From Roseateles sp. (GTDB lineage: Bacteria; Pseudomonadota; Gammaproteobacteria; Burkholderiales; Burkholderiaceae_C), in assembly GCF_019237615.1 (NCBI RefSeq), contig NZ_JAFAGT010000085.1, forward strand, positions 186,001 through 250,000: 64,000 nt of DNA, read 5' to 3'. This document shows, piece after piece, positions 1 through 64,000 of this stretch. The stretch's first letter is position 1, and every line of letters starts with the position of its first letter. The notes beneath the pieces were generated by a model. The model did no database searches. It worked only from the letters and a program-made list of their open reading frames with translations, and was not told the DNA's origin. The position numbers were made by a program, and so were the translations under genes.

Positions 1-2
1 CC

Positions 3-422
3 GGGGACGCGCTGGACGGCGTCGTCGACGCGATGTGCATCGCCGTCGAGCTGGTCGCCTCGCGCTGGGAGGAGGGCCTTGCCGCGCCGGAGCTGCTGCG
101 CATGGCCGACTTCCAGAGCAACGCCGGCCTGCTGCTGGGGGCATGGCAGCCGTTCCGGGCGCTGGACTGGGCGCAGCTCGAATGGTGTCTCGCGCTGCCC
201 GGTCAGCCCGACATCGTGCGCCGCGGCGGCCATTCGCTGGCCGACCCGGCCGGCGTGCTGCACGCCTGGCTGCGCCACGCCACCCGGCAAGGCGCCACCG
301 TGAAGGCCGGCACCGTCGTCACGACAGGCGCCTGGGGCGGCCTGCACCCTTGCGCGGGCGAGGTCCGCGGCACGCTGGCCATCGAGGGGCTGGGCGAGTT
401 CAGCTTTTCAGCAGCGGCGTGA
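3..422 (+). CDS. 2-keto-4-pentenoate hydratase / fumarylacetoacetase-like protein (C-terminal part)
   Basis: Only the last 139 residues are in the window; the reading frame is open from base 3 and ends at TGA 420-422. The visible part resembles the C-terminal half of 2-keto-4-pentenoate hydratase-type enzymes, with the typical stretch VELVASRW, then ADFQSNAG, and a closing part (TGAWGGLHP, EVRG) where this family carries its last active-site strands. Such enzymes hydrate 2-hydroxydienoates in aromatic meta-cleavage pathways, but many paralogues have unknown substrates, so the substrate cannot be named. Its last 23 bases overlap the end of the convergent cold-shock/DUF1294 gene. Confidence 0.75.
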   Translation, partial: GDALDGVVDAMCIAVELVASRWEEGLAAPELLRMADFQSNAGLLLGAWQPFRALDWAQLEWCLALPGQPDIVRRGGHSLADPAGVLHAWLRHATRQGATVKAGTVVTTGAWGGLHPCAGEVRGTLAIEGLGEFSFSAAA

Positions 423-984
423 ACGCCGCGACAAAGACGGTGACGTTGACCGCCACGGTTGCCCAGTAGAGCCGCCGGAACGCCGGCTTCACGCTCTTGT
501 GGCGCAGCAGCCGCTGGGCCAGCAACGCTCCCGGCCAGCCGCAGGCCAGCGACAGCCCGTGCAGCGTCACCTCAGGAACGCGCCAGTCGCCGCGCATGGC
601 GGCGCGCTTGTCCAGTGCATAGGTGATGAAGGTGGCCAGGCTCATCGCCGAGTAGATGCCCCACAGCCAGTTGGGCAGGCCCCAGAGCAGATGGACGGCC
701 AGCACCAACCCGGCGAAGGCAGGGATCAGGAGCAGCACGCGGCCACCGTCGGGCCGCGCGATTGCCGGCGGTGTGGCCCGTGGCGCGAGGCTCTGCACGC
801 CTTGCGCGCGGCGCTTGCCCTGCGAGTCTTGGCCTTCGCGGTAACTCAACCGCTCGCCGACGAAGGGCCGGTGCGGCCGCAGCCCGAACGCCTTCGCGTG
901 GACGAAGATCCTGGCACCGCCGCCGTCGGGCGTGATGAAGCCATAGCCCTTGACCTCGTCCCATTGCGTCAGCGTGCCCCTCAC
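400..984 (-). CDS. Cold-shock domain / DUF1294 membrane protein
   Basis: A 194-residue protein with two parts. Residues 1-65 form a cold-shock domain (MRGTLTQWDEVKGYGFI followed by an FVHAKAF element, the usual nucleic-acid-binding RNP-type motifs). Residues 95-194 form a DUF1294 membrane domain with hydrophobic segments and the family's ALDKRAAMRGDWRVPE and GWPGALLAQRLLRHKS motifs. Fusions of this kind are widespread in proteobacteria; the role is unproven, with RNA or ssDNA binding at the membrane a reasonable guess. The start codon overlaps the stop of the upstream LysR gene as ATGA (981-984), so the two are probably translationally coupled. Confidence 0.88.
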   Translation of the reverse strand: MRGTLTQWDEVKGYGFITPDGGGARIFVHAKAFGLRPHRPFVGERLSYREGQDSQGKRRAQGVQSLAPRATPPAIARPDGGRVLLLIPAFAGLVLAVHLLWGLPNWLWGIYSAMSLATFITYALDKRAAMRGDWRVPEVTLHGLSLACGWPGALLAQRLLRHKSVKPAFRRLYWATVAVNVTVFVAAFTPLLKS

Positions 985-1856
985 CCCGGTGCTCCCAGAT
1001 GGGCTTTCAGCGCCGCGATCGCATGGCGCACCTTGGCGGGCTGGGCGTCGCGTTGCGGCGTCATGGCCCAGATGGGCAGGTCGGGCAGCACCAGCGTGGT
1101 GGCCAGGCGCAGCAGCCGGCCGGCGGCCACGGCTTCGGCCACGTCCTCGTCGCCCAGCGCCGCCAGGCCCAGGCCGGCCTCGCAGAGCTGCTGCAAGGTC
1201 AGCTGGTTGTTGCTGGTGTGGCGCGGCTTCACGCTCAGCTCACTGCCGGGAAGGCGGCGCGCATGGTCCGTGCCGTCCTGCAGCATCAGCCAGTCGCCCT
1301 CGCGCAGGGCGTCGGTGGTAGCGGGCACGCCGCGCTGTGCGAGGTAGGCCGGCGCCGCGTAGAGGCTGGTGTGCACGGCGCCGATGCGCTGGGCCACCCA
1401 CTGGCTGTCGGGCAGCCGGCCGAAACGGATGGCGAGGTCGATGCGGTGCGCCACCAGGTCGGTGAAACCGTCCTCCACCTGCAGGTGCAGCCGCAGCCCC
1501 GGGTGAGCCGCCAGCAACGGCGCCAGCGCCGGGCCGATGTGCCGGCCGAAGCCCATCGTCATCGCGATGCGCAGCTCGCCCTCGGGCGCATCGCGCAGCT
1601 GCAGCAACTGGGCCTGCGCGGCCTCGGCCGCGGCCACCATGGCCGCGCAGCCGGCGTGAAAGCGTTCGCCGGCCGGCGTCAGGCTGAGCTTGCGCGTCGA
1701 GCGATGCAGCAGCGTGACGCCCATGTCCTTCTCCAGCGCCCTCACCTGCTGGCTAACGGCCGAGGTGCTGGTGCGCAGTTGCCGGGCAGCGGCGGCGAAG
1801 CTGCCATGCCGCACCACGGCGGCCAGAACGGCCATGCGTTTGAGCTGGTCGAGCAT
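981..1856 (-). CDS. LysR family transcriptional regulator
   Basis: 291 residues, the usual LysR length. The N-terminal winged helix-turn-helix is clear (AVVRHGSFAAAARQLRTSTS, then SQQVRALEKDMGVTLLHRSTR), followed by a periplasmic-binding-protein-like effector domain. It is divergent from the NAD(P)-binding gene at 1953, separated by 96 bp holding an inverted repeat, the classic arrangement for a LysR regulator controlling its neighbour. The co-inducer cannot be told from the sequence. Downstream it is coupled to the cold-shock/DUF1294 gene. Confidence 0.93.
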   Translation of the reverse strand: MLDQLKRMAVLAAVVRHGSFAAAARQLRTSTSAVSQQVRALEKDMGVTLLHRSTRKLSLTPAGERFHAGCAAMVAAAEAAQAQLLQLRDAPEGELRIAMTMGFGRHIGPALAPLLAAHPGLRLHLQVEDGFTDLVAHRIDLAIRFGRLPDSQWVAQRIGAVHTSLYAAPAYLAQRGVPATTDALREGDWLMLQDGTDHARRLPGSELSVKPRHTSNNQLTLQQLCEAGLGLAALGDEDVAEAVAAGRLLRLATTLVLPDLPIWAMTPQRDAQPAKVRHAIAALKAHLGAPG

Positions 1857-1902
1857 GAAGTTTTTCTAAACAGTCTGCGCGGCGTATGCCGGCTTATCGC
1901 GG

Positions 1903-1923
1903 CATTGTGAAGTCGAAACAATG
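1903..1923. promoter_or_regulatory. Candidate LysR operator in the divergent promoter
   Basis: A 6-bp inverted repeat, CATTGT-N9-ACAATG, lies between the divergent LysR and NAD(P)-binding genes. Its spacing and dyad symmetry suit a LysR-type (T-N11-A class) binding site. Assignment to this regulator rests on position only. Confidence 0.5.
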
Positions 1924-1952
1924 TCCTCATCACAAACCCGTTGGAGCATTCC

Positions 1953-2594
1953 ATGAACATCGCCCTGATCGGCGCCACCGGCTTCGTCGGCGCCGCCCTG
2001 CTGGAAGAACTGCTGAGCCGCGGCCACCAGGTGCGCGCGCTGCAGCGTGACACGGCCAAGCTCGCCGCCCGCCCCGGCCTGGAAGTGCACGCGGTGGACG
2101 TGCTCAGCGGTGGTGACCTGGCTGCGGAACTGCACGGCATGGACGCCGTCGTCAGCGCCTTCAACGCCGGCTGGGGCAATCCCAATCTCTACGACGACTT
2201 TCTGCGCGGCAGCGATGCCATCGCCAACGCGGCACGCCAGGCCGGCACCCGGCTGATCGCGGTGGGCGGCGCCGGCAGCCTGTTCATCGCGCCGGGCCAG
2301 CAGTTGGTGGACTCGCCGGCCTTCCCGGCCGAGTGGAAGTCGGGCGCCCTGGCAGCCCGGGAGATGCTGACCCGCCTGCGCGCCGACCGGACCACGCTGG
2401 ACTGGACCCTGGTGTCGCCCGCCATGCACCTGGAGCCAGGCCCGCGCACGGGTCAGTTCCGCATCGGCGGCGAGGCGCCGGTGTTTGACGCCCAGGGCGA
2501 GAGCCGCATCAGCGTGGCCGACCTGGCCGCCGCCATCGTCGACGAGCTGGAGGCGCCGCAGCACCGTCGCGCCCGCTTCACCGCGGGCTACTGA
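1953..2594 (+). CDS. NAD(P)H-binding oxidoreductase (NmrA/SDR-a type)
   Basis: 213 residues. The N-terminal Rossmann motif GATGFVG (residues 7-13) and the overall pattern match the small atypical SDR/NmrA-like family (YwnB-type), which binds NAD(P)H and whose substrates are mostly unknown. The ATG at 1953 is chosen over an in-frame TTG at 1941 because the GGAG at 1943-1946 is well placed for it and the protein then starts directly at the nucleotide-binding strand (MNIALIGATG). It is divergent from the LysR gene and probably its target. Its 3' end overlaps the convergent GNAT gene by 7 bp. Confidence 0.87.
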   Translation: MNIALIGATGFVGAALLEELLSRGHQVRALQRDTAKLAARPGLEVHAVDVLSGGDLAAELHGMDAVVSAFNAGWGNPNLYDDFLRGSDAIANAARQAGTRLIAVGGAGSLFIAPGQQLVDSPAFPAEWKSGALAAREMLTRLRADRTTLDWTLVSPAMHLEPGPRTGQFRIGGEAPVFDAQGESRISVADLAAAIVDELEAPQHRRARFTAGY

Positions 2595-3100
2595 TCGCGC
2601 ACCAGAAAGCGGGCCTCGGCGCCAAAGCTTGCGAGCTTGGCGCTCAGGCCCGCCGGTAGCCCGGCCGGCTCGGCAAAGCCCTGGCGCTGCCAGTAGGGCA
2701 CCGAGCCCTGCACGGCCACCAGGCCCAGGCGTGCCAGGCCCAGCGCCCGCGCACGCTCGGACAGGCGCGCCAGCAGCCGCGCCGCCAACCCCAGCGAGCG
2801 CGCCTGCGGCGCCACGGCCATGTCGTGCAGGTAGAGCAGCGTCGGCGATGCCGGCCGCTCGCAGTGCGGCGCGTCCAGCGCCGGCAGGGTCGCCTCGCAG
2901 ACCGGCAGGCTGACGGCATAGGCCAGCGGCCCGCTGGCGTCGCAGGCCATCCAGCAGCATTCCAGCCCCTCGGTGGCGACCAGCTTGGCCGCGAACGCTT
3001 CGCGACGCTCCAAAAAGTCGACGCCGTAGCAGCGCTGTTGCAGCGCCAGTACGGCGTCGAGATCGGCTGGAGTCATCGCGTGGAGTTCCACGCGATCCAT
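2588..3100 (-). CDS. GNAT family N-acetyltransferase
   Basis: About 170 residues. The acetyl-CoA-binding motif A is recognisable in the AVAPQARSLGLAARLL region, followed by the YWQRQGF element near the C-terminus that is common in this family. The substrate cannot be predicted. The ATG at 3100 is taken; an in-frame TTG at 3106 would add two residues and sit directly against the helicase stop codon (3107-3109), so the gene is almost certainly co-transcribed with the helicase. Confidence 0.87.
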   Translation of the reverse strand: MDRVELHAMTPADLDAVLALQQRCYGVDFLERREAFAAKLVATEGLECCWMACDASGPLAYAVSLPVCEATLPALDAPHCERPASPTLLYLHDMAVAPQARSLGLAARLLARLSERARALGLARLGLVAVQGSVPYWQRQGFAEPAGLPAGLSAKLASFGAEARFLVRDQ

Positions 3101-3106
3101 GCTCAA

Positions 3107-4792
3107 TTAACGGCCGAAGCCGCCCTTGCGCGGGCCACCCGGGCCGCGGCGCTCGCCGCCGAACGAAGGACGGTCACCGCCAAAGCTGGGCTTGCCGCCG
3201 CCGTGGAAAGGGCGGTCGCCGCGCGGCTGGAAACCCCGGTCGTCACGGGGTGCGAAGCCGCGATCGTCGCGCGGCTGGAATCCGCGCTCCTCGCGGGGCG
3301 CAAAACCGCGGCTGTCCGGGCGCGGCTGGAAACCGCGGCCTTCGCCACGCGGCGCGAAGCCACGGTCGTCGCGGTTCTGGAAGCCGCGCGGCTCGCCGCC
3401 CTGGTTGTCGAGGGGGCGGTTGTCGCCGAAGCGGCGCTCTTCCCAACGGCCGCCGCCAGGGTGGGCGCCATGGCCGAAGGGCTTGCCGCCGCCATGGTGC
3501 GGGCGGCCGCCGTGGCCGTTGTCATCGCGGCGGAAGCTCTTGTTGCCAAAGCCCGGACGGCCGCCGAAGCGGTCGCCGCGGTCGAAGCCCTGGCCGGCGG
3601 GGCGCGGCGGGAAGATGCGCGGCTCCTGCGTCTTGGGCTCCAGGCCGGCGATCTGGCTCACCGGAATCGTCTGCGTCGTGAACTGCTGGATGCGGCGGAT
3701 CATGCTGACGTCGTCGCGCAGGCCCAGCGTGATCGCCAGGCCCGAGCGGCCGGCGCGGCCCGTGCGGCCGATGCGGTGCACATAGTCCTCGGCTTTCATC
3801 GGCAGGCCGTAGTTGATGACGTGGCTGATGGTGGGCACGTCGATGCCGCGGGCGGCCACGTCGGTAGCCACCAGCACGCGCAGGTCGCCGCGACGCAGGC
3901 CCATCAGCACGCGATTGCGCTTGCCCTGCGGCATGGCGCCGTGCAGCGGGGCGCAGGCGTGGCCGATCTCGGCCAGGCGCTCGGCCAGCCAGTCGGCGTC
4001 GCGTTGCGTGCTGGTGAAGACGACGGCCTGCTCCAGCTCCGGCGTGGCCAAGATGGCTTCCAGCAGTTGGTCCTTGTGATGCGGGTTGTCGGCCCAGTGC
4101 AGGCGCTGCTCGATGTTCTCGTGCGTGTCGGTGTGCGACGCGACCTCGATGCGCTGCGGGTCCTTCAGCAACTGCTGCGCCAGGCGGCCGACGTGGCCGG
4201 CGAAGGTGGCGCTGAACATCACGGTCTGCTTGGTGTCCGGCGTGTGGCTGGTCACGACGTTGATGTCGTCGATGAAGCCCATGTCCAGCATGCGGTCGGC
4301 CTCGTCCAGCACCAGCATCTCGACATTGCTCAGCACGCACTTGCCGCTGGCCAGGTGGTCCAGGAGGCGGCCGGGCGTGGCGATCAGGATGTCCAGCGGG
4401 CCGGTCAGCTGGCGGATCTGCAGCGGGTAGGGCATGCCGCCCAGCACCGTCGCGACCTTCAGGCCGGGGATGTGACGGCCGTAGGTCTGAGCGGCCTTGC
4501 TGACCTGCATGGCCAGTTCACGCGTGGGTGCCAGCACCAGCGCGCGCGGGCCGTAGATGACGCCCTTCTCGCGGCGCTTGGTGTTGTCGCCGCGGGCGGC
4601 GAGGATCTTCTCCAGCGCGGGCAGGATGAAGGCGGCCGTCTTGCCGGAGCCGGTGCGCGACGAGACCATCAGGTCCTTGTTCGCTATTGCCGCCGGGATG
4701 GCCTGCGCCTGCACGTCGGTGGCGTTCTCGTAGCCGGCGTCCTTGACGGCTTGCAGCACGGTGGGGCTCAGGCCCAGGGTCTCGAAACTCAT
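3107..4792 (-). CDS. DEAD-box ATP-dependent RNA helicase with RGF-rich tail
   Basis: 561 residues. All helicase motifs are present in order: the Q-motif (SFETLGLSPTVL), Walker A SSRTGSGKT, PTRELA, DEAD with LDEADRMLDMGF, SAT, RGIDVP and HRIGRTGRAG. The core ends near residue 390 and is followed by about 170 residues of low-complexity Gly/Arg/Phe/Pro sequence with RGF(Q/A)PR repeats, a tail type that binds RNA and favours condensates. The family (RhlE/DeaD-like) unwinds structured RNA in ribosome assembly and mRNA decay, often in the cold. The gene has its own promoter and an unusually long leader; the GNAT gene follows directly. Confidence 0.95.
   Translation of the reverse strand: MSFETLGLSPTVLQAVKDAGYENATDVQAQAIPAAIANKDLMVSSRTGSGKTAAFILPALEKILAARGDNTKRREKGVIYGPRALVLAPTRELAMQVSKAAQTYGRHIPGLKVATVLGGMPYPLQIRQLTGPLDILIATPGRLLDHLASGKCVLSNVEMLVLDEADRMLDMGFIDDINVVTSHTPDTKQTVMFSATFAGHVGRLAQQLLKDPQRIEVASHTDTHENIEQRLHWADNPHHKDQLLEAILATPELEQAVVFTSTQRDADWLAERLAEIGHACAPLHGAMPQGKRNRVLMGLRRGDLRVLVATDVAARGIDVPTISHVINYGLPMKAEDYVHRIGRTGRAGRSGLAITLGLRDDVSMIRRIQQFTTQTIPVSQIAGLEPKTQEPRIFPPRPAGQGFDRGDRFGGRPGFGNKSFRRDDNGHGGRPHHGGGKPFGHGAHPGGGRWEERRFGDNRPLDNQGGEPRGFQNRDDRGFAPRGEGRGFQPRPDSRGFAPREERGFQPRDDRGFAPRDDRGFQPRGDRPFHGGGKPSFGGDRPSFGGERRGPGGPRKGGFGR
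3206..3385 (-). repeat. Seven-unit RGF(Q/A)PR repeat in the helicase tail
   Basis: Sixty codons encode about seven imperfect units of 8-9 residues with the pattern R-G-F-(Q/A)-P-R plus two or three charged residues (DD, EE, GEG, PDS). Alternate units carry Q or A at position 4, suggesting growth by duplication of a two-unit block. The DNA repeats are recognisable on the + strand as recurring GCGGCTGGAA and GGCGCGAAGCC-like blocks, so copy number could vary between strains. Confidence 0.8.
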
Positions 4793-5068
4793 CGTTCGTT
4801 CTTTCGTTCAGGGTCACGCCGCGCAGGCAAACGCGCAGCGCCGAGGGGCATGGTCAAGCCCTTCGGATTCATCAAGTCGCTGGGAGATCGATAGCTCGCG
4901 TCGTGCGGCTCGGGCCAGTACTTCAGCCCGGGTGCGGCGCGGGGAACAGTCAGTCAAAGCGACGGCTTCATCGCCGCCGACCGATCCGTGTTCGGAGTTC
5001 GATACGAATGATCGAACGAGGTCAGAGGAGACGTGGAACTCCTGGAGCGGACTCCAGGCGAAGTAGCG
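4793..5068 (-). promoter_or_regulatory. Long 5' leader of the RNA helicase gene
   Basis: About 270 bases separate the predicted transcription start (near 5062) from the helicase start codon, with no gene in between. Right at its 5' end is a perfect hairpin, CCTGGAG-CGGA-CTCCAGG (5041-5058). No strong Shine-Dalgarno sequence precedes the ATG. Long structured leaders are known for cold-regulated helicase and CspA-type mRNAs, so post-transcriptional or autoregulation is plausible but inferred. Confidence 0.5.
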
Positions 5069-5097
5069 ACTTTAGCACGGGTCAGGGTTTTTACCAA
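5069..5097 (-). promoter_or_regulatory. Sigma-70 promoter of the RNA helicase gene
   Basis: On the minus strand TTGGTA (5097-5092), a 17-bp spacer and TAAAGT (5074-5069) form a good housekeeping promoter, pointing at the helicase leader. The predicted start of transcription is about 5062. Confidence 0.6.
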
Positions 5098-5120
5098 ACA
5101 CCAAGGAACCGCGAGGTCTC

Positions 5121-6782
5121 TCAGGCCAGGTGCGCCGGCAACCAGCCGCGCAGGCTGTTGAAGAAGGCCAGGCCATCGGCCCGTGCCAGGTCGTCGCGCG
5201 TCAGTCGCGCTTCGCGGATTCGCCCCTGGGCCAGCAACTCGGCGCGCAGCACGCCAGGCAGCAGGCCGGCGTCCAGTGGCGGCGTCAACCACTCGCCGGC
5301 CAGCCGCACGGCGAGGTTGCCGAAGCTGCATTCGGTCAGCTCGCCGGCCTCGTTCCAGAGGATGACGTCAAAGGCGTCGGCTTGCTTGGCGAAGCCGGCA
5401 TAGGCCTCGCGCCGCGTCGTTTTGTGGGCCAGGAACTCGGCCCCCGGGCCGCACGTGGCGATGGGGCGGTCCGCCAGCGCAAGCCGCACGGGCTGGGGCA
5501 TGGGGGCGAAAGCGGCCAGCGTGTGGGCAAAGCGGCCTTCGGCATCGCTGGTCAGGCGCAGCCGCCAGCTGCCTTCGGGATGGGCTTGCGCAACCGCCTT
5601 CAGGTAGCTGCGCGCCTCGACCGCAGAAAAACGCAGCCCGAAATGCCGCGCCGTGCGCTGCATGCGGGCCAGGTGGGCCTCGCCGCGCAAGGCTACGCCG
5701 GCCTCCAGCCGCAGCGTCTCCAACGCCTCGACGGGTGCCTCGGCACGCGCCAGGAAGCGCGACTTGGCGCGCCACTCGGCGATCTCGGCGGCGGGCTCGC
5801 TGTCCAGCGTGATGGCGCTGCCCAGGCCGCAGGCGAGCTCGTCGCGGTGGAACTCGACGGTGCGTATGGGCACGTTGAAGGTCGCGACGCCGCCAGGCTG
5901 GATCAGCCCCAGCGCACCGCAATACCAGCCGCGCGCCGCGGGCTCCAGCTCGCGGATGACCTGCATAGCGCGGATCTTGGGCGCACCGGTGACCGAGCCG
6001 CAAGGAAACAGCGCCGCGAACGCGTCGGCCAGCGTCAGCCCCGCGCGGCTGACGGCGGTGACCGTGGACGTCATCTGCCAGACCGTTGGCAACGCATGCA
6101 GCTCGAACAACCGCGGCACCCGCACCGTGCCGAGCTGGGCCACGCGGCCCAGGTCGTTGCGCAGCAGGTCGACGATCATCAGGTTCTCGGCGCGCTCCTT
6201 CTCGCTGGTGCGCAGGTGCTGCTGGGCGGCCTCGTCGTCGCCGCGGTCGCGGCCACGCGGCGCGGTGCCCTTCATGGGCTGGGCGGCCAGCAGCCAGCTC
6301 GACTTGGCGCCCGGCACGGGGCGCCAGTCGAAGAACAGTTCCGGCGACACGCTGGCCGCGCCAGCCTCGCGCAGGAACAGGCTGAAGCCACCGGGCTGGC
6401 TGGCGTGCAATGCCAGGAACAGCTGCTCGGGGTCCAGCCCGCCGGCCGCCGCGCGCAGCCGCGTCGTCAGGTTGACCTGATAGCAATCACCGGCGCGGAT
6501 GTAGTCGCGGATGCGCTCGATGGCCGCCGTTGCGTCGGGCGCGTCATCACGCCAGCCGAGGAAGCCGCTGTAGGCAGTCGGCGAACCGGGCCAGGGCTCG
6601 GGCGGCTGGTCGTAGATGGCGAACTCGACCAGCGGCGCCGTGGCCGCATGCGCCTTCAGCGCCGCATCGAAGGCCGGCGCCGCCTCGTAGCGCAGGCCAC
6701 CCAACACCCAGGCGCCCGCGCGCGCCGCGGCCTCGGCCTCGGCAATGACGGCGCGGACGTCTTCCAGCCGCGTCGCGCGCAA
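5121..6782 (-). CDS. pabB: Aminodeoxychorismate synthase component I fused to 4-amino-4-deoxychorismate lyase
   Basis: At least 553 residues with two enzymes in one chain for p-aminobenzoate (folate) synthesis. The N-terminal part is the chorismate-binding PabB domain (motifs GDCYQVNLT, MKGTAPRGRD, EKERAENLMIVDLLRNDLGR and GSVTGAPK). The last 200 residues are a class IV aminotransferase-fold PabC domain, with HKTTRR probably carrying the PLP lysine and ILWNEAGELTECSFGN typical of the family. The first ATG/GTG/TTG in frame is the TTG at 6782, yet clearly protein-like sequence (LLHAAFDFPRHPLS...) continues upstream to about 6878, where only CTG codons are available. The true start is therefore uncertain. 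Confidence 0.93.
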   Translation of the reverse strand: MRATRLEDVRAVIAEAEAAARAGAWVLGGLRYEAAPAFDAALKAHAATAPLVEFAIYDQPPEPWPGSPTAYSGFLGWRDDAPDATAAIERIRDYIRAGDCYQVNLTTRLRAAAGGLDPEQLFLALHASQPGGFSLFLREAGAASVSPELFFDWRPVPGAKSSWLLAAQPMKGTAPRGRDRGDDEAAQQHLRTSEKERAENLMIVDLLRNDLGRVAQLGTVRVPRLFELHALPTVWQMTSTVTAVSRAGLTLADAFAALFPCGSVTGAPKIRAMQVIRELEPAARGWYCGALGLIQPGGVATFNVPIRTVEFHRDELACGLGSAITLDSEPAAEIAEWRAKSRFLARAEAPVEALETLRLEAGVALRGEAHLARMQRTARHFGLRFSAVEARSYLKAVAQAHPEGSWRLRLTSDAEGRFAHTLAAFAPMPQPVRLALADRPIATCGPGAEFLAHKTTRREAYAGFAKQADAFDVILWNEAGELTECSFGNLAVRLAGEWLTPPLDAGLLPGVLRAELLAQGRIREARLTRDDLARADGLAFFNSLRGWLPAHLA

Positions 6783-6879
6783 CCAGCGCGCGGGCGGGAC
6801 CGGCCAGCAGCCACGCAGCCGCTCGCCGTCCTCGCGGGACAGCGGATGACGGGGGAAGTCGAAGGCGGCGTGCAGCAGA

Positions 6880-7452
6880 TCAGGCCAGGTTCAGGAAGTG
6901 GGTGCGGTAGTGCACCAGCTCGTCGATGGACTCGTGGATGTCCGCCAGCGCGGTGTGTGCCTGGGCTTTCTTGAAGCCTTCCAGCGCGGCCGGCTTCCAG
7001 CGCTTGGCCAGTTCCTTGAGCGTGGACACGTCAAGGTTGCGGTAGTGGAAGAAGTCCTCCAGCTCCGGCATGTAGTTGGCGAGGAAACGGCGGTCCTGGC
7101 AGATGCTGTTGCCGCACATGGGGCTCTTGCCCTTGGGCACGTACTGCTTGAGGAAGGCGATGGTCTGGGCGGCGGCATCGGCCTCGGAGACGGCGGAGGC
7201 CTTCACGCGGTCGATGAGGCCGCTCCTGCCATGCGTACCCTTGTTCCAGGCGTCCATCGCGTCCAGCGTCGCGTCGCTCTGGTGGATGGCGAAGACGGGG
7301 CCTTCGACGCGCTTCTCCAGCAGGGGGTCGGTGACGACGACCGCGATCTCGATGATGCGGTCCTTGTCGGGGTAGAGCCCCGTCATTTCGAGGTCGATCC
7401 AGATCAGATTGCTGTCGCTGATGGCGAGGGTGTCGGTCATGGTGAGGCTCAT
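6880..7452 (-). CDS. orn: Oligoribonuclease
   Basis: 190 residues, a full-length Orn. It degrades 2-5-nt RNA and pGpG, ending mRNA decay and c-di-GMP breakdown. The DEDDh exonuclease signature is complete: WIDLEMTGL (D, E), then [18 protein letters not shown], and [14 protein letters not shown] (H, D) near the C-terminus. The ATG at 7452 is used; an internal ATG at 7440 (MTDTLAIS) is an alternative, and neither has a strong ribosome-binding site. Its stop lies two bases from the plausible CTG start region of pabB, so the two may form an operon. Confidence 0.96.
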
Positions 7453-7478
7453 TCTGAAGAGGGCGAATTCTCGCAGCC

Positions 7479-7484
7479 TAAAAT
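7479..7484 (+). promoter_or_regulatory. -10 element just upstream of the M48 protease start
   Basis: TAAAAT ends 6 bp before the ATG at 7491, so transcription would begin at or next to the start codon, giving a leaderless or nearly leaderless message. No Shine-Dalgarno sequence is seen. The -35 region is not convincing. Confidence 0.35.
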
Positions 7485-7490
7485 TTGCCC

Positions 7491-8762
7491 ATGTCCCCCC
7501 TGCCGTTGTCCCTCGCGTTCGCCGTCGCGCTCGCGGCCTCGCTGCTCGTCAAGTTCTGGCTGTCCTCGCGCCAGGTGCGCCATGTCGCCGCCCACCGCGG
7601 CCAGGTACCGGCCGCCTTTGCCGGCAGCGTGACGCTGGCGGCCCACCAGAAGGCCGCCGACTACACCATCGCGCGCAGCCGCTTCGGCCTGCTGGCGCTG
7701 GCCTTCAACTCCGCGGTGCTGCTGGGCTGGACGCTGCTGGGCGGGCTGAACCTGCTGAACGGCTGGGTGCTGGACGCCAGCCTCGCGTTGCCCGGGGGTT
7801 GGCAGGCCATGGGCTACCAGCTGGGCCTGGTCGCCGCGTTCATGCTGATCGGCGCGCTGCTGGAGCTGCCCTGGGAGCTGTGGTCCACGTTCCGCATCGA
7901 GCAGGCCTTCGGCTTCAACCGCACGACGCTGCGGCTCTTCATCGCCGACATGTTCAAGGGCCTGCTCGTCAGCGCACTGCTGGGTCTGCCCATCCTGGCG
8001 CTGATCCTGTGGCTGATGGGCGCCGCCGGCCCGCGCTGGTGGCTGTGGGCCTGGGCCGCGTGGATGGGCTTCAACCTGCTCGTCATGGTCGTCTACCCGA
8101 GCGTCATCGCGCCCCTGTTCAACAAGTTCGAGCCGCTGACCGACGCGGCGCTGAAGGAGCGCGTGGAGGCGCTGATGACGCGCTGCGGCTTCGCGGCGAA
8201 GGGGTTGTTCGTCATGGACGGCAGCCGGCGTTCGGCCCATGGCAATGCCTATTTCAGCGGCTTCGGCCCGGCCAAGCGCGTCGTCTTCTTCGACACGCTG
8301 CTGGTCAAGCTCAACGGCGCCGAGGTGGAGGCCGTGCTCGCGCATGAGCTGGGCCATTTCAAGCACCACCACATCACCAAGCGCATCGCGCTGATGTTCG
8401 CGATGAGCCTGGCCGGTTTCGCGCTGCTCGGCTGGCTGATGCAGCTGCCAGCCTTCTACCTGGGCCTGGGCGTGGTGCCCAATCTCGACGCCCCCAACGA
8501 CGCCCTCGCGCTGATGCTGTTCCTGCTCGCCGGCCCGGTGTTCGGCTTCTTCGTCACGCCGCTGGCCAGCCATTTCTCGCGCCGCGACGAGTTCCAGGCC
8601 GACGCCTATGCCCGCGCGCAGGCCAGCGGCGCCGACCTGTCCTCGGCGCTGCTGAAGCTGCACGAGGACAACGCCGGCACGCTGACGCCCGACCCGGTGT
8701 ACGCCCGCTTCTACTACTCCCACCCGCCTGCAGCTGAACGCCTTGCAGCCCTCGCCTCATGA
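7491..8762 (+). CDS. M48 family zinc metalloprotease (Ste24/CAAX protease type)
   Basis: 423 residues with several membrane-spanning segments (residues 1-20, 60-80, 95-120, 150-175, 175-200) and the zinc motif [10 protein letters not shown] near residue 285 (HExxH), with a later DEFQADAYA supplying the third ligand. This is the architecture of Ste24-type membrane proteases, which in bacteria take part in membrane protein quality control. The ATG at 7491 follows a -10-like TAAAAT. The gene overlaps the PhhB gene by ATGA and heads an operon of PhhB, RsgA and a DUF3047 lipoprotein. Confidence 0.93.
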
Positions 8763-9094
8763 ACGACTTGCTGCTCGCCCAGTGCAACCCCAAGGCCCCG
8801 CTGATGGACGCCGACACGCGTGTCCGCGTGCTGGCCGCCCTGCCCGGCTGGCTGCCGGACGCCGACAACAAGGTCATAGGCCGCCGTTTCGGCTTCGACA
8901 ACTTCTACCAGACCATGGCCTTCGTCGATGCGGTCGCCGAGATCGCGCATGCGCAGGACCACCACCCCGAGATGCTGGTGGGCTACAACGCCTGCACCGT
9001 CAGCTGGACCACACATTCGCGCGGCGGGCTGACGCTGAACGACGCGATCTGCGCGGCCCAGGTGAGCGCGCTGCCCGAAGCCTCTGGCTCATGA
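8759..9094 (+). CDS. phhB: Pterin-4-alpha-carbinolamine dehydratase
   Basis: 111 residues, the usual size. It recycles pterin cofactor by dehydrating 4a-hydroxytetrahydrobiopterin-like intermediates. The conserved FVDAVAEIAHAQDHHPEM region carries the HH catalytic motif, followed by VSWTTHSRGGLT. The start overlaps the protease stop as ATGA (8759-8762). No aromatic amino acid hydroxylase is nearby, so a general pterin repair role is possible. Confidence 0.93.
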   Translation: MNDLLLAQCNPKAPLMDADTRVRVLAALPGWLPDADNKVIGRRFGFDNFYQTMAFVDAVAEIAHAQDHHPEMLVGYNACTVSWTTHSRGGLTLNDAICAAQVSALPEASGS

Positions 9095-9180
9095 CGGCCG
9101 AGCGCAGGACCGCTCCCGGGCCGGCCAGCATCCCGTCGGGGGATCGTTCGATGCACTCGTCGAACGAGGCGCTCCGGTGA
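9091..9180 (+). CDS. Possible 29-residue coupling ORF between phhB and rsgA
   Basis: An ATG at 9091 overlaps the phhB stop (ATGA) and the frame runs 29 codons to a TGA at 9178-9180, which overlaps the rsgA GTG start (GTGA). Translation of this bridge would carry ribosomes from phhB into rsgA. The peptide (MTAERRTAPG...) has no recognisable features, so it may simply be a coupling device or chance. Confidence 0.25.
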   Translation: MTAERRTAPGPASIPSGDRSMHSSNEALR

Positions 9181-10082
9181 GCAAGTTCCAGGCGCTGGAC
9201 CTGGGACTGGTCGTGCGCGGCCATGGCCGCCACTACATCGTCGAGGACGCGGACGGCCGGCGCTTCGTCTGCCACCCGCGCGGAAAGAAGAGCGACGCCG
9301 TCGTCGGTGACCAGGTCCGCTTCGCCGAGGCCAGTGCGGACGAAGGCGTCATCGAGGCCGTGGAGCCACGGCGCAACCTGCTGTTCCGCCAGGACGAGTG
9401 GAAGACCAAGAGCTTCGCCGCCAACCTGGACCAGCTGCTGGTGCTGGTCGCCGTCGAGCCGGTGTTCAGCGAATCGCAGCTCGCGCGCGCGCTGATCGCG
9501 GCCGAATCCGCCGGCATACGCGCGGCCATCGCGCTGAACAAGACCGACCTGCCCGGTAGCGACGCGGCCCGCGCACGCCTGGCGCCCTACCGCGCGATGG
9601 GGCTGACGATGTTCGACGTGGCACTCAAGGCCGACCGCGAGGCCGCGCGAGCGACGCTGCTACCCTGGCTGGACGGCCAGCGCACGTTCGTTCTCGGCCC
9701 CAGCGGCACCGGCAAGAGCACGCTGATCAACCTGCTCGTCAAGGACGCCCAGGCTCAGGTCGGCGAGATCTCGCACGCCCTGAACTCCGGCCGCCACACG
9801 ACCACGACGACGCAGTGGTACTGGACCGACGACACGCGAGCGACGGCGCTGATCGACTCGCCCGGCTTCCAGGAGTTCGGCCTGCGCCAGATCGAGGCCG
9901 CCCAGCTGTGGCGCTACATGCCCGATCTGCGCGACCACGCCGACTGCCGCTTCCACAACTGCTCTCACATCCACGAGCCGGGCTGCGGCGTGCGCGCCGC
10001 GCTGGACGCAGGCCTGATCAGCCCCAGCCGCTACCGCATCTACGGCGAAATCCTCGAAGAACTCCAACGCAAGACCTGGTGA
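9177..10082 (+). CDS. rsgA: Small ribosomal subunit biogenesis GTPase RsgA
   Basis: 301 residues. It is a circularly permuted GTPase that acts late in 30S subunit maturation. An N-terminal OB-fold is followed by G4 (NKTD), G1 (GPSGTGKST) and G3 (DSPGFQEFGL) in permuted order, then the zinc-binding end CRFHNCSHIHEPGC. The GTG start at 9177 gives the expected N-terminus (MSKFQALDLGLVV...). The stop shares one base with the next gene's ATG. Confidence 0.96.
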   Translation: MSKFQALDLGLVVRGHGRHYIVEDADGRRFVCHPRGKKSDAVVGDQVRFAEASADEGVIEAVEPRRNLLFRQDEWKTKSFAANLDQLLVLVAVEPVFSESQLARALIAAESAGIRAAIALNKTDLPGSDAARARLAPYRAMGLTMFDVALKADREAARATLLPWLDGQRTFVLGPSGTGKSTLINLLVKDAQAQVGEISHALNSGRHTTTTTQWYWTDDTRATALIDSPGFQEFGLRQIEAAQLWRYMPDLRDHADCRFHNCSHIHEPGCGVRAALDAGLISPSRYRIYGEILEELQRKTW

Positions 10083-10759
10083 TGCGCCGCTTTCTGCAAC
10101 TCTGCGCGCTGGCCCTGCTGGCCGGCTGCGCGACCACCGTCACGCCGCCGCCCTCGGCCGAGGGCTGGCAGGCGCTGAAGCTGCCCGGCAAGCCGCTCAC
10201 CCGCTACAGCTGGACCGAGAAGGCGGGTCGCCCCGCGCTGGAGGCACTGTCCGAGCGCTCCGCCAGCCTCTGGCGCAAGCGGCTGGACCCGGCCGTGACG
10301 AGCGTCGGCGAGGTCAGCTTTTCCTGGTGGGTGCAGGACCTCATCCCCGGCGCCAGCGTCGCGGACGCCCAACGCGAGGACGCCGTCGCGCGCGTCATCT
10401 TCGGTTTCGGCGGCGACATCGACACGCTGCCGCTGCGCACCCGCATGAAGTTCGAGCTCGCCCAGACGCTGACGGGCGAGATGCCGCCCTATGCCACGCT
10501 GATGTATGTCTGGGACAGCAAGCTGCCGGTCGGCACTGTCGTCGTCAACCCGCGCAGCGACCGCATCCGCAAGATCGTCGTCGACTCCGGCCCGACCGAG
10601 CTGCGCCGCTGGCGCGACCACCGCCGCGACCTCGCGGCCGACTTCCGCCTGGCCTTCGGCGAGGCACCGGGCCCGCTGATCTCGATGGCCGTCATGACCG
10701 ACAGCGACAACACCCGCGCATCGGCCCACACCTGGTACGGGCCGGTCGAGCTGCACTAG
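10082..10759 (+). CDS. DUF3047 domain lipoprotein
   Basis: 225 residues. A lipoprotein signal is visible (LCALALLAGC, lipobox LAGC with the acylated Cys at about residue 17), so it is probably membrane-anchored in the periplasm. The rest matches the DUF3047 pattern (SFSWWVQD, YVWDSKLPVG, R-x-IVVDSG, WR-DHRRDLAADF, TDSDNT). No function is established for the family. It is the last gene of the protease-phhB-rsgA operon, overlapping rsgA by one base, and its end overlaps the convergent small membrane gene by 4 bp. Confidence 0.88.
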   Translation: MRRFLQLCALALLAGCATTVTPPPSAEGWQALKLPGKPLTRYSWTEKAGRPALEALSERSASLWRKRLDPAVTSVGEVSFSWWVQDLIPGASVADAQREDAVARVIFGFGGDIDTLPLRTRMKFELAQTLTGEMPPYATLMYVWDSKLPVGTVVVNPRSDRIRKIVVDSGPTELRRWRDHRRDLAADFRLAFGEAPGPLISMAVMTDSDNTRASAHTWYGPVELH

Positions 10760-11019
10760 CGCTGCTCAGGCGGCTGCAGCGGCAGCGGGGTGCCCCTCAC
10801 CTCGCGCGCCTGGACGTCAACCACGTCACCGGCCGGCGTCCGGCGCGCGGCCCAGGGGTTCTTGTTGACGCGGAACTGCAGATTGGGCTTGCGGCCCGTC
10901 AGCAGGCTGAACAGCAGGAAGCCGACGAAGACCACGACGGCGAACAGGAAGAGGCCGAGACCGACGAGGGCGCCGACGGCGAGGAGCAACAGACGGATCA
11001 GGAAGCGAACCAGGTTCAT
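10756..11019 (-). CDS. Small membrane protein of unknown function
   Basis: 87 residues. Residues 4-42 are strongly hydrophobic and could form two closely spaced membrane helices, followed by a polar tail of about 40 residues. No family is recognised. It sits just downstream of the SDR gene (18-bp gap) on the same strand and converges on the DUF3047 lipoprotein gene. Confidence 0.65.
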   Translation of the reverse strand: MNLVRFLIRLLLLAVGALVGLGLFLFAVVVFVGFLLFSLLTGRKPNLQFRVNKNPWAARRTPAGDVVDVQAREVRGTPLPLQPPEQR

Positions 11020-11037
11020 GCCCCGATTCTGACCCCC

Positions 11038-11763
11038 TCAGCCACGGCCGACGAAAGGCATGTCGCGCGCCATCACGGTCAGGGTCTGCACGTTGGCCGA
11101 CAGCGGCAGCGAGGCCATGTAGACGACGGCGCGAGCCACGTCCGCCACGTCCATGCGCGGTTCCACGGCAAGCTGGCCGTTGGCCTGGGGCACGCCTTGC
11201 GCCATCCGTTCGGTCATGTCGGTCGCGGCATTGCCGATGTCGATCTGGCCGGCCGCAATGTCGAAGGCGCGGCCGTCCAGGCTCAGCGACTTGGTCAGGC
11301 CCGTGATGGCGTGCTTGGTGGCCGTGTAGGGGGCCGAGAACGGCCGCGGCGCATGGGCCGAGATGGAGCCGTTGTTGATGATGCGGCCGCCGCGCGGCGA
11401 CTGCGCCTTCATCAGCGCAAAGGCCGCGCGGGCGCACAGGAAGCTGCCGGTGAGGTTGGTGTCCACCACTGCGCGCCACTGCGCCACCGTCAACTCGTCG
11501 ATGGGCAGGGGCGGCGCGCCGATGCCGGCGTTGTTGAACAGCAGGTCCAGCCGGCCGAAGCGCTGCCGCAGCGCCGCGAACGCGGCGTCGACCTGGGCCT
11601 CGTCGGCCACATCGGCCGGCAGCGCCAGCGCATCGGCCAGCGTCTCGTGCAGCGCGGCCTCGCGGCGGCCCATCAAGGCCAGCGTCCAACCCTCGGCGGC
11701 CAGTGCGCGGGCAACGGCCCGGCCAATGCCCGAGCCGGCGCCGGTGACGAGAGCGACCCGCAT
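11038..11763 (-). CDS. SDR family oxidoreductase
   Basis: 241 residues. A classical short-chain dehydrogenase with nucleotide motif TGAGSGIG, the NNAG structural motif, the catalytic Ser in NGSIS and YTATK as the YxxxK pair, so it should be active. The substrate is unknown. Its ATG shares a base with the stop of the upstream CsgG-like gene (TGATG overlap), so the two are one transcription unit although their functions look unrelated. Confidence 0.92.
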
Positions 11764-12710
11764 CAGCGACCGATGGGCGCGACCAGCGTGCGCTGCACCC
11801 AGCCGCTGAAGTTGGCCGCATCGACTTTGACGAAGCCGTCCTTGACCTCGCCGGTGGCGACGAGCTCGTCGCTGCGGTTCAGCGTCGCGACGACCTTGCT
11901 GTCGCGCGAGGGGCCGGCATAGGCCTTCACGTTGGAGATCTTGGCCGCCAGCATCTGACCGGCCGGGATGGGCGCGGCGGCCTGCGTCGAGCCGGCCGCA
12001 TTGGCGTCGCCGGCCGCGCTGGAGGCGCGGATCAGGCTGTCCTGGTCGCGGATGGCAAGGACGATCTTGTTGTAGTTGTCGAGGAAGCTGGCGGCGATGA
12101 GCTTGCCTTCGGGCGTGCTGGTGTAGCCGCCCATGCCACCGACGGCGCCGCCGCCAAAGCCCCAGCCGCCGATGGAGAAGTCGGTCTTGCTGGCCTTGCC
12201 CTCGGCGCCAGCCACCTGGATGCTGGAGCGCACGTCGGCCAGCAGCAGGCTGGTGGAGGCCTCCTTGAACTTCAGCCCGCCGGCGAGGGCGCCGATGACG
12301 CCCAGCTTGCCGCCCAGGAAGCCCCCCAGGCCACCGGTGTTGCTGGCACCGATCTGCACATTGGGCGTCATGACGAAGTCGGCCGCCTGCATCTGCCCCT
12401 TGCCGACGTTGGACTCCTGGCGCATCTCGCCGGCCGCCGCCAGCGAGCGTTCCTGCTGGATGTTCTGCATGGCCTGGCCGCGCTCGACGACATCGAAGCA
12501 GCCCGACTGCTGGATCATCATGCGCAGCAGCGCGGCGGGTGAGCCCAGGCCGTACTGGGACAGGTAGTTCCAGCCGGTCTGCGGCTCGGCCACAGCCAGT
12601 ACGCCGAGCTTCTTGGCGCATTTCTCGACGGTCGAGCCGGCGTCGTCGGCACGGGCGGGCAGCGATGCCGTCAGGCCGGCCACCAGCATGGCGCACAAGG
12701 TCTTGTTCAT
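11763..12710 (-). CDS. CsgG/HfaB-like protein with C-terminal SH3 domain
   Basis: 315 residues. A signal peptide (residues 1-21, cleaved after ARA) precedes a CsgG/HfaB-like domain ([46 protein letters not shown]). From about residue 255 there is a bacterial SH3-type domain ([17 protein letters not shown]). CsgG proteins form outer-membrane secretion pores for curli, but no curli genes are near, no lipobox is seen and this SH3-carrying variant is of unknown role. Gly-rich stretches ([21 protein letters not shown]) lie mid-protein. Confidence 0.83.
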
Positions 12711-12802
12711 TGCAGCGGTCCTCCAGAAAACCAGGAATTGTGCCCAGCGTCCGCGGCGCCGGGCATCCTAAGCCCACACGAGCGGGGTCGCCGAAAAAGG
12801 CT

Positions 12803-15172
12803 CTATGGCCTCAGCACCAGGCGGTGTGCGGTCTCGCCGGGCAGGAAAGGTAGCGGCTCGCCGGCCAGCCAGGCGGCGTGGTCGCCGCGATAGAAGGGCG
12901 ACAACGGATGGCCGCTCTGGCCGGCGGGAATGACGAGGATGCCCCGCTCCTCGTGGCCGGGCGAGACGACCATGCGCTCGCTCTGCCCGTGGCCGTGGTT
13001 GTGCACGCGCGGCATGTGGCTGTCGCCGGCCATGGGCGTCTGCGGCATGTCCAGCCAGCGCGACAGCGCCGGCAGCGCGGCCGACAGCGGGTGGTTGACG
13101 CCACCCGCGTTCTCCGCGCCCCAGGTGGCCGCGGCGAGGCTGCCGAACTTGGTGAGCAGCTCGGCACGGCTGTCCAGAACGGCACGCTGCAGCAGCCCGT
13201 CCCAGCCGGTGGCGCCACTGGCCTGCTGAGGCAGCTGGTCGGCGCGGCTGGCCTGGATGAGCGCCCAGGCCGGCGTCTCGGGCACGAACGCCAGGTCGCG
13301 CAGCTTCACGCCCCCCGCCTCCAGGCGCGCGGCCAGCGGCGCGAAGAGGGTCTTGAGTGTCTGCTCGCGGAAGGCTCGCACCAGCAGATAGCCCACCGCG
13401 TCCGGACGCGCAGCCTCGGCACTGCGCTGCACCTCGGCGAGGTAGTCGGCCAGCCCGTTGGCGGCAACGAACTGCGGCGTCAGCACGCGCTCCAGCAGCA
13501 GAGTGCGCCAGCGGGCCAGCATCAGCGCGCGCTGGTCCAGCTGGATCGCGTGCAGCGCCGTCTCGTCGAAGCGCTGATGCGCGCGCAGGCCGTCGCGGAT
13601 CTGCTGGGCTCGGGCGCCAAGGTCGTAGCCACCGTTGCCCAGCAACTTGAGCGCGTCGCCACCGATCATGCGCGAGTTGGCCGTCCACAGCCGGCCGTCG
13701 GCAGGGTCCACCAGCCGCGGCTGGGCCTGGGCGTCCAGATAGCCCTGCCAGCGCGCGCGGCCGTCGCTCCAGTCCTGCGGCACGGCCATGTCCTCCACGC
13801 CGACCCGCTGTGGCATGGCGCCCATCACCGTCCAGGCGATGCGCCCGCCCGCGTCCGCGACGACGAGGTTCTGCGCCGGCATGCCGGCGCCCGCCGCCAG
13901 CCGGACGGCTTCGTCCACATTGGCGGCGGACTCCATCTGCAGCAGGCGCAGGTTCATGGCCACTGCGTCATGCGCCACCCAGCGCAGCGCATAGGCTTGG
14001 CCAGGCGGCGCCGGCTCGGGCATCACCGGCCCCCACTCGCTCTCGCGCACCTCGAAGTCCAGTGCGGGCCGGCCGGCGATCTCGATCTTCTCGACCGTGC
14101 GCAGCAGCGGCTTGTCCTCACCGCCACTGCGGTAATGCTGGCCGTCGGCGCTCAACCGCAGCGCGATGACGTCGGCCCAGTCGGAGGTGGTGTTGGTGAA
14201 GCCCCAGGCCACATGGCCGTTGCTGCCGGCCACGATCAGCGGAGCGCCGGGCAGGCTGACGCCGGCGACGTCGAACGCGCGGCCGTCATGCTTCCACCGC
14301 AGCCGCGCCTTGAACCAGGTTCCCGGCACGCGCAGGCCGAGGTGCATGTCATCGGCCACGATGGCCCGGCCATCGGCCGTGAGGCGCCCGGCGACGGCCC
14401 AGTTGTTGCTCCCGATGTCGCGCGCATCCGTCATGCCGCAGTCGCTGCACGCCACCTTGGCGTCGCGCAGCCAGGCCGGCAGCGGCGAGTCCGGCAGCGG
14501 CACGGCCTGCACGCGACTGTCGTCCAGCGCGGCCTGCCAGTCGGCGCTGTGCTGCGTCAGGAAGGCATACCAGTCCGCCGGCACCGCCTGCTTGAGCAGC
14601 CCGTTGGCGATGTCGTCGCGCCCCTGGCCGCGCTGCAGGTCCAGGTACATGCCGTAGGCCACCAGCAGCGAGTCCGCCGGCACCCAGGGCCGCGGCGCCT
14701 GGCGCAGTAGCAGGTATTCCGGCGGCCGCACCGACAACGCCGCCAGGCCCGCGTTGACGCCGGCCGTGTAGGCCTGAACCAGTGCCGCCTCGTCGCTTGC
14801 CAGCGTGGCCAGCACGGCCTCGGCCCGGTGGCGGAAGCGGTGCAGCCGGCGCGCCTTGTCCAGCGGCAAGGCCTTCTCGCCCACCAGCGCGGCCAGCTCT
14901 CCGGCGGAGTTGCGCCGCATCAGGTCCATCTGGAAGAAACGCTCCTGCGCATGGGCGAAACCCAGCGCCCGCGCCACGTCGACGCGGCTCTCTGCGGTGA
15001 TGGTCAGGTAGCCGCGTGCGTCACGCTGCAGCTCGGCCGGCGCGGCGAGCGCCGGCAAGGCGCGCTCGCCGTCGAGCTGGGCCAGGCTGCCGCGAAGCGC
15101 CAGCCACAACGCCAGCGCGGCGAGCAGGATGAGCAGCAGCAGGCCGCCAAGGAAGCGCTTGAACCATGTCAT
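12803..15172 (-). CDS. Penicillin acylase family protein
   Basis: 789 residues with an N-terminal membrane anchor or signal (residues 5-28). It is an N-terminal nucleophile amidase: the precursor is cleaved before a Ser that becomes the catalytic residue, here Ser255 in GSNNWAVAG. Other conserved blocks are [18 protein letters not shown] in the alpha chain, [14 protein letters not shown] and [16 protein letters not shown] near the end. Relatives cleave penicillins, N-acyl-homoserine lactones or other acyl amides; the substrate cannot be told. Its ATG shares one base with the stop of the upstream divergent SDR gene. Confidence 0.93.
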
Positions 15173-15960
15173 CAGAATGTCCCCGGGTAGCTGCCGCCAT
15201 CGAGCAGGATGTTCTGGCCGGTCAGGTAGCCGGCCTGGGCGCTGCACAGCATGGCGCAGATGGCGCCGAACTCCGCCGCCGTGCCGAAGCGCTGCGCCGG
15301 GATGGCCGCGCGGCGCTTCGCGGCCACGTCGTCGACGCTGGCGCCCGTCCTGGCCGCGCCGGCAGCCATGGTCTTCTTCAGCCGCTCGGTGTCGAAGGCG
15401 CCGGGCAGCAGGTTGTTGATCGTCACGTTGGCACCGGCCAGGCGCGGCTGGCGGGCCAGGCCGGCGACGAAGCCGGTCAGTCCCGAGCGTGCGCCGTTGG
15501 ACAGACCCAGCGTGTCTATGGGCGCCTTGACGGCGCCCGAGGTGATGTTGACGACGCGCCCGAAGCCCCGCGCGGCCATGGCGTCCACGGTGGCCTTGAT
15601 GAGCGCGATGGGCGCCAGCATGTTGGCGTCCAGCGCCGCGATCCACTGCTCGCGCTCCCAGTCGCGGAAGTCGCCGGGCGGCGGGCCGCCGGCGTTGTTG
15701 ACGAGGATGTCGACCCGCGGGCAGGCCGCGAGCGCCGCCGCGCGGCCTGCGGGCGTGGCGATGTCGCCGGCCACGGCGCGCACCTCGACGGCAGGGTTCA
15801 GCGTGCGCAACGCCGTGGCCGTGGCCAGGAGCTCCGCCTCGCCCCGCGCCGTGACGACGACGTTGACGCCCTCGCCCACCAACGCCTCGGCGCAGCCGCG
15901 GCCCAGGCCCTTGCTCGCGGCGCACACCAGCGCCCAGCGACCGTTCAAACCCAGATCCAT
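15172..15960 (-). CDS. SDR family protein lacking the catalytic Tyr and Lys
   Basis: 262 residues. It has the SDR fold features: a degenerate glycine motif (AASKGLG), NNAGG at 88-92 and the C-terminal LTGQNILLDGGSYPG. The expected Tyr-x3-Lys is replaced: counting from Ser141 the residue at Tyr position 154 is Ser and at Lys position 158 is Arg (LSNGAR). Either chemistry or function must differ from classical SDRs. It is translationally coupled (TGATG) to the penicillin acylase, so both may act on the same acyl compound; this is inferred. Confidence 0.88.
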   Translation of the reverse strand: MDLGLNGRWALVCAASKGLGRGCAEALVGEGVNVVVTARGEAELLATATALRTLNPAVEVRAVAGDIATPAGRAAALAACPRVDILVNNAGGPPPGDFRDWEREQWIAALDANMLAPIALIKATVDAMAARGFGRVVNITSGAVKAPIDTLGLSNGARSGLTGFVAGLARQPRLAGANVTINNLLPGAFDTERLKKTMAAGAARTGASVDDVAAKRRAAIPAQRFGTAAEFGAICAMLCSAQAGYLTGQNILLDGGSYPGTF

Positions 15961-16020
15961 AGCTGCCCCTCAGACACGGCGATAGCCCACATCATCGCGC
16001 GGCCGGCATGGCGCGTCGGC

Positions 16021-17133
16021 CTAACGCCAGAACTTGCCGTCAGGACCCACGATGGAGACATCGGTGAACTCGAGGCCGCCGTGGTCCTTCTCGCTGTAGT
16101 GCACCTGCAGGCCGCCGAGGTCGATGCGTGCGCCGTCCAGCGCCTTGGCGAAGCCCTCGCGGCCGATGTCCTTGCCGCCGACGCGCTTCAGCGCTTCGAC
16201 GACCAGCTTGGCCGCGGCAAACCCCTCCAGCTGGGCTGGCGTCAGCTCGCTGCGGCCGGCCGCCTTGGCCAGGCCCAGCGCCTCGCGTACCAGCGGGTTG
16301 GCCGTGGAGCGCTCATAGGGCAGGAGCTGGGTCACGATGACGCCGCGGGCGTTGTCGCCCAGCTGCTTCACGAAGTCGCTGGAAGCGTTGTTGGACAACG
16401 TCGCGACATGGGCCGTGGAACCCGCCGCGCGCAGCGCGTTGACGCCCTCGACGACGGCATAGGCCGGCCCGATCAGCACGATGGCCTCGATGCCGGCCTT
16501 GGCGATGGCCTGCATCGTCGGCGCCAGCTCTGGCTTGTTGCGGTCGAAGCGCAGGTGGGATTGCGCACGCAGCTTGACGTCGTCCAGGCCCTTGATCGCG
16601 CCCTTGCCGGCGTCGTTGCCGAAGGGGTCGTTGACCTGAACGATGGTGATGCGCTTGACGCCTATGCTGGCCAGGTGCTTGACGGCGCGCTCGGCCTCGC
16701 GTTGGTAGCTGGCGCGCAGGTGATAGACCCAAGGCTGCAGCGGTTCGCGCAGGCTGATGGCGCCGGTGGCCGGCGCGACCAGCGGCAGCTTGTTGTCCTT
16801 CAGCACTGGCAGCATGGCCTCGGTGGGGCCGGTGCCGCGGCTCAGCATCAACGTCAGCACGCCCTGGCTGGCCAGCGCCTTGGCGGCCGCTGCCGCGGTC
16901 GCCGGGTCGTACTTGTCGTCCTGCGTGAGCAGCTCGATGCCCTGGCCCTTGATGCCGCCCTGGGCGTTGATGGCGTCGAAGTACAGGCGCGCGCCGTCGG
17001 CACTCTCCTGCACGATGCCGGCCGCCGGCCCGGAGAACCCGGCCACCATGCCGACGCGCAAGCTCTGCGCAGACGCAGCATCCGTCCCGACGCAGGCGGC
17101 GAGCAATGCCGCCAGGCCAACCCAACGCTTCAC
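16021..17133 (-). CDS. Branched-chain amino acid-type ABC transporter substrate-binding protein
   Basis: 370 residues. A Sec signal peptide (about 1-23, ending ASA) precedes a type I periplasmic binding fold of the LivK class: MVAGFSGPAAG, ARLYFDAINAQGGIKGQ-type start, QDDKYDP, then QREAERAVKHL and VNDPFGNDAGKG. It binds an amino acid or a carboxylated compound. The GTG at 17133 is the start, with GGAG 9 bases upstream and the signal sequence beginning immediately. No permease or ATPase genes accompany it, so it is an orphan binding protein. Confidence 0.9.
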   Translation of the reverse strand: MKRWVGLAALLAACVGTDAASAQSLRVGMVAGFSGPAAGIVQESADGARLYFDAINAQGGIKGQGIELLTQDDKYDPATAAAAAKALASQGVLTLMLSRGTGPTEAMLPVLKDNKLPLVAPATGAISLREPLQPWVYHLRASYQREAERAVKHLASIGVKRITIVQVNDPFGNDAGKGAIKGLDDVKLRAQSHLRFDRNKPELAPTMQAIAKAGIEAIVLIGPAYAVVEGVNALRAAGSTAHVATLSNNASSDFVKQLGDNARGVIVTQLLPYERSTANPLVREALGLAKAAGRSELTPAQLEGFAAAKLVVEALKRVGGKDIGREGFAKALDGARIDLGGLQVHYSEKDHGGLEFTDVSIVGPDGKFWR

Positions 17134-17381
17134 TGTGTATCTCCAGGCCAAGCGCCGCCGGGGCGCTTTTCTGGCGGCGGATTTTGGCGCCGCCCCACCC
17201 GCCCCCGGCAGCCCCGCGGCCCCGGTAAAAACCCGGGCTCCGCCACGCCCGAATGCGCATTTGCACCGCTTTTGCCGCGGCCTACACTCTCCCCCGCCTC
17301 GCCCGCACCCGTCGCGGGCAGCCCACGCCGGAAAGCCCCTTGCCGCCGCCCGCCACTGCCCTGCCCGAGATGCCCGCGCCC

Positions 17382-18938
17382 ATGTTTGGCTGGCCTCGCA
17401 ATTCGCTGACCTTCGCCGTCGTGCTGGCCCTGCTGCTGGGCCTGCTGCTGCCGACGACGGCCGTGCTGCTCTACGACAGCCAGAAGACGCGCGCCACGGC
17501 AATGGAGGAGCTCAAGCGCGACCTGTCGCGCGCGACCGAGGTGATGGCGCTGTCGCTGGCCGAGCCGGTCTGGCAGGTGTCGCCCGACCTGGCCGACCCC
17601 ATGGTCAAGGCGCAGATGGATGACCCGCGCTTCGTCTCCGTGCAGGTCGTCGAGCCGGCCTCCTCGGCGCCCTTCCTGTCGCAGCAGCGCGCCGGCGACT
17701 CGACCGACGACGACCTGGTGTTGAGCCAGACCCGCCCCATCCAGCGCGACGGCCGCGAGATCGCCAAGCTGACGGTGCACATGAGCGCCGCGCCACTGCT
17801 GGAGGCCAAGCGCGCCGAGGTGTGGCGAACCGTCTGGCGCAGCGGGCTGACGCTGACGCTGTCGCTGGTGCTGATGCTGTGGGTGCTGCAGCGCTATGTG
17901 CTGCGGCCGATGACGGAGCTGACCGGCGCCGCCGAGGCGCTGGCCGCCGGCCGGCTGGAGCAACCGCTGCATGTCGGCGGCGCGGACGAGATCGCGCGCG
18001 TCGGCGTCGCGATGGAGCGCATGCGCCAGGCTCTGCTGTCGGCGTTCGAGGCACTGCGCCAGCACAACCTCAACCTCGAGGAGATGGTGGCGCAGCGCAC
18101 AGCCGAGCTGACGGCCAGCAACGCCGAACTGTCCGAGGCGCTGCAGACGCTGCAGAAGGCGCAGCGCGAGCTGGTCGAGTCGGAGAAGCTCGCGTCGCTG
18201 GGACGGCTGGTGGCCGGCGTCGCGCATGAGCTGAACACGCCGCTGGGCAACGCGCTGACCGTCGTATCGGCGCTGGAAGACCGCTACCGCCAGCTCGAAG
18301 CGCTGCTGGGCGGCGGTGTGCAGTTGCGTCGCAGCACGCTGGAGGACCTGGCCCGCGACACGCGGCGCGGCCAGGACATCCTGCAGCGCAATGTGCAGAA
18401 GGCCGCCGACCTGGTGCGCGATTTCAAGCAGGTGGCCATAGACCAGACAGCCGACCTGCGGCGCGACTTCGACCTGGGCAAGGTCGTCGACGATGTGCTC
18501 GTCATGGTCGAGCCCAGCTTCAAGCACACGCCCTTCGTCATCGACACCGACCTGTGCCGCGGCCTGGCGATGAACAGCTACCCCGGCGCGCTGGGGCAGG
18601 TGCTGACCAACCTGCTGATGAACGCGCTGCTGCATGGCTTCGAGGGCCTGGCGCAAGGCAGGGTTCGCGTGCATTGCGCGCGGCTCAGCGACACCGAGGC
18701 CGAGCTGAGCGTCATCGACGACGGCCGCGGCATGGACGAGTCCGTGCGGCGGCGCATCTTCGATCCCTTCTTCACGACCAAGCTCGGCACCGGTGGCTCG
18801 GGCCTGGGCATGCACATCGTGCACAGCATCGTGACCAACGTGCTGGGCGGCCAGATCGAGGTGCGGTCCGCGCCCGGCCAGGGCACGCAGATGCTGATGC
18901 GCCTGCCATTGGTCGCGCCGCAGCGCACCGGCGGCTAG
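17382..18938 (+). CDS. Sensor histidine kinase
   Basis: About 518 residues. A first membrane helix (residues 9-32), a sensor region of about 120 residues, a second helix (about 152-170), HAMP, a coiled coil, a HisKA domain with the phospho-accepting His near 282 (GVAHELNTPLGN) and a HATPase domain (DDGRGMDE, GTGGSGLGMHIV). The start is uncertain: ATGs at 17370 and 17382 both fit and the frame opens further up at 17253. No response regulator adjoins it, so its partner lies elsewhere. It is divergent from the binding-protein gene. Confidence 0.9.
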   Translation: MFGWPRNSLTFAVVLALLLGLLLPTTAVLLYDSQKTRATAMEELKRDLSRATEVMALSLAEPVWQVSPDLADPMVKAQMDDPRFVSVQVVEPASSAPFLSQQRAGDSTDDDLVLSQTRPIQRDGREIAKLTVHMSAAPLLEAKRAEVWRTVWRSGLTLTLSLVLMLWVLQRYVLRPMTELTGAAEALAAGRLEQPLHVGGADEIARVGVAMERMRQALLSAFEALRQHNLNLEEMVAQRTAELTASNAELSEALQTLQKAQRELVESEKLASLGRLVAGVAHELNTPLGNALTVVSALEDRYRQLEALLGGGVQLRRSTLEDLARDTRRGQDILQRNVQKAADLVRDFKQVAIDQTADLRRDFDLGKVVDDVLVMVEPSFKHTPFVIDTDLCRGLAMNSYPGALGQVLTNLLMNALLHGFEGLAQGRVRVHCARLSDTEAELSVIDDGRGMDESVRRRIFDPFFTTKLGTGGSGLGMHIVHSIVTNVLGGQIEVRSAPGQGTQMLMRLPLVAPQRTGG

Positions 18939-18952
18939 GCGCCGACGGCACC

Positions 18953-19138
18953 TTACTGAGACGCGCTGGAGGCCGGGCCGGAAGTGGCCTCCACGGCCGC
19001 CGCCGCCGAAGCCGCCGGCTCATGGCCGGCTGTCACGTCGTGCTTCTCGCCGCTGAGGTCGATGTTGCCGCCGCTCTTGGTCAGGATGTACAGCGCCAGT
19101 GCGGCAAAGGCGATGAAGCCAACGATCAACTTCCACAT
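18953..19138 (-). CDS. Small single-helix membrane protein
   Basis: 61 residues starting MWKLIVGFIAFAALALYILT, a membrane helix at the N-terminus, followed by a polar Ala/Ser/Glu-rich tail. GGAG lies 9 bases before the ATG at 19138, which supports this start over longer in-frame extensions that run into intron-derived sequence. No family is recognised. It converges on the histidine kinase gene. Confidence 0.6.
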   Translation of the reverse strand: MWKLIVGFIAFAALALYILTKSGGNIDLSGEKHDVTAGHEPAASAAAAVEATSGPASSASQ

Positions 19139-19211
19139 GCTCGGGTCTCCGGGTTTGAACTGGGCGGAATTCTGCGCAGCGAGGCTGACGCTCAACTGAT
19201 GGCGCACCTCG

Positions 19212-19284
19212 GCATAGGGGGCTTCCGTCATAGGAAGCACCCCTGCCGCACCACCCGGCATGCGGGTCCGCACCGGGCGGTTCG
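19212..19284 (-). ncRNA. Domain V and VI of the group II intron
   Basis: Domain V is a hairpin of 13-15 bp per arm (ACCGCCCGGTGCG, GACC tetraloop, CGCATGCCGGGTGGT) with a 2-nt bulge in the 3' arm, the hallmark of the catalytic domain. Domain VI follows as a stem (GGGG, GCTTCC / GGAAGC, CCCC) with an unpaired A on the 3' side as the likely branch point. Both look structurally intact. Confidence 0.65.
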
Positions 19285-19295
19285 AGAGCTTGAGG

Positions 19296-19415
19296 TCATG
19301 AGCGCCGGGGCACGCCCAACCGGTCGAAGTAGCCAATGGTCAGTACCGTCTTGAGCAGTCGGTCCCTGTTCTTCCACCAGCGTCGGCTGTTGGCCTCGGC
19401 GGCCCCGCTACCCGG
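19296..19415 (-). pseudogene. C-terminal remnant of group II intron reverse transcriptase/maturase
   Basis: About 39 codons without a start read ...EANSRRWWKN, then RDRLLKTVLTIGYFDRLGV and PRRS before TGA. This closely follows the extreme C-terminus of bacterial intron-encoded maturases (RRWW... and ...YFDRLGVPR). A TAG closes the frame upstream. The rest of the roughly 400-residue protein is absent. Confidence 0.75.
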
Positions 19416-19745
19416 CTACTGCGACCTCACTCCGGCTCAAGCCATCGCTCTTTCAGGCGTGAGGCGAGGACTCCCCAGGCAATTGCGCACTCCTTCATCG
19501 CACAACCGCCGCATCTACGCCGCTTCGCCTTGGTCGCAAGAGCTTCGTGGTCTTGGGCCCACTCGCCCTGCTCGGCAGCGCCTTCCATGCGGTTCTTGTT
19601 CATCGGCTCGCGATTCGCGCTCCACGCTTCCTCCCCACATCCGGTCGCCCTCGTGCAGTTGCGCTTCACTTCGCTCGCTGTGACCGGCTCGCGGGAGGGC
19701 TTGCACCTCCAGGATGTGCGCCCATGCTGGGCGCACCCAACGAAA

Positions 19746-19766
19746 AAGGCCGGCGATGCCGGCCTT
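19746..19766 (-). terminator. Intrinsic terminator of the MFS transporter gene
   Basis: A perfect 9-bp stem (AAGGCCGGC paired with GCCGGCCTT) with a 3-base loop is followed on the minus strand by TTTTTCG. It lies 82 bp past the MFS stop codon and directly before the group II intron. Confidence 0.85.
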
Positions 19767-19774
19767 CGGTTCGT

Positions 19775-19800
19775 GCCAGCCGGCTTGCAAGCCGGCTGGC
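19775..19800. terminator. Perfect 26-bp palindrome downstream of the MFS gene
   Basis: Both 13-base arms (GCCAGCCGGCTTG and its complement) pair without a mismatch, so the RNA forms a long GC-rich hairpin 48 bp after the MFS stop and 8 bp before the main terminator stem. It may act with it as a tandem terminator or protect the mRNA 3' end. Confidence 0.55.
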
Positions 19801-19847
19801 CCTTCGTGGGGCGTGGGACGGGCCTCAGGGCCCGCCCCGGCCATCAC

Positions 19848-21542
19848 TCAGTCCTTCGCGTAGATGTCCACGTCCTTGGTCTCGCGGACGAAGAGCAAGC
19901 CGATGACGAAGCTCATCGCGGCGATGACGATGGGGTACCAGAGGCCGTGGTAGATGTTGCCGTTCTGCGCCACCATCGCGAAGGTGATGGAGGGCAGCAT
20001 GCCGCCGAACCAGCCGTTGCCGATGTGGTACGGCAGGCTCATCGAGGTGTAGCGGATGCGGGTCGGGAACAGCTCGACGAGCATCGCGGCGATCGGGCCG
20101 TAGACCATGGTCACGTACAGCACCAGCACGAACAGGAGGGCAACGACCAGCGGCACGTTGGCCTTGGACATGTCGGCCTTGGCCGGGTAGCCGGCTGCCT
20201 TCATCGCGTCCGCCAGGTCCTTCTTGAAGGTGGCGACGGCCTTGGTGCTGGCTTCGTCGAACTTGTGCTCGGTCAGCTTGGTCGCCGTGGGCACTGCGAT
20301 TTCCTTGTCGCCGACGCGCAGGACGGTCTGTGCACCGGCCGGGGCCTCGACGGTCTCGGAGCTGGCCGAGGACTGGGCCAGGGCACGCTTGGCGATGTCG
20401 CAGGCACTCGTGAAGTCCACCTCGCGCGCCCAGGGGCTACCCTGGAAGGAGCAGTTGGCCATGTTGGTGCTCAGCGTGACCTTGGAGGTCGCCTGGGCAC
20501 GGGCGAGGTCGGGGTTGGCCGCCTCGGTCAGCGCCTTGAACAGCGGGAAGTAGGTCACCGCAGCGAGCAGCAGGCCGGCCATGATGATGGGTTTGCGGCC
20601 AATCTTGTCGGACAGCGTGCCGAAGATGACGAAGAACGGCGTGCCCAGGATCAGCGCGATCGCGATCCAGATGTTGGCGGCGGCGGCGTCGATCTTGAGC
20701 ACCGACGTCAGGAAGAACAGCGCGTAGAACTGGCCCGAATACCAGACCACGCCCTGGCCGGCCACGAGGCCGAAGAGGGCCAGCAGCACGATCTTCAGGT
20801 TCTTCCACTGGCCGAAGGACTCGGACAGCGGCGCCTTGGAGGTCTTGCCCTCGGCCTTCATCTTCTGGAAGGCAGGCGACTCGTTCATCGACAACCGGAT
20901 CCACACCGAGATGCCCAGCAGCAGGATGGAGACGATGAAGGGCACGCGCCAGCCCCACTCGCCGAAGTCCTTCTCGCCCAGCGAGGTGCGCACGCCGAGG
21001 ATGACCATCAGCGACAGGAACAGGCCCAGCGTCGCCGTAGTCTGGATCCACGACGTGTAAGCGCCGCGCTTGCCGTGCGGCGCATGCTCGGCCACGTAGG
21101 TGGCCGCGCCACCGTACTCACCGCCGAGGGCCAGGCCTTGCAGCAGACGCAGGCCGATCAGGATGACCGGGGCCGCGGCGCCTATGGTCGCGTAGGTGGG
21201 CAGCACGCCGACGATGAAGGTCGACAGGCCCATGATCAGGATGGTGACCAGGAAGGTGTACTTGCGGCCGATCATGTCGCCCAGGCGACCGAACACCAGC
21301 GCGCCGAAGGGGCGCACGATGAAGCCGGCGGCGAAGGCCATCAGCGACGCGATGAACGCCGCCTGGGGGTCCAGCCCCGAGAAGAACTGCTTGGCAATGA
21401 TGGGTGCCAGCGAGCCGTAAAGGTAGAAGTCGTACCACTCGAACACCGTGCCCAGCGACGAGGCGAAGATGACCTTCTTCTCCTCGCGGGTCATCGGCGT
21501 CGACGCGGAACCTGCAGTTGCATTTGCAGTCGCAGTTGCCAT
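19848..21542 (-). CDS. MFS transporter, metabolite:H+ symporter (MHS) type
   Basis: 564 residues with 12 predicted membrane helices. MHS features are clear: FEWYDFYLYGSLAP in helix 1, GRLGDMIGRK in loop 2-3, LGGEYGGAATYVAEHAP in helix 4-5 and SDKIGRKP in loop 8-9. Family members import organic acids, betaine or shikimate with protons. It is about 120 residues longer than usual because of an insertion between helices 9 and 10 (about 20165-20530) with two cysteines that should face the periplasm. The ATG at 21542 has GGAG upstream. Transcription ends at the tandem hairpins before the intron. Confidence 0.92.
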   Translation of the reverse strand: MATATANATAGSASTPMTREEKKVIFASSLGTVFEWYDFYLYGSLAPIIAKQFFSGLDPQAAFIASLMAFAAGFIVRPFGALVFGRLGDMIGRKYTFLVTILIMGLSTFIVGVLPTYATIGAAAPVILIGLRLLQGLALGGEYGGAATYVAEHAPHGKRGAYTSWIQTTATLGLFLSLMVILGVRTSLGEKDFGEWGWRVPFIVSILLLGISVWIRLSMNESPAFQKMKAEGKTSKAPLSESFGQWKNLKIVLLALFGLVAGQGVVWYSGQFYALFFLTSVLKIDAAAANIWIAIALILGTPFFVIFGTLSDKIGRKPIIMAGLLLAAVTYFPLFKALTEAANPDLARAQATSKVTLSTNMANCSFQGSPWAREVDFTSACDIAKRALAQSSASSETVEAPAGAQTVLRVGDKEIAVPTATKLTEHKFDEASTKAVATFKKDLADAMKAAGYPAKADMSKANVPLVVALLFVLVLYVTMVYGPIAAMLVELFPTRIRYTSMSLPYHIGNGWFGGMLPSITFAMVAQNGNIYHGLWYPIVIAAMSFVIGLLFVRETKDVDIYAKD

Positions 21543-21631
21543 GAAAAGTCTCCGTCTGTAGTCGGACCGCTCCACGGCGGAACAGCCCTTGCGACAGCAC
21601 TATTCACGTGCCCTCTGACCCCGTTCTGACG

Positions 21632-21695
21632 CGATTCTGAATCGAGGCTGACAAACCCCGCAGAAACCCGTGGCGATCGTTTCTCAATGCGAGAA
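21632..21695. promoter_or_regulatory. Two inverted repeats upstream of the MFS gene
   Basis: CGATTC-T-GAATCG (21632-21644) and TTCTC-AATGC-GAGAA (21681-21695) lie 90-150 bp before the MFS start in the 230-bp spacer. They are candidate operators; no regulator gene adjoins, so the factor is unknown. Confidence 0.4.
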
Positions 21696-21772
21696 CCGAT
21701 GCCGCTCACGGGTAAATCCTGAGACGATTCGCGTCAGCCTGGGACGCTCCCGACGGCGTGGAGCAACGCCTC

Positions 21773-22432
21773 TCAGTGCTTTCTCGTGATGCCCGGGCGC
21801 GGCTGGGCTGTCTGCTCCCAGACGCCGCTGCGGAACCAGGGGTCGCCATCCAGCGCCGCACGCAGCATGGGCAGCGCGTCCTGGCCCCAGAACAGGCGGC
21901 CCTCGAACTCCACCGTCGGCACGCCGAAGACGCCCAGCGCCAGCGCGCCTTCGGTCTCGCTGCGCAGGCGCTGCTTGACGGCCTCGCCCGCCGGGTCCTG
22001 CGCGGGAGCGAGACGCTCCGCGAGCGCGGCCAGGCGCGCCGCGTCGTTGGCATCGGCGCCAGCGCCGCGCCAGACATGATGGAAGAGTTGCTCGACGACC
22101 CAGCGCCCCGGCGTGTCACCCGGCTGCCCCTGCGGCGCCGCGCAGGCCCAGCCCAGGCGCAGCAGCGGCAGCGGGTTGAACGGGTGCTGGGCCGGCGGGT
22201 CCAGCACCACGCCCTGGCTGTGCGCCAGCCAGGCCACCTGACGGAAGGTCCAGCGCCGCTTGGCCTCGATCTCGGCCGGCCCCTTCTGCCCCAGCGCCTG
22301 CAGCAGCGCCGCGAACAGGATGGGACGGTAGACCACCTCGACGCTGTGCCCGGCCAGCGCCTCGGGTAGGGCCTCGAAGCCCAGCGCCGCATAGGGCGAG
22401 ATGGGGTCGAAATAGAAGGTCAGCCGCTTCAT
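21773..22432 (-). CDS. DsbA-family isomerase (2-hydroxychromene-2-carboxylate isomerase-like)
   Basis: 219 residues. A kappa-GST/DsbA thioredoxin fold: the N-terminus FYFDPISPYAALG has the HCCA isomerase Ser-Pro-Tyr motif in place of a CxxC, and GVFGVPTVEFEGRLFWGQDAL is the conserved cis-proline region. These glutathione-dependent enzymes act in naphthalene-type degradation, but many paralogues serve unknown substrates. The ATG at 22432 overlaps the DUF1289 gene's stop (ATGA). Confidence 0.88.
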   Translation of the reverse strand: MKRLTFYFDPISPYAALGFEALPEALAGHSVEVVYRPILFAALLQALGQKGPAEIEAKRRWTFRQVAWLAHSQGVVLDPPAQHPFNPLPLLRLGWACAAPQGQPGDTPGRWVVEQLFHHVWRGAGADANDAARLAALAERLAPAQDPAGEAVKQRLRSETEGALALGVFGVPTVEFEGRLFWGQDALPMLRAALDGDPWFRSGVWEQTAQPRPGITRKH

Positions 22433-22656
22433 CGATCCTGTTCCTCGCTGTGGGGCCAGGGGCCCAGCCACAGGCCATGGCGGTGCATCTCGACGCGGCG
22501 CTCGGGCAGTTGGTCCAGGATATGGCGCTGCACGGTCTCGGGCGCGCCGCCCCAGCCGGCGATCTCGTTGATGCTGCGCGCGCAGCCGCGGCACCAACCG
22601 GTCGCCGCGTCCATCTGGCAGACGTTCACGCAGGGTGACGTCGAGGCGGGTTTCAC
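22429..22656 (-). CDS. DUF1289 domain protein
   Basis: 75 residues. It has the short cysteine pattern typical of DUF1289 (SPCVNVCQMD, then GWCRGCARSINEI), four Cys that could bind a metal, and the IxxWxxxP-like helix. Function is unknown. It overlaps both neighbours by 4 bp (ATGA at each end), inside a tightly coupled four-gene run. Confidence 0.85.
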   Translation of the reverse strand: MKPASTSPCVNVCQMDAATGWCRGCARSINEIAGWGGAPETVQRHILDQLPERRVEMHRHGLWLGPWPHSEEQDR

Positions 22657-23165
22657 GCCTGCACCACGTCGATGACGGGGGCCCCGGTCAAGGCCTCCAG
22701 CTGCGCCGGCGTCAGCTTGAAGACGCCGTTCGGATGGCCGGCCGCAGCCCAGATGATGTCGAAGCGGAACAGCTCGCGGTCGATGTAGAGCTGGGGCGCC
22801 GCGAAGCCGGCAGCGGGCGCGAACCCGGCCGGCGACACCCCGCCGATGGAGAAGCCCGTCCGGGCCTTGACGAAGTCGGCGTCGGCTCGGCCCAGCGCGC
22901 CGGTGTGGGGCTTGAGCTTGGCCTCGTCGACGCGCTTGTCGCCCGAGGTGACGACGAGCACGGCCCCGTCCTCAGCCCCGTCGGCCTTGCGCCGAAATAC
23001 CACGCACTTGGCGATCTGGCCCAGCGTCACGCCCAGCGCGTCAGCGGCCTCCTGAGCGGTGCGGGCCGCGACGTCCAGCCACAGCGGCCGGTGCGGGTGT
23101 GCGAGCGCCGCCAGTGCGGCGCTGACGCGCTGGAAGCCTTCGGGGCGGGTATCTGTGTCAGCCAT
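22653..23165 (-). CDS. YbaK/EbsC family aminoacyl-tRNA deacylase
   Basis: 170 residues. The family hydrolyses mischarged tRNAs (ProX/YbaK-type trans-editing). Conserved elements are CVVFRRK, a Lys-containing TSGDKRVDEAKL and GFSIGGVSPAGF, with the GGVSP loop typical of the editing site. The ATG at 23165 is used; another ATG at 23174 is in frame and neither has a clear ribosome-binding site. Overlaps DUF1289 by ATGA. Confidence 0.9.
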   Translation of the reverse strand: MADTDTRPEGFQRVSAALAALAHPHRPLWLDVAARTAQEAADALGVTLGQIAKCVVFRRKADGAEDGAVLVVTSGDKRVDEAKLKPHTGALGRADADFVKARTGFSIGGVSPAGFAPAAGFAAPQLYIDRELFRFDIIWAAAGHPNGVFKLTPAQLEALTGAPVIDVVQA

Positions 23166-23191
23166 GGCCACCATTGTGGCGCGGCCGGCCC

Positions 23192-23581
23192 TCAGTCGCG
23201 GTCCTTGCCGTGGCCCTTGCCATGCTTCCTGCCGCGGTCCTCGCCCTGGTCGTTGTCGTTCTGCGGCCGGGCGTAGCGCTGCTGGTACCAGTCCTCGCGG
23301 ACGAAGTAGACCGGCACGTCGCAGGCGTTGTAGCGGGCGCAATGCTTGGCCCAATGCTTCTGGTGGCCGGGCGGGATGCGCATGTAGACGGGCTCGACAT
23401 GCCCGGGCCGGCGCTGCGCCCAGACGGGCTGCGGCAGCACGACGGGCGGCGGGGCGACGTTGCCGACGTCGATGCGGCCGTAGAAGCCCGGCTGGCCGAT
23501 CTGCACGGACACGCCGACGTCGGCGGCCGGGGCTGAGGCCGCCAGCAGCGCCAGCGCGGCGAGCGGGAGGATCTTCTTCAT
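23192..23581 (-). CDS. Secreted small protein of unknown function
   Basis: 129 residues. A signal peptide (MKKILPLAALALLAASAPAA) is followed by a Pro-rich region (APPPVVLPQP), a conserved-looking block with two cysteines (HWAKHCARYNACDVPVYFV) and a basic, Lys/His-rich tail (GRKHGKGHGKDRD). Similar proteins occur across betaproteobacteria without known role. AAGGAG lies 6 bases before the ATG at 23581. Confidence 0.75.
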   Translation of the reverse strand: MKKILPLAALALLAASAPAADVGVSVQIGQPGFYGRIDVGNVAPPPVVLPQPVWAQRRPGHVEPVYMRIPPGHQKHWAKHCARYNACDVPVYFVREDWYQQRYARPQNDNDQGEDRGRKHGKGHGKDRD

Positions 23582-23594
23582 GGCTGCTCCTTCT

Positions 23595-23987
23595 TCAAGG
23601 AGTGGGCAGCGTGAACTCGAAGTCGTAGAAATGCTGGTGGCCTTCGACGCGTATACCCATGCGGCCCGAGAGTCCGGCGAGCGCGCCGGTGCCGGAGTCT
23701 GGCACGACGGTGATGAGCAGCGTCGGCTGGCCGCGGTCCATGCGGCCATGATGAACGAGGGCAAAGCTGCCCTCGCGGCCCAGCAGCGTGCCGGTCACCG
23801 TCTCCAGCGCCACATAGGCGGCCGAGCCGGCAGTGCTGCCATGCGTGGCCAGCATCTGGCCGGCGCCGCGGGCCTCGAGGGCGCCGCGATATTGCTTGTC
23901 GAGCAGCATGCGGCCGATGGCGGGGCTCTCGCCCTCCGCGTCACGGGTCGTCATGCCGACGCTGAATTCGCCGCTGATCGAGGTCAT
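23595..23987 (-). CDS. DUF3224 domain protein
   Basis: 130 residues. A compact beta-barrel-type family (DUF3224, allene oxide cyclase-like fold in known structures); function unknown. Recognised by the TGTLLGREGSFALVHHG and [14 protein letters not shown] patterns and the closing HFYDFEFTLP. A strong AAGGAG precedes the ATG at 23987, which overlaps the cyanophycinase stop as ATGA. Confidence 0.85.
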   Translation of the reverse strand: MTSISGEFSVGMTTRDAEGESPAIGRMLLDKQYRGALEARGAGQMLATHGSTAGSAAYVALETVTGTLLGREGSFALVHHGRMDRGQPTLLITVVPDSGTGALAGLSGRMGIRVEGHQHFYDFEFTLPTP

Positions 23988-25219
23988 CGCCGTTCTCCTT
24001 GAAGCCGCGGCTTCGATTCGACCACGCGCGGCGACTCGGCGGCCAGCGGCGTGAACAGGGGGTGGGCCACGCGCACCGGCACGACATCCAGCCGGGCGCC
24101 GAGCACCGTGTAGTCCTCGCTGCCCAGCAGCGCACTGCACCAGCCGACCGTACCGGGGCCGCGGCGCAGGCGGAACTCGAAGCCGATGTCCGGCAGCGGG
24201 TCGCAGGGCCCGGGATTGGCCCGGTAGGCCAGGCCGCGCACCTCGGCCGCCGGGCCGTCCAGCAGCTGGGCGAGCGCCTGGCGGATGCATCCGTCACCGA
24301 GGATGTCGAGGAAGTAGCGTTCGGGCCGCTGGCGCGGCAGGAAGCCGGGAGCGGCCGGCTCGATACGCGGCTCACGTAGCTTGTGCGCGGCGGGCAGCGT
24401 CTCGCCGCTGGCGAGGTCGTGGCGATCGCCCTGGTCCAGATAGGCCAGGCGGGCGCCGCGCAGGTTGAAGGCCGGCAACTCGACATCGCGGGTGGCCTCG
24501 CCGAGGTCGACGAGGACGGCGCCGCTGCCGCCAATGACCTCCAGCCGCGTGCCCTTGATGACGACCGCGGCGTTCTCGTCGACGCCCAGGCCGAAGCGGC
24601 AGCCCAGCGCCTGCAGCGCCGGCAGCATGCGCCCGATGCGGCCGCGCTTGAGGAAATGCTGGTCGACGAGGAGCTCGGGCAGGACGAAGCCGAAGCCGCG
24701 GTCGTACTCGAGGCCGGCCCGCCACTGGCCGCGCAGCACAGCCAGGTTGTCCATCGCGTCGCGGAACATCAGCCGGCTCATGACGGCCGCGCCGGCGCTG
24801 GTGCCCGCGATGACTCCGCCGGCCGCGAAGACGGCGCGGATGGCGTCCAGCATGGCGGTCGGCTGGCCGCCGGGCTGCAGCGTGTCGACGAGGTACTCCT
24901 GGGCGCCGCCCGAGAAGAACACCGCCCTGCAGGCGGCGACGCGCGCGATCAGCGCGGCGTCGTTCAGCGTTGCCGCCAGGTCCACGCCTTCAAGATGCGG
25001 CGCGAGCGGCACCGCCTCGGCGCAGGCGCCGCAGCGGTTCAGCGCCGCGACGATCTGGGCCGCGATGCGCACGGGCTCATGCGCCGCCGTCGGGAACACC
25101 GCAATGGGCGCGCCGGCGCCGCCGGCTTCGTCGACGATGCGCTGCCAGACAGCATCACTGTCGGTTCTGAGCGCACCGCCGATGACGACGACGGTGCCGG
25201 CTTGGGAAGGGCTGTGCAA
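23984..25219 (-). CDS. Cyanophycinase (peptidase S51 family), cytoplasmic
   Basis: 411 residues, no signal peptide. It hydrolyses the Asp-Arg polymer cyanophycin, or related beta-linked peptides, to dipeptides. The catalytic serine sits in the nucleophile elbow AGTSAGAAVMS, with conserved FFSGGAQE, DQHFLKRGRIGRML and GVDENAAVVI. The C-terminal 130 residues extend beyond the basic cyanophycinase core and match the extension of the next gene. No cyanophycin synthetase is in the window. It is coupled downstream to the DUF3224 gene. Confidence 0.92.
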   Translation of the reverse strand: MHSPSQAGTVVVIGGALRTDSDAVWQRIVDEAGGAGAPIAVFPTAAHEPVRIAAQIVAALNRCGACAEAVPLAPHLEGVDLAATLNDAALIARVAACRAVFFSGGAQEYLVDTLQPGGQPTAMLDAIRAVFAAGGVIAGTSAGAAVMSRLMFRDAMDNLAVLRGQWRAGLEYDRGFGFVLPELLVDQHFLKRGRIGRMLPALQALGCRFGLGVDENAAVVIKGTRLEVIGGSGAVLVDLGEATRDVELPAFNLRGARLAYLDQGDRHDLASGETLPAAHKLREPRIEPAAPGFLPRQRPERYFLDILGDGCIRQALAQLLDGPAAEVRGLAYRANPGPCDPLPDIGFEFRLRRGPGTVGWCSALLGSEDYTVLGARLDVVPVRVAHPLFTPLAAESPRVVESKPRLQGERR

Positions 25220-25336
25220 GATGGATGCGAAAAGGCGGAAGTCGCAGGCCTGTCATCTTGGCAGGCCTGCGCGAGATTCGACAGCGGGTCAGGCCCGAGA
25301 AAACGCAACGCTTGTGACCAGGCGCTGCACAAATCT

Positions 25337-26794
25337 TCAGGGGCCCGACGGGGCCGGCGTCGACGCCGCGGGCGCCGCGGAGGCCGGCTTGGCGGGCCCG
25401 GTCCAGCCGCCGTACAGCGGCATGGGCAGGCGTACCGGGCTGATGTCCAGGTAGAGATTGGTCACGGTGAACTGCTCGCCACCGAACTCCTCGGTGCTCC
25501 AGCCCAGCGAGTCCGAACCCTTGTAGACGCGGAACAGGAAGCCCAGTTCGGCCAGCGGGTCGTGGGTGCGCGGCAACGCGTCGAAGGCCAGGCCCTTGAA
25601 CTCGCGGCGGTAGCTGTCGATGAGCCGCGTCATCATGTTGGAGATGGTCGAGTCGCCCAACATGTCCAGGGACAGGTAGTCCTCGGTGTAGTAGGCGCGG
25701 AAATTGGGCGACTCGGCATCGTGCAGTTCGCCGCGCAGCTTCGGCGCCGACGGTGTCGTCGAGCGGGCCCGCAGGTGGTAGCGGTCGCCATGCTCCAGGT
25801 AGCTGATCCGCGCACCCCGCACATTGAAGGCACCCAGCGTGGGGTCGGTCTCGGCATCGGTCAGGTCCACCATCAGTGCACCCCGGTCGCCGATGACCTC
25901 GATCTCGTCGCCCCGGATGATGGCTGCGGTGTTTTCGTCCACGCCCAGGCCCAGCTTGTAGCCCTTGGCCATCATCAGCGGCACCATGCGGCCGATGCGC
26001 CCCCGCTTCAGAAAGTGCTGGTCCACGAACAGCTCGGAGCCGACGAAGCCCAGGCCGCGATCCACCTGCTTGCCGTCGACGATGCGGCCCTTGAGGATGT
26101 TGATGCTGCTGGGCGCATCGCGGAACATGATGGTGCTCATGATGGCCGCACCGGCAGAGGTGCCGGCCACGACGCCGCCCTTGCGGTAGACGTCCCAGAT
26201 GGCCTCCAGCATGGGCGTGCTCTGGCCGCCGGGCTGCAGCACGTCGACGATGCGCTCCTGCGTGCCACCGGTGAAGAAGATGCCCTTGGCTGCCTTGACC
26301 TTGGCAATCAGCGCCGGGTCGCGCACGACCTTGTTCAAGTCCACCCACAGGAACTTGGGCGCCACCGGCAGGGCCTCGGCCACGGCGCCGCGGCGCTGCA
26401 GCAGGTCCACCACCTGCTTGGCGCTGGCTTCGGGATCCTCGCTGGCGGTACCGAAAACGACGAAGCGTGCCCCCTTGCCACCAGCCAGCTGCACGATGCG
26501 CTGCCAGACCTCCTCGTTGTCGGCCTTCAGTGCGCCACCTATGGGCACGGCATAGCCGCGGATGGCCGGCTCAGCCTCGGGCAGTGGCAGCAGCGCGCCG
26601 GACGGTGCCGACGCCGCAGGCTTGGCGGGCGCGGGCGCGGGCGACGTCACGCGCGGCGACGCAGTCGCGGCCGCCGGGCGCTGCAACCTGGCGCCCGGCG
26701 CCGCGCTCGACGCCGGCGACGTCGTCGGGGGGGCCGCCTGCACGCCCAGGGCCATCGCCACCGCCGCCACGCCTGCCCAGATCCATGCCCTCAT
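25337..26794 (-). CDS. Cyanophycinase, exported paralogue
   Basis: 485 residues. A signal peptide (about 1-20, cleavage near VQA) and an Ala/Pro/Ser-rich linker (to about residue 70) precede a cyanophycinase domain very similar to the neighbouring one: FFTGGTQE, nucleophile AGTSAGAAIMS, DQHFLKRGRIGRMV, GVDENTAAII. The protein should act outside the cytoplasm. AAGGAGG gives a strong ribosome-binding site 10 bases before the ATG. It is divergent from the TonB-dependent receptor, suggesting degradation of an external polymer coupled to uptake. Confidence 0.93.
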   Translation of the reverse strand: MRAWIWAGVAAVAMALGVQAAPPTTSPASSAAPGARLQRPAAATASPRVTSPAPAPAKPAASAPSGALLPLPEAEPAIRGYAVPIGGALKADNEEVWQRIVQLAGGKGARFVVFGTASEDPEASAKQVVDLLQRRGAVAEALPVAPKFLWVDLNKVVRDPALIAKVKAAKGIFFTGGTQERIVDVLQPGGQSTPMLEAIWDVYRKGGVVAGTSAGAAIMSTIMFRDAPSSINILKGRIVDGKQVDRGLGFVGSELFVDQHFLKRGRIGRMVPLMMAKGYKLGLGVDENTAAIIRGDEIEVIGDRGALMVDLTDAETDPTLGAFNVRGARISYLEHGDRYHLRARSTTPSAPKLRGELHDAESPNFRAYYTEDYLSLDMLGDSTISNMMTRLIDSYRREFKGLAFDALPRTHDPLAELGFLFRVYKGSDSLGWSTEEFGGEQFTVTNLYLDISPVRLPMPLYGGWTGPAKPASAAPAASTPAPSGP

Positions 26795-26961
26795 GCCTAC
26801 ATCCCTCCTTGCTCAGACCGCACATCATGACAGAGCGCCGATGACGATCGGCCCCTCATTAGAACGGCGGCGGCGTGGCGCCGGCGAGACGAATCCCTCC
26901 CAGGCCTTCCGGCAGCTAGCGCCACCATGCCTAGACTCGCGCGAAAACTGGAGACCCGATC
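26795..26961. promoter_or_regulatory. Divergent promoter region, cyanophycinase / TonB receptor
   Basis: 167 bp between divergent genes. A -10-like TAGACT lies near 26932 on the + strand before the receptor, whose ATG has GGAG upstream. No clear operator is seen. Confidence 0.4.
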
Positions 26962-29700
26962 ATGAGACCCCACCGCCCTTCCCGCCTCGCCGTCGCCGCG
27001 ACCCTGCTCGCCCTGAGCTGCGCCGCCCAGGCCCAGTCCTCGCTCGAGCGCGTCGAGATCACGGGCTCCGCCATCAAGCGCATCGAGGGCGAGACCGCGC
27101 TGCCGGTGCAGGTGATCACGCGCAACGAGATCGACAAGGCCGGCGTGACGACGGCGGCCGAACTGATCGCCCGCCTCAGCGCCGGCACCAACAACCTGAC
27201 CGACGGCGTCAGCATAGGCACGGGGGGCTTTCGGGACCAGATGGGCTTCAACGCCGCCAACCTGCGCGGCCTGGGCGTGTCGTCCACCCTGGTGCTGTTG
27301 AACGGCCGCCGCATGGCGAACTTCGCCTCGCCCGGCGACTCGGCCGGCGTGGACCTGAACAGCATCCCCGCTGCTGCCATCCAACGCGTGGAGATCCTGC
27401 TGGACGGCGCGTCCTCGCTGTACGGCTCGGACGCGATCGGCGGCGTCATCAACTTCATCACGCGCAAGGACTTCCGGGGGCTGGACATCAGCGCGCTGGC
27501 AGGCAACACCTCCGAGGGCGGCGCCAACAAGCGCGCGGCGACGCTGGCGGGCGGGTTGGGCGACTACGGGCGCGATGGCTTCAACATCATGGGCGTGCTG
27601 GACGTCCAGACCACCAGCACGCTCAACGCCAACCAGCGCAAGTTCATCAAGGCGCTGGACATCCCCGGCAACCTGCCGGACCAGCTGTCCAGCTACAGCT
27701 TTCCGGGCAACATCCGCCTCTCGAACTACCAGCGCAAGCTGCTGATCGCCGACGGCTTCAAGACCAACGGCAAGACCGTCATCAGCTCCCGCACGGTGAA
27801 TCCGGCCGCGGCGAGCGGCTGCGCCCCCGAGAACGGCAGCCTGTACCTGCCCGCGGGCATAGGCGGCGTGGACGGCTGCACCTTCGACTTCATGCGCGAC
27901 ATCGAGCTCTACCCCAAGTCGCGCAAGGGCAGCCTGTTCACGCGCGGCGTGCTCGACCTCGGCGGCGGCCACCAACTCTTTGCCGAGCTGTCGCTGGCCC
28001 ACGCCCGCACCTTCTACTCCGGCACGCCCAACCGCATGGACGTCGACCTGGACGTGTCCATGGTGCCGGCCCTGCGCAGCAGCGCGCTGGCCGCCCCGGG
28101 CGTGGACCCGGAAGACCGCATCGTCACGCTGCGCACCCGCCTCGTCGAGGCCGGCCTGCGCACCAGCGAGCTGGTCGCCACGGCCAACCGCTTCGTCATC
28201 GGCACGCTGGGCACGCTGGGCGGCTGGGACTATGAATGGGCCTACAACCACAGCACCAGCAAGGTGTCCGACCGCGACAGCCAGGGCTATCTGAACGAGC
28301 AACTGGTCATGGATGGCTTCACGGCCGGCACGCTCAACCCCTTCGGCCCGTCCGGCGCGGCCGGCCTGGCGCTGTACGAGAAGGCGCAGATCCGCGGCGA
28401 GGTGCGTCACGCCACCGGCACCATGGACAGCCTGGACTTCAAGATGTCCAAGGGCCTGATGCCGCTGGCCGGCGGCGACCTGGCGCTGGCGCTGGGCGGC
28501 GAGCTGCGGCGCGAGAAGCAGAACTACCACCAGTCCGACGCGCTGAAGGCTGACAAAATCCTCGGCGAGAGCTCGCAGGGCCCGGACTCCGACTTCGGCC
28601 ACTCGCGCAACCTCGGCGCGGTGTTCGGCGAGATCAGCGCACCCATCACCAAGCAGCTGGAGCTGCAGGCCGCGATGCGCTACGAGCGCTACCAGGTCAG
28701 CGGGGGCGCGCTCAGCCCCAAGGTGGGCCTGAAGTACGTGCCCATGCCCGAGCTGCTGCTGCGCGCCTCTCTGGGCTTGGGCTTCCGTGCGCCCAGCATG
28801 TCCGACCTGTACCGGCCGCTGACCACCGGCAGCGCGGCCGTCGTCGTGGACCCGGTCTGCCTGAAGGCCGACCCGAGCAACACCGTCACCGACTGCTCGG
28901 AGGGTTGGGGCACCTATAACTACAGCAACGCCAAGCTCAAGCCCGAGAAATCGCGCCAGTTCTCGCTGGGCACCGTGTTCGAACCCCGGCGCGGCGTCAG
29001 CATGAACGTCGACTACTGGAACATCCAGAAGAGCAACCTGATCAGCACGCTGGGCGTGGACGTGATCCTGTCCGACCTGGACAAGTACGGCGCCCTGGTG
29101 CATCGCTACTGGGACGCCAAGCTGCCCGCGGATTGCCAGCGCCGCTACGACCCCGAGGACTACACCATCTGCGGCATCGACCTGATCAAGGAGAACCGCG
29201 GCAAGCAGAAGATCTCGGGCCTGGACCTGGGCCTGGCGCTGAGCGGCCTGAAGACTGCGTTCGGCGAGTTCGGCCTGCGCCTGAACGGCACGCTGACGCT
29301 GCAGTCCAAGCAACAGACCGGCGACGGCGACCCCTTCGTCAGCAACCTGGGCCGCTTCGTCAACGACGGCGCGGTGCAGCGCTGGCGCCACACGGTCAGC
29401 GCGGACTGGGCGCAGGGGCCCTACGCGCTGACGCTGTCCAACAGCTATCTGTCGGGCTACACCGACCAGCACATCATCGGCAAGGACGATCGCAAGGTGG
29501 CGGCCTACTCACTGTGGAACCTGTCGGCCGCCTGGGAGGCCACCAAGTCGCTGACGCTGCGCGCCGGCGTGCAGAACCTCTTCGACAAGGCGCCGCCGTA
29601 CTCGCAGCAGGCCTACTTCTTCCTGGTCGGCTACGACCCGAGCTACACCGACCCGCGCGGCCGGTACGGCTACGTCAGCCTGCGCTACGCGTTCAGGTGA
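26962..29700 (+). CDS. TonB-dependent outer membrane receptor
   Basis: 912 residues. Signal peptide (about 1-25, ending AQAQ), then a plug domain (ERVEITGSAIKRIEGE, PVQVITRNEIDKAG, LRGLGVSSTLVLLNGRR, GSDAIGGVINFITRK), then a 22-strand-type beta-barrel ending YGYVSLRYAFR with a terminal aromatic-x-Arg. It lacks siderophore-synthesis neighbours. Receptors of this group (IEGE/VLLNGRR plug type) often import peptides or oligosaccharides. The divergent exported cyanophycinase suggests uptake of dipeptides or oligomers released outside; this is inferred. Confidence 0.93.
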   Translation: MRPHRPSRLAVAATLLALSCAAQAQSSLERVEITGSAIKRIEGETALPVQVITRNEIDKAGVTTAAELIARLSAGTNNLTDGVSIGTGGFRDQMGFNAANLRGLGVSSTLVLLNGRRMANFASPGDSAGVDLNSIPAAAIQRVEILLDGASSLYGSDAIGGVINFITRKDFRGLDISALAGNTSEGGANKRAATLAGGLGDYGRDGFNIMGVLDVQTTSTLNANQRKFIKALDIPGNLPDQLSSYSFPGNIRLSNYQRKLLIADGFKTNGKTVISSRTVNPAAASGCAPENGSLYLPAGIGGVDGCTFDFMRDIELYPKSRKGSLFTRGVLDLGGGHQLFAELSLAHARTFYSGTPNRMDVDLDVSMVPALRSSALAAPGVDPEDRIVTLRTRLVEAGLRTSELVATANRFVIGTLGTLGGWDYEWAYNHSTSKVSDRDSQGYLNEQLVMDGFTAGTLNPFGPSGAAGLALYEKAQIRGEVRHATGTMDSLDFKMSKGLMPLAGGDLALALGGELRREKQNYHQSDALKADKILGESSQGPDSDFGHSRNLGAVFGEISAPITKQLELQAAMRYERYQVSGGALSPKVGLKYVPMPELLLRASLGLGFRAPSMSDLYRPLTTGSAAVVVDPVCLKADPSNTVTDCSEGWGTYNYSNAKLKPEKSRQFSLGTVFEPRRGVSMNVDYWNIQKSNLISTLGVDVILSDLDKYGALVHRYWDAKLPADCQRRYDPEDYTICGIDLIKENRGKQKISGLDLGLALSGLKTAFGEFGLRLNGTLTLQSKQQTGDGDPFVSNLGRFVNDGAVQRWRHTVSADWAQGPYALTLSNSYLSGYTDQHIIGKDDRKVAAYSLWNLSAAWEATKSLTLRAGVQNLFDKAPPYSQQAYFFLVGYDPSYTDPRGRYGYVSLRYAFR

Positions 29701-30112
29701 CGATGTCGCGCACCCAGTCCGGCAGGGCGATGGCCCTGTCGGTCTGGGCGTCGAACCACAGCGTCGTCGCACCGCCCTCGGCGTAGATGACGCCCGCATC
29801 GTCCGCGCGCTCCAGCGTGATCCAGGTCTCGAAGCTGGTGCGACCCGGGTCGCTGACGTAGTGCCTGGCGATGACCTCGCCCGGCACCTTCAGCTGGCGG
29901 TAGAAGTTGCAGAACGCGTTGACGATCACCGGCCCCTGCCCGCCCGGGTTGGGCGGCGCGCCTATGGAGGCCAGCCAGTCCACCCGCGCCATCTCCAGGT
30001 AGCGGAAATACAGCGTGTTGTTGATGTGGCCCATCGCGTCCATGTCGCCCCAGCGCATCTGGATGCGCAGCTCGAAGGTCAGCTTCTTCTCGGCCGGGAC
30101 GGTGTACCTCAT
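29693..30112 (-). CDS. Acyl-CoA thioesterase (4HBT hotdog fold)
   Basis: 139 residues, a single hotdog domain. The 4-hydroxybenzoyl-CoA thioesterase-type signature is visible: MRWGDMDAMGHINNTLYFRYLEMAR, with the Asp of GDMDAMGHINN as catalytic residue. It cleaves short acyl-CoA or aryl-CoA esters. It overlaps the receptor gene end by 8 bp and the YceH gene by ATGA. Confidence 0.92.
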   Translation of the reverse strand: MRYTVPAEKKLTFELRIQMRWGDMDAMGHINNTLYFRYLEMARVDWLASIGAPPNPGGQGPVIVNAFCNFYRQLKVPGEVIARHYVSDPGRTSFETWITLERADDAGVIYAEGGATTLWFDAQTDRAIALPDWVRDIVT

Positions 30113-30753
30113 GGCGTGATGCCGAGCTCGGCTGCCATGCGGTCGACGAGGCTGCGCAGCGACGCGACTTCGGCCTTGAGCGCCGCAAGCTCGACTCTCT
30201 GCAAGGCGACTTCCTCGTCACGAGGTGCCGCGACGGACGCCGCCTGCTCGGCGGAAGACACGGGCCCGCATAGCAGATGCGCCCAGCGCGCCTCGCGTGC
30301 ACCCGGGGCCTTGGCCAGCTTGATCGCGAACGGCTGTTCGCGCGCGGCCAGCTCGTCGAGGAAGCCTTCGACGGAGGACACGTCCGCGAAGCGGTGCAGC
30401 CGCTCTGTGTTCTGCCGCAGCTCGGCGGCCGTCTGCGGGCCGCGCAGCATCAGCTGCGTCAGCAAGGCCATCGCGGCGCCCGGCACACCCAGGCCGCGCG
30501 CGAAGTTGTGCTCGTAGCGCAGCACGCGACTGCCGCTGACGGTGTTGACGAGACTCAGCGACTTCAGCTCCTCCACCGTCGCCAGCACCTCGGCCTCGCT
30601 CACGTCCATGACCGGGTCGCGCGCCGTCTTCTGGTTGCAGCCGGCGGTCAGCGCGTTGGCCGACAGCGGATAGCTGTCCGGCACGGTGCTTTCCTTCTCG
30701 ACGAGGACGGCCAGCACGCGCGCCTCCAGCGGGGTCAGGTCTCGCTTCGACAT
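30109..30753 (-). CDS. YceH family protein (DUF480)
   Basis: 214 residues. The N-terminal two-thirds match the conserved DUF480/YceH winged-helix family (LTPLEARVLAVLVEKE, PDSYPLSANALTAGCNQKT-like block, DVSEAEVLATVEEL, LMLRGPQTAAELRQNTERLH). The C-terminus ends in a coiled coil with LRSLVDRMAAELG. Function unproven. It lies directly behind the SDR gene (no gap) and overlaps the thioesterase gene. Confidence 0.93.
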   Translation of the reverse strand: MSKRDLTPLEARVLAVLVEKESTVPDSYPLSANALTAGCNQKTARDPVMDVSEAEVLATVEELKSLSLVNTVSGSRVLRYEHNFARGLGVPGAAMALLTQLMLRGPQTAAELRQNTERLHRFADVSSVEGFLDELAAREQPFAIKLAKAPGAREARWAHLLCGPVSSAEQAASVAAPRDEEVALQRVELAALKAEVASLRSLVDRMAAELGITP

Positions 30754-31536
30754 TCAGACTCCAAACCCGTCATCGGCCTGGATGACGGCACCGTTGATGA
30801 AGTGGCTCTCGTTGGCGCACAGCATCAGCAGCGCGGTATCCAGGTCCTGGGGCTGTCCCACGCGCTTGCGCGGCAGCAGCTCGACGAGCTCGCGGCCCCG
30901 CTCCGTGTCCCACATATGGTGGTTGATCTCGGTATCGATATAGCCCGGGCAGATGGCATTCACGTTGATGCCATGCTTGCCCCATTCCAGCGCCATCGCG
31001 CGCGTCATGTGGATGACTGCGGCCTTGCTCATCGCGTAGACGCCGATCTGGCCCAGCACGCGCAGGCCGGCCATGGAGGCGATGTTGACGATGCGCCCGC
31101 CGACGAAGGAGCCCGGTGCGGCGCCGCGCGCCCGCGCCAGCATGCGCTTGCCCACCTCCTGCGCAACGAAGAAGGCACCGCGCGTGTTGGTATCCATCAC
31201 ATAGTCGTAGTCGTTCTCGGTGACGTCCGTGAGGCGCTGCGTCGTGCCGACGCCGGAGTTGTTGATCAGGATGTCCAGCGTGCCCACCTCGGTCTCGGCA
31301 TGGGCCACGGCGGCCTTGATGCTTGCCACGTCGGTCACGTCCAGCTGCACGACGTGGGCATCGCCGCCCTGGCCCTCGATCTCGGCGCGCAAGTCCTTCA
31401 GCCGCTCGACGCGCCGGCCCGCCAGCACGACGCAGGCGCCGGCCTGGGCAAGGGTCTTGGCGAACTGCGCACCCAGGCCGCTGGATGCACCGGTAACGAG
31501 GGCCACGCGGCCCTCGAGGTTGATGGAGTAACTCAT
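30754..31536 (-). CDS. SDR family oxidoreductase
   Basis: 260 residues. A classical SDR with TGASSGLG, NNSGVG, the catalytic Ser in IASMAG and YAMSK, then the C-terminal FINGAVIQADDGFGV. The sequence resembles the 3-oxoacyl-ACP/3-hydroxyacyl-CoA reductase-type SDRs found beside acyl-CoA genes in Burkholderiales. The ATG at 31536 gives the N-terminus MSYSINLEGRVALVTG. It heads the SDR-YceH-thioesterase operon and is divergent from the ETF-QO gene. Confidence 0.92.
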   Translation of the reverse strand: MSYSINLEGRVALVTGASSGLGAQFAKTLAQAGACVVLAGRRVERLKDLRAEIEGQGGDAHVVQLDVTDVASIKAAVAHAETEVGTLDILINNSGVGTTQRLTDVTENDYDYVMDTNTRGAFFVAQEVGKRMLARARGAAPGSFVGGRIVNIASMAGLRVLGQIGVYAMSKAAVIHMTRAMALEWGKHGINVNAICPGYIDTEINHHMWDTERGRELVELLPRKRVGQPQDLDTALLMLCANESHFINGAVIQADDGFGV

Positions 31537-31666
31537 GGGACTGCCTTGTGAGTGGGTTGCGGCCATCCTACCGGGCCAGCGCTCGCGCGCTAAAAAAGCA
31601 CGGTCGTTCGATTCGTAACCTACCCTCTCTAGAATCGCGCGCAATTCAATACGGTCGGAGACCCAC

Positions 31667-33343
31667 ATGACGTCCGAAGCAATCCTGGCCCAGTTCGGCC
31701 CCCGCGAGTCCATGGAGTACGACGTGGTCGTCGTCGGCGGCGGCCCGGCCGGCCTGGCCACGGCCATCCGCCTGAAGCAGCTCAGGCCCGACGCCAGCAT
31801 CGTCGTGCTGGAGAAGGGCTCGGAGCCCGGTGCGCACATCCTGTCCGGCGCCGTCATGGACCCACGCGCCATCACCGAGCTGTTCCCGAACTGGAAGGAG
31901 CTGGGCGCGCCGCTGAACCAGGCCGTGTCCGGCGACGACGTGCTGTTCCTGAGCGAGACCGGCAGCTCGCGCACGCCCGATTTCCTCGTGCCGCGCAACT
32001 TCCACAACCATGGTTGCTACGTCATCAGCCTGTCCGACGTCGTCAAGTGGATGGCCCAGCAGGCCGAGGCACTGGGCGTCGAGATCTTCCCGGGCTTCGC
32101 AGCCGCAGAGGTGCTCTATGACGAGCAAGGCCGCGTGAAGGGCGTGGCCACCGGCAACATGGGCCTGGGCAAGGACGGCGAGCCCACCGACCATTTCCAG
32201 CTGGGCATGGAGCTGCTCGGCAAGTACACCGTGTTCGCCGAGGGCGCGCGCGGCCATCTGGGCAAGCAGCTGCTGGCCAGGTACAAGCTGACCGAAGGCA
32301 AGGATACGCAGACCTATGCCATCGGCATCAAGGAGCTGTGGGAGATCCCGGCCGACAAGGCCCAGCCCGGCAAGGTGGTGCACACGGCCGGCTGGCCCAT
32401 GCAGGGCGACACCTTCGGCGGCGGCTTCCTTTACCACCTGGAGGGCAACAAGGTCACGCTGGGCTTCGTGATCGGGCTGGACTACGACAACCCCTACCTG
32501 AGCCCGTTCGAGGAAATGCAGCGCTGGAAGGCCCACCCGGCCATCCGCGCCCACATCGAGGGCGGCAAGCGCATCGGCTACGGCGCCCGCGCAATCAACA
32601 ACGGCACGCCGCAAGCACTGCCCAAGACGGTGTTCCCGGGCGGCTGCCTGGTCGGCTGCGACGCCGGCTACCTGAACGCCGCCCGCATCAAGGGCAGCCA
32701 CGCGGCGATCAAGAGCGGCATGCTGGCCGCCGAGGCCCTCGCTCCTGCGCTGGACGCCGGCCGCGCACAGGACGAGCTGAGCGCCTACCCCGAGGCCTTC
32801 GAGAAGAGCTGGCTCAACGAGGAGCTGCAGCAAACCCGCAACTTCAAGCTCTGGTTCAAGAAGGGCAAGACCACCGGCCAGCTGATGACTGGCATCGAGC
32901 AATGGCTGCTGCCCAAGCTGGGCGTCAACAGCCCGCCATGGACGCTGCACAACCACAAGGCCGACCACGAAGCCCTGCGCCCGGCCGCCGAGTGCCAGCC
33001 CATCGCCTATCCCAAGCCGGACGGCAAGCTGAGCTTCGACCGCCTGTCGTCGGTGTTCATCTCCAACACCAACCACGAAGAGAACCAGCCGGCCCATCTG
33101 ACGCTGAAGAGCGATGCGGTGCCGGTGCAGGTCAACCTCGCGAAGTACGCAGGCCCCGAGAGCCGCTACTGCCCGGCCGGCGTCTACGAGTTCGTGCCCA
33201 ACGAGGCCGGCGGCGGCGAGCGCCTGCAGATCAATGCGCAGAACTGCGTGCACTGCAAGACATGCGACATCAAGGACCCGACGCAGAACATCGTCTGGGT
33301 CACGCCGGAAGGCGGCGGCGGGCCCAACTACGCCGGCATGTAA
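31667..33343 (+). CDS. etfD: Electron transfer flavoprotein-ubiquinone oxidoreductase
   Basis: 558 residues. It passes electrons from acyl-CoA dehydrogenases via ETF to the quinone pool at the inner membrane. FAD motif VVVGGGPAGLATAIRLK (from residue 20), a membrane-surface domain, and the C-terminal 4Fe-4S site whose cysteines are YCPAG (about 500) and CVHCKTCDIKDP (526-537). Start at ATG 31667 with GGAG upstream. Fatty-acid-type SDR and thioesterase genes are divergent from it, fitting beta-oxidation. Confidence 0.96.
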   Translation: MTSEAILAQFGPRESMEYDVVVVGGGPAGLATAIRLKQLRPDASIVVLEKGSEPGAHILSGAVMDPRAITELFPNWKELGAPLNQAVSGDDVLFLSETGSSRTPDFLVPRNFHNHGCYVISLSDVVKWMAQQAEALGVEIFPGFAAAEVLYDEQGRVKGVATGNMGLGKDGEPTDHFQLGMELLGKYTVFAEGARGHLGKQLLARYKLTEGKDTQTYAIGIKELWEIPADKAQPGKVVHTAGWPMQGDTFGGGFLYHLEGNKVTLGFVIGLDYDNPYLSPFEEMQRWKAHPAIRAHIEGGKRIGYGARAINNGTPQALPKTVFPGGCLVGCDAGYLNAARIKGSHAAIKSGMLAAEALAPALDAGRAQDELSAYPEAFEKSWLNEELQQTRNFKLWFKKGKTTGQLMTGIEQWLLPKLGVNSPPWTLHNHKADHEALRPAAECQPIAYPKPDGKLSFDRLSSVFISNTNHEENQPAHLTLKSDAVPVQVNLAKYAGPESRYCPAGVYEFVPNEAGGGERLQINAQNCVHCKTCDIKDPTQNIVWVTPEGGGGPNYAGM

Positions 33344-33373
33344 GCTCGCGGCCTTCCCGGAAGGAGTGGCGGC

Positions 33374-34186
33374 ATGGCAGGCGGCAAGATCAGGGTCGGG
33401 ATCGGCGGCTGGAACTTCGAGCCCTGGCGCGACAACTTCTACCCCAAGGGCTGGCCGCAGGCGCGGGAGCTGGAATACGCCAGCCGGCGCTTGACGACCA
33501 TCGAGATCAACAGCACCTACTACGGTGCGCAGAGGCCCGCCACCTTCGCCAAGTGGCGTCAGGAATCGCCCGAGGGCTTCATGTTCTCGCTCAAGGCCAT
33601 CCGCTTCGCGACGCAGCGGCGCGTGCTGGCCGAGGGCGCGGACTCCATCCGGCGCTTCATCGACTCGGGCATCGCCGAACTGGGCGACAAGCTGGGCCCC
33701 ATCGTCTGGCAGCTCGCGCCCACGCACCGCTTCGACGCCGCCGACCTGACGGCCTTCCTGGAACTGCTGCCCGGCAGCGTCCAAGGGCTGCCGCTGCGCC
33801 ACGCACTGGACGTTCGCCACGCGAGCTTCCAGTGCCCCGAATACCTGGCGCTGGCCAGGACATACAAGGCGGCGACGGTGTTCACCGAATCCGACGACTA
33901 CCCGCCCATCGCCGAGGCGACGGGTGACTTCGTCTACACGCGCATCATGCGCACGCAGCAGGAGGAGCCGCTGGGCTGCCGGCCCGAGGTGTTCCCGCCG
34001 CTGGCCGCGGCGGCACAGGCCTGGGCCGGGGGCGGCGAACCGGGCGGCCTGCCGCGCATCGAGCCGCCCGCCGCGGCGACGGCGCCGCGCGACGTCTTCG
34101 TCTACTTCATCAGCGGCGCCAAGGCGCGCGCACCGCACGCGGCCATGGCGCTGCGCCGCGCATTGGGCGAAGACCTGCCTGCCTAA
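33374..34186 (+). CDS. DUF72 domain protein
   Basis: 270 residues, TIM-barrel DUF72/YecE family. The characteristic start (RVGIGGWNFEPWRDNFYP), EINSTYYG, PEGFMFSLKAIRF and LDVRHASF blocks are present, and FVYFISGAKARAPHAA near the end. The catalytic activity of the family is unknown. AAGGAG lies 9 bases upstream of the ATG, 30 bp after the ETF-QO gene, so probably the same operon. Its end overlaps the convergent PaiB-like gene by 4 bp. Confidence 0.93.
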   Translation: MAGGKIRVGIGGWNFEPWRDNFYPKGWPQARELEYASRRLTTIEINSTYYGAQRPATFAKWRQESPEGFMFSLKAIRFATQRRVLAEGADSIRRFIDSGIAELGDKLGPIVWQLAPTHRFDAADLTAFLELLPGSVQGLPLRHALDVRHASFQCPEYLALARTYKAATVFTESDDYPPIAEATGDFVYTRIMRTQQEEPLGCRPEVFPPLAAAAQAWAGGGEPGGLPRIEPPAAATAPRDVFVYFISGAKARAPHAAMALRRALGEDLPA

Positions 34187-34800
34187 GGCTCCAGCCGCGC
34201 CATCCACTCGGCAGTAGCACGGTCCTCGGCGCGCTCGGAGGCGGCCAGCGCCTCGCGGATGCGCCGGCGCTCCACGGCGGCGCGGTTCTGGCTCAGCTTC
34301 AGCTTCAGCTCCCAGTGCGTCACGCGGATGCGAAAGCCGACGATGGCGCCGAGCATCTTGTGCTGATAGTCCTCAGGCAGGCCACCCCACTGCTCGGCGT
34401 ACCCGGGCTCGAAGCGGCCGATCAGCCGCTTCAGCAGCGCGTCCTTTTCGGCCGCGCCGTCGACGAGCTCGACGTCGCCCTCGGCATGCAGGGCCGCGTA
34501 GTTCCAGGTCGGCACGTTCAGCTGGCCGTCGTAGTGCTGCGGACTCACATAGGCGCCCGGGCCACTGAAGACGGCCAGCACCCGCTTCTGCTGCGCCAGC
34601 CAGCCCCAGTGCGGATTGGCGCGTGCCATATGCCCTTCCAGCAGCAGGCCCTCGGCAGGCGCCGTCGCGACCAACGGCAGATGGCTGCCGAAGCCCCGCC
34701 CCTGCGCATCCGGGCCCAGCAGCAGGGCCAACGGGTGCTCGGCGACAAGGCGCAGCGCATGCTCGAGGTCGGTGGATTTGAAATGGGCGGGCAGGTACAC
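34183..34800 (-). CDS. FMN-binding negative transcriptional regulator, PaiB type
   Basis: 205 residues of the PaiB/split-barrel flavin-binding family: MYLPAHFKS start, SHLPLV, GHMARANPHW, FSGPGAYVSPQHY, VPTWNYAALHAEG and the C-terminal KLSQNR. Bacillus PaiB represses sporulation and protease genes; here the role is open. GTG start at 34800 with AAGGAG 8 bases upstream. Divergent from fdhD with only 37 bp between them. Confidence 0.92.
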   Translation of the reverse strand: MYLPAHFKSTDLEHALRLVAEHPLALLLGPDAQGRGFGSHLPLVATAPAEGLLLEGHMARANPHWGWLAQQKRVLAVFSGPGAYVSPQHYDGQLNVPTWNYAALHAEGDVELVDGAAEKDALLKRLIGRFEPGYAEQWGGLPEDYQHKMLGAIVGFRIRVTHWELKLKLSQNRAAVERRRIREALAASERAEDRATAEWMARLEP

Positions 34801-34837
34801 GGCGGCTCCTTGGCAGGCGGGCTCCTATCATGCCGCC

Positions 34838-35626
34838 ATGCCGCTGCTTGATGCCGAAGCCACGCTCCTCCCCGATGCGCTGTTGACGCTGTGCCCGCCC
34901 AGTGCCGCTGGCGAGGAGCGCGTGGCCGTCGAGACGCCGGTCGCGTTGACGGTCAACGGGGTCTCGCAGGCCGTCATGCTCGCCACGCCGGCCGACCTGG
35001 AGGACTTCGCGCTGGGCTTTGCGCTCAGTGAGGGCTGGATCACGTCGCGGCGCGAGTTGCTGGACGTGGACGTCGTGACGCGGCCCGATGGCGTGGAGCT
35101 GGCGCTGCACGTGACTGCCGCCCGCGAGCAGCACCTCAAGGCACGCCGCCGCCTGCTGGCCGGTCGCACCGGCTGCGGCCTGTGCGGGCTGGAAAGCCTG
35201 GCCCAGGTCGGTGCCGTGCAGCCCGCGCCGGTGCGGGCGCCCCTGCTGGCCGAGGGCGCACTGGACCTTGCACTGGCCGGCCTGCATGCGGCGCAGGTGC
35301 TGAACGCGCGCTGCGGCGGCCTGCATGGCGCGGCCTGGTGCCTGCCCAGCGGTGAGCTGCGGCTGGCGCGCGAGGACATCGGGCGCCACAACGCGCTGGA
35401 CAAGCTGGCCGGCGCCCTTGCCCGCCACGAGGCGGACCCGCGCGACGGCTTCGTGCTGATGTCAAGCCGCGCGAGCTATGAACTGGTCCACAAGACGGCC
35501 ATGGCGGGCGCGGGCCTGCTCGCCTGCATGTCCGCGCCCAGCAGCCTGGCCATCGAGACGGCCAGCCGCCTGGGCCTGCAGCTGTGGGCCTTCGTGCGCG
35601 AGGGCCGCGCGACCCGCTACGCCTGA
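34838..35626 (+). CDS. fdhD: Formate dehydrogenase accessory sulfurtransferase FdhD
   Basis: 262 residues. FdhD moves sulfur from IscS to the molybdenum cofactor of formate dehydrogenase. Diagnostic features: FALGFALSEG, the two-cysteine loop TGCGLCGLE (CxxC) near residue 110, GGLHGAAW and RHNALDKLAG, then SSRASYELVHKTA. No formate dehydrogenase gene lies in the window. The start has no Shine-Dalgarno sequence. The 3' end overlaps the convergent cyclase gene by 10 bp. Confidence 0.95.
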   Translation: MPLLDAEATLLPDALLTLCPPSAAGEERVAVETPVALTVNGVSQAVMLATPADLEDFALGFALSEGWITSRRELLDVDVVTRPDGVELALHVTAAREQHLKARRRLLAGRTGCGLCGLESLAQVGAVQPAPVRAPLLAEGALDLALAGLHAAQVLNARCGGLHGAAWCLPSGELRLAREDIGRHNALDKLAGALARHEADPRDGFVLMSSRASYELVHKTAMAGAGLLACMSAPSSLAIETASRLGLQLWAFVREGRATRYA

Positions 35627-37686
35627 GGCCCGGCCGGCGCCGCGATCTCCGGCGCCCGCTCGCCCTCGCCGGCGCTGAAGCAGCGGACGACGATGCGGTC
35701 GCGGCCGGTGCGCTTGGCCTCGTAGAGGGCTTCGTCGGCCGCGGCGTACATCGTCTCGGGCGTCAGCAGCGGCGTCGGTGCGGCCCACCAGGCCAGGCCG
35801 AAGCTGGCCGTGACGATGCGCTGCGGGTTGTCCTCGTGCGGCAATGCCAGCGCATGCACGGCGGCGCTGAGCCGGCCGACGAATTGCTGGGCGGCGATGG
35901 CCGAGGGCGCCGAGAAGATGACGCCGAACTCCTCGCCGCCGAGACGGAACAGCGCATCGGTGGAGCGCTTGAGCCCGTGCTTGAGCGTCTGCACCATGGC
36001 CCGCAGCACGGCGTCGCCGGCCTGGTGGCCGTAGCGGTCGTTGTAGGCCTTGAAGTGGTCGATGTCCAGCATGCACAGGCCCACCGCCTGGCCGCACCGG
36101 GCACCGGTCAGGGCGGCCAGGCAGACGTCGTCGAAGTGGCGCCGGTTGAAGGCACCGGTCAGCGCATCCAGGATGGCCAGGTCGCGCAGCTGGCGGTTCG
36201 CGGCCTCCAGTGCGCGGGCGTCATCCTGTACGCGCTGCTCGTCGGCCTTGCGGCGCGAGATGTCCAGATGGGTACCGGCCAGCCGCAGCGGACGGCCACT
36301 GGCGTCGCGTTCGAACACGCGGCCGCTGCTCTGCACCCAGACCCAGTGGCCTGCCGCATGGCGCATGCGGAACTCGGCCGCGTAGCGCTCCTCCTGGCCG
36401 CCGAAGTGGCGCTTGAGCGCCTCCCTGGCCCCGGCCAGATCGCCCTCATGGCACAGCCGCTCCCAGGTCTTGCCGCTGACGGGTTCCAGCTCCGTGCGGC
36501 TGAACCCCAGCATCTGTGCCCAGCGCTCGTTGATGACGAGGCGGTCGCTGTCGAGATGCCAGTCCCAGGTGCCGGCGGCGGTGCCGTCGATCACGTTGCT
36601 CAGGTGCTGGCGGTCCTCCGCCAGCACGGCCTCGGTACGCTCCAGGCGACGCCGCACGACCAGACTGCGCGCCACGGCCACCGCCACGAGCAGCGTAGCC
36701 AAGCTGCCCGCGGCCAGGACCAGCAGCGGCATGCGGTCGCCCGCTGCGCCGAACGCGCCTGGCCGGGGCCGCAGCACGAGCTGCCACGGCCGCCCACCGA
36801 CATCGACGCTCAGCGCCATGTCGCGCTCGCCGGCGCGGAAGGGCTCGCCGGCCCTGGACGCGTAGATGAGGCGATGCGCCTCTTCCTGGTCGAAGACGAA
36901 GACGTCCAGGCCGTTGGCGTCCGCCCGCAGGGCCGCCTCCGACATCAGCGCGGACAGCTCGACGACGCCGGCCAGGAAGCCACGCAGCTCGCGCCGGCGC
37001 GCTTCCGCACCCACCGGCCGTGGTACGCGATAGACCGGCGCCGACACAGCAAATCCGCTGCGGGCGCCGCCCGGCTGCCCACGGCGGATCACGGCAAACA
37101 CCTCCGACGCGATCGGAACGCCGGTGTCGCGCGCAATCAGCTTGGAGTGCATGCGGCGCGGGTCGAATGCCATGTCGACGCCGACGGCCGCCTCGCTCTC
37201 GGGCCAGGAGTAATGCACGGGCACATGGAGCTCGCGCACCTGCACAGTCACGAAGCCGCCGTCCGGCCCGCCGGGCGCGGGCTCGACGACGCGATAGCCC
37301 GGCTGCTCGCGCGCCGCCTGCCTCTCGAACTCGGCCAGTTGCTCGTGCGGCACGACGGGCTGCCATTCCAGCAGCGTCATGGCCGACGCATCGTCGATCA
37401 GGCCGGCGCCATAACGCAGGAACTGCTCATGCGTCAGCCCGGGCTCGGCCGACAGCATCTGCCCGGCGGCCTGCAGCGCCTCCACCACCCGCATCAGTTG
37501 CCGGTCGAAGGCGTCGACAACGCTCTGCCCCATCGCGCTCAACTGCTCTCGCTCCTGCGCCGCCGCCTTCAGCGACAAGGAGCGGTAGGCGCCCAGGCTG
37601 CCAGCCAGGCCGACCAACAGCACGAGCGCCACCAGGGCCACGTCCACGAAGGAGGGCCAGAGCCCGCGGCGCGGCCGGGTGTTCAC
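35617..37686 (-). CDS. Diguanylate cyclase with CHASE and PAS domains
   Basis: 689 residues. Membrane helix (about 13-35), periplasmic CHASE-type sensor (about 45-270), second helix (about 315-335), a PAS/PAC module (about 355-480, ending SGRPLRLAGTHLDISRRK) and a C-terminal GGDEF domain. The active-site motif is GGEEF and an RxxD inhibitory site (RSTD) stands exactly five residues before it, so the enzyme should make c-di-GMP and be product-inhibited. The GTG start at 37686 overlaps the stop of the upstream binding-protein gene (GTGA). Confidence 0.93.
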   Translation of the reverse strand: MNTRPRRGLWPSFVDVALVALVLLVGLAGSLGAYRSLSLKAAAQEREQLSAMGQSVVDAFDRQLMRVVEALQAAGQMLSAEPGLTHEQFLRYGAGLIDDASAMTLLEWQPVVPHEQLAEFERQAAREQPGYRVVEPAPGGPDGGFVTVQVRELHVPVHYSWPESEAAVGVDMAFDPRRMHSKLIARDTGVPIASEVFAVIRRGQPGGARSGFAVSAPVYRVPRPVGAEARRRELRGFLAGVVELSALMSEAALRADANGLDVFVFDQEEAHRLIYASRAGEPFRAGERDMALSVDVGGRPWQLVLRPRPGAFGAAGDRMPLLVLAAGSLATLLVAVAVARSLVVRRRLERTEAVLAEDRQHLSNVIDGTAAGTWDWHLDSDRLVINERWAQMLGFSRTELEPVSGKTWERLCHEGDLAGAREALKRHFGGQEERYAAEFRMRHAAGHWVWVQSSGRVFERDASGRPLRLAGTHLDISRRKADEQRVQDDARALEAANRQLRDLAILDALTGAFNRRHFDDVCLAALTGARCGQAVGLCMLDIDHFKAYNDRYGHQAGDAVLRAMVQTLKHGLKRSTDALFRLGGEEFGVIFSAPSAIAAQQFVGRLSAAVHALALPHEDNPQRIVTASFGLAWWAAPTPLLTPETMYAAADEALYEAKRTGRDRIVVRCFSAGEGERAPEIAAPAGPQA

Positions 37687-38699
37687 GGCCGCGCCTCCAG
37701 CGTAGCCACGAGGCGCTCGTAGAACTGGGCCTGCTGGCGCAGGAACTGCGCCGGGTCCGGAGTCGCACGGATGCGCGCCGATGCGGCAAGCGCCTCGGTG
37801 CCAGCCTGCCATTCGGGATCGGCGGCGACCTGATCAAGCAGGTCCCGCCAGCGCCCGACGGCCTGCGCCGACATGCCCGCCGGACCGAGCAAGGCCGACC
37901 AGCCCTGCAGCTGCTGCATGTCGCCCAGGCCCAACTCGGCGGCGTTGCGCAGGCGCGGCAGCGAGCGCAGCCGCCCCTGCGCTGTCGTCATCAGGCCGCG
38001 CAAGGCCCCCGACTGCACAGCCGGCACGATGCTGCGCGCGTTGTTGCAGCTGAAGTCCACCTCGCCCTGAATCAGGGCCTGCGTCACCTGCGAGCCCTGG
38101 CCGAAATGCAGCGGCCGGGCCGCGTCGTCCGCCAAGCCGCCCAGCGCGAGCAGGTAGCGCACCGCCACGTGCTGCAGCGTGCCGGCGCCCGCCGTGCTGT
38201 AGCGCAGCCGGCCCGGTGCGGCGGCGATGGCGGCGAGCAGCTCCTGCATGGACCCAATGGGCGAGCCACTGCGAACAGCGCAGATGAGCGGCGCCTGGTC
38301 AAGCACGGCCAGCACGGTGAAGCCGCTGGCCGGCACGGCCGTGCGCGGCGATAGCGCCGGCAGGATGGCCACATTGCCGACCCGCCCCAGCAGCAGCGTA
38401 TGGCCGTCCGGCACAGCCAGCCCGACCGTCCGCGCCGCCGCGGCGCCCGACTCGGCCGTCAAATAAGTGATCTCGAATGTGCCAGCGCCGGCACGCGCCG
38501 CGCTCCGCACGAGATTGCGGGCCGACCCATCCGCCTCGCCGCCGGCCATGAAGGGCACGAACAACCGGACGGGAGCCGGCGATGTCGGGCCGCTGGCGAA
38601 CACGGGCCCACCTGCTAGCAGGCCAACCATGGCCACCAGCACAGTGCCCCAACCAGACCTGACCCTACTTCTTGTCTTGACTACCACGAAATCGATCAT
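37683..38699 (-). CDS. Tripartite tricarboxylate (Bug/TctC) type substrate-binding protein
   Basis: 338 residues from the ATG at 38699; a longer start at 38750 is possible. A signal peptide (hydrophobic core VLVAMVGLLAGG, ending VFASG) precedes a Bug-type periplasmic domain: FVPFMAGGEADGSAR, NVAILPAL, LLAAIAAAPGRLRYSTAG, QGEVDFSCNNA. Bug proteins bind carboxylates, and some act as sensors rather than transporters. No TctA/TctB genes are near. It is translationally coupled (GTGA) to a CHASE-sensor diguanylate cyclase, so a signalling role is likely. Confidence 0.85.
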   Translation of the reverse strand: MIDFVVVKTRSRVRSGWGTVLVAMVGLLAGGPVFASGPTSPAPVRLFVPFMAGGEADGSARNLVRSAARAGAGTFEITYLTAESGAAAARTVGLAVPDGHTLLLGRVGNVAILPALSPRTAVPASGFTVLAVLDQAPLICAVRSGSPIGSMQELLAAIAAAPGRLRYSTAGAGTLQHVAVRYLLALGGLADDAARPLHFGQGSQVTQALIQGEVDFSCNNARSIVPAVQSGALRGLMTTAQGRLRSLPRLRNAAELGLGDMQQLQGWSALLGPAGMSAQAVGRWRDLLDQVAADPEWQAGTEALAASARIRATPDPAQFLRQQAQFYERLVATLEARP

Positions 38700-39099
38700 A
38701 AATGACCGAATAAGTGCATGTTTCGACAAATTTTGATTAAAACGGCCCATCCGTGACGGATGGCCCGGAAGCAGCCAAAACGCGCGGGCTTGGGTTTGGT
38801 GGGCTTGGTGGGCAGGTCCGCCCGAATCGTCCCGAGTGCGTCAAGCCGCCGACCATGCCGTCGCTGGCTCGATGAAAGCTGCCCACCGCTTTCGCGCCAG
38901 CCTGCCACCCATCCGGAGTTCCTCGCCCATCAGCACCGCTTGCAGATATGATTTACTGTGAAAAACACCAGTTGTTTCTGCAGCGACTCAGCCGCGCGGC
39001 CCATGCAAATGAGGGCCCCCACCCGCCTGAGTATCTGGTAAACCCTTGGACACATCCCAACGTTGACGGGCATGTCGACACTTCTTGGAGGGCCCCATC
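38700..39099. other. 400-bp spacer at the start of the accessory region
   Basis: No convincing gene. The AT-rich part around 38690-38740 probably contains the promoter of the Bug-type gene. A short direct repeat (GGCTTGG-like, near 38795-38815) is seen. At 38947-38952 TATGAT is followed by CTGTGAAAAACACCAG (38956-38971), which resembles a LexA box (CTG-N10-CAG) with one mismatch in the second half. It could be the scar of an SOS-controlled promoter. Confidence 0.4.
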
Positions 39100-39384
39100 A
39101 TGACCTTTGATGGATATCTGAAGGACGGCGGAGTCCGCTCACCTGAGGGCGCGGGCGACTTCATTCAGCTCAACGAAGACGCCCTGCCGGTAGCGGTTCC
39201 TCGTGGCTATGTGGGACCCGTGTACCTGTCGAATGGACGGCAGGTCTGGTGGACAGGCCGCGTCGCCATCGGCCTGCGTCACTACGCGCCCCGGCACACC
39301 GAGGAGGTGTCGCAGGCGACCGAGTGGTTGCAACGACTGATGCTCCGCCAGCGCTCATGCGTTGCTGCTGCGGCCCGAAAGTGA
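39100..39384 (+). CDS. Small protein of unknown function
   Basis: 94 residues, soluble, with no recognised family. The middle reads YVGPVYLSNGRQVWWTGRVAIG and looks like a compact beta-rich domain; the C-terminus is Arg/Ala-rich. GGAGGG stands 7 bases before the ATG at 39100. It is the first gene of the accessory region and is followed by a gene remnant rather than a partner gene. Confidence 0.6.
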   Translation: MTFDGYLKDGGVRSPEGAGDFIQLNEDALPVAVPRGYVGPVYLSNGRQVWWTGRVAIGLRHYAPRHTEEVSQATEWLQRLMLRQRSCVAAAARK

Positions 39385-39414
39385 CGCAGCCTCAGGTTTC
39401 ACGCGGTCAGCACA

Positions 39415-39570
39415 TGGGCTGATGAGGCTACCCTCGCCTCACTCGCGTGGCAGTACGGCCACGACGCGCGCGGCGCCGTCATCACACTGATCGCCGGTTT
39501 CGCGAGCGCGGTGGGCTGGCCACTCACCGCGGCGCTGGAAGCTGCCTTGGGCTGGCGCGTCAACAACATC
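39415..39570 (+). pseudogene. Fragment of an MFS transporter gene
   Basis: In one frame, without a start codon, about 50 codons read LASLAWQYGHDARGAVITL, IAGFASAVGWPLTAALEAAL and GWR, which resembles an internal helix and loop of MFS transporters (the typical LIAGFAST-xxWPLT pattern). Both ends are lost and the frame then runs on without sense. It supports decay or rearrangement just before the chromate transporter gene. Confidence 0.4.
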
Positions 39571-39691
39571 CAGCGCGCTGGCCTCCCAGCACGACAGCGG
39601 CGAGGCTTTATGGCCCCGGCAGCATCCGGCGCCCCGTTTCCTGCACTTCATGTTGGTCCGCCAGAATGGCGCGCGCCATTGATGCACCGTC

Positions 39692-40912
39692 ATGAAGCCG
39701 AGTTCTACGCCTGCAACCGGATCACTCGTATCTGCACAGTCCGCGGGGGCCGTGTTTCTGATCTTTCTACGCCTGGGGCTGACCTCCTTTGGCGGCCCTG
39801 TCGCACACCTGGGCTACTTCCGCACCGAGTTCGTCGAGCGGCGCAAGTGGCTTGACGACGCGAAGTTCTCGGACGTCGTCGCGCTGTGCCAGTTCCTGCC
39901 AGGTCCGGCGAGCAGCCAGGTAGGCATCGCCATTGGCATGATGCGCGCGGGGTGGTTGGGCTCTGTCGCGGCTTGGCTTGGCTTCACGCTGCCATCTGCG
40001 CTTTTGCTGATTGCTTTCGGCTACGGCATGTCCCGTTTCGGTGGCCTGGCCGATTCGGGCATCGTCCATGGACTGAAGGTCGTCGCCGTGGCTGTGGTCG
40101 CTCAGGCAGTGTGGGGCATGGCCAAGTCGTTGTGCCCGGATCGTCCGCGAGCTGGGCTGGCCATCGTGGCGGCGCTGCTGACGCTGGTGCTGCCGAGCAC
40201 GCTCGGGCAGATCGGCGCCATAGCCGCATCGGCCGTTGTTGGCGTCACCCTGCTCAGGGCGGCGGCTGCGACGCCCAACCAGGAGCCGCTCGGCATCCTG
40301 TCAAGAGCGTCCGGCGTGGCATCGCTGGCGGTGTTTGCCCTGCTCCTCATCGGCCTTCCCGCAGCGGCGCAGTTGTCGGCATCCCCGTTGCTGGGACTGC
40401 TGGACGGATTCTTCCGTGCGGGGGCCCTCGTGTTCGGCGGCGGCCATGTCGTGCTGCCGCTGCTCCAATCCGTCGCGGTTCCTTCGGGCGCCGCCAGCAA
40501 TGCCGAGTTCCTGGCGGGCTATGGCGCTGCCCAGGCGATCCCAGGTCCGCTATTCACCTTCGCCGCTTACCTCGGGACGGTGATGGCGACGCCGGTGCAG
40601 GGCTGGATTGGGGGGCTGCTTTTCCTGGTCGCCATCTTCGCGCCGGCGTACCTGCTCGTCATGGGCGTCCTCCCGTTCTGGGACGGGCTGCGCCAACGGG
40701 CGACTGTTCGTGCGGCCCTGGCCGGGGTCAACGCCGGCGTCGTCGGCATCCTGCTGTCAGCCCTCTATGACCCCGTCTGGACAAGTGCCATCAGCTCACG
40801 GGCCGATTTCGGGTTGGCACTGTCGGCCTTCGGGCTCTTGGTGTACGGACGGGTCCCGCCGCTGGCTGTCGTGCTGCTGACCGCCGCAACTGGTTGGTTG
40901 CTGGACCTTTGA
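39692..40912 (+). CDS. chrA: Chromate transporter, ChrA type
   Basis: 406 residues with about 10-12 hydrophobic segments and two repeated CHR domains, each with the family signature: FLRLGLTSFGGPVAHLGYFR with LCQFLPGPASSQV in the first half; FRAGALVFGGGHVVLPLL with YGAAQAIPGPLFTFAAYLG in the second. The family exports chromate; some members move other oxyanions. The ATG at 39692 starts MKPSSTPATG. No chrB regulator is present. Confidence 0.93.
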   Translation: MKPSSTPATGSLVSAQSAGAVFLIFLRLGLTSFGGPVAHLGYFRTEFVERRKWLDDAKFSDVVALCQFLPGPASSQVGIAIGMMRAGWLGSVAAWLGFTLPSALLLIAFGYGMSRFGGLADSGIVHGLKVVAVAVVAQAVWGMAKSLCPDRPRAGLAIVAALLTLVLPSTLGQIGAIAASAVVGVTLLRAAAATPNQEPLGILSRASGVASLAVFALLLIGLPAAAQLSASPLLGLLDGFFRAGALVFGGGHVVLPLLQSVAVPSGAASNAEFLAGYGAAQAIPGPLFTFAAYLGTVMATPVQGWIGGLLFLVAIFAPAYLLVMGVLPFWDGLRQRATVRAALAGVNAGVVGILLSALYDPVWTSAISSRADFGLALSAFGLLVYGRVPPLAVVLLTAATGWLLDL

Positions 40913-41350
40913 TCATCAGGGCATGGCTTTGCAGTCTGCCGTTGCGGCCGATGAAATGCCCGGCCTGCCGGGTGACCTTGCTCCCGAAAGCCGGATCCCT
41001 TGCCGAGTGGTCGAATCCTGGCAAGGGGACCCGGCCGGGGAGCGACGCAGTGCGTTCGCCTCTCTCCCCTGCGTTGCCAGGCCGTTTCATCCGCGATAAA
41101 CGGCGTGCCAGTGGCTCCTGCTTTGCGAAATCGCAAAGCAGCCCCCCGAGACGATCTCCAAACTCCCCGCACCGCCCGCCCATCGTCCATGACGAGCCGA
41201 CGCTCAGTTTGATCAGAAATTGAGCCCCTGTCGGGCCATCTGCCGGCCAAGCACCGGAGCGCCGTGCCGGCGTTCCCGCCGGACGGGGATCCAGCCGGCT
41301 TGGCAGCTAGGGCGCGCCAAACAACAGGACCGACTGAACGAGGGGCGCCG
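40913..41350. other. 438-bp spacer upstream of the hydrogenase gene
   Basis: No gene is seen. It contains a small CCCGGC/GCCGGG hairpin (40959-40972), an FNR-like palindrome (41123-41136) and a further dyad with GCTCA and TGAGC arms around a TGATCA core (41202-41225). The hydrogenase ATG is preceded by GAGGGG. Confidence 0.5.
41123..41136. promoter_or_regulatory. FNR/Anr-like palindrome upstream of the [FeFe]-hydrogenase
   Basis: TTGCG-AAAT-CGCAA, a symmetric version of the off-consensus half-site TTGCG seen at other island promoters, with dyad symmetry extending to GCTTTGCGA/TCGCAAAGC. It is 215 bp before the hydrogenase start, so a long leader or another element would be needed. Overlapping TGGC-N7-TTGC (41112-41126) fits a sigma-54 -24/-12 pattern but may be chance. 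Confidence 0.45.
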
Positions 41351-43420
41351 ATGATCACCTTGACAATCAACGGCACGCAGGTGGAGGTGGACGATGGCGC
41401 CACCCTGCTCCTGGCGGCACAAAAGGCCGGCATCCTCATACCCACCCTGTGCCACCACCCTCGCATGCCGCCGCTTGCGGTCTGCCGCATGTGCGTCGTC
41501 GAAGTCCAGGGAGTGGACCGCCTGCTGCCTGCCTGCGCCACGGCCGCGAAGGAAGGGGCGGTAGTCGAGACGGAGAGCCATGTCATTCGAGCCTTCCGGC
41601 AGGCCGACGCCGAATGGCTGCTCGCAAGGCATCCGAACAACTGCATGCGCTGCGAGGTGAACGGATCGTGCCGGCTGCAGTCCCTGGTTTTCGAGCACCA
41701 ATGGGCCGACCGCTGGTCCCACCTGCCGATCGCTTCGCCAACCACTGGAGAGCACGTCAAGATGGACCACACCTCTGCGAGCATCTGGCGCGAGCTGTCG
41801 AAATGCATCGAGTGCGGCCTGTGCGCGCAGGCATGCGGCGATGCGAGGCAGCAGCAACATGTAATTGGATTCGCCGGGCGCGCCAGCGAGCGCTTACCCG
41901 TGACGGTTTTCGACCAGCCTCTGGCGGCTACGCGCTGCATCTCATGTGGACAGTGCACCCTGGTATGCCCGGTGGGTGCCCTGGTCGAAGCGCCCGCTTG
42001 GCACGAGGTGCTCAAGGTGCTGGACTCCCGAAAGCGGCTGTCCGCCGTCATGGTCGCGCCCGCGACGCGGGTCGCCATCAGCGAGGAGTTCGGCCTCAAG
42101 CCCGGCACCGTCAGCACGGGAAGGCTGATCAACGCGCTGCGGCACCTGGGCTTCAATCATGTGTTCGACGCCAATTTTGGAGCCGACATGACGATCATGG
42201 AGGAAAGCGCGGAACTGCTGGGACGCATCGCGGACCGCCGCAGGCTGCCGCTGTTCACCTCCTGCTGCCCAGCCTGGGTGAACTGGATCGAGATCAACCG
42301 GCCGGACCTGCTGGCGCATCTCAGCGAGACCCGCTCGCCGCAACAAGTCCTTGGCGCATTGACGAAGCGCGGTCCCTTTGCGCGCAAGCTTGCAGGAAAC
42401 TTCGCCGACGCCAGGGCCGAACCATTCGTCGTCAGCGTGATGCCCTGCACGGCCAAAAAGGACGAGGCGCTACGGCCCGGCCTGTGCGACGACGTCGACC
42501 ATGTCCTGACGACTCGCGAACTGGCAAGGATGATCCGATCGCGCGGCATCGCATTTGGCGCGCTCAACGATGACGGATGTTTCGACGATCCCTTGGGCGA
42601 AAGTACCGGCGCGGGGCAGATCTTCGGCGCCTCTGGCGGAGTCATGGAAGCGCTTGTGCGCACAGCCTCCTTCGTTGTCCGCGGAGACAGTGCACTCCCA
42701 CTGGAGTGGCATCGGCTCCGGGGTGTCGATGAGGGCATCAAGACGGCAGACATTCCTGGGATCGGACGAGTCGCCGTCTGCAATGGCATCGCCGTCGCCC
42801 AGCGCCTGCTGCAGTCCGACGACTGGCGCGCCGAATACGTCGCCATCGAGGTGATGGCTTGTACGGGCGGTTGCCTGGGCGGCGGTGGCGAGCCCAAGTC
42901 GCTGGACCCGTGCATCCTGCAGACGCGCGCCCAAGCGATCTACGGCATCGACAGCCGCGCCCCCCGGCGTCGCTCGCACGAGAACCTGTCCGTGCAGGCT
43001 CTCTATTCCGAAGAGCTCGGGGAGGCCAACTCGTCCACGGCCAAGGCAATGTTGCACACGAGCTATGCCGCGCGCGGCTCCAAGCGTTCGCTGCTGATGC
43101 GCTTCCTCGACGCCGTCGACCGGCGGGATGAAGCAGCCGCCGCGAGGCTGTTCCATCCTGATGGCGTGTGGATCACGAGCTCGTCGCTCGGCAATGCCCA
43201 TGGCGCTGCGGATGTGCAGCGGTTGATCAAACACCTTCCGCCCCGCAGGCTGGGGCCGGAATACCTGCGCCACCGCATGGAGGTCGCGGCATCAGCCGAC
43301 GATCTCACCGTCGTGACGCCCGAGGGGGCACGATGCCGTTTCGAGCTCGAACTGGGGACGGCTTGCGTCGACGGTACGCCCACGGCATTGATCGGGCGAC
43401 TGGTCCGGCACGTCCTGTAA
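41351..43420 (+). CDS. [FeFe]-hydrogenase with C-terminal NTF2-like domain
   Basis: 689 residues. Order: 2Fe-2S ferredoxin domain (1-75), His-Cys3 4Fe-4S site (HPNNCMRCEVNGSC, about 94-108), two 4Fe-4S clusters (CIECGLC at 152, CISCGQC at 196) and the H-cluster domain. All three catalytic motifs are intact: TSCCPAW (about 304), MPCTAKKDEA (about 364), EVMACTGGCLGGGGEP (about 500), with SPQQ and EES support. The enzyme should interconvert H2 and protons with ferredoxin-type electron input. From about 575 an extra SnoaL/NTF2-like domain (FLDAVDRRDEAAAARLFHPDG) follows, which I do not know from characterised hydrogenases. No signal peptide and no HydEFG genes in the window. GAGGGG precedes the ATG. 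Confidence 0.93.
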   Translation: MITLTINGTQVEVDDGATLLLAAQKAGILIPTLCHHPRMPPLAVCRMCVVEVQGVDRLLPACATAAKEGAVVETESHVIRAFRQADAEWLLARHPNNCMRCEVNGSCRLQSLVFEHQWADRWSHLPIASPTTGEHVKMDHTSASIWRELSKCIECGLCAQACGDARQQQHVIGFAGRASERLPVTVFDQPLAATRCISCGQCTLVCPVGALVEAPAWHEVLKVLDSRKRLSAVMVAPATRVAISEEFGLKPGTVSTGRLINALRHLGFNHVFDANFGADMTIMEESAELLGRIADRRRLPLFTSCCPAWVNWIEINRPDLLAHLSETRSPQQVLGALTKRGPFARKLAGNFADARAEPFVVSVMPCTAKKDEALRPGLCDDVDHVLTTRELARMIRSRGIAFGALNDDGCFDDPLGESTGAGQIFGASGGVMEALVRTASFVVRGDSALPLEWHRLRGVDEGIKTADIPGIGRVAVCNGIAVAQRLLQSDDWRAEYVAIEVMACTGGCLGGGGEPKSLDPCILQTRAQAIYGIDSRAPRRRSHENLSVQALYSEELGEANSSTAKAMLHTSYAARGSKRSLLMRFLDAVDRRDEAAAARLFHPDGVWITSSSLGNAHGAADVQRLIKHLPPRRLGPEYLRHRMEVAASADDLTVVTPEGARCRFELELGTACVDGTPTALIGRLVRHVL

Positions 43421-44290
43421 AGCCGGCCATCCGCGACGCCGGTCCCGTGCGGGTCCGCCTGGAGACCCTGAGCCTGGCGCCAGATTTGGCGCAGTGCGTC
43501 TGCAAGCATTCCCGGCACGTCGGCACTCCAGCGACAACAAGTGCGACCACCGCCTCACAGCTTGGCTGCGGGCGTACGAGTTGGCGTTGAGCCAAGCCGG
43601 GACCGATCCGACGATGAATATGCCGCATTGAGCTTCGTCAGCAGCACTCGCCGGTCTCACGCATGAGGTGGCTGCGCCCGGCCGCAGAAGACGCACGCTG
43701 CCTTGACGTTTGACGGATTGACGTGAGATCCGGCAGGAACCTGACGTGAAGATGCATACACCCGGCCACGGAAGAGGTGCTTAGCCATGCGATCGAGCAG
43801 ATCTTGACCCCAAGCGTCGTCGAGGAGAACACTACAGCATCATGAGCCGTGAGGATCCCGGTCGCCTTTCTCCCGCAACGGCCACGCCAAGCACGTGGCC
43901 GAATCCCATGCACAAGCGATTGCGCCAGATCATGCGCATCGAAGACGCCAGACTCCCGCGACGTTCCGTTTGGCTACCCATAACCTGCCCTCCCTGACCC
44001 ACCGGTGGAATGTCGCTATCCGGTCCGCTGCCGACACGGTGTACGCAATGATCCCGCTGCGGCCGTGGATCCGCGAATGAAGCAGGCCAGGTGGCCTGAC
44101 GGCAGCAAGTCTTGCAATGTGGGCGGCGACAACGCCATCGGATCGGGTCTGTGAGGGCGGCTGTTTCCAGCCATGACCATCAACGTAGGCGCCGAACTGC
44201 TCCGCATCAGGAACTATCCGATTCTGCCGCGCGGACTCTAGGGCCCACGCACAGCTTCGAGGACACCCTCGGCGACCTCCGTCGCCATTC
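43421..44290. other. 870-bp spacer without a convincing gene
   Basis: Only short, compositionally poor frames are present on both strands. A piece near 43752-43844 reads ATEEVLSHAIEQILTPSVV without a start codon and may be a gene scrap. Three direct TTGACG hexamers occur at 43703-43723 with 7- and 8-bp periods. TTGCGCCAGATCAT (43920-43933) is one base short of the FNR-like sites found elsewhere in the island. Confidence 0.5.
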
Positions 44291-44304
44291 TTGATGCAGA
44301 TCAA
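44291..44304 (+). promoter_or_regulatory. FNR/Anr box of the cytochrome-porin operon
   Basis: TTGATGCAGATCAA, a perfect FNR consensus. Its centre predicts a class II start of transcription near 44339, and GAGAAT (44326-44331) stands at the -10 position. The leader would be 22 nt with GGGAG before the ATG at 44361. Confidence 0.85.
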
Positions 44305-44360
44305 ATCGCTGCACGCCCAGGTCGAGAGAATGATTCAGGAGCACCCGACGGGAGTTCGCG

Positions 44361-45854
44361 ATGGACCATCCGACCGAGTTGACCGATATCCCCGGCGGCA
44401 GGCGCCGCATGATCCGGCCGCGGGGCGCCTGGATCATGGCTCTAACGCTCGCCTTGCTTGCGCTGGCCGCCGGGCCGGCGCGGGCGGTCCCGCTGTTCAA
44501 CCGCCAGACCGGCCAGAACTGCGTGGCCTGTCATGCGGGCGGCCAGTTCCCCGAGTTGACACCCTATGGCCGCCTGTTCAAGCTGACTGGCTACACGCTG
44601 GGCCAGCGCACGGCGGTGCCGCTGTCGGCGATGGCGGTGGTATCCGCGGCGACTGTGGCCAACACCAGCAAGAGCCTGAGCCCGGGATCGGACTTCCAGA
44701 AGGACAGGGACTTGATCCTCGCCACGGCCAGCCTGTTCGTCGGCGGCAAGATCACCGACAACGTCGGCGCCTTCGTGCAGATCACCTACGACCCCTACGC
44801 GGTGAGCAACGCCGACGGCTCCTTCTCGGGCCACACGAATGCCGACAACATGGACATCCGCTGGGCCGACCGCTTCATCAGCGGGGAGCGCGACCTCATC
44901 GTCGGCCTAAGCCTCAACAACAACCCCTCGGTGTCAGACCCGTGGAATACGGCGCCGGCCTGGATGCAGTACGTACCGGTGCCAAGCCCCACCAGCTACC
45001 AGTTCATCGACGGCACGACGCCCTATCCAGGCTATGCCTCAGGCGGCAACATCGCCGGGCTGACCGCCTACGGCTTCCTGAACCGCACGTGGTACGGTGA
45101 GGTGGGAGCCTACGGCACGGCGCGGGGGCCGCTGTCCTTCGTGACGCGAGGCGTAGCGCCGCGCACCACGCTGCGCGGGCTCAACCCCTACTGGCGCCTG
45201 GCCTGGAACCATGAATGGGGGGCACACAGCCTGATGCTGGGAACGGGCGGCATGCTGGCGCGCATCTACCAAGACCCAGGCGACCCCACGACGATAGACC
45301 GCTATCGTGACTGGAACCTGGATGCGCAATACCAGTACCTGCTGGACCCACACGCACTGACGGCCCAACTCGTGTATGCCGGCAGGCGGCACAGCTATCC
45401 GGCCGCGCAGAGCGGTCAGCCGGTCGGATTCGTAGACCCGGCCGGCAATGCGCTGGCCAACACCAACGCCGCGGACAGCACCCGCTTGCTGCGCGCCAAG
45501 CTCAGCTACGTCTACCAGGCGCGTTACGGTGGCAGCTTCAGCCTGTTCAGCCTGACGGGCACGACCAACACGGCCAACCAGAGTTCGGGCTTTGATCCCG
45601 CGACGCTGACCATCACTGCCACCGACCCCAACGCGACGCAGCTCTCCTTGCCTGTGAACGGCAACCTGTCCGGCAACCCCGGCACTCGCGGCTGGACGCT
45701 GGAGGCCTTCTGGATGCCAGTGCAGTACATCCGCATCGGCGCCCAGTACACGGGCTACTCCCGCTACAACGGCGCCGCCAGCAACTACGACGGCTTCGGC
45801 CGCAATGCCAAGGACAACAACTCGCTGTTCCTCTACATGTGGGTGGCGTACTGA
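44361..45854 (+). CDS. Cyc2-like outer membrane cytochrome-porin fusion
   Basis: 497 residues. A signal peptide (hydrophobic ALTLALLALAAG, cleavage after ARA near residue 42) is followed at once by one c-type haem site, CVACH (about 53-57), in NRQTGQNCVACHAG, then QFPELTPYGRLFKLTGYTLG. This matches the start of Cyc2-type proteins, in which a short monohaem cytochrome plugs a porin. The remaining 400 residues look like an outer-membrane barrel, with alternating strands and a closing LFLYMWVAY. Cyc2 proteins oxidise extracellular Fe(II) in iron oxidisers; the direction of electron flow here is unknown. It is followed 17 bp later by a diheme cytochrome gene and preceded by a perfect FNR box. Confidence 0.8.
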   Translation: MDHPTELTDIPGGRRRMIRPRGAWIMALTLALLALAAGPARAVPLFNRQTGQNCVACHAGGQFPELTPYGRLFKLTGYTLGQRTAVPLSAMAVVSAATVANTSKSLSPGSDFQKDRDLILATASLFVGGKITDNVGAFVQITYDPYAVSNADGSFSGHTNADNMDIRWADRFISGERDLIVGLSLNNNPSVSDPWNTAPAWMQYVPVPSPTSYQFIDGTTPYPGYASGGNIAGLTAYGFLNRTWYGEVGAYGTARGPLSFVTRGVAPRTTLRGLNPYWRLAWNHEWGAHSLMLGTGGMLARIYQDPGDPTTIDRYRDWNLDAQYQYLLDPHALTAQLVYAGRRHSYPAAQSGQPVGFVDPAGNALANTNAADSTRLLRAKLSYVYQARYGGSFSLFSLTGTTNTANQSSGFDPATLTITATDPNATQLSLPVNGNLSGNPGTRGWTLEAFWMPVQYIRIGAQYTGYSRYNGAASNYDGFGRNAKDNNSLFLYMWVAY

Positions 45855-45871
45855 AGCCGCGGGAGAAGACC

Positions 45872-46543
45872 ATGACATGCACCAGACTCACGATTTCGCG
45901 GGCGTCCTGGGCCGTGCTTGCGCTGGTGGCCGGCTGCGCCAACCCCGAACGCTCGCGCGATGTCGCCAATCCGGCCGTGTCCGGCGCCGTGCTCGCTCAG
46001 CAGGTGTGCTCGATGTGCCACGGCCTCGGCGGCACGGCGGTGTCGCCGAATTTCCCGAACCTGGCCGCGCAGACGGATGTCTATCTGGTCAGCCAGCTCA
46101 AGAATTTCCGCGCGCGCCAACGCCGAGACCCGGCCGGCTTCGAGTACATGTGGGGCCTGAGCCATGCGCTGACGGATGCGCAGATCGACGGTTTGGCGGC
46201 CTATTTCTCTCGGTCCACGCCGCAGCGCCAGCGTGTGGAAGGCAAGGCCGAGCGCATCGCCGCCGGCCAGCACATCTTCGAGCAGGGCCTTCCGGCCAAA
46301 AACATCCCGGCCTGCGCCGGCTGTCATGGCGACAAGGGCCAGGGCAACGGCATGTTCCCGCGCCTGGCCGGCCAGCACGGCGACTACCTGGTCAAGCAAC
46401 TGACCGTGTTCCAGCGAACCGACGAGCGCTCGGATGCGCAGACCATCCCGACTGGAGCGGTGATGAAGACCGTGGCGCATCAACTCGGTCGCGAGGACAT
46501 TGCCAACGTCGCCGCCTACGCCCAAGCCATGCCGAACCGCTGA
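45872..46543 (+). CDS. Diheme cytochrome c lipoprotein (cytochrome c4-like)
   Basis: 223 residues. The signal ends in a lipobox (LALVAGC, acylated Cys about residue 21), so it is anchored to a membrane in the periplasm. Two c-type domains follow: CSMCHG (about 46-51) and CAGCHG (about 148-153), each with the c4/class I context (PNLAAQTDVYLVSQLKNF; PRLAGQHGDYLVKQLTVF). A Met ligand is likely in each half. With the cytochrome-porin upstream it forms a two-gene electron path between the outer membrane and the periplasm. GGGAG precedes the ATG at 45872. Confidence 0.9.
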   Translation: MTCTRLTISRASWAVLALVAGCANPERSRDVANPAVSGAVLAQQVCSMCHGLGGTAVSPNFPNLAAQTDVYLVSQLKNFRARQRRDPAGFEYMWGLSHALTDAQIDGLAAYFSRSTPQRQRVEGKAERIAAGQHIFEQGLPAKNIPACAGCHGDKGQGNGMFPRLAGQHGDYLVKQLTVFQRTDERSDAQTIPTGAVMKTVAHQLGREDIANVAAYAQAMPNR

Positions 46544-46765
46544 GCTCCGGCGTCACGCTTGCACACCCTGGAGTCACGCGGCAACCTGCCAGTTCCTGAT
46601 GTCGAGCAGCTCGGCGCATGCGTTGACGCGGGATGTCTCGAAGCCCCCGCCCCCAGGACCTCAATCAGGTGATGCCGCTGCCAGCAGTGCCGCATGTCCA
46701 GTTCGCGCAGGATCGGGCGGAGATTGCGCGACGACTTGGTGTTTAGGGTGCCGCTGCAGGCAACC

Positions 46766-46779
46766 TTGCGTTTGATCAA
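46766..46779 (+). promoter_or_regulatory. FNR/Anr-like box upstream of the TraR/DksA gene
   Basis: TTGCG-TTTG-ATCAA: one consensus and one variant half-site. Predicted class II start near 46814, 17 bases before the ATG at 46831, with TAGCGT at the -10 position (46802-46807). The preceding 220 bp hold no convincing gene. Confidence 0.65.
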
Positions 46780-46830
46780 CCAGCGCGATCCCCGATGCCC
46801 TTAGCGTTGCCACGGAGGACACGAAGTTCC

Positions 46831-47250
46831 ATGCATACGCCATCAAGAAGCACCCGAACGACAATCCCCGCCACGCCTTGCAGCTCGGCGGCGCGAGAAG
46901 CGCTTGACCTGGACAGGGCTCGGGCCGTGCTGGTCGCGCGTCGGGATGACCTGCGCCAGCGGCTCGAGCGCCCCTTGACTGACGCCAACTTCGAGCGCGA
47001 GGTGACCGATCAGAAGGACGAGGCCGAGCATAACGAGGCGACGCAGATCGAGGAGACGCAGCGGGCCCTCGAACTCGCGGAGCTCGTGGAGGTGGAGGCC
47101 GCACTGGAGCGCTTGGCCGGCGGCTCGTATGGCAACTGCGTTGACTGCGGCGAGGCGATCCCGCTGGCCCGGCTCGGCGCCAATCCCGCGGCGACCCGTT
47201 GCGCGGCCTGCCAGTCGGCGCAAGAGGTCCGCCAGCGGCTCGGTATCTGA
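46831..47250 (+). CDS. TraR/DksA family zinc-finger protein
   Basis: 139 residues. Coiled coil (about 30-90) with the DxxDxA tip (DQKDEA) that DksA inserts into the RNA polymerase secondary channel, and a C-terminal zinc finger CVDC-x17-CAAC. It may modulate transcription with or without ppGpp. GGAGG precedes the ATG at 46831; an upstream ATG at 46795 lies before the predicted start of transcription and is unlikely. It is followed by the DUF2892 and RNase genes. Confidence 0.92.
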   Translation: MHTPSRSTRTTIPATPCSSAAREALDLDRARAVLVARRDDLRQRLERPLTDANFEREVTDQKDEAEHNEATQIEETQRALELAELVEVEAALERLAGGSYGNCVDCGEAIPLARLGANPAATRCAACQSAQEVRQRLGI

Positions 47251-47301
47251 GCAGGCCGCGCCGGCGCTCGTTCGCCACGGTCCCTGTCAGGGCGGCACTT
47301 A

Positions 47302-47315
47302 TTGATTCCGCGCAA
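47302..47315 (+). promoter_or_regulatory. FNR/Anr-like box upstream of the DUF2892-RNase operon
   Basis: TTGAT-TCCG-CGCAA. The predicted class II -10 position (47338-47343) holds TAACCT, and the start of transcription would be near 47350, 32 bases before the DUF2892 ATG. Confidence 0.7.
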
Positions 47316-47381
47316 AGCGCGCCGCCGTTCGCCTGCCTAACCTGCACCTGCCCGGGCGTCCTTTCCCCCGGAGAGCTGGAG

Positions 47382-47564
47382 ATGGTCATGGCGATGAACG
47401 TCGGCGCAATCGACCGGGTGCTGCGGGTTCTCATCGGTATCGCATTGGTAGGCGCCGCAGCGCTGGGATTCATCAGCCCCATCGGGTATGTCGGGCTCAT
47501 ACCTCTGGCGACGGGCGTTGCCGGGTATTGCCCCATCTACCGCATCTTCGGACGGCGCTCGTGA
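47382..47564 (+). CDS. DUF2892 small membrane protein
   Basis: 60 residues with two membrane helices: NVGAIDRVLRVLIGIALVGAA, then IGYVGLIPLATGVAGYCPIY, the standard DUF2892 pattern with the GxCPxY-type end. Members often sit beside rhodanese or stress genes; function unknown. ATGs at 47382, 47388 and 47394 are all possible; GGAG motifs support either of the first two. Its stop overlaps the GTG of the RNase gene. Confidence 0.85.
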   Translation: MVMAMNVGAIDRVLRVLIGIALVGAAALGFISPIGYVGLIPLATGVAGYCPIYRIFGRRS

Positions 47565-48955
47565 GTGCCTTGAACGGACTGCGGTTGCAGTTCCTCGGCG
47601 CGACCGGCACGGTGACGGGATCCCGCTACCTCGTCGAGTTCCGTGGGCGTCGCCTGCTCGTCGACTGCGGGCTGTTCCAGGGCCTGAAGCAGCTGCGCCT
47701 GCGCAACTGGGCGCCGCCGCCGGTGCCCGCAGTGTCCATCGATGCCGTGCTCCTCACGCATGCCCACATCGATCACAGCGGCTACCTGCCCCGGCTGACT
47801 GCCGAGGGTTTCCGCGGACCGATCTACGCCTCGCCCGGCACGGCGGAGCTGCTGGCCATCCTGCTGCCGGACTCCGGCCGCCTGCAGGAGGAGGATGCAC
47901 GCTACGCGAACCGCCACGGCTTCAGCAAGCATTCGCCGGCACTGCCCCTCTACACAGAGGCCCAGGCACTGCAAAGCCTGGCGCAGGTCAGGCCCCGGGA
48001 GTTCGGCAAGGCCTTCGAGCCCGTGCCGGGTCTGCTGGTCAGCTTCAGCCACGCCGGACACATCGTCGGCGCAGCGTCGGTGCATCTCGCGACGGACGCC
48101 GGATCCATCACCTTCTCGGGCGACCTCGGCCGCACGGACGATCCCGTCATGCTGCCGCCAGCCGCTGCGCCGGACGGCGACGTGATCGTCATCGAGTCCA
48201 CTTACGGTGACCGCCTGCACCCCGCTGCGCCCAGCGCCGACCAGCTCTGCGACGTCGTCTCGCGCACGGCAGCACGCGGTGGCACCACACTGATCCCGGC
48301 ATTTGCCGTGGGACGTGCGCAGGCCATCCTGCACGCCCTCCTGCGACTCAAGGCGGAGGGAAGGATCCCTGACCTGCCTCTCTACCTCAACAGCCCCATG
48401 GCCTCCCAGGCCACACGGCTGGTGCATTCGCACATCGACGAGCACCGGCTGACGGACGCGGACCGGTGGGATCTCGCGGAGAAGGTGCGCTACGTGCGCA
48501 CGGAGACCGAGTCTCGCGCGCTGAACCGTCCAGGCTATCCCAGCGTCATCGTCGCCGCCAGTGGCATGGCCACCGGGGGCCGCGTCCTGCACCACCTGGA
48601 AGCGCTGGCGCCCGATGCGCGCAACACCATCCTCTTCGTAGGCCACCAGGCCACGGGCACGCGCGGCGCGACCCTGCTCGGAGGTGCCGACCGCGTCCGC
48701 ATCCACGGCCAGTGGGTGCAGGTGAGGGCCGCGGTCGCCGCCATCGAGGGCATGTCGTCCCATGCCGACCGCGCCCAGTTGCTCGGCTGGCTGGCCACGC
48801 TCCACCGTGCGCCACGCCATGTTTACGTCACGCACGGCGAACCGCAGGCTGCCGATTCGTTGCGGCAGGCGATCGAGGAGCGCTTCGGCTGGCCAGCGTC
48901 CGTACCCGAGTACCTCGACACCGTCATTCCCGAGGAGTTGCCGTGTCGACCTTGA
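47561..48955 (+). CDS. Metallo-beta-lactamase/beta-CASP RNase (CPSF73-like)
   Basis: 464 residues. An MBL domain with HxHxDH (THAHIDHSGYLP, about 66-72), then SHAGHIVGAASV and SGDLGR, a beta-CASP insert with IPAFAVGRAQ, and the closing AASGMATGGRVLHHL and MSSHADRAQLLGWL. Bacterial members are RNA endo/exonucleases related to CPSF73; in low-oxygen regulons they accompany universal stress genes. GTG start overlaps the DUF2892 stop as GTGA (47561-47564). Confidence 0.92.
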   Translation: MSALNGLRLQFLGATGTVTGSRYLVEFRGRRLLVDCGLFQGLKQLRLRNWAPPPVPAVSIDAVLLTHAHIDHSGYLPRLTAEGFRGPIYASPGTAELLAILLPDSGRLQEEDARYANRHGFSKHSPALPLYTEAQALQSLAQVRPREFGKAFEPVPGLLVSFSHAGHIVGAASVHLATDAGSITFSGDLGRTDDPVMLPPAAAPDGDVIVIESTYGDRLHPAAPSADQLCDVVSRTAARGGTTLIPAFAVGRAQAILHALLRLKAEGRIPDLPLYLNSPMASQATRLVHSHIDEHRLTDADRWDLAEKVRYVRTETESRALNRPGYPSVIVAASGMATGGRVLHHLEALAPDARNTILFVGHQATGTRGATLLGGADRVRIHGQWVQVRAAVAAIEGMSSHADRAQLLGWLATLHRAPRHVYVTHGEPQAADSLRQAIEERFGWPASVPEYLDTVIPEELPCRP

Positions 48956-49271
48956 AGCCGCAGGCGTCCGTGCCTGCCGATAGCCGCTCAGTTTCGAAGA
49001 GGTGCCCATTCCCGACACCCTTCCGGGCCGGCTATCCGCCAAGACGCGCGAGTCCCTGGCCCAGTCGCCCGGCGTGCTGCGCGAGCGCGGGGCCGCCGCC
49101 GGGCGATTTCGTGTCGACCGTCTTCGGCATGGCACCGAACGCCAGAGCCCTGTGCCGCTCCATCGTCGGCACGCCGGGACCTGGGCAAGCCTCTACCTGT
49201 GAGCCGCATCAAGGGACGCACCGAGCCGACCTTCGCCCGACCCGCCCGCCAACACGCCAGGAGTGCAAGCC
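48956..49271. other. 316-bp spacer, nothing convincing
   Basis: A GTG-started frame at 49002-49202 (66 codons) is rich in Arg and Pro with no recognisable domain and is probably not a gene. No FNR-like box was found, so the following stress protein may be read from upstream. AGGAG before 49272 is its ribosome-binding site. Confidence 0.45.
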
Positions 49272-50105
49272 ATGACCTATCGCAGCATGCTCGTCGCCCT
49301 CGATGCGACCCCTGCCAACGCGCCGCGTATCGACACCGCCATCGCGCTGGCGAGGGCCTTCGAATCCCACCTCATCGGCCTGGCGCCCGCGGTGGCCGTC
49401 GACCTGCAGGCCCTGCAGGTCGCAGCCGCCATGGACGACTACGCGGCGCGCGCGAGCGCGGCCATGATCGCGCGGGCCCGCGACCTCGCCCACCATTTCC
49501 ACGACCGCTGCAATGCCGCTGGGCTCCGGTCGTTCGAGGCGCTGGCCGACAAGCGGCCCGCGCCGGAGTCCGTGCCAGCGCACGCCCAATGCGCCGACCT
49601 GCTCGTGATGAGCCAGCCCGACCCGTCGCTGCCGAACTATCGCCAACACCTCGCCGACCTGGAGCAGGTGCTGATGTCCTGTGCCCGGCCGGCCCTGCTC
49701 GTTCCGTACAACCAGCGCGAGCCGCTGCGCATGCGCCGCGCGATGGTGACCTGGGACGGCAGCCGCGAGTCGGTCCGGGCGATGACCGATGCGCTGCCGC
49801 TGCTGCGCCGCGCAGAGAGCGTGGCCCTGATTCACTGGCGTGCTCCGGCCAACGACAACCGAACACTGGAACGACTGGACTGTCTGCGGCAATGGCTGGC
49901 GTTTCAGGGCGTCGAGGCCGAGCCGCACGACGAGGCGACAACGCTGGCCGTCGGTGACGCGTTGCTGAACTCGGCATCGGACCTGGGCTCGGACTTGATT
50001 GTCATGGGCGCCTACGGCCACGCGCGTTGGGCCGAGCGGCTGTTCGGCGGCGTGTCCCGGTCGCTGCTGCAGACGATGACGGTGCCGGTGCTGATGTCGC
50101 ACTGA
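49272..50105 (+). CDS. Universal stress protein, tandem-domain
   Basis: 277 residues, two UspA domains. The first (1-145) starts MTYRSMLVALDATPANAPR. The second (about 155-277) is better conserved, with VTWDGSRESVRAM and a nucleotide-binding-type end, VMGAYGHARWAERLFGGVSRSLL. Tandem Usps bind ATP and are induced by low oxygen and starvation in many bacteria. The ATG at 49272 has AGGAG 9 bases upstream; the GTG at 49263 is not used. Confidence 0.92.
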   Translation: MTYRSMLVALDATPANAPRIDTAIALARAFESHLIGLAPAVAVDLQALQVAAAMDDYAARASAAMIARARDLAHHFHDRCNAAGLRSFEALADKRPAPESVPAHAQCADLLVMSQPDPSLPNYRQHLADLEQVLMSCARPALLVPYNQREPLRMRRAMVTWDGSRESVRAMTDALPLLRRAESVALIHWRAPANDNRTLERLDCLRQWLAFQGVEAEPHDEATTLAVGDALLNSASDLGSDLIVMGAYGHARWAERLFGGVSRSLLQTMTVPVLMSH

Positions 50106-50128
50106 AGTCGCCTGTCGGATGCAGGGCC

Positions 50129-50142
50129 TTGACGGCCATCAA
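50129..50142 (+). promoter_or_regulatory. FNR/Anr box before the HtrA-like chimera gene
   Basis: TTGAC-GGCC-ATCAA. The predicted class II start (50177) is one base before the ATG at 50178, implying a leaderless message. The -10 position (TGCGGT) is weak. Confidence 0.7.
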
Positions 50143-50177
50143 CGGAAGTTCGGCCACGAAGCAGTGCGGTGACCTGC

Positions 50178-51473
50178 ATGACGACACCCCCTCGCTGCGC
50201 CCTGCTCTTCGCCAGCGTCCTGACCGCGCTGACGTCTGCAACCGACGCGGCGGCACCCGCGGTCCGAGCGCCTGTCAAGCCCCGGCCATCCCGCCTCGCT
50301 ACGGGCTTCCAGCGCGGCGCGCCCTGGCATGTCGGCATCTTCATGTCCGGCGAGGAAGAACCCCGCATCGGGTCGGGCTTCTTCCTGGACGACAAGGGTG
50401 CCATCGCGGCCGTTGCCCATCTGATGGGCGAGGTCCGGCAGATCCTGGTCGCGCTGCCAGACAAGCGGGTGGTCGCTGCCGACTTGGAGGGCGTGGACGA
50501 GAACACTGACATCGCGCTTTTGCGCATCGCCACGCCCTCGCGGGCCCGGCCAAGCATCGCCAAGCCCGGCAGCACCCGGGCCGGCGACCGGGTGATGGCC
50601 GTCGGCCAGCCTTTCGGACTCGAGCACTCCGTGGCGGTCGGCGTCGTCAGTGGCAAGGACAGGCACTTCAGCGACGAGGCAGAGCTGATGTTCATCCAGA
50701 GCGCCGTCGCCCTGAATCCAGGCAACGCCGGCGGCCCCCTGCTCGATGCCGCGGGCGCGACCATCGGCATGAATGCGCGCGCCATCGTCGGCCCGGTCGG
50801 TACGCCAGGCGCGAGCCTGGCCATCCCGATCGACATCCTGCTGCAGGTGATCAGCGAGCTGCGCCGCGACAACCACACGCCGCCCCGCCCGCGCCTGGGC
50901 ATGCAGTTCGACGACATCACGCCGCTGATGGCCCGGTCCAGTGGCCGGCAGGACATCAGTGGCGCCGTCACCCTGCCTGTACCCCACGGCAGCCTGGGCG
51001 AGCAACTGCCGCTGCACGCCGGCGACATCGTGGGCTGGCCCATGCTGCGGCGCGGGATGGCTCAGGGAAGGCTGTTGCTGACGGCCGTGCTGGGCATCTA
51101 CGCCGCGGCGCTGCAGGCTGGCCGCGAAGCCGACGTGGCACGCGCGCTGGCGATGATCGGCCTCACGACTGGCAACCTGTTCCTCGTTGCCGCCAACATG
51201 ACCGCCGGCGACGGGCTGCGGGCGCAGTCGGCTCCAGGCGCGCGCCCTTTCTGGGGTGTCAGTTGGGCCGCGACCGCGGCGCCGGCCGCCGCAGTCCTCG
51301 TGCCGGCCGCCAGGGGCCTGCTGCACTTCGGCGCCCCAGCGAGCGATGAGGTCGCCTGCACCTTGGGAGTTGTCGCCCCGTCGGTCGTCCTGGGCGCCGC
51401 GGCAGGCCGGCGGATGAGCGGCGCACGGCATTCGGCGGCCGGTGGCGTCGAGCCATGGGGGAAAGGCACATGA
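50178..51473 (+). CDS. Chimeric protein: inactive HtrA-like protease fused to P-type ATPase C-terminus
   Basis: 431 residues. After a signal peptide (about 1-25) comes a trypsin-like HtrA domain with His81 (VAHLM) and Asp111 (NTDIALL) but Ala184 in GNAGGPL where GNSGGPL carries the nucleophile, so it should not cleave peptides. A PDZ domain begins (PRLGMQFDD) and stops at GDIV near residue 285. The rest (LRRGMAQGRLLLTAVLGIYA..., GNLFLVAAN..., PAARGLLHFG) resembles the last membrane helices of a cation P-type ATPase. The chimera looks like a deletion that joined two neighbouring genes in frame. It overlaps the deacetylase gene by ATGA. Confidence 0.75.
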   Translation: MTTPPRCALLFASVLTALTSATDAAAPAVRAPVKPRPSRLATGFQRGAPWHVGIFMSGEEEPRIGSGFFLDDKGAIAAVAHLMGEVRQILVALPDKRVVAADLEGVDENTDIALLRIATPSRARPSIAKPGSTRAGDRVMAVGQPFGLEHSVAVGVVSGKDRHFSDEAELMFIQSAVALNPGNAGGPLLDAAGATIGMNARAIVGPVGTPGASLAIPIDILLQVISELRRDNHTPPRPRLGMQFDDITPLMARSSGRQDISGAVTLPVPHGSLGEQLPLHAGDIVGWPMLRRGMAQGRLLLTAVLGIYAAALQAGREADVARALAMIGLTTGNLFLVAANMTAGDGLRAQSAPGARPFWGVSWAATAAPAAAVLVPAARGLLHFGAPASDEVACTLGVVAPSVVLGAAAGRRMSGARHSAAGGVEPWGKGT

Positions 51474-52294
51474 CGCAGCTCCGGAGATCACCGCGCGTCG
51501 ACTTCGGCCGCCGCGTGCTGGCGCTGGGCCTGGCCTGCGCGCCGGCCGTCGGATTCGGCGCGGCGGCTGCACCCAGGGTGCCCATCCTCGTCTATCACCG
51601 CTTCGCCGCGCAGGCGCAGGACAGCATGACTGTGCGCATCGAGAACTTCCGGTCGCACCTGGACCTGCTGCAGCGGCTGCAATGCCAGGTGGTTCCCTTG
51701 TCCGAATGGGTGGCCTGGCGGCTTGCCTGGGCACTCGGCGAGCGCGCCGCGCTGCCGTCTCGCACCGTCGTGCTGACCGCCGACGACGGGCATCGAACCC
51801 AATTCGAGGTGATGGCGCCGATGCTGCGGGACCGCGGCTGGCCGGCCACGCTGTTCGTCTACCCGTCCGCGATCTCCAACGCCGGCTACGCCATGACCTG
51901 GGCACAGCTGCGCGAACTGGCCGTCGACCCGCTCTTCGCCGTGCAGTCCCATACCTTCTGGCATCCCAACCTGGTGCGCGACCGCGCGCACATGCCGGCG
52001 GCCGCCTTTCAGCGCTTCGCCGCGGACCAGCTCGTACGCTCCCGCGAGACGCTTCTCGAACGGCTGGGCCGCCCGGTCACGCTGCTGGCCTGGCCCTTCG
52101 GCCTCAGCGACGAAGGCCTGGCCCAGCAGGCCCGGGAGGCCGGCTACGTGGCCGCCTTCTCGCTGGGCAACCGTTCCGCCATGGCCGATGGCCCCTTGTT
52201 CGACGTGCCACGCCACCTGATTGTCGACAGCGTCGATGCGAGGCAACTCGGCGCCCGGCTCGAAGCGGCGTTCAACGGCAAGGCGGTGTCGTGA
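51470..52294 (+). CDS. Polysaccharide deacetylase family protein
   Basis: 274 residues with an N-terminal signal (about 1-32). NodB-homology features: VPILVYHRFA at the start of the barrel, LTADDGHRT (the metal-binding TFDDG-type motif with Phe replaced by Ala), SHTFWHPNL (H-x3-H), and LAWPFGLSDEG. Such enzymes remove N-acetyl groups from chitin-, peptidoglycan- or PNAG-like sugars. Overlaps its neighbours by ATGA and TGATG. Confidence 0.88.
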   Translation: MTQLRRSPRVDFGRRVLALGLACAPAVGFGAAAAPRVPILVYHRFAAQAQDSMTVRIENFRSHLDLLQRLQCQVVPLSEWVAWRLAWALGERAALPSRTVVLTADDGHRTQFEVMAPMLRDRGWPATLFVYPSAISNAGYAMTWAQLRELAVDPLFAVQSHTFWHPNLVRDRAHMPAAAFQRFAADQLVRSRETLLERLGRPVTLLAWPFGLSDEGLAQQAREAGYVAAFSLGNRSAMADGPLFDVPRHLIVDSVDARQLGARLEAAFNGKAVS

Positions 52295-53547
52295 TGACTG
52301 CGGCCAGGATCGGAGCGTCGCTGGTGCTCGGCCTTGCAGCGCAGATGGCGCAAGGCCTGGACGTCGTCGTTCGGGACGCTCTGTCGGGGCATCCCGTCGC
52401 CAACGCCACCGTGGTCGTCTGGCCCGATGAATTCCGCAGCGACGACCAGGGCCGGCTCGCCATCCCCGCAGCGGCCGACGGAACCCGCATCGACGCACGG
52501 GCGCCCGGCTATGCCCGGTTCCGCGGCGCGGCCGGCCCAGCGCCACTGGTCATCACACTGCAGCCGCTGCGCCCCAAGGCCCTGTACCTCTCTGCCTACG
52601 GCATCGGCAGCGCCAAACTGCGCGGCGACGCGCTCAGGCTCGTCGCCGAGACCGAGCTCAACGCGCTCGTGATCGACGTGAAGGGGGACCGCGGCATCGT
52701 GCCCTACCCCAGCGCCGCGCTGGCCGCGGCGGGCGTGGCCCAATCCGTCGTTACCGTGCGCGACATGCCGGCCCTGATGGAGAGCCTGCGGGCCCAGGGC
52801 CTGTACCTGATCGCCCGCATCGTCACGTTCAAGGACGATCCCTATGCCGAGGCTCATCCCGCCTGGGCCGTCCACGACGCCCGCGGCAACGTCTGGAAGG
52901 ATCGCGAGGGCCTGGCCTGGATCGACCCCTTCCGGCGCGAGGCATGGGAGCACAACCTGGCCCTGGCCGACGAGGCCGCGGCGCTGGGGTTCGACGAGAT
53001 TCAGTTCGACTACCTGCGCTTTCCCGACGCCACGGGGCTCGCCTTTGCCGAACCGGACACCGAGGACCGGCGCATCGTCGCGATCGGTGCGTTCCTCGAC
53101 GCGGCGCGGCACAGGCTCGCCCGTCATAACGTCTTCATCGCCGCCGACGTCTTCGGCTACGTGACCTGGAACCGCGACGACACGCACATCGGCCAGCGTC
53201 TCGAATCCATCATCGCCCACGTAGACTATCTGTCGCCCATGCTTTACCCGTCGGGCTTCACGTTCGGCATCCCAGGCTACCGCGACCCGGTGGCGGCCCC
53301 CTACGAGATCGTCTATCGCAGCCTGCAGCGTGCACTGGAGCGAACCGGTCTGCCCGCGACCCGGCTGCGGCCCTGGCTGCAGGCGTTCCGCGACTATGCC
53401 TTCGATCGCCGCATGTTCGGCGAGCGCGAGATCCGGCTGCAGATCGAGGCCGCTGAGTCGCTCGGCACGGACGGCTGGATGCTCTGGAACGCTGGCAACC
53501 GCTACCAGGAGGGTGGCCTGGACCGGGAGCAGCCTGCAAGGCCCTGA
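52294..53547 (+). CDS. Putative glycoside hydrolase (DUF4015) with N-terminal carboxypeptidase-regulatory-like domain
   Basis: 417 residues. Signal peptide (1-22, ending AQG), a small beta domain (LDVVVRDALSGHPVANATVV, then a GYARF turn, about 23-85) and a TIM-barrel of the DUF4015 type: ALYLSAYGIGSAKLRGDAL, LNALVIDVKGDRG, IARIVTFKDDPYAEAHP, FDEIQFDYLRFPD and DYLSPMLYPSGF. The acidic residues in DVKGD and QFDYLRFPD are likely catalytic. Paired with a deacetylase it resembles the two-domain PgaB, split into two proteins. ATG at 52294 overlaps the previous stop. Confidence 0.85.
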   Translation: MTAARIGASLVLGLAAQMAQGLDVVVRDALSGHPVANATVVVWPDEFRSDDQGRLAIPAAADGTRIDARAPGYARFRGAAGPAPLVITLQPLRPKALYLSAYGIGSAKLRGDALRLVAETELNALVIDVKGDRGIVPYPSAALAAAGVAQSVVTVRDMPALMESLRAQGLYLIARIVTFKDDPYAEAHPAWAVHDARGNVWKDREGLAWIDPFRREAWEHNLALADEAAALGFDEIQFDYLRFPDATGLAFAEPDTEDRRIVAIGAFLDAARHRLARHNVFIAADVFGYVTWNRDDTHIGQRLESIIAHVDYLSPMLYPSGFTFGIPGYRDPVAAPYEIVYRSLQRALERTGLPATRLRPWLQAFRDYAFDRRMFGEREIRLQIEAAESLGTDGWMLWNAGNRYQEGGLDREQPARP

Positions 53548-53572
53548 CCGGCCGCCGAGCAGGGAGCGAGGA

Positions 53573-53668
53573 TCAATCCCGGGTGACGAACGCAATGAAG
53601 AGACGGAAGGCGAGCCACAGCAGGGCCCCGCAACCCACAGCCAACAGCGACCACAGCAACGGCCTCAC
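53573..53668 (-). CDS. Possible 31-residue membrane peptide
   Basis: A GTG at 53668 opens 31 codons reading VRPLLWSLLAVGCGALLWLA and RLFIAFVTRD, a good single membrane helix with a charged end. AAGGTG lies 9 bases upstream. It starts 27 bp after the flavodoxin stop on the same strand. It is too short to be sure. Confidence 0.35.
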   Translation of the reverse strand: MRPLLWSLLAVGCGALLWLAFRLFIAFVTRD

Positions 53669-53694
53669 GGCGCCCGCACCTTCAATCCGACCGC

Positions 53695-54222
53695 TCAGCC
53701 CGACGACTCCGGCGACAGCACGAACGGACGGATCTCGCCCGGCATATCCACGGACGCCTCGAGTGCTGCGGCGAGCGCCAACAGCCGCGGCGCATAACTT
53801 CCGTCATCGACCTCACGCGCCGTGAAGGTCGTGCTCATGACAGGCGCCCGTTCCAGGATGTCGCCGACCTCCGCCGCGGCGTTCTGGCCACCCTTGCCGC
53901 CCATCACCGCGACGACGGCCACCCGACGAATGCTGTCCCGGAAGCTTGCGACGAAGCTGCGCATCGGGCTCGCCAGACGGTACACCCAGATGGGCGCCAC
54001 CAGCACCACCAGGTCGAACTGGACCGGGTCTGGGCCGTTGTAGACGATGGGAGGCTTGAGCCGCAGCAGCGACTCGACGGCGCAGCGCAGCGTGACCCAT
54101 GCCTTGCGCGGATGCCGCTCCTGGATTTGCACGCTGGTCCAGTTGCGCGAACGGCACAGCAACTCCGTCAGGCGGGCGCCAGTACCAGTCATCGAATACG
54201 TGACGACGAGGATCTTGCTCAT
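53695..54222 (-). CDS. Flavodoxin family protein
   Basis: 175 residues. An FMN-binding start (MSKILVVTYSMTGTGARLTELL, phosphate loop YSMTGTGAR), VVLVAPIWVYRLASPMRSF over the flavin ring and VAVVAVMGGKGGQNAA. Probably a soluble electron carrier or NAD(P)H:quinone reductase-like protein. The ATG at 54222 coincides with the predicted start of transcription from the FNR-like box at 54257-54270, and no Shine-Dalgarno is seen, so translation may be leaderless. Confidence 0.87.
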   Translation of the reverse strand: MSKILVVTYSMTGTGARLTELLCRSRNWTSVQIQERHPRKAWVTLRCAVESLLRLKPPIVYNGPDPVQFDLVVLVAPIWVYRLASPMRSFVASFRDSIRRVAVVAVMGGKGGQNAAAEVGDILERAPVMSTTFTAREVDDGSYAPRLLALAAALEASVDMPGEIRPFVLSPESSG

Positions 54223-54256
54223 GCAATCCAGCCTAGGTGCTGGGGCCGATGGCGGA

Positions 54257-54270
54257 TTGACCTAGCGCAA
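54257..54270 (-). promoter_or_regulatory. FNR/Anr-like box before the flavodoxin gene
   Basis: Read on the minus strand TTGCG-CTAG-GTCAA. Predicted class II start at 54222, exactly the first base of the flavodoxin ATG; TAGGCT (54235-54230) is the -10 candidate. Confidence 0.7.
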
Positions 54271-54316
54271 GCCCTGCTTCGATGCCGGACCGAAGCGACG
54301 GACAAGCCCCGGTGTC

Positions 54317-54330
54317 TTGATCCAGCGCAA
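54317..54330 (+). promoter_or_regulatory. FNR/Anr-like box before the frameshifted gene and Usp-FtsH operon
   Basis: TTGAT-CCAG-CGCAA. Predicted class II start near 54365 with TAGAGT (54352-54357) at the -10 position, 17 bases before the ATG at 54382. Two sites only 60 bp apart serve divergent transcripts. Confidence 0.7.
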
Positions 54331-54381
54331 ACGGCCCGGACGCGGCCTGCCTAGAGTGGCTTCAGATTGAGCAGGTCTCAT

Positions 54382-54689
54382 ATGTCCGACCGCGTCAACC
54401 CACATCCTTACCCGCACCAGCCCGTTGCGCCCAAGGTCGATCTCGCCTCACCACTATGGCCTTGGGCCGCGGCATCGACGCTCTACAGCCAGGCCGCGTG
54501 GTGGAGAGCCGCCGAGAACTGCCTCTCGAACCTGGCGCCGCCCACTTTGACCCGCGGGCCGCAGCCGCCCGCTACGCCAGCGTTCCACAGGGCTGTGCGC
54601 ACTTCGGCAACGGGCCGCTGCAAATGGCCTGGGAGGTCTGGGCTCGCATGGGGCCGGATGCGCTGCGGCATGACGTAGAAGAGATCTGA
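54382..54689 (+). pseudogene. Frameshifted gene of unknown function
   Basis: The first frame from ATG 54382 gives a plausible start (MSDRVNPHPYPHQPVAPK, DLASPLWPWAAA, STLYSQAAWWRAAENCLS) to about 54540, then turns Arg/Pro-rich. The adjacent frame from there to TGA 54689 gives a sensible end (HFDPRAAAARYASVPQG, HFGNGPLQMAWEVWARMG, DALRHDVEEI). One lost base near 54530-54545 would explain both. The whole would be about 102 residues. It lies between an FNR-like promoter and the Usp gene. A sequencing error is also possible. Confidence 0.5.
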
Positions 54690-54727
54690 AGGGCGCTAGC
54701 GGGAACAGCCACGCAAGGAGAAACGAC

Positions 54728-55573
54728 ATGGCGATCCGAACCATCCTCGTCAACCTCGACAATGGGAAGCACACGCGCGCCCGGGTCGCCGCAGCCGCTG
54801 CGCTGGCCATTCAGCACGATGCCCACCTCGTCGGCCTCGCATCCACCGGATGGGTGATCGCAGCGGCCGATGTCGATGGCTCGCTCGGGCTGGGGGCCTA
54901 CCAAGCGGCCGCCATGCGGGAGCTGAGGGAACTTGCGCAGGGCTGCGCCGAGGATTTCCACCAGCAGGTCGAGCGGTTGGGCGTGCTGTCGCACGAGGAG
55001 CACATCGAGCTGGGCTACCCAGCCGACACGATGCCACGGGCGGCGCGCTACTGCGACCTGACCGTCATGACCCAGACGGACCCCGACGATGACTACGTGC
55101 TGCGCACACCCCACCTCGCCCAGGACGTGCTGTTGCAGTCCGGCCGGCCGCTGCTGGCCCTGCCCTACGCGGGCGAATGGACGGTCGCGCCCGCCACCCG
55201 AGTTCTGGTGGGCTGGAACGCCAGCCGGGAGGCGGCTCGGGCGATGCAGGACGCCATGCCCTTCCTGTGCAAGGCTGCAAGCGTCGAGGTCGTCGTCTTC
55301 GAGACGCCCGAGGACGTGGATCTGGAGCACGGCGACGTGCCAGGCGCCGACATCGGGCTGTGGCTGGCCCGCCATGGCGTCAAGGTGGACGTCAGGTATG
55401 TCGCCACCGACGTCGCCGCGGGTGAGGCCCTGCTGTCGCACGCCGCAAACATGGGCGCCGACCTCATCGTCGCCGGTGGCTATGGCCATTCGCGGTTCCG
55501 CGAGGTCGTGCTGGGCGGTGTGACACGCACACTGCTGCACAGCTCGCCCGTCCCGGTTCTGTTGTCGCACTGA
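54728..55573 (+). CDS. Universal stress protein, tandem-domain
   Basis: 281 residues, two Usp domains. The second carries VLVGWNASREAARAM and the ATP-binding-type GGYGHSRFREVVLGGVTRTLL ending SSPVPVLLSH. The architecture matches the Usp at 49272 and the C-termini are alike, so the two are probably paralogues. AAGGAG lies 7 bases before the ATG. The FtsH-like gene follows after 9 bp, forming an operon from the FNR-like promoter at 54317. Confidence 0.93.
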   Translation: MAIRTILVNLDNGKHTRARVAAAAALAIQHDAHLVGLASTGWVIAAADVDGSLGLGAYQAAAMRELRELAQGCAEDFHQQVERLGVLSHEEHIELGYPADTMPRAARYCDLTVMTQTDPDDDYVLRTPHLAQDVLLQSGRPLLALPYAGEWTVAPATRVLVGWNASREAARAMQDAMPFLCKAASVEVVVFETPEDVDLEHGDVPGADIGLWLARHGVKVDVRYVATDVAAGEALLSHAANMGADLIVAGGYGHSRFREVVLGGVTRTLLHSSPVPVLLSH

Positions 55574-55582
55574 CCGTCGACC

Positions 55583-57448
55583 ATGCCGCTCAGGCTGCAG
55601 CGCCCGCCGACCTGGCTGCTGGTCGGCATCATGATGTTGCTGTGGCTGGCCTGGGTCTCCCGCGCTGCCTGGCAGACCAGTCAGGGCATCGAGGTACTGT
55701 CCTACAGCGCCTTCGAGGACAAACTGCGCGATGGCGAGGTGTCGCAGGTCACCATCAGCGACGGGCGCGTTGTCGGCGAGCTGAAGATCCCGGATGCCCA
55801 GGGTCACCGTCAGATTGCGGCGGAACTGGTCGATCCGGGCCTGGCCGAACGCCTGTCGAAGTTCGGCGTGAACTACCAGCAGGTGCACGAGTCGACGCTG
55901 TTGCGCGACCTGCTATCGTGGATCGCACCCTTTCTCGTGCTGATGGTGTTCTGGAGCGTGATGGCACGACGCGCCGGCGGCCTGAGCGGCGGTGCCGGGC
56001 TGATGGGCGTCGGCCAGAGCAAGGCGCGGCTGTACAACGTGGAGCGCAACACCGGCGTACGCTTCGAAGACGTGGCCGGCGTGGACGAGGCCAAGGCGGA
56101 ACTGCGGGAGCTGGTGGAATTCCTGAAGGACCCTGAGCGGCATGGCCGTCTTGGCGCTCGCGTGCCCAAGGGCGTACTGCTGGTCGGCCCCACCGGCACC
56201 GGCAAGACCCTGCTGGCGCGCGCCGTGGCCGGCGAGGCAGGCGTGGCCTTCCTCACCATCAGTGGCTCGGAGTTCATCGAGCTCTTCGTCGGCGTTGGCG
56301 CGGCGCGCGTACGCGACCTGTTCGAGCAGGCGCGAGCGAACGCACCGGCCATCATCTTCATCGACGAGCTCGACGCTCTCGGCAAGGTGCGCAGCGTCAT
56401 GCCGATCGCCGGCGGCCACGAGGAGCGCGAGCAGACGCTGAACCAACTGCTCGTCGAACTGGATGGCTTCGACCCCAGCGTCGGCGTCGTACTGCTGGCC
56501 GCGACGAATCGTCCCGAGATCCTGGACCCCGCCCTGCTGCGCTCCGGACGCTTCGACCGCCAGGTCCTGGTGGACCGGCCGGACCGGACCGGCCGCCTGG
56601 CCATCTTGAAGGTCCACGCGCGCAAGATCCGCATGGCGGCGGGCACCGACCTGGAGCAGGTTGCCGCGATCACGGTCGGGCTGGCCGGCGCCGACCTGGC
56701 CAACGTGGTCAACGAAGCCGCGCTCACAGCCACGCGCCGCGGCGCCGACGCCGTGGAACTCGCCGACTTCACGGTCGCCATCGAGCGCCTCGTGGCCGGC
56801 ATCGAGAAGAAGAGTCGATTGGTCACCGTGCGGGAACGGGAATGGGTCGCCACGCACGAGCTGGGCCACGCCTTCGTCGCGCTGATGCTGCCCTCCACCG
56901 ACCCCGTGCACAAAGTGTCCATCGTGCCGCGCGGCATGGCGGCGCTGGGCTACACCCTGCAGCGCCCGAGCGATGACCGGCACCTGATGCGCAAGTCCGA
57001 GCTCACCGACAAGCTGGCCGTGCTACTGGGCGGCCGCGCCGCCGAGATCATGGCCTTTGGCGAACCGTCCACAGGCGCCGCCGACGACCTGGCCAAGGCC
57101 ACCGACCTGGCGCGGGACATGGTGCTGCGCTTTGGCATGGACGACCGGCTTGGGCCAATGTCGCTGGCGGGAGCGCATGCTGTCTTCCTACCGACGCCCG
57201 AGAGTCCGTCCCCGGGCCAGCCGCCAGCGGGCGCTCGCACGACCCAGCGCGTCGACGAGGCCGTCCATGCCCTGCTCGAGGAGGCACAGGCCCGCGCGAC
57301 GGCCCTGCTGTCGCAGCGACGCGGCGCGCTCGAGCGCGGCGTGAAGGCGCTGATGGCACAGGAGACACTGGACGAGGCGCAGCTGAAAGCATTTCTTGCT
57401 GCCGAGCCGCCCCCGGCGCAACCGCCTGTGCCTGCGGCCGCATCCTGA
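55583..57448 (+). CDS. FtsH-like ATP-dependent membrane zinc protease (accessory copy)
   Basis: 621 residues. One membrane helix at 10-30, a short periplasmic part, a second helix at about 112-130, then the AAA domain: Walker A GPTGTGKT (about 202-209), Walker B IIFIDELDA, and second region LRSGRFDRQV. The protease domain has HELGH (about 425-429; typical FtsH has HEAGH) and the third ligand in GAADDLAKAT near 500. It degrades membrane and regulatory proteins. An additional FtsH next to Usp genes in a low-oxygen island suggests special protein quality control. The main chromosomal ftsH would be elsewhere. Confidence 0.92.
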   Translation: MPLRLQRPPTWLLVGIMMLLWLAWVSRAAWQTSQGIEVLSYSAFEDKLRDGEVSQVTISDGRVVGELKIPDAQGHRQIAAELVDPGLAERLSKFGVNYQQVHESTLLRDLLSWIAPFLVLMVFWSVMARRAGGLSGGAGLMGVGQSKARLYNVERNTGVRFEDVAGVDEAKAELRELVEFLKDPERHGRLGARVPKGVLLVGPTGTGKTLLARAVAGEAGVAFLTISGSEFIELFVGVGAARVRDLFEQARANAPAIIFIDELDALGKVRSVMPIAGGHEEREQTLNQLLVELDGFDPSVGVVLLAATNRPEILDPALLRSGRFDRQVLVDRPDRTGRLAILKVHARKIRMAAGTDLEQVAAITVGLAGADLANVVNEAALTATRRGADAVELADFTVAIERLVAGIEKKSRLVTVREREWVATHELGHAFVALMLPSTDPVHKVSIVPRGMAALGYTLQRPSDDRHLMRKSELTDKLAVLLGGRAAEIMAFGEPSTGAADDLAKATDLARDMVLRFGMDDRLGPMSLAGAHAVFLPTPESPSPGQPPAGARTTQRVDEAVHALLEEAQARATALLSQRRGALERGVKALMAQETLDEAQLKAFLAAEPPPAQPPVPAAAS

Positions 57449-57470
57449 ACAGACAGCGGATGCCGCCGCG

Positions 57471-57920
57471 TCAGCGAACGATCATCACCGGCACGGTGGC
57501 CATCGACAGCACCCCCTGCGACTGGCTGCCGAGCAGGTGCGCCATCTTGCCGCCCAGGCCATGCGAGGACATGACGATGAGATCGCAGTTCTCGCGCTGC
57601 GCGGTCGCGACAATCTCGTGGCGGGGTGACTTTCCGCTGATGACCACGCGCCGCTCGACACGCGTGTCACCCTGCACGGCACGGACGACAGCCTCGTCCA
57701 GCAGGCGCCGCCCCTCGGCCAGGATCTCCTCGCGCAGTTCCGTCGCATCCGGCCGGGAGCTCACCACGGCCTGCAGGTAGTCGGACAACCCGTAGTCATG
57801 CATCACGAGCAACGCCGTCACGCGCGCCCCACCGCCCAGCCGCAGAGCCAGCTGGATCGCCTTGTCGGCCAGCAGCGAGCCGTCGGTGGCCACCAGCACA
57901 TGCTTGAAAACGTTCTCCAT
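57471..57920 (-). CDS. Universal stress protein, single domain
   Basis: 149 residues, one UspA domain. Start MENVFKHVLVATDGSLLADK; nucleotide motif VMSSHGLGGKMAHLLGSQSQGVL (G-x2-G-x9-G(S/T) type) and the closing VPVMIVR. A GTG at 57929 could add three residues. Downstream of, and probably co-transcribed with, the next Usp gene; the spacing is 17 bp. Confidence 0.93.
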   Translation of the reverse strand: MENVFKHVLVATDGSLLADKAIQLALRLGGGARVTALLVMHDYGLSDYLQAVVSSRPDATELREEILAEGRRLLDEAVVRAVQGDTRVERRVVISGKSPRHEIVATAQRENCDLIVMSSHGLGGKMAHLLGSQSQGVLSMATVPVMIVR

Positions 57921-57937
57921 GTCTCGCACCTCACGCG

Positions 57938-58360
57938 TCAGCGGATCAGCAGCACCGGGACCTTGGTGCGCGCAAGCAACCGGTAGGACACCGATCCCAG
58001 TAGCGCGCTGGCGAGCGCGCCAGCGCCCTGCGAGCCCATCACCAGCAGGTCCGGCTCTTCCGCGTCGACGATCGCCGCCAGCCTGTCACCCGGATGACCC
58101 ACGGCGTGCCGCTCGCGCAGCCGCCAGCCCTGCATCTGCGCGAACGCCCGCACCGGGCGGAACACCTTCTCGCGCTCGTCTGCGTAGTACGACTGCAGCA
58201 GCCCGCGCGGCAGGACCTGGACCGCATGGGGCGGGATCTCTTCCGTCACGTTCAATGCGACGAATTCGTTGTCCTTGCCGACCAGTTCGTCGTGAGCAGC
58301 GATGTAGCTCAACATGCGCTTGGTGTAGGCACTGCCATCGACCGCGAGAACGATCTTCAT
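57938..58360 (-). CDS. Universal stress protein, single domain
   Basis: 140 residues, one UspA domain: MKIVLAVDGSAYTKRML start, LLVMGSQGAGALASALLGSV and SYRLLARTKVPVLLIR end, the ATP-binding signature. AAAGGAG precedes the ATG at 58360. Divergent from the alcohol dehydrogenase gene; the FNR-like site at 58425 could serve both. Confidence 0.93.
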   Translation of the reverse strand: MKIVLAVDGSAYTKRMLSYIAAHDELVGKDNEFVALNVTEEIPPHAVQVLPRGLLQSYYADEREKVFRPVRAFAQMQGWRLRERHAVGHPGDRLAAIVDAEEPDLLVMGSQGAGALASALLGSVSYRLLARTKVPVLLIR

Positions 58361-58424
58361 CGAGCGCTCCTTTCGCCCGCCTGGGACGATGAGCCGATGC
58401 TGCGCGCACTGGCGTCGAGACAGC

Positions 58425-58438
58425 TTGCGATGGATCAA
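58425..58438. promoter_or_regulatory. FNR/Anr-like box between the Usp and alcohol dehydrogenase genes
   Basis: TTGCG-ATGG-ATCAA. For the + strand, the class II start would be near 58473 with CAGAAT (58460-58465) at -10, 33 bases before the dehydrogenase ATG. For the minus strand the start would be near 58390, 30 bases before the Usp ATG, with CAGCAT at -10, so it may drive both. Confidence 0.65.
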
Positions 58439-58505
58439 TCCCTGCCCCCGAGACCTCGCCAGAATCCCCTGTGCCGGCCCACTTCCGCGCTCTGCGGCGT
58501 CGCCG

Positions 58506-59507
58506 ATGTCCAAGATGCATGCCATGGTCCTGCAGCGTCCGGGAGCTTCCCTGCAACTGCAGGAACAGTTCCTGCCGGCCCCCGCCGCGGGTGAGGTGCT
58601 GCTGCGCGTCCTCGCCTGCGCGGTCTGCCGCACGGACCTCCACGTGATGGACGGCGAGCTCCCGCAGGCCCGCTACCCCATCGTGCCAGGGCACGAGATC
58701 GTGGGTGTTGTCGAGGCGCTGGGGGCGCAGGTAGCAGGACTGCGCCTGGGTCAGACCGTCGGCCTCACCTGGCTGGGCAGGAGCTGCGGCAGCTGCAGCT
58801 TCTGTCTCGGCAAGCAGGAGAACCTCTGCGACGAGCCCGAATTCACAGGCTGCACGCGTGACGGCGGATTCGCCACCCACACGCTGGCCGACGCGGCGTT
58901 CTGCCTGCCGCTGAGCGACTTCCAGGCGGAGGATCCCGAGCACACTGCTCCGCTGCTGTGCGCGGGCCTGATCGGCTGGCGGGCACTCCGGGCTGTAGGC
59001 AAGGAAACCCGCGTGTTGGGCCTGTACGGCTTCGGGGCCGCGGCCCACCTGCTCGCCCAGGTCGCGACGGCCCAGGGACGCTCCGTTTATGCGTTCACCC
59101 GCCCCGGCGATGCGGATGGCCAGGCCTTCGCCCTATCTCTCGGTGTGGCCTGGGCCGGCGGCTGCGACGAGATGCCGCCCCAGCGCCTGGACGGTGCCAT
59201 CCTGTTCGCGCCGGCGGGCGAGCTGGTGCCGCAGGCGCTCGGTGCGGTACGCAAGGGTGGCGTGGTGGTCTGCGGCGGTATCCACATGAGCGACATCCCG
59301 TCGTTTCCGTACCGGCTGCTGTGGGAGGAAAGGCGCTTGTCGTCCGTAGCCAACCTTGCCCGGCGCGACGGCCGCGAGTTCCTGCGCACCGCCGACACAC
59401 TTCGCCTGCGCGCCCGCACGACCCGCTATCCCCTGCGGGATGCCAACCTCGCGGTGGCCGACCTGCGCCAGGGCCGGGTCATGGGTGCCGCCGTGCTCAT
59501 TCCCTGA
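58506..59507 (+). CDS. Zinc-dependent alcohol dehydrogenase
   Basis: 333 residues of the MDR family. Catalytic zinc region ACAVCRTDLHVMDGE and GHEIVGVVE, structural zinc cysteines CGSCSFCLGKQENLC, and a Rossmann start LGLYGFGAAAHLLAQVA. Close in type to the AdhP-like dehydrogenases seen beside Usp genes in low-oxygen loci; likely re-oxidises NADH by reducing aldehydes. ATGs at 58506, 58515 and 58524 are all in frame; no strong ribosome-binding site. Confidence 0.92.
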   Translation: MSKMHAMVLQRPGASLQLQEQFLPAPAAGEVLLRVLACAVCRTDLHVMDGELPQARYPIVPGHEIVGVVEALGAQVAGLRLGQTVGLTWLGRSCGSCSFCLGKQENLCDEPEFTGCTRDGGFATHTLADAAFCLPLSDFQAEDPEHTAPLLCAGLIGWRALRAVGKETRVLGLYGFGAAAHLLAQVATAQGRSVYAFTRPGDADGQAFALSLGVAWAGGCDEMPPQRLDGAILFAPAGELVPQALGAVRKGGVVVCGGIHMSDIPSFPYRLLWEERRLSSVANLARRDGREFLRTADTLRLRARTTRYPLRDANLAVADLRQGRVMGAAVLIP

Positions 59508-59511
59508 TGGA

Positions 59512-59525
59512 TTGACGCCGCGCAA
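59512..59525 (+). promoter_or_regulatory. FNR/Anr-like box before the acyl-CoA synthetase/GNAT gene
   Basis: TTGAC-GCCG-CGCAA. The predicted class II start (59560) falls one base before the ATG at 59561, again leaderless; GACGAT is at the -10 position. Confidence 0.7.
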
Positions 59526-59560
59526 GGTCCGGACCGCCGGTGTTGCCGACGATGACAGCC

Positions 59561-62230
59561 ATGACGCAACGTCACCTCGACAAACTGCTGATGCCCCGGT
59601 CCGTCGCCGTCTTTGGCGCGTCAGATAGGCCCGCCCGCGTCGGCACCACCGTTTGGAAAAACCTGGCGGCGGCCGGGTTCAACGGATCAATCGCGCCAGT
59701 CAATCCCCGGCTGCGGGCGCTGGACGGCGTGCGCTGCTATGCCGACGTGAGCAGCCTGCCCTTCGTGCCGGATCTGGCCGTGTTGTGCACGCCGCCGGAC
59801 ACCATAGCGCCGCTGATCGCCGAACTCGGCGAGCGCGGCACCCGTGCCGCCATCATCGTCACCGCCGGGCTCACGCCGCAGCAGAAGCAGGCGGCGTTGG
59901 ATGCGGCCAGGCCTCACGTCCTGCGGCTGCTGGGCCCCAACTGCATCGGCCTGCTGCGACCGCAGCTCGGGCTGAACGCGAGCTTCACCCAGGCGAATGC
60001 CCTGCCCGGAGACCTCGCCCTGGTCTCCCAGTCCGGCGCCCTGCTGACGGCGCTGCTCGACTGGGCGAACACGGAGCGCATCGGTTTCTCTCACCTGATC
60101 TCCCTGGGTGAACACTTGGACGTCGACTTCGGCGACCTGTTGGACTACCTGGCCACGGACCGCCAGACCCGTGCGATCCTGCTCTACATCGAGTCCATCA
60201 CTTCGACGCGCAAGTTCATGTCGGCTGCCCGCCTGGCGGCCCGCATCAAGCCGGTCATCGTCGTGAAGGCTGGCCGCAGCCTGGCCGGCATGAGGGCCGC
60301 CGCCTCGCACACCGGCGCGCTCGCCGGCGAGGACATCGTCTTCGACGCCGCCATCCGCCGCGCCGGCATGCTGAGGGTGGACACGCTGAAGGAACTCTTC
60401 ATCGCGGCCCAGACGCTGGCCCGGTTCCGCGACAACCGCAGCGCCGAGCTGATGGTCATGACCAATGGCGGAGGCGCCGGCGTCATGGCGGCCGACGCCG
60501 CCTCCAGTCTCGGCGTGAAGCTGGCGCGGCCGGGAGAAGCGCTGATGCGCTCGCTCAACACGGTCCTTCCGGCGAACTGGTCGCACGCCAACCCCATCGA
60601 CATCATCGGCGACGCACCGGCCCAACGCTACGTGGACACGCTGAAAGCGCTGTTCGAGGCGCCGGAGGCGGGCGCCCTGCTGTTCGTCCACGCGCCGACT
60701 GCCATCGTCTGCAGTCATGACATCGCCGAAGCTTGCGCGCCCCTGATCGCGAGCCGCCGAGGGCGTGTCATGAGCTGCTGGATGGGCGGCGAGACGCTCT
60801 CAGCGGCCCGGCGCCTGTTCGAAGAAGCCGGCATCGCCGACTACGAAACACCGGAGGAGGCCGTGCGGGCGTTCGCGCTGATGCAAACCTATCGGCGTAA
60901 CCAGGCCACGTTGCGCGAGGCGCCCTCGGCCAGCGCGAACGCGGAACCGGACCTGCCTCGCGCCCGCCGCATCGTCGGCGCCGCCCTCGCTGCGGGCAAT
61001 GAATGGCTCGACGAGGTGACCGCGAAGCAGTTGCTGGCCGCCTTCGGCATCCCCGTCGTCGAGACCCGCCGAACCGCACCCACTCCCGATGCAGCAGCGG
61101 ACGCGGCCCGCCAGATCGGAGGGACGCTGGCGCTCAAGGCCATCTCGCCGGACATCCTGCACAAGTCCGACGCCGGGGGCGTGCGGCTGAACCTCGCCGG
61201 CGAGGACGCAGTGCGCGCCGCTGCCCGAGACATGCTCGCCCACCTCCATGCGTCGCGCCCAGAGGCTCGCATCGAAGGCTTCAGCGTCCAGGCCATGGCA
61301 CAGCGCCCGAACGCGCAAGAACTCATCGTCGGCGCGCATGTCGACCCCATCTTCGGGCCCGTGGTGCTGTTCGGCCAAGGCGGCACGGCCGTAGAGGTGC
61401 TCGGCGACCGCGCCGTCGCCCTGCCGCCGTTGAACCGCGTCCTGGCGCAAGAGCTGATCGAGCGCACGCGGGTGGCGCGCCTGCTGGCTGGCTACCGGGG
61501 CCAACCACCCGCGCGGCTCGGTGCCGTGTGCGATGCGCTGATCGCGGTGGCGCGCATGCTGGCGGAATTGCCTGAACTCGCCGAGCTGGACATCAATCCG
61601 ATGTGGGCCGACGACAATGGCGTGCTGGCGCTGGACGCGCGCGTACGTCTGTCTGCCACCCTCCCCTCGGGCATCGGCCGGTTTGCGATCAGGCCGTATC
61701 CCGTCGAACTCGAGCGTACGCTGCACTGGCAGGGAAACCTCGTCTTCATGCGCCCCATCCGGCCGGAGGACGAGGCGCAGCATCGCGAATTCCTGGAATC
61801 GGCCGACCCTGAGGACATTCGCATGCGCTTCTTCGAAGTGGCGCGCCCGCTCTCGCACGATGATCTCGCCCGGATGACGCAGATCGACTACGAGCGCGAG
61901 ATGGCGTTCATCGTCATCGACCCGCACGCCGCCGGCGGGCCGCGCACGCTGGGCGTAGCCCGCCTTGTTCGCGACCCCGACAACGTGGAGGCCGAGTTCG
62001 CGGTGATGGTAAGGAGCGAGCGCAAGGGCCAGGGCCTCGGGCGACTGCTGATGCAGGCCCTTCTCGACTATGCGGCCGCCCGGGGCACGCAGCGCATGTT
62101 CGGCTATGTGCTGCGCGAAAACCGGGCCATGCTGACGCTGGCCAGGTCGCTAGGCTTCGAGAGCCACGCCGATTCCGACCAGCCGGCGGAGATGCTCGTC
62201 GTCAGCCGGGAGGTAAAGCGGCCGGCATAG
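59561..62230 (+). CDS. Acetate-CoA ligase (ADP-forming)-type protein fused to a GNAT acetyltransferase
   Basis: 889 residues. CoA-binding domain ([19 protein letters not shown]), succinyl-CoA-synthetase-like domains ([25 protein letters not shown], where family members have the phosphorylated His), an ATP-grasp domain ([32 protein letters not shown]) and a C-terminal GNAT domain (about 730-889, [20 protein letters not shown]). Pat-type enzymes of this shape acetylate lysines of metabolic enzymes, often inactivating acetyl-CoA synthetase; the ligase part may be active or a sensor. The start at 59561 is favoured because it matches the predicted start of transcription. Confidence 0.93.
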
Positions 62231-62945
62231 GCGCCGGACTGCACGCGGAGCCGACTATCGCGCCATCGACGACTTCGATCGTCCGGTCACAACGCTGCGC
62301 CAGCGCAGGGTTGTGAGTCACGAACAGCACGGCGGTCTTCTGGGTACGGTTAACGCGCCGCAGCAGTTCGAAGACGACGTCGGCAGACCTGTTGTCCAGG
62401 TTGCCGGTGGGCTCGTCGGCCAGCAACACCGCGGGCCGCATGGCAAGCGCTCTCGCCACGGCCACGCGCTGCTGCTCGCCGCCGCTCAGGTTCAGGGCGA
62501 GGTTGTCGCAGCGATGGGACAGGCCGACGCTGTCCAGCAGCTCCCGAGCCCGCTCACCCATCGCCCTGCTCGGAAAACCCGCATCTCCCAGCATCGGCAT
62601 CATGACGTTCTCGAGCGCCGTGAACGCACCGATGAGATGGTGATACTGGAAGACAAAGCCGATGCTGCGGCCACGCAGCCGCGTCAACGCAGCGTCGTCA
62701 AGGCGGGTCGTTTCCTGCCCTCCGATGGACAGTAGACCTGAGGTCGGCCGGTCGAGCAGGCCCACGATGTTCAGCAGCGTGCTTTTGCCGGAGCCCGATG
62801 GCCCCATCACCGCGCAGAACTCGCCGCTGCCGAGTTCCAGGTCGATGCCGTGCAGCACCTCGATTTCGGCTGGCTGCCCGACGTTGAAGGCCTTGCGCAC
62901 CTGTTCCAGGCGCACGACGACCTCCACCTGCGTAGCGTCAGCCAC
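62202..62945 (-). CDS. ABC transporter ATP-binding protein (LolD/MacB type)
   Basis: 247 residues. Walker [11 protein letters not shown]-loop [18 protein letters not shown], signature LSGGEQQR and Walker [14 protein letters not shown] define the LolD/MacB-like group of exporters. The GTG at 62945 overlaps the permease stop (8 bp), giving [20 protein letters not shown]. The end overlaps the convergent acyl-CoA synthetase gene by 29 bp. Confidence 0.92.
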
Positions 62946-64000
62946 GGATCGCCACCACCGGGTCGAGACGCGCGGCGCGCAACGCCGGCGCCACCGCTGC
63001 CAGAACCCCTGTAGCGCTGGCCAGCAGCAGCGCCGCGACGAAAAGCAGCGCATCCAGCGTAACCGGCACCAGCGGCAGGCCATCCGGCCCCCGTGCCAGC
63101 TGGCGCCACAGCAACAGCGCTGCGGCACCGATCGCCGAACCGACGGCGGAGCCAGACAGGCCCAGCAGGCCACCCTGGAGCAGGAACAAGCGCAGGATCC
63201 TGCCGCGCGTCACGCCCATAGCCCGCAAGATCCCGATCTCACGGGACTTCTGCACGACCGACACGAACAGCACGCTCGCGATGCCGAACGCGACCGACAG
63301 GCCGACAAAGAAGCGTATCGCCGTGTTGGCCGTGATCTGCGCCTGCACGGCACTGAAGAACTGCGCATTGGTCTTGATCCAGCTGTCCGCCTCCACGCCC
63401 GTTAGCGCCGTGATGCGCTGAGCCACGTCTTCGGCGCCATAGATGTCGGCCACCGTCACATCCAGGCTCGACACCCCGCCCTGCAGGCCGAGCAGACTCT
63501 GGGCCGTGTGCAGCGCCATATAGGTCGTGCGCTGATTGGCCCCTTTGCTGCCCAGATCGAAGATGCCGCTGACGGTGAACACCGCATCCGCGCCGGAAGC
63601 GGCGGTCACGCGCAGCTTGTCACCCACACCCAGGCCCAGGTCGCTCGCCAAGTCGGTGCCGATCAGGATGTCGTTGGCGCTCAACCGCGTCCCGCCCCGG
63701 ACGATCTTGTCCGGCAGCGCGACGATGCGGAAGTACAGCGCCGGATCGATACCCACCACCGAGATGGCCCGGCTGGCCTCTCCCCGGATTACCAGCGCGG
63801 ATCCCGTCGCCGAGGGCGACACGGTGAGCACCTCGGGCAGCGCGCGGATCTGCGCAGCGACAGCCGGCCACTGGTCGATTGATTTGAGCCGCTGCAGCGG
63901 TGCCTGCTGCATGGCATCCTCCACGACGCCCGGCAGGCCACCGCGCAGCGCCCTGACCTTCTCCTGCGGCGGCAGAAGCTGGATGTGGGCCTGGGCCGTC
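62938..64000 (-). CDS. ABC transporter permease, FtsX/MacB type (5' part beyond the window)
   Basis: 354 residues visible; the frame stays open to base 64000, so the N-terminal helix lies outside the window. A MacB-like periplasmic core ([19 protein letters not shown] region preceding the helices) is followed by three membrane helices near the C-terminus: [20 protein letters not shown] with [20 protein letters not shown], then [20 protein letters not shown] and [21 protein letters not shown]. It pairs with the overlapping ATPase. Substrate (lipoprotein, peptide or macrolide-like) cannot be told. Confidence 0.9.

Follow-up and report, generated by a model that had tools for sequence, protein, structure and literature searches.

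A Cyc2-type cytochrome-porin and a diheme c4-type cytochrome downstream of an FNR box in Roseateles: a candidate low-oxygen module for extracellular electron uptake

What would a Cyc2-type protein, in which (as PMC8406198 describes the family) a monohaem cytochrome and a porin of 16 predicted strands are fused, do in a probably heterotrophic Roseateles, and when would the cell want it? The role of Cyc2 homologues outside the known iron oxidisers is presented as an open question for the field in section 13 of the same paper. The locus that raises it here lies in a 64-kb stretch of DNA, which we refer to as the window, from a Roseateles genome of 4.8 Mb in 108 contigs (G000), where a gene for such a protein is followed by one for a diheme cytochrome and preceded by an FNR box. 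The reading towards which we lean, with a confidence only a little above even, is that the pair forms a low-oxygen electron-uptake module in which an FNR-switched Cyc2-type porin and a c4 cytochrome would feed a cbb3 oxidase, as an accessory in a heterotroph.

The open reading frame of the cytochrome-porin (44361–45854, forward strand) encodes 497 aa and opens with a hydrophobic N-terminus ending in ...AAGPARA, followed by VPLFNRQTGQNCVACHAGGQFPELTPYGRLFKLTGYT. Judged by eye, residues ~1–42 resemble a signal peptide, and exactly one CxxCH motif follows near the N-terminus (C54-C57-H58), its two cysteines being the only ones in the protein; the motif would presumably carry a single haem. A signal peptide with one N-terminal CXXCH, at least 365 residues and 16 strands are the features that PMC8406198 gives for Cyc2, and an AlphaFold2 model of the window protein likewise predicts a barrel of 16 strands over residues 88–495 (pLDDT 84.1, pTM 0.81; input alignment of 63 rows, the window and 62 of the 80 loci from the best 80 of 557 matches), with the haem region modelled at low confidence (residues 41–70, blocks of 52–66 pLDDT). 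The ten best Foldseek matches of the model in the PDB were all porins (OmpF, DcaP; E 1.5e-6 to 9.8e-6), but at TM-scores of 0.36–0.38 by query length and an rmsd of ~9–11 Å, so the likeness is to a barrel in general. No Pfam or NCBIfam family was matched by the protein, none of the 63 aligned family members matched Pfam, and a profile search of the PDB gave one chance-level match only (E 0.83). With a barrel in the model and a haem motif in the same protein, a soluble cytochrome and an ordinary porin are both rejected. The original prediction had read the protein as a Cyc2-like cytochrome-porin, with one CxxCH directly behind a signal peptide and then a porin-length barrel; the model and the alignments given below bear this out.

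In the text of PMC8406198 the Cyc2 consensus runs AXPXFAR[Q/K][T/Y] ahead of the haem, with PXL behind it. The window has AVPLFNRQT, which agrees at 6 of 7 fixed positions with N for A, and PEL after the haem. Its FNRQT is shared by 16 of 103 proteins of the window type, and the strict PXFAR[Q/K][T/Y] is lacking in many relatives too, since only 78/103 window-type, 20/30 other and 12/20 cluster-1-like proteins (a label of this analysis, given from motif and tree) carry it. With E values of 0.001 or below, homologues were found in 12 of 60 near-relative genomes, the window's own included, in 92 of 399 genomes of its order and in 9 plasmid records; among 19 other genomes of the genus one holds a close copy (G003) and three hold distant copies only (G010, G012, G018). 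The original prediction would have been given up had homologues lacked the haem motif, and CxxCH is present in the chosen open reading frame of 84 of the 85 homologous loci examined (80 stretches chosen by hand from the near-relative and order-wide matches, one of them the window, and five plasmid loci; the exception is L091), a frequency from which the best 80 of 557 loci were kept out because one of the two patterns used to search for them contained the haem motif. For the comparisons that follow L091 was dropped, as its chosen frame has no haem motif, and removal of identical proteins reduced 164 rows to 154. The window-type set is biased to close relatives, 79 of its 103 loci coming from the best 80 of 557 matches, and the 20 cluster-1-like loci are hand-picked weak matches from 19 genomes of the order-wide search, with L124 a long-branch misfit.

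From end to end, the window protein can be aligned with the Cyc2 that a rus-pet operon encodes (L244, in genome G695; 506 columns, 30.6%, E 6e-53), whereas five cluster-1-like proteins align with it in one N-terminal-side stretch of 116–136 columns, beyond which only chance-level pieces remain. A tree of 42 hand-picked rows splits the cluster-1-like rows from all others, the window and L244 among these, at a branch value of 100, and in a larger FastTree tree (L094 and L082 left out) the window type makes up one side of a branch at 97. Taking the side of the tree shared with the rus-operon Cyc2 as a proxy, the window protein would belong to cluster 2, in which McAllister et al. 2020 reportedly place the Cyc2 of A. 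ferrooxidans. The gene order at L244 is cyc2, cupredoxin-like, coxB, coxA, coxC-like, ctaA, ctaB, rusticyanin, two sco-type genes, bc1 and c4 (names read from translations, that of rusticyanin alone from a search match), with c4 not adjacent to cyc2 and ~15 kb away. Seven stretches around rusticyanin matches were compared (three in G640, two of which end at contig ends, two in G695, one each in G789 and G584), and a cytochrome-porin occurs only in L244. The question of what homologues do outside known iron oxidisers is raised in PMC10734462 too, for a cluster 2 homologue that lacks supporting context, and PMC13386937 mentions cluster 2 cyc2 in a few Leptothrix-Sphaerotilus genomes, from the window's own family.

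The second gene (45872–46543, forward strand) starts 17 bases beyond the stop codon of the first and encodes a diheme c4-type (Cyc1-like) cytochrome, the putative periplasmic partner. It has the two CXXCH domains and the c4-like sequence of the c4/Cyc1 family, a lipobox-like LVAGC, and Pfam matches to Cytochrom_C and Cytochrome_CBB3. Its closest PDB entry is 1h1o (E 1.3e-30), which we take to be the A. ferrooxidans c4 cytochrome (Cyc1), and it also matches the c4 entries 6q2u, 8smr and 8snh, some of which presumably come from a cbb3 supercomplex; the diheme c4-like lipoprotein that the original prediction had proposed as the next gene is thus recovered. The gene pair is conserved: a c4-type gene lies downstream on the same strand within 600 bases in 96/103 window-type, 16/30 other and 2/20 cluster-1-like loci, and a lenient pattern finds a lipobox-like motif in 68 of the 96 window-type c4 genes.

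When the pair would be made is suggested by the DNA in front of it. The box TTGATGCAGATCAA (44291–44304) is a perfect palindromic TTGAT-N4-ATCAA, its centre 63 bases upstream of the start codon. No other perfect TTGATNNNNATCAA occurs in the window, where three matches are found with one mismatch allowed against 0.18 expected. The 4.8-Mb genome has four perfect FNR boxes, this one included, and a reversed control pattern scored 0 in it. Downstream of it the hexamer GAGAAT (44326–44331, forward strand) matches TATAAT at 4 of 6 positions and begins at a distance of 28 bases from the box centre; 43400–46900 gave no ordinary sigma-70 match. In class II FNR promoters the -10 element stands 28–29 bases from the centre of the box, and the window has the predicted layout of such a promoter, from which transcription would start at about 44338–44339. 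Both the perfect box and its placement for activation, as first predicted from the letters, are supported by these counts and with the recurrence in relatives described below.

The genome also encodes a predicted oxygen-sensing FNR (L132), with CX2CX5C and a central Cys and a score of 233.9 bits where the cutoff of NF008365 is 228, and fnr and ccoN share one contig (C80). It seems distinctly unlikely that the box is instead read by another regulator of the Crp/Fnr family, Dnr- or FixK-like, with NO or something other than oxygen as the signal: the genome has four PF00325 matches, one of them an FNR-like protein without the N-terminal cysteine set (L134), and TTGAC-N4-GTCAA forms stand in some relatives, but TTGAT-N4-ATCAA with class II spacing and a cysteine-bearing FNR together fit FNR best. 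A nitrogen-oxide signal would also have less purpose here, because at the thresholds applied no Nar or Nap model was matched by any of the five PF00384 proteins of the genome; two exceed the cutoff of a formate dehydrogenase or FdhF/YdeP model, the start of another looks like NuoG, and the remaining two reach no cutoff, formate dehydrogenase being among the models that they match best.

We searched for the box within 250 bases upstream of the genes in relatives and took the expectation from 100 dinucleotide shuffles (L160 was left out for its short upstream region). With at most one mismatch it stands at 36 of 103 window-type loci, the window included, against 1.07 expected (at most 5 in 100 shuffles), 18 of these 36 being perfect against 0.03 expected (at most 1), and at 7 of 30 other relatives (5 perfect) against 0.28, shuffle figures that overstate the certainty because the relatives are not independent; the cluster-1-like loci have 0 of 20 against 0.41 expected, a zero that is uninformative alone and counts only in contrast to the other groups. 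The relaxed form TTGA-N6-TCAA gave 39/103, 7/30 and 0/20 in the three groups (0.71, 0.18 and 0.15 expected); windows far upstream, taken as a control, gave 3/370, 0/107 and 1/80, and a control palindrome gave 0. A chance origin of the box is rejected by the shuffle and control counts in relatives. The class II spacing recurs as well: 20 of 43 boxed loci, all distinct and the window among them, have a -10-like hexamer (at least 4/6 to TATAAT) at offset 28 or 29, where the other 48 offsets hold 59 counts together and the best pair not touching 28/29 holds 7.

That the box is fortuitous and the cytochrome-porin a silent remnant is scarcely credible beside these box and -10 counts; the patchiness of the gene within the genus, with its one close copy and three distant ones, would speak for it, but the frame is full and its product is 85% identical to the Roseateles saccharophilus copy. 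That isolate carries a box at its copy, as do Undibacterium jejuense and Rugamonas apoptosis. The box is absent (two mismatches or more) in 67 of 103 window-type loci, an Ideonella relative without it shows 4 mismatches, and box state changes 23 times on the larger tree; the link to FNR has therefore been gained or lost repeatedly, the box is not one inherited copy, and FNR control recurs without being general. Boxed loci make up 31/79 of those from the best 80 of 557 matches versus 5/22 of those from the genome sets searched.

On the upstream side the next gene on the same strand is an [FeFe] hydrogenase ending at 43420, and the operon is surrounded by stress-type genes. We compared the neighbours by tblastn (E 1e-12) across the 154 loci, which extend a median of only ~7 kb on each side, so that absence is partly truncation. 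The hydrogenase, DksA-like and DUF2892-like genes were found in the window alone, the MBL and Usp genes in one other locus each, and the chromate transporter and the DegP-like gene in two others each. A function shared with the window's neighbours is accordingly rejected, as these genes scarcely recur. The acyl-CoA synthetase gene (59540) turned up in four loci, each of which carries the box (L067, L093, L170, L177), which gives weak support to low-oxygen neighbourhoods.

Under the electron-uptake reading, FNR would turn on the two-gene operon through the class II promoter as oxygen falls, and the single haem beside the barrel would accept electrons from an extracellular donor in solution, for which Fe(II) or some other reduced complex, metal or organic, is the likeliest candidate. 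The haem would pass them to the anchored c4, which may in turn deliver them to the high-affinity cbb3 oxidase. Such a module could serve as an accessory energy source or a protective route at an oxic-anoxic edge, and would not amount to an autotrophic iron-oxidising lifestyle. A cbb3 oxidase was detected in the window's own genome, whose four COX1-family proteins comprise a CtaD over the cutoff, a second protein just short of it, a CyoB and a CcoN; neither RuBisCO nor rusticyanin was detected there, and the genome is for that reason not that of a canonical iron oxidiser. The ccoN gene lies within 22 kb of the cytochrome-porin gene in 3 of 14 box-carrying genomes (G403, G058, G361) and in 0 of 26 others, among 40 hand-chosen genomes (G186 and G063 left out), and further off at 26 kb (G387), 28 kb (G363) and 44 kb (G280); as the 22-kb cut is post hoc we give this proximity little weight.

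Neutrophilic Fe(II) oxidisers are microaerophiles; falling oxygen is therefore a condition in which Fe(II) persists, and FNR regulation fits iron oxidation. On this point the original prediction, which took a low-oxygen setting to be unlike the Fe(II)-oxidising one of Cyc2, is not supported: the abstract of PMC4643136 likewise describes neutrophilic iron oxidisers as microaerophilic, and the order with c4 is the cyc2-cyc1 order reported in PMC10654088.

The main rival has electrons flowing outward under anoxia, from quinol through bc1 and c4 to the cytochrome-porin and on to Fe(III) or another external acceptor. FNR control suits an anaerobic acceptor pathway, and there is a precedent in A. 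ferrooxidans, for which PMC8790237 reports, citing Kucera and Norris, that Cyc2 and rusticyanin are induced in anaerobic Fe(III)-respiring cells and, in the same account, that Cyc2B and Cyc1B were detected in anaerobically adapted cultures. The window's c4 is also weakly like PdsA, a periplasmic diheme shuttle (41.2 bits, cutoff 330). The A. ferrooxidans precedent is, however, an acidophile, for which Fe(III) is a strong acceptor, whereas the potential of Fe(III) minerals at neutral pH is too low for them to accept electrons from bc1- or c4-level carriers. No protein of the Cytochrom_NNT family (CymA/NapC/NirT) was detected in the window's own genome, and among 30 hand-chosen genomes, covering 14 of the 16 box-carrying ones (G186 and G063 left out), one occurs in 2 of the 14 with the box, a group to which the window's own genome belongs (one of the two hits is a fragment), and in 6 of the 16 without it. 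With neutral pH and no CymA-type protein detected, and with a cbb3 oxidase at hand, we regard outward flow as unlikely here.

We likewise hold it to be improbable that the donor is not iron but, say, reduced sulfur species, humics or Mn(II), or that the module has a role in protection rather than energy, although several observations point that way: the hosts of the family include Sulfuricella sp. T08 and Thiobacillus thioparus, a YceI-like gene is next in 23 loci and a HiPIP-like gene is nearby in 5 (translations read), stress-type genes lie around the window operon, and section 13 of PMC8406198 leaves room for further functions of Cyc2. These observations single out no particular donor, however, and neither the YceI-like nor the HiPIP-like gene was seen beside the window operon. 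Sulfuriferula strains with cluster 2 cyc2 and cyc1 grew on Fe(II), as stated in PMC12285272, which would favour inward flow if those copies are near the Sulfuricella copies found here.

The Roseateles operon and its recurrent switch suggest that ordinary heterotrophs may turn on an extracellular electron conduit as oxygen falls. A wider version of the electron-uptake reading, which we put forward tentatively and place just on the doubtful side of even, is that a Burkholderiales branch of Cyc2-type proteins, with many members in organisms not known as iron oxidisers, has been drawn repeatedly into the FNR regulon, as a widespread oxygen-switched uptake route feeding cbb3 in heterotrophs. Were this so, common bacteria of soil and fresh water would be facultative microaerobic oxidisers of Fe(II), or of other extracellular electron sources. 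In the literature searched, with most subscription papers outside it, we found no report of FNR control of Cyc2-type genes. The recurrent switch tells when the gene is wanted and so names a growth condition, and, should electron uptake be demonstrated, a Cyc2-type gene in a metagenome could be a sign of heterotrophs that use iron facultatively at low oxygen, besides being one of dedicated iron oxidisers.

Among known systems, the rus-operon Cyc2 of the Acidithiobacillus type shares with the window protein the fused monohaem cytochrome-porin and, through the Cyc2 of L244, an alignment over the full length. The c4-type gene directly downstream also matches the gene order cyc2-cyc1 that PMC10654088 gives for the rus operons of iron oxidisers, from which L244 itself differs. 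The window departs from rus operons in having no adjacent cox genes or rusticyanin, in its FNR-type promoter, and in a host in which RuBisCO was not detected. Cyc2PV-1 and the neutrophilic cluster 1 Cyc2 proteins are alike in being monohaem with an N-terminal haem motif, and the 16 strands reported for Cyc2PV-1 in PMC8406198 equal those of the window model; cluster-1-like proteins differ in aligning at the N-terminus only, with the box at 0/20 and a downstream c4 at 2/20 of their loci. Cyc2B-Cyc1B of A. ferrooxidans is a second pair of the cyc2-cyc1 type, connected with anaerobic growth (Norris et al. 2018, as given in PMC8790237). Its host is an acidophile that reduces Fe(III), and we liken the pair to that of the window by description only. 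MtrCAB, MtoAB and PioAB make a path across the outer membrane from a porin and a cytochrome, with a decahaem cytochrome in a separate barrel; the window operon shares the path of porin and cytochrome, but has one haem fused to its barrel.

The stretch from 38500 to 63000 exhibits a reduced third-position GC, about 0.69-0.89 in the called open-reading frames, the preceding frames being mostly at 0.87-0.96. Four Usp-type genes lie within it, one confirmed by Pfam and three assigned by reading. Genes read as coding for FtsH, for a flavodoxin-like protein and for an acyl-CoA synthetase are also present, and a chromate transporter gene is found alongside these. The stretch may be an imported island of a low-oxygen or stress type.

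The gene at 41351-43420 encodes an [FeFe] hydrogenase of group A type, in which the family-library search also returned a SnoaL-like match at the C-terminus. As none of the 12 HydF matches in the genome holding the window scored above the cutoff (1/14 above it for the control genomes), this hydrogenase may be an orphan whose maturation system is missing. The product of 47528-48955 is a beta-CASP MBL nuclease, its top NCBIfam match being the type VII Cas14 family at 349.8 bits, far below the cutoff of 800.

The window scan also located a one-mismatch FNR box, TTGACGGCCATCAA, at 50129-50142, and the listed start of a DegP-like gene follows 26 bases past its end. The DegP-like protein (entry 50129-51473) is an odd fusion, its C-terminus also matching a cation-ATPase C-terminal domain. 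For a DegP-like paralogue elsewhere in the same genome (locus L129) the FNR box is perfect, and the distance to the listed start is again 26 bases. One more of this genome's four perfect boxes (locus L131, contig C74) is located 120 bases 5' of a gene which by reading is fatty acid desaturase-like.

Among the loci with related cytochrome-porins, a YceI-like gene was read 3' of the pair of cytochrome-porin and diheme lipoprotein genes in 23 (L161, L165 and L179 among them), and a HiPIP-like gene close to the pair in five (including L170 and L177), lying downstream in four of these five. On the Acidiphilium cryptum plasmid pACRY03 (locus L019) a distant cytochrome-porin is followed by a c-type cytochrome, and nearby are two U32 peptidase family genes, one annotated with a ubiquinone-synthesis note, as well as genes for a ribonucleoside triphosphate reductase and an SCP2 protein; these U32 peptidase family, SCP2 and reductase neighbours look like oxygen-independent functions.
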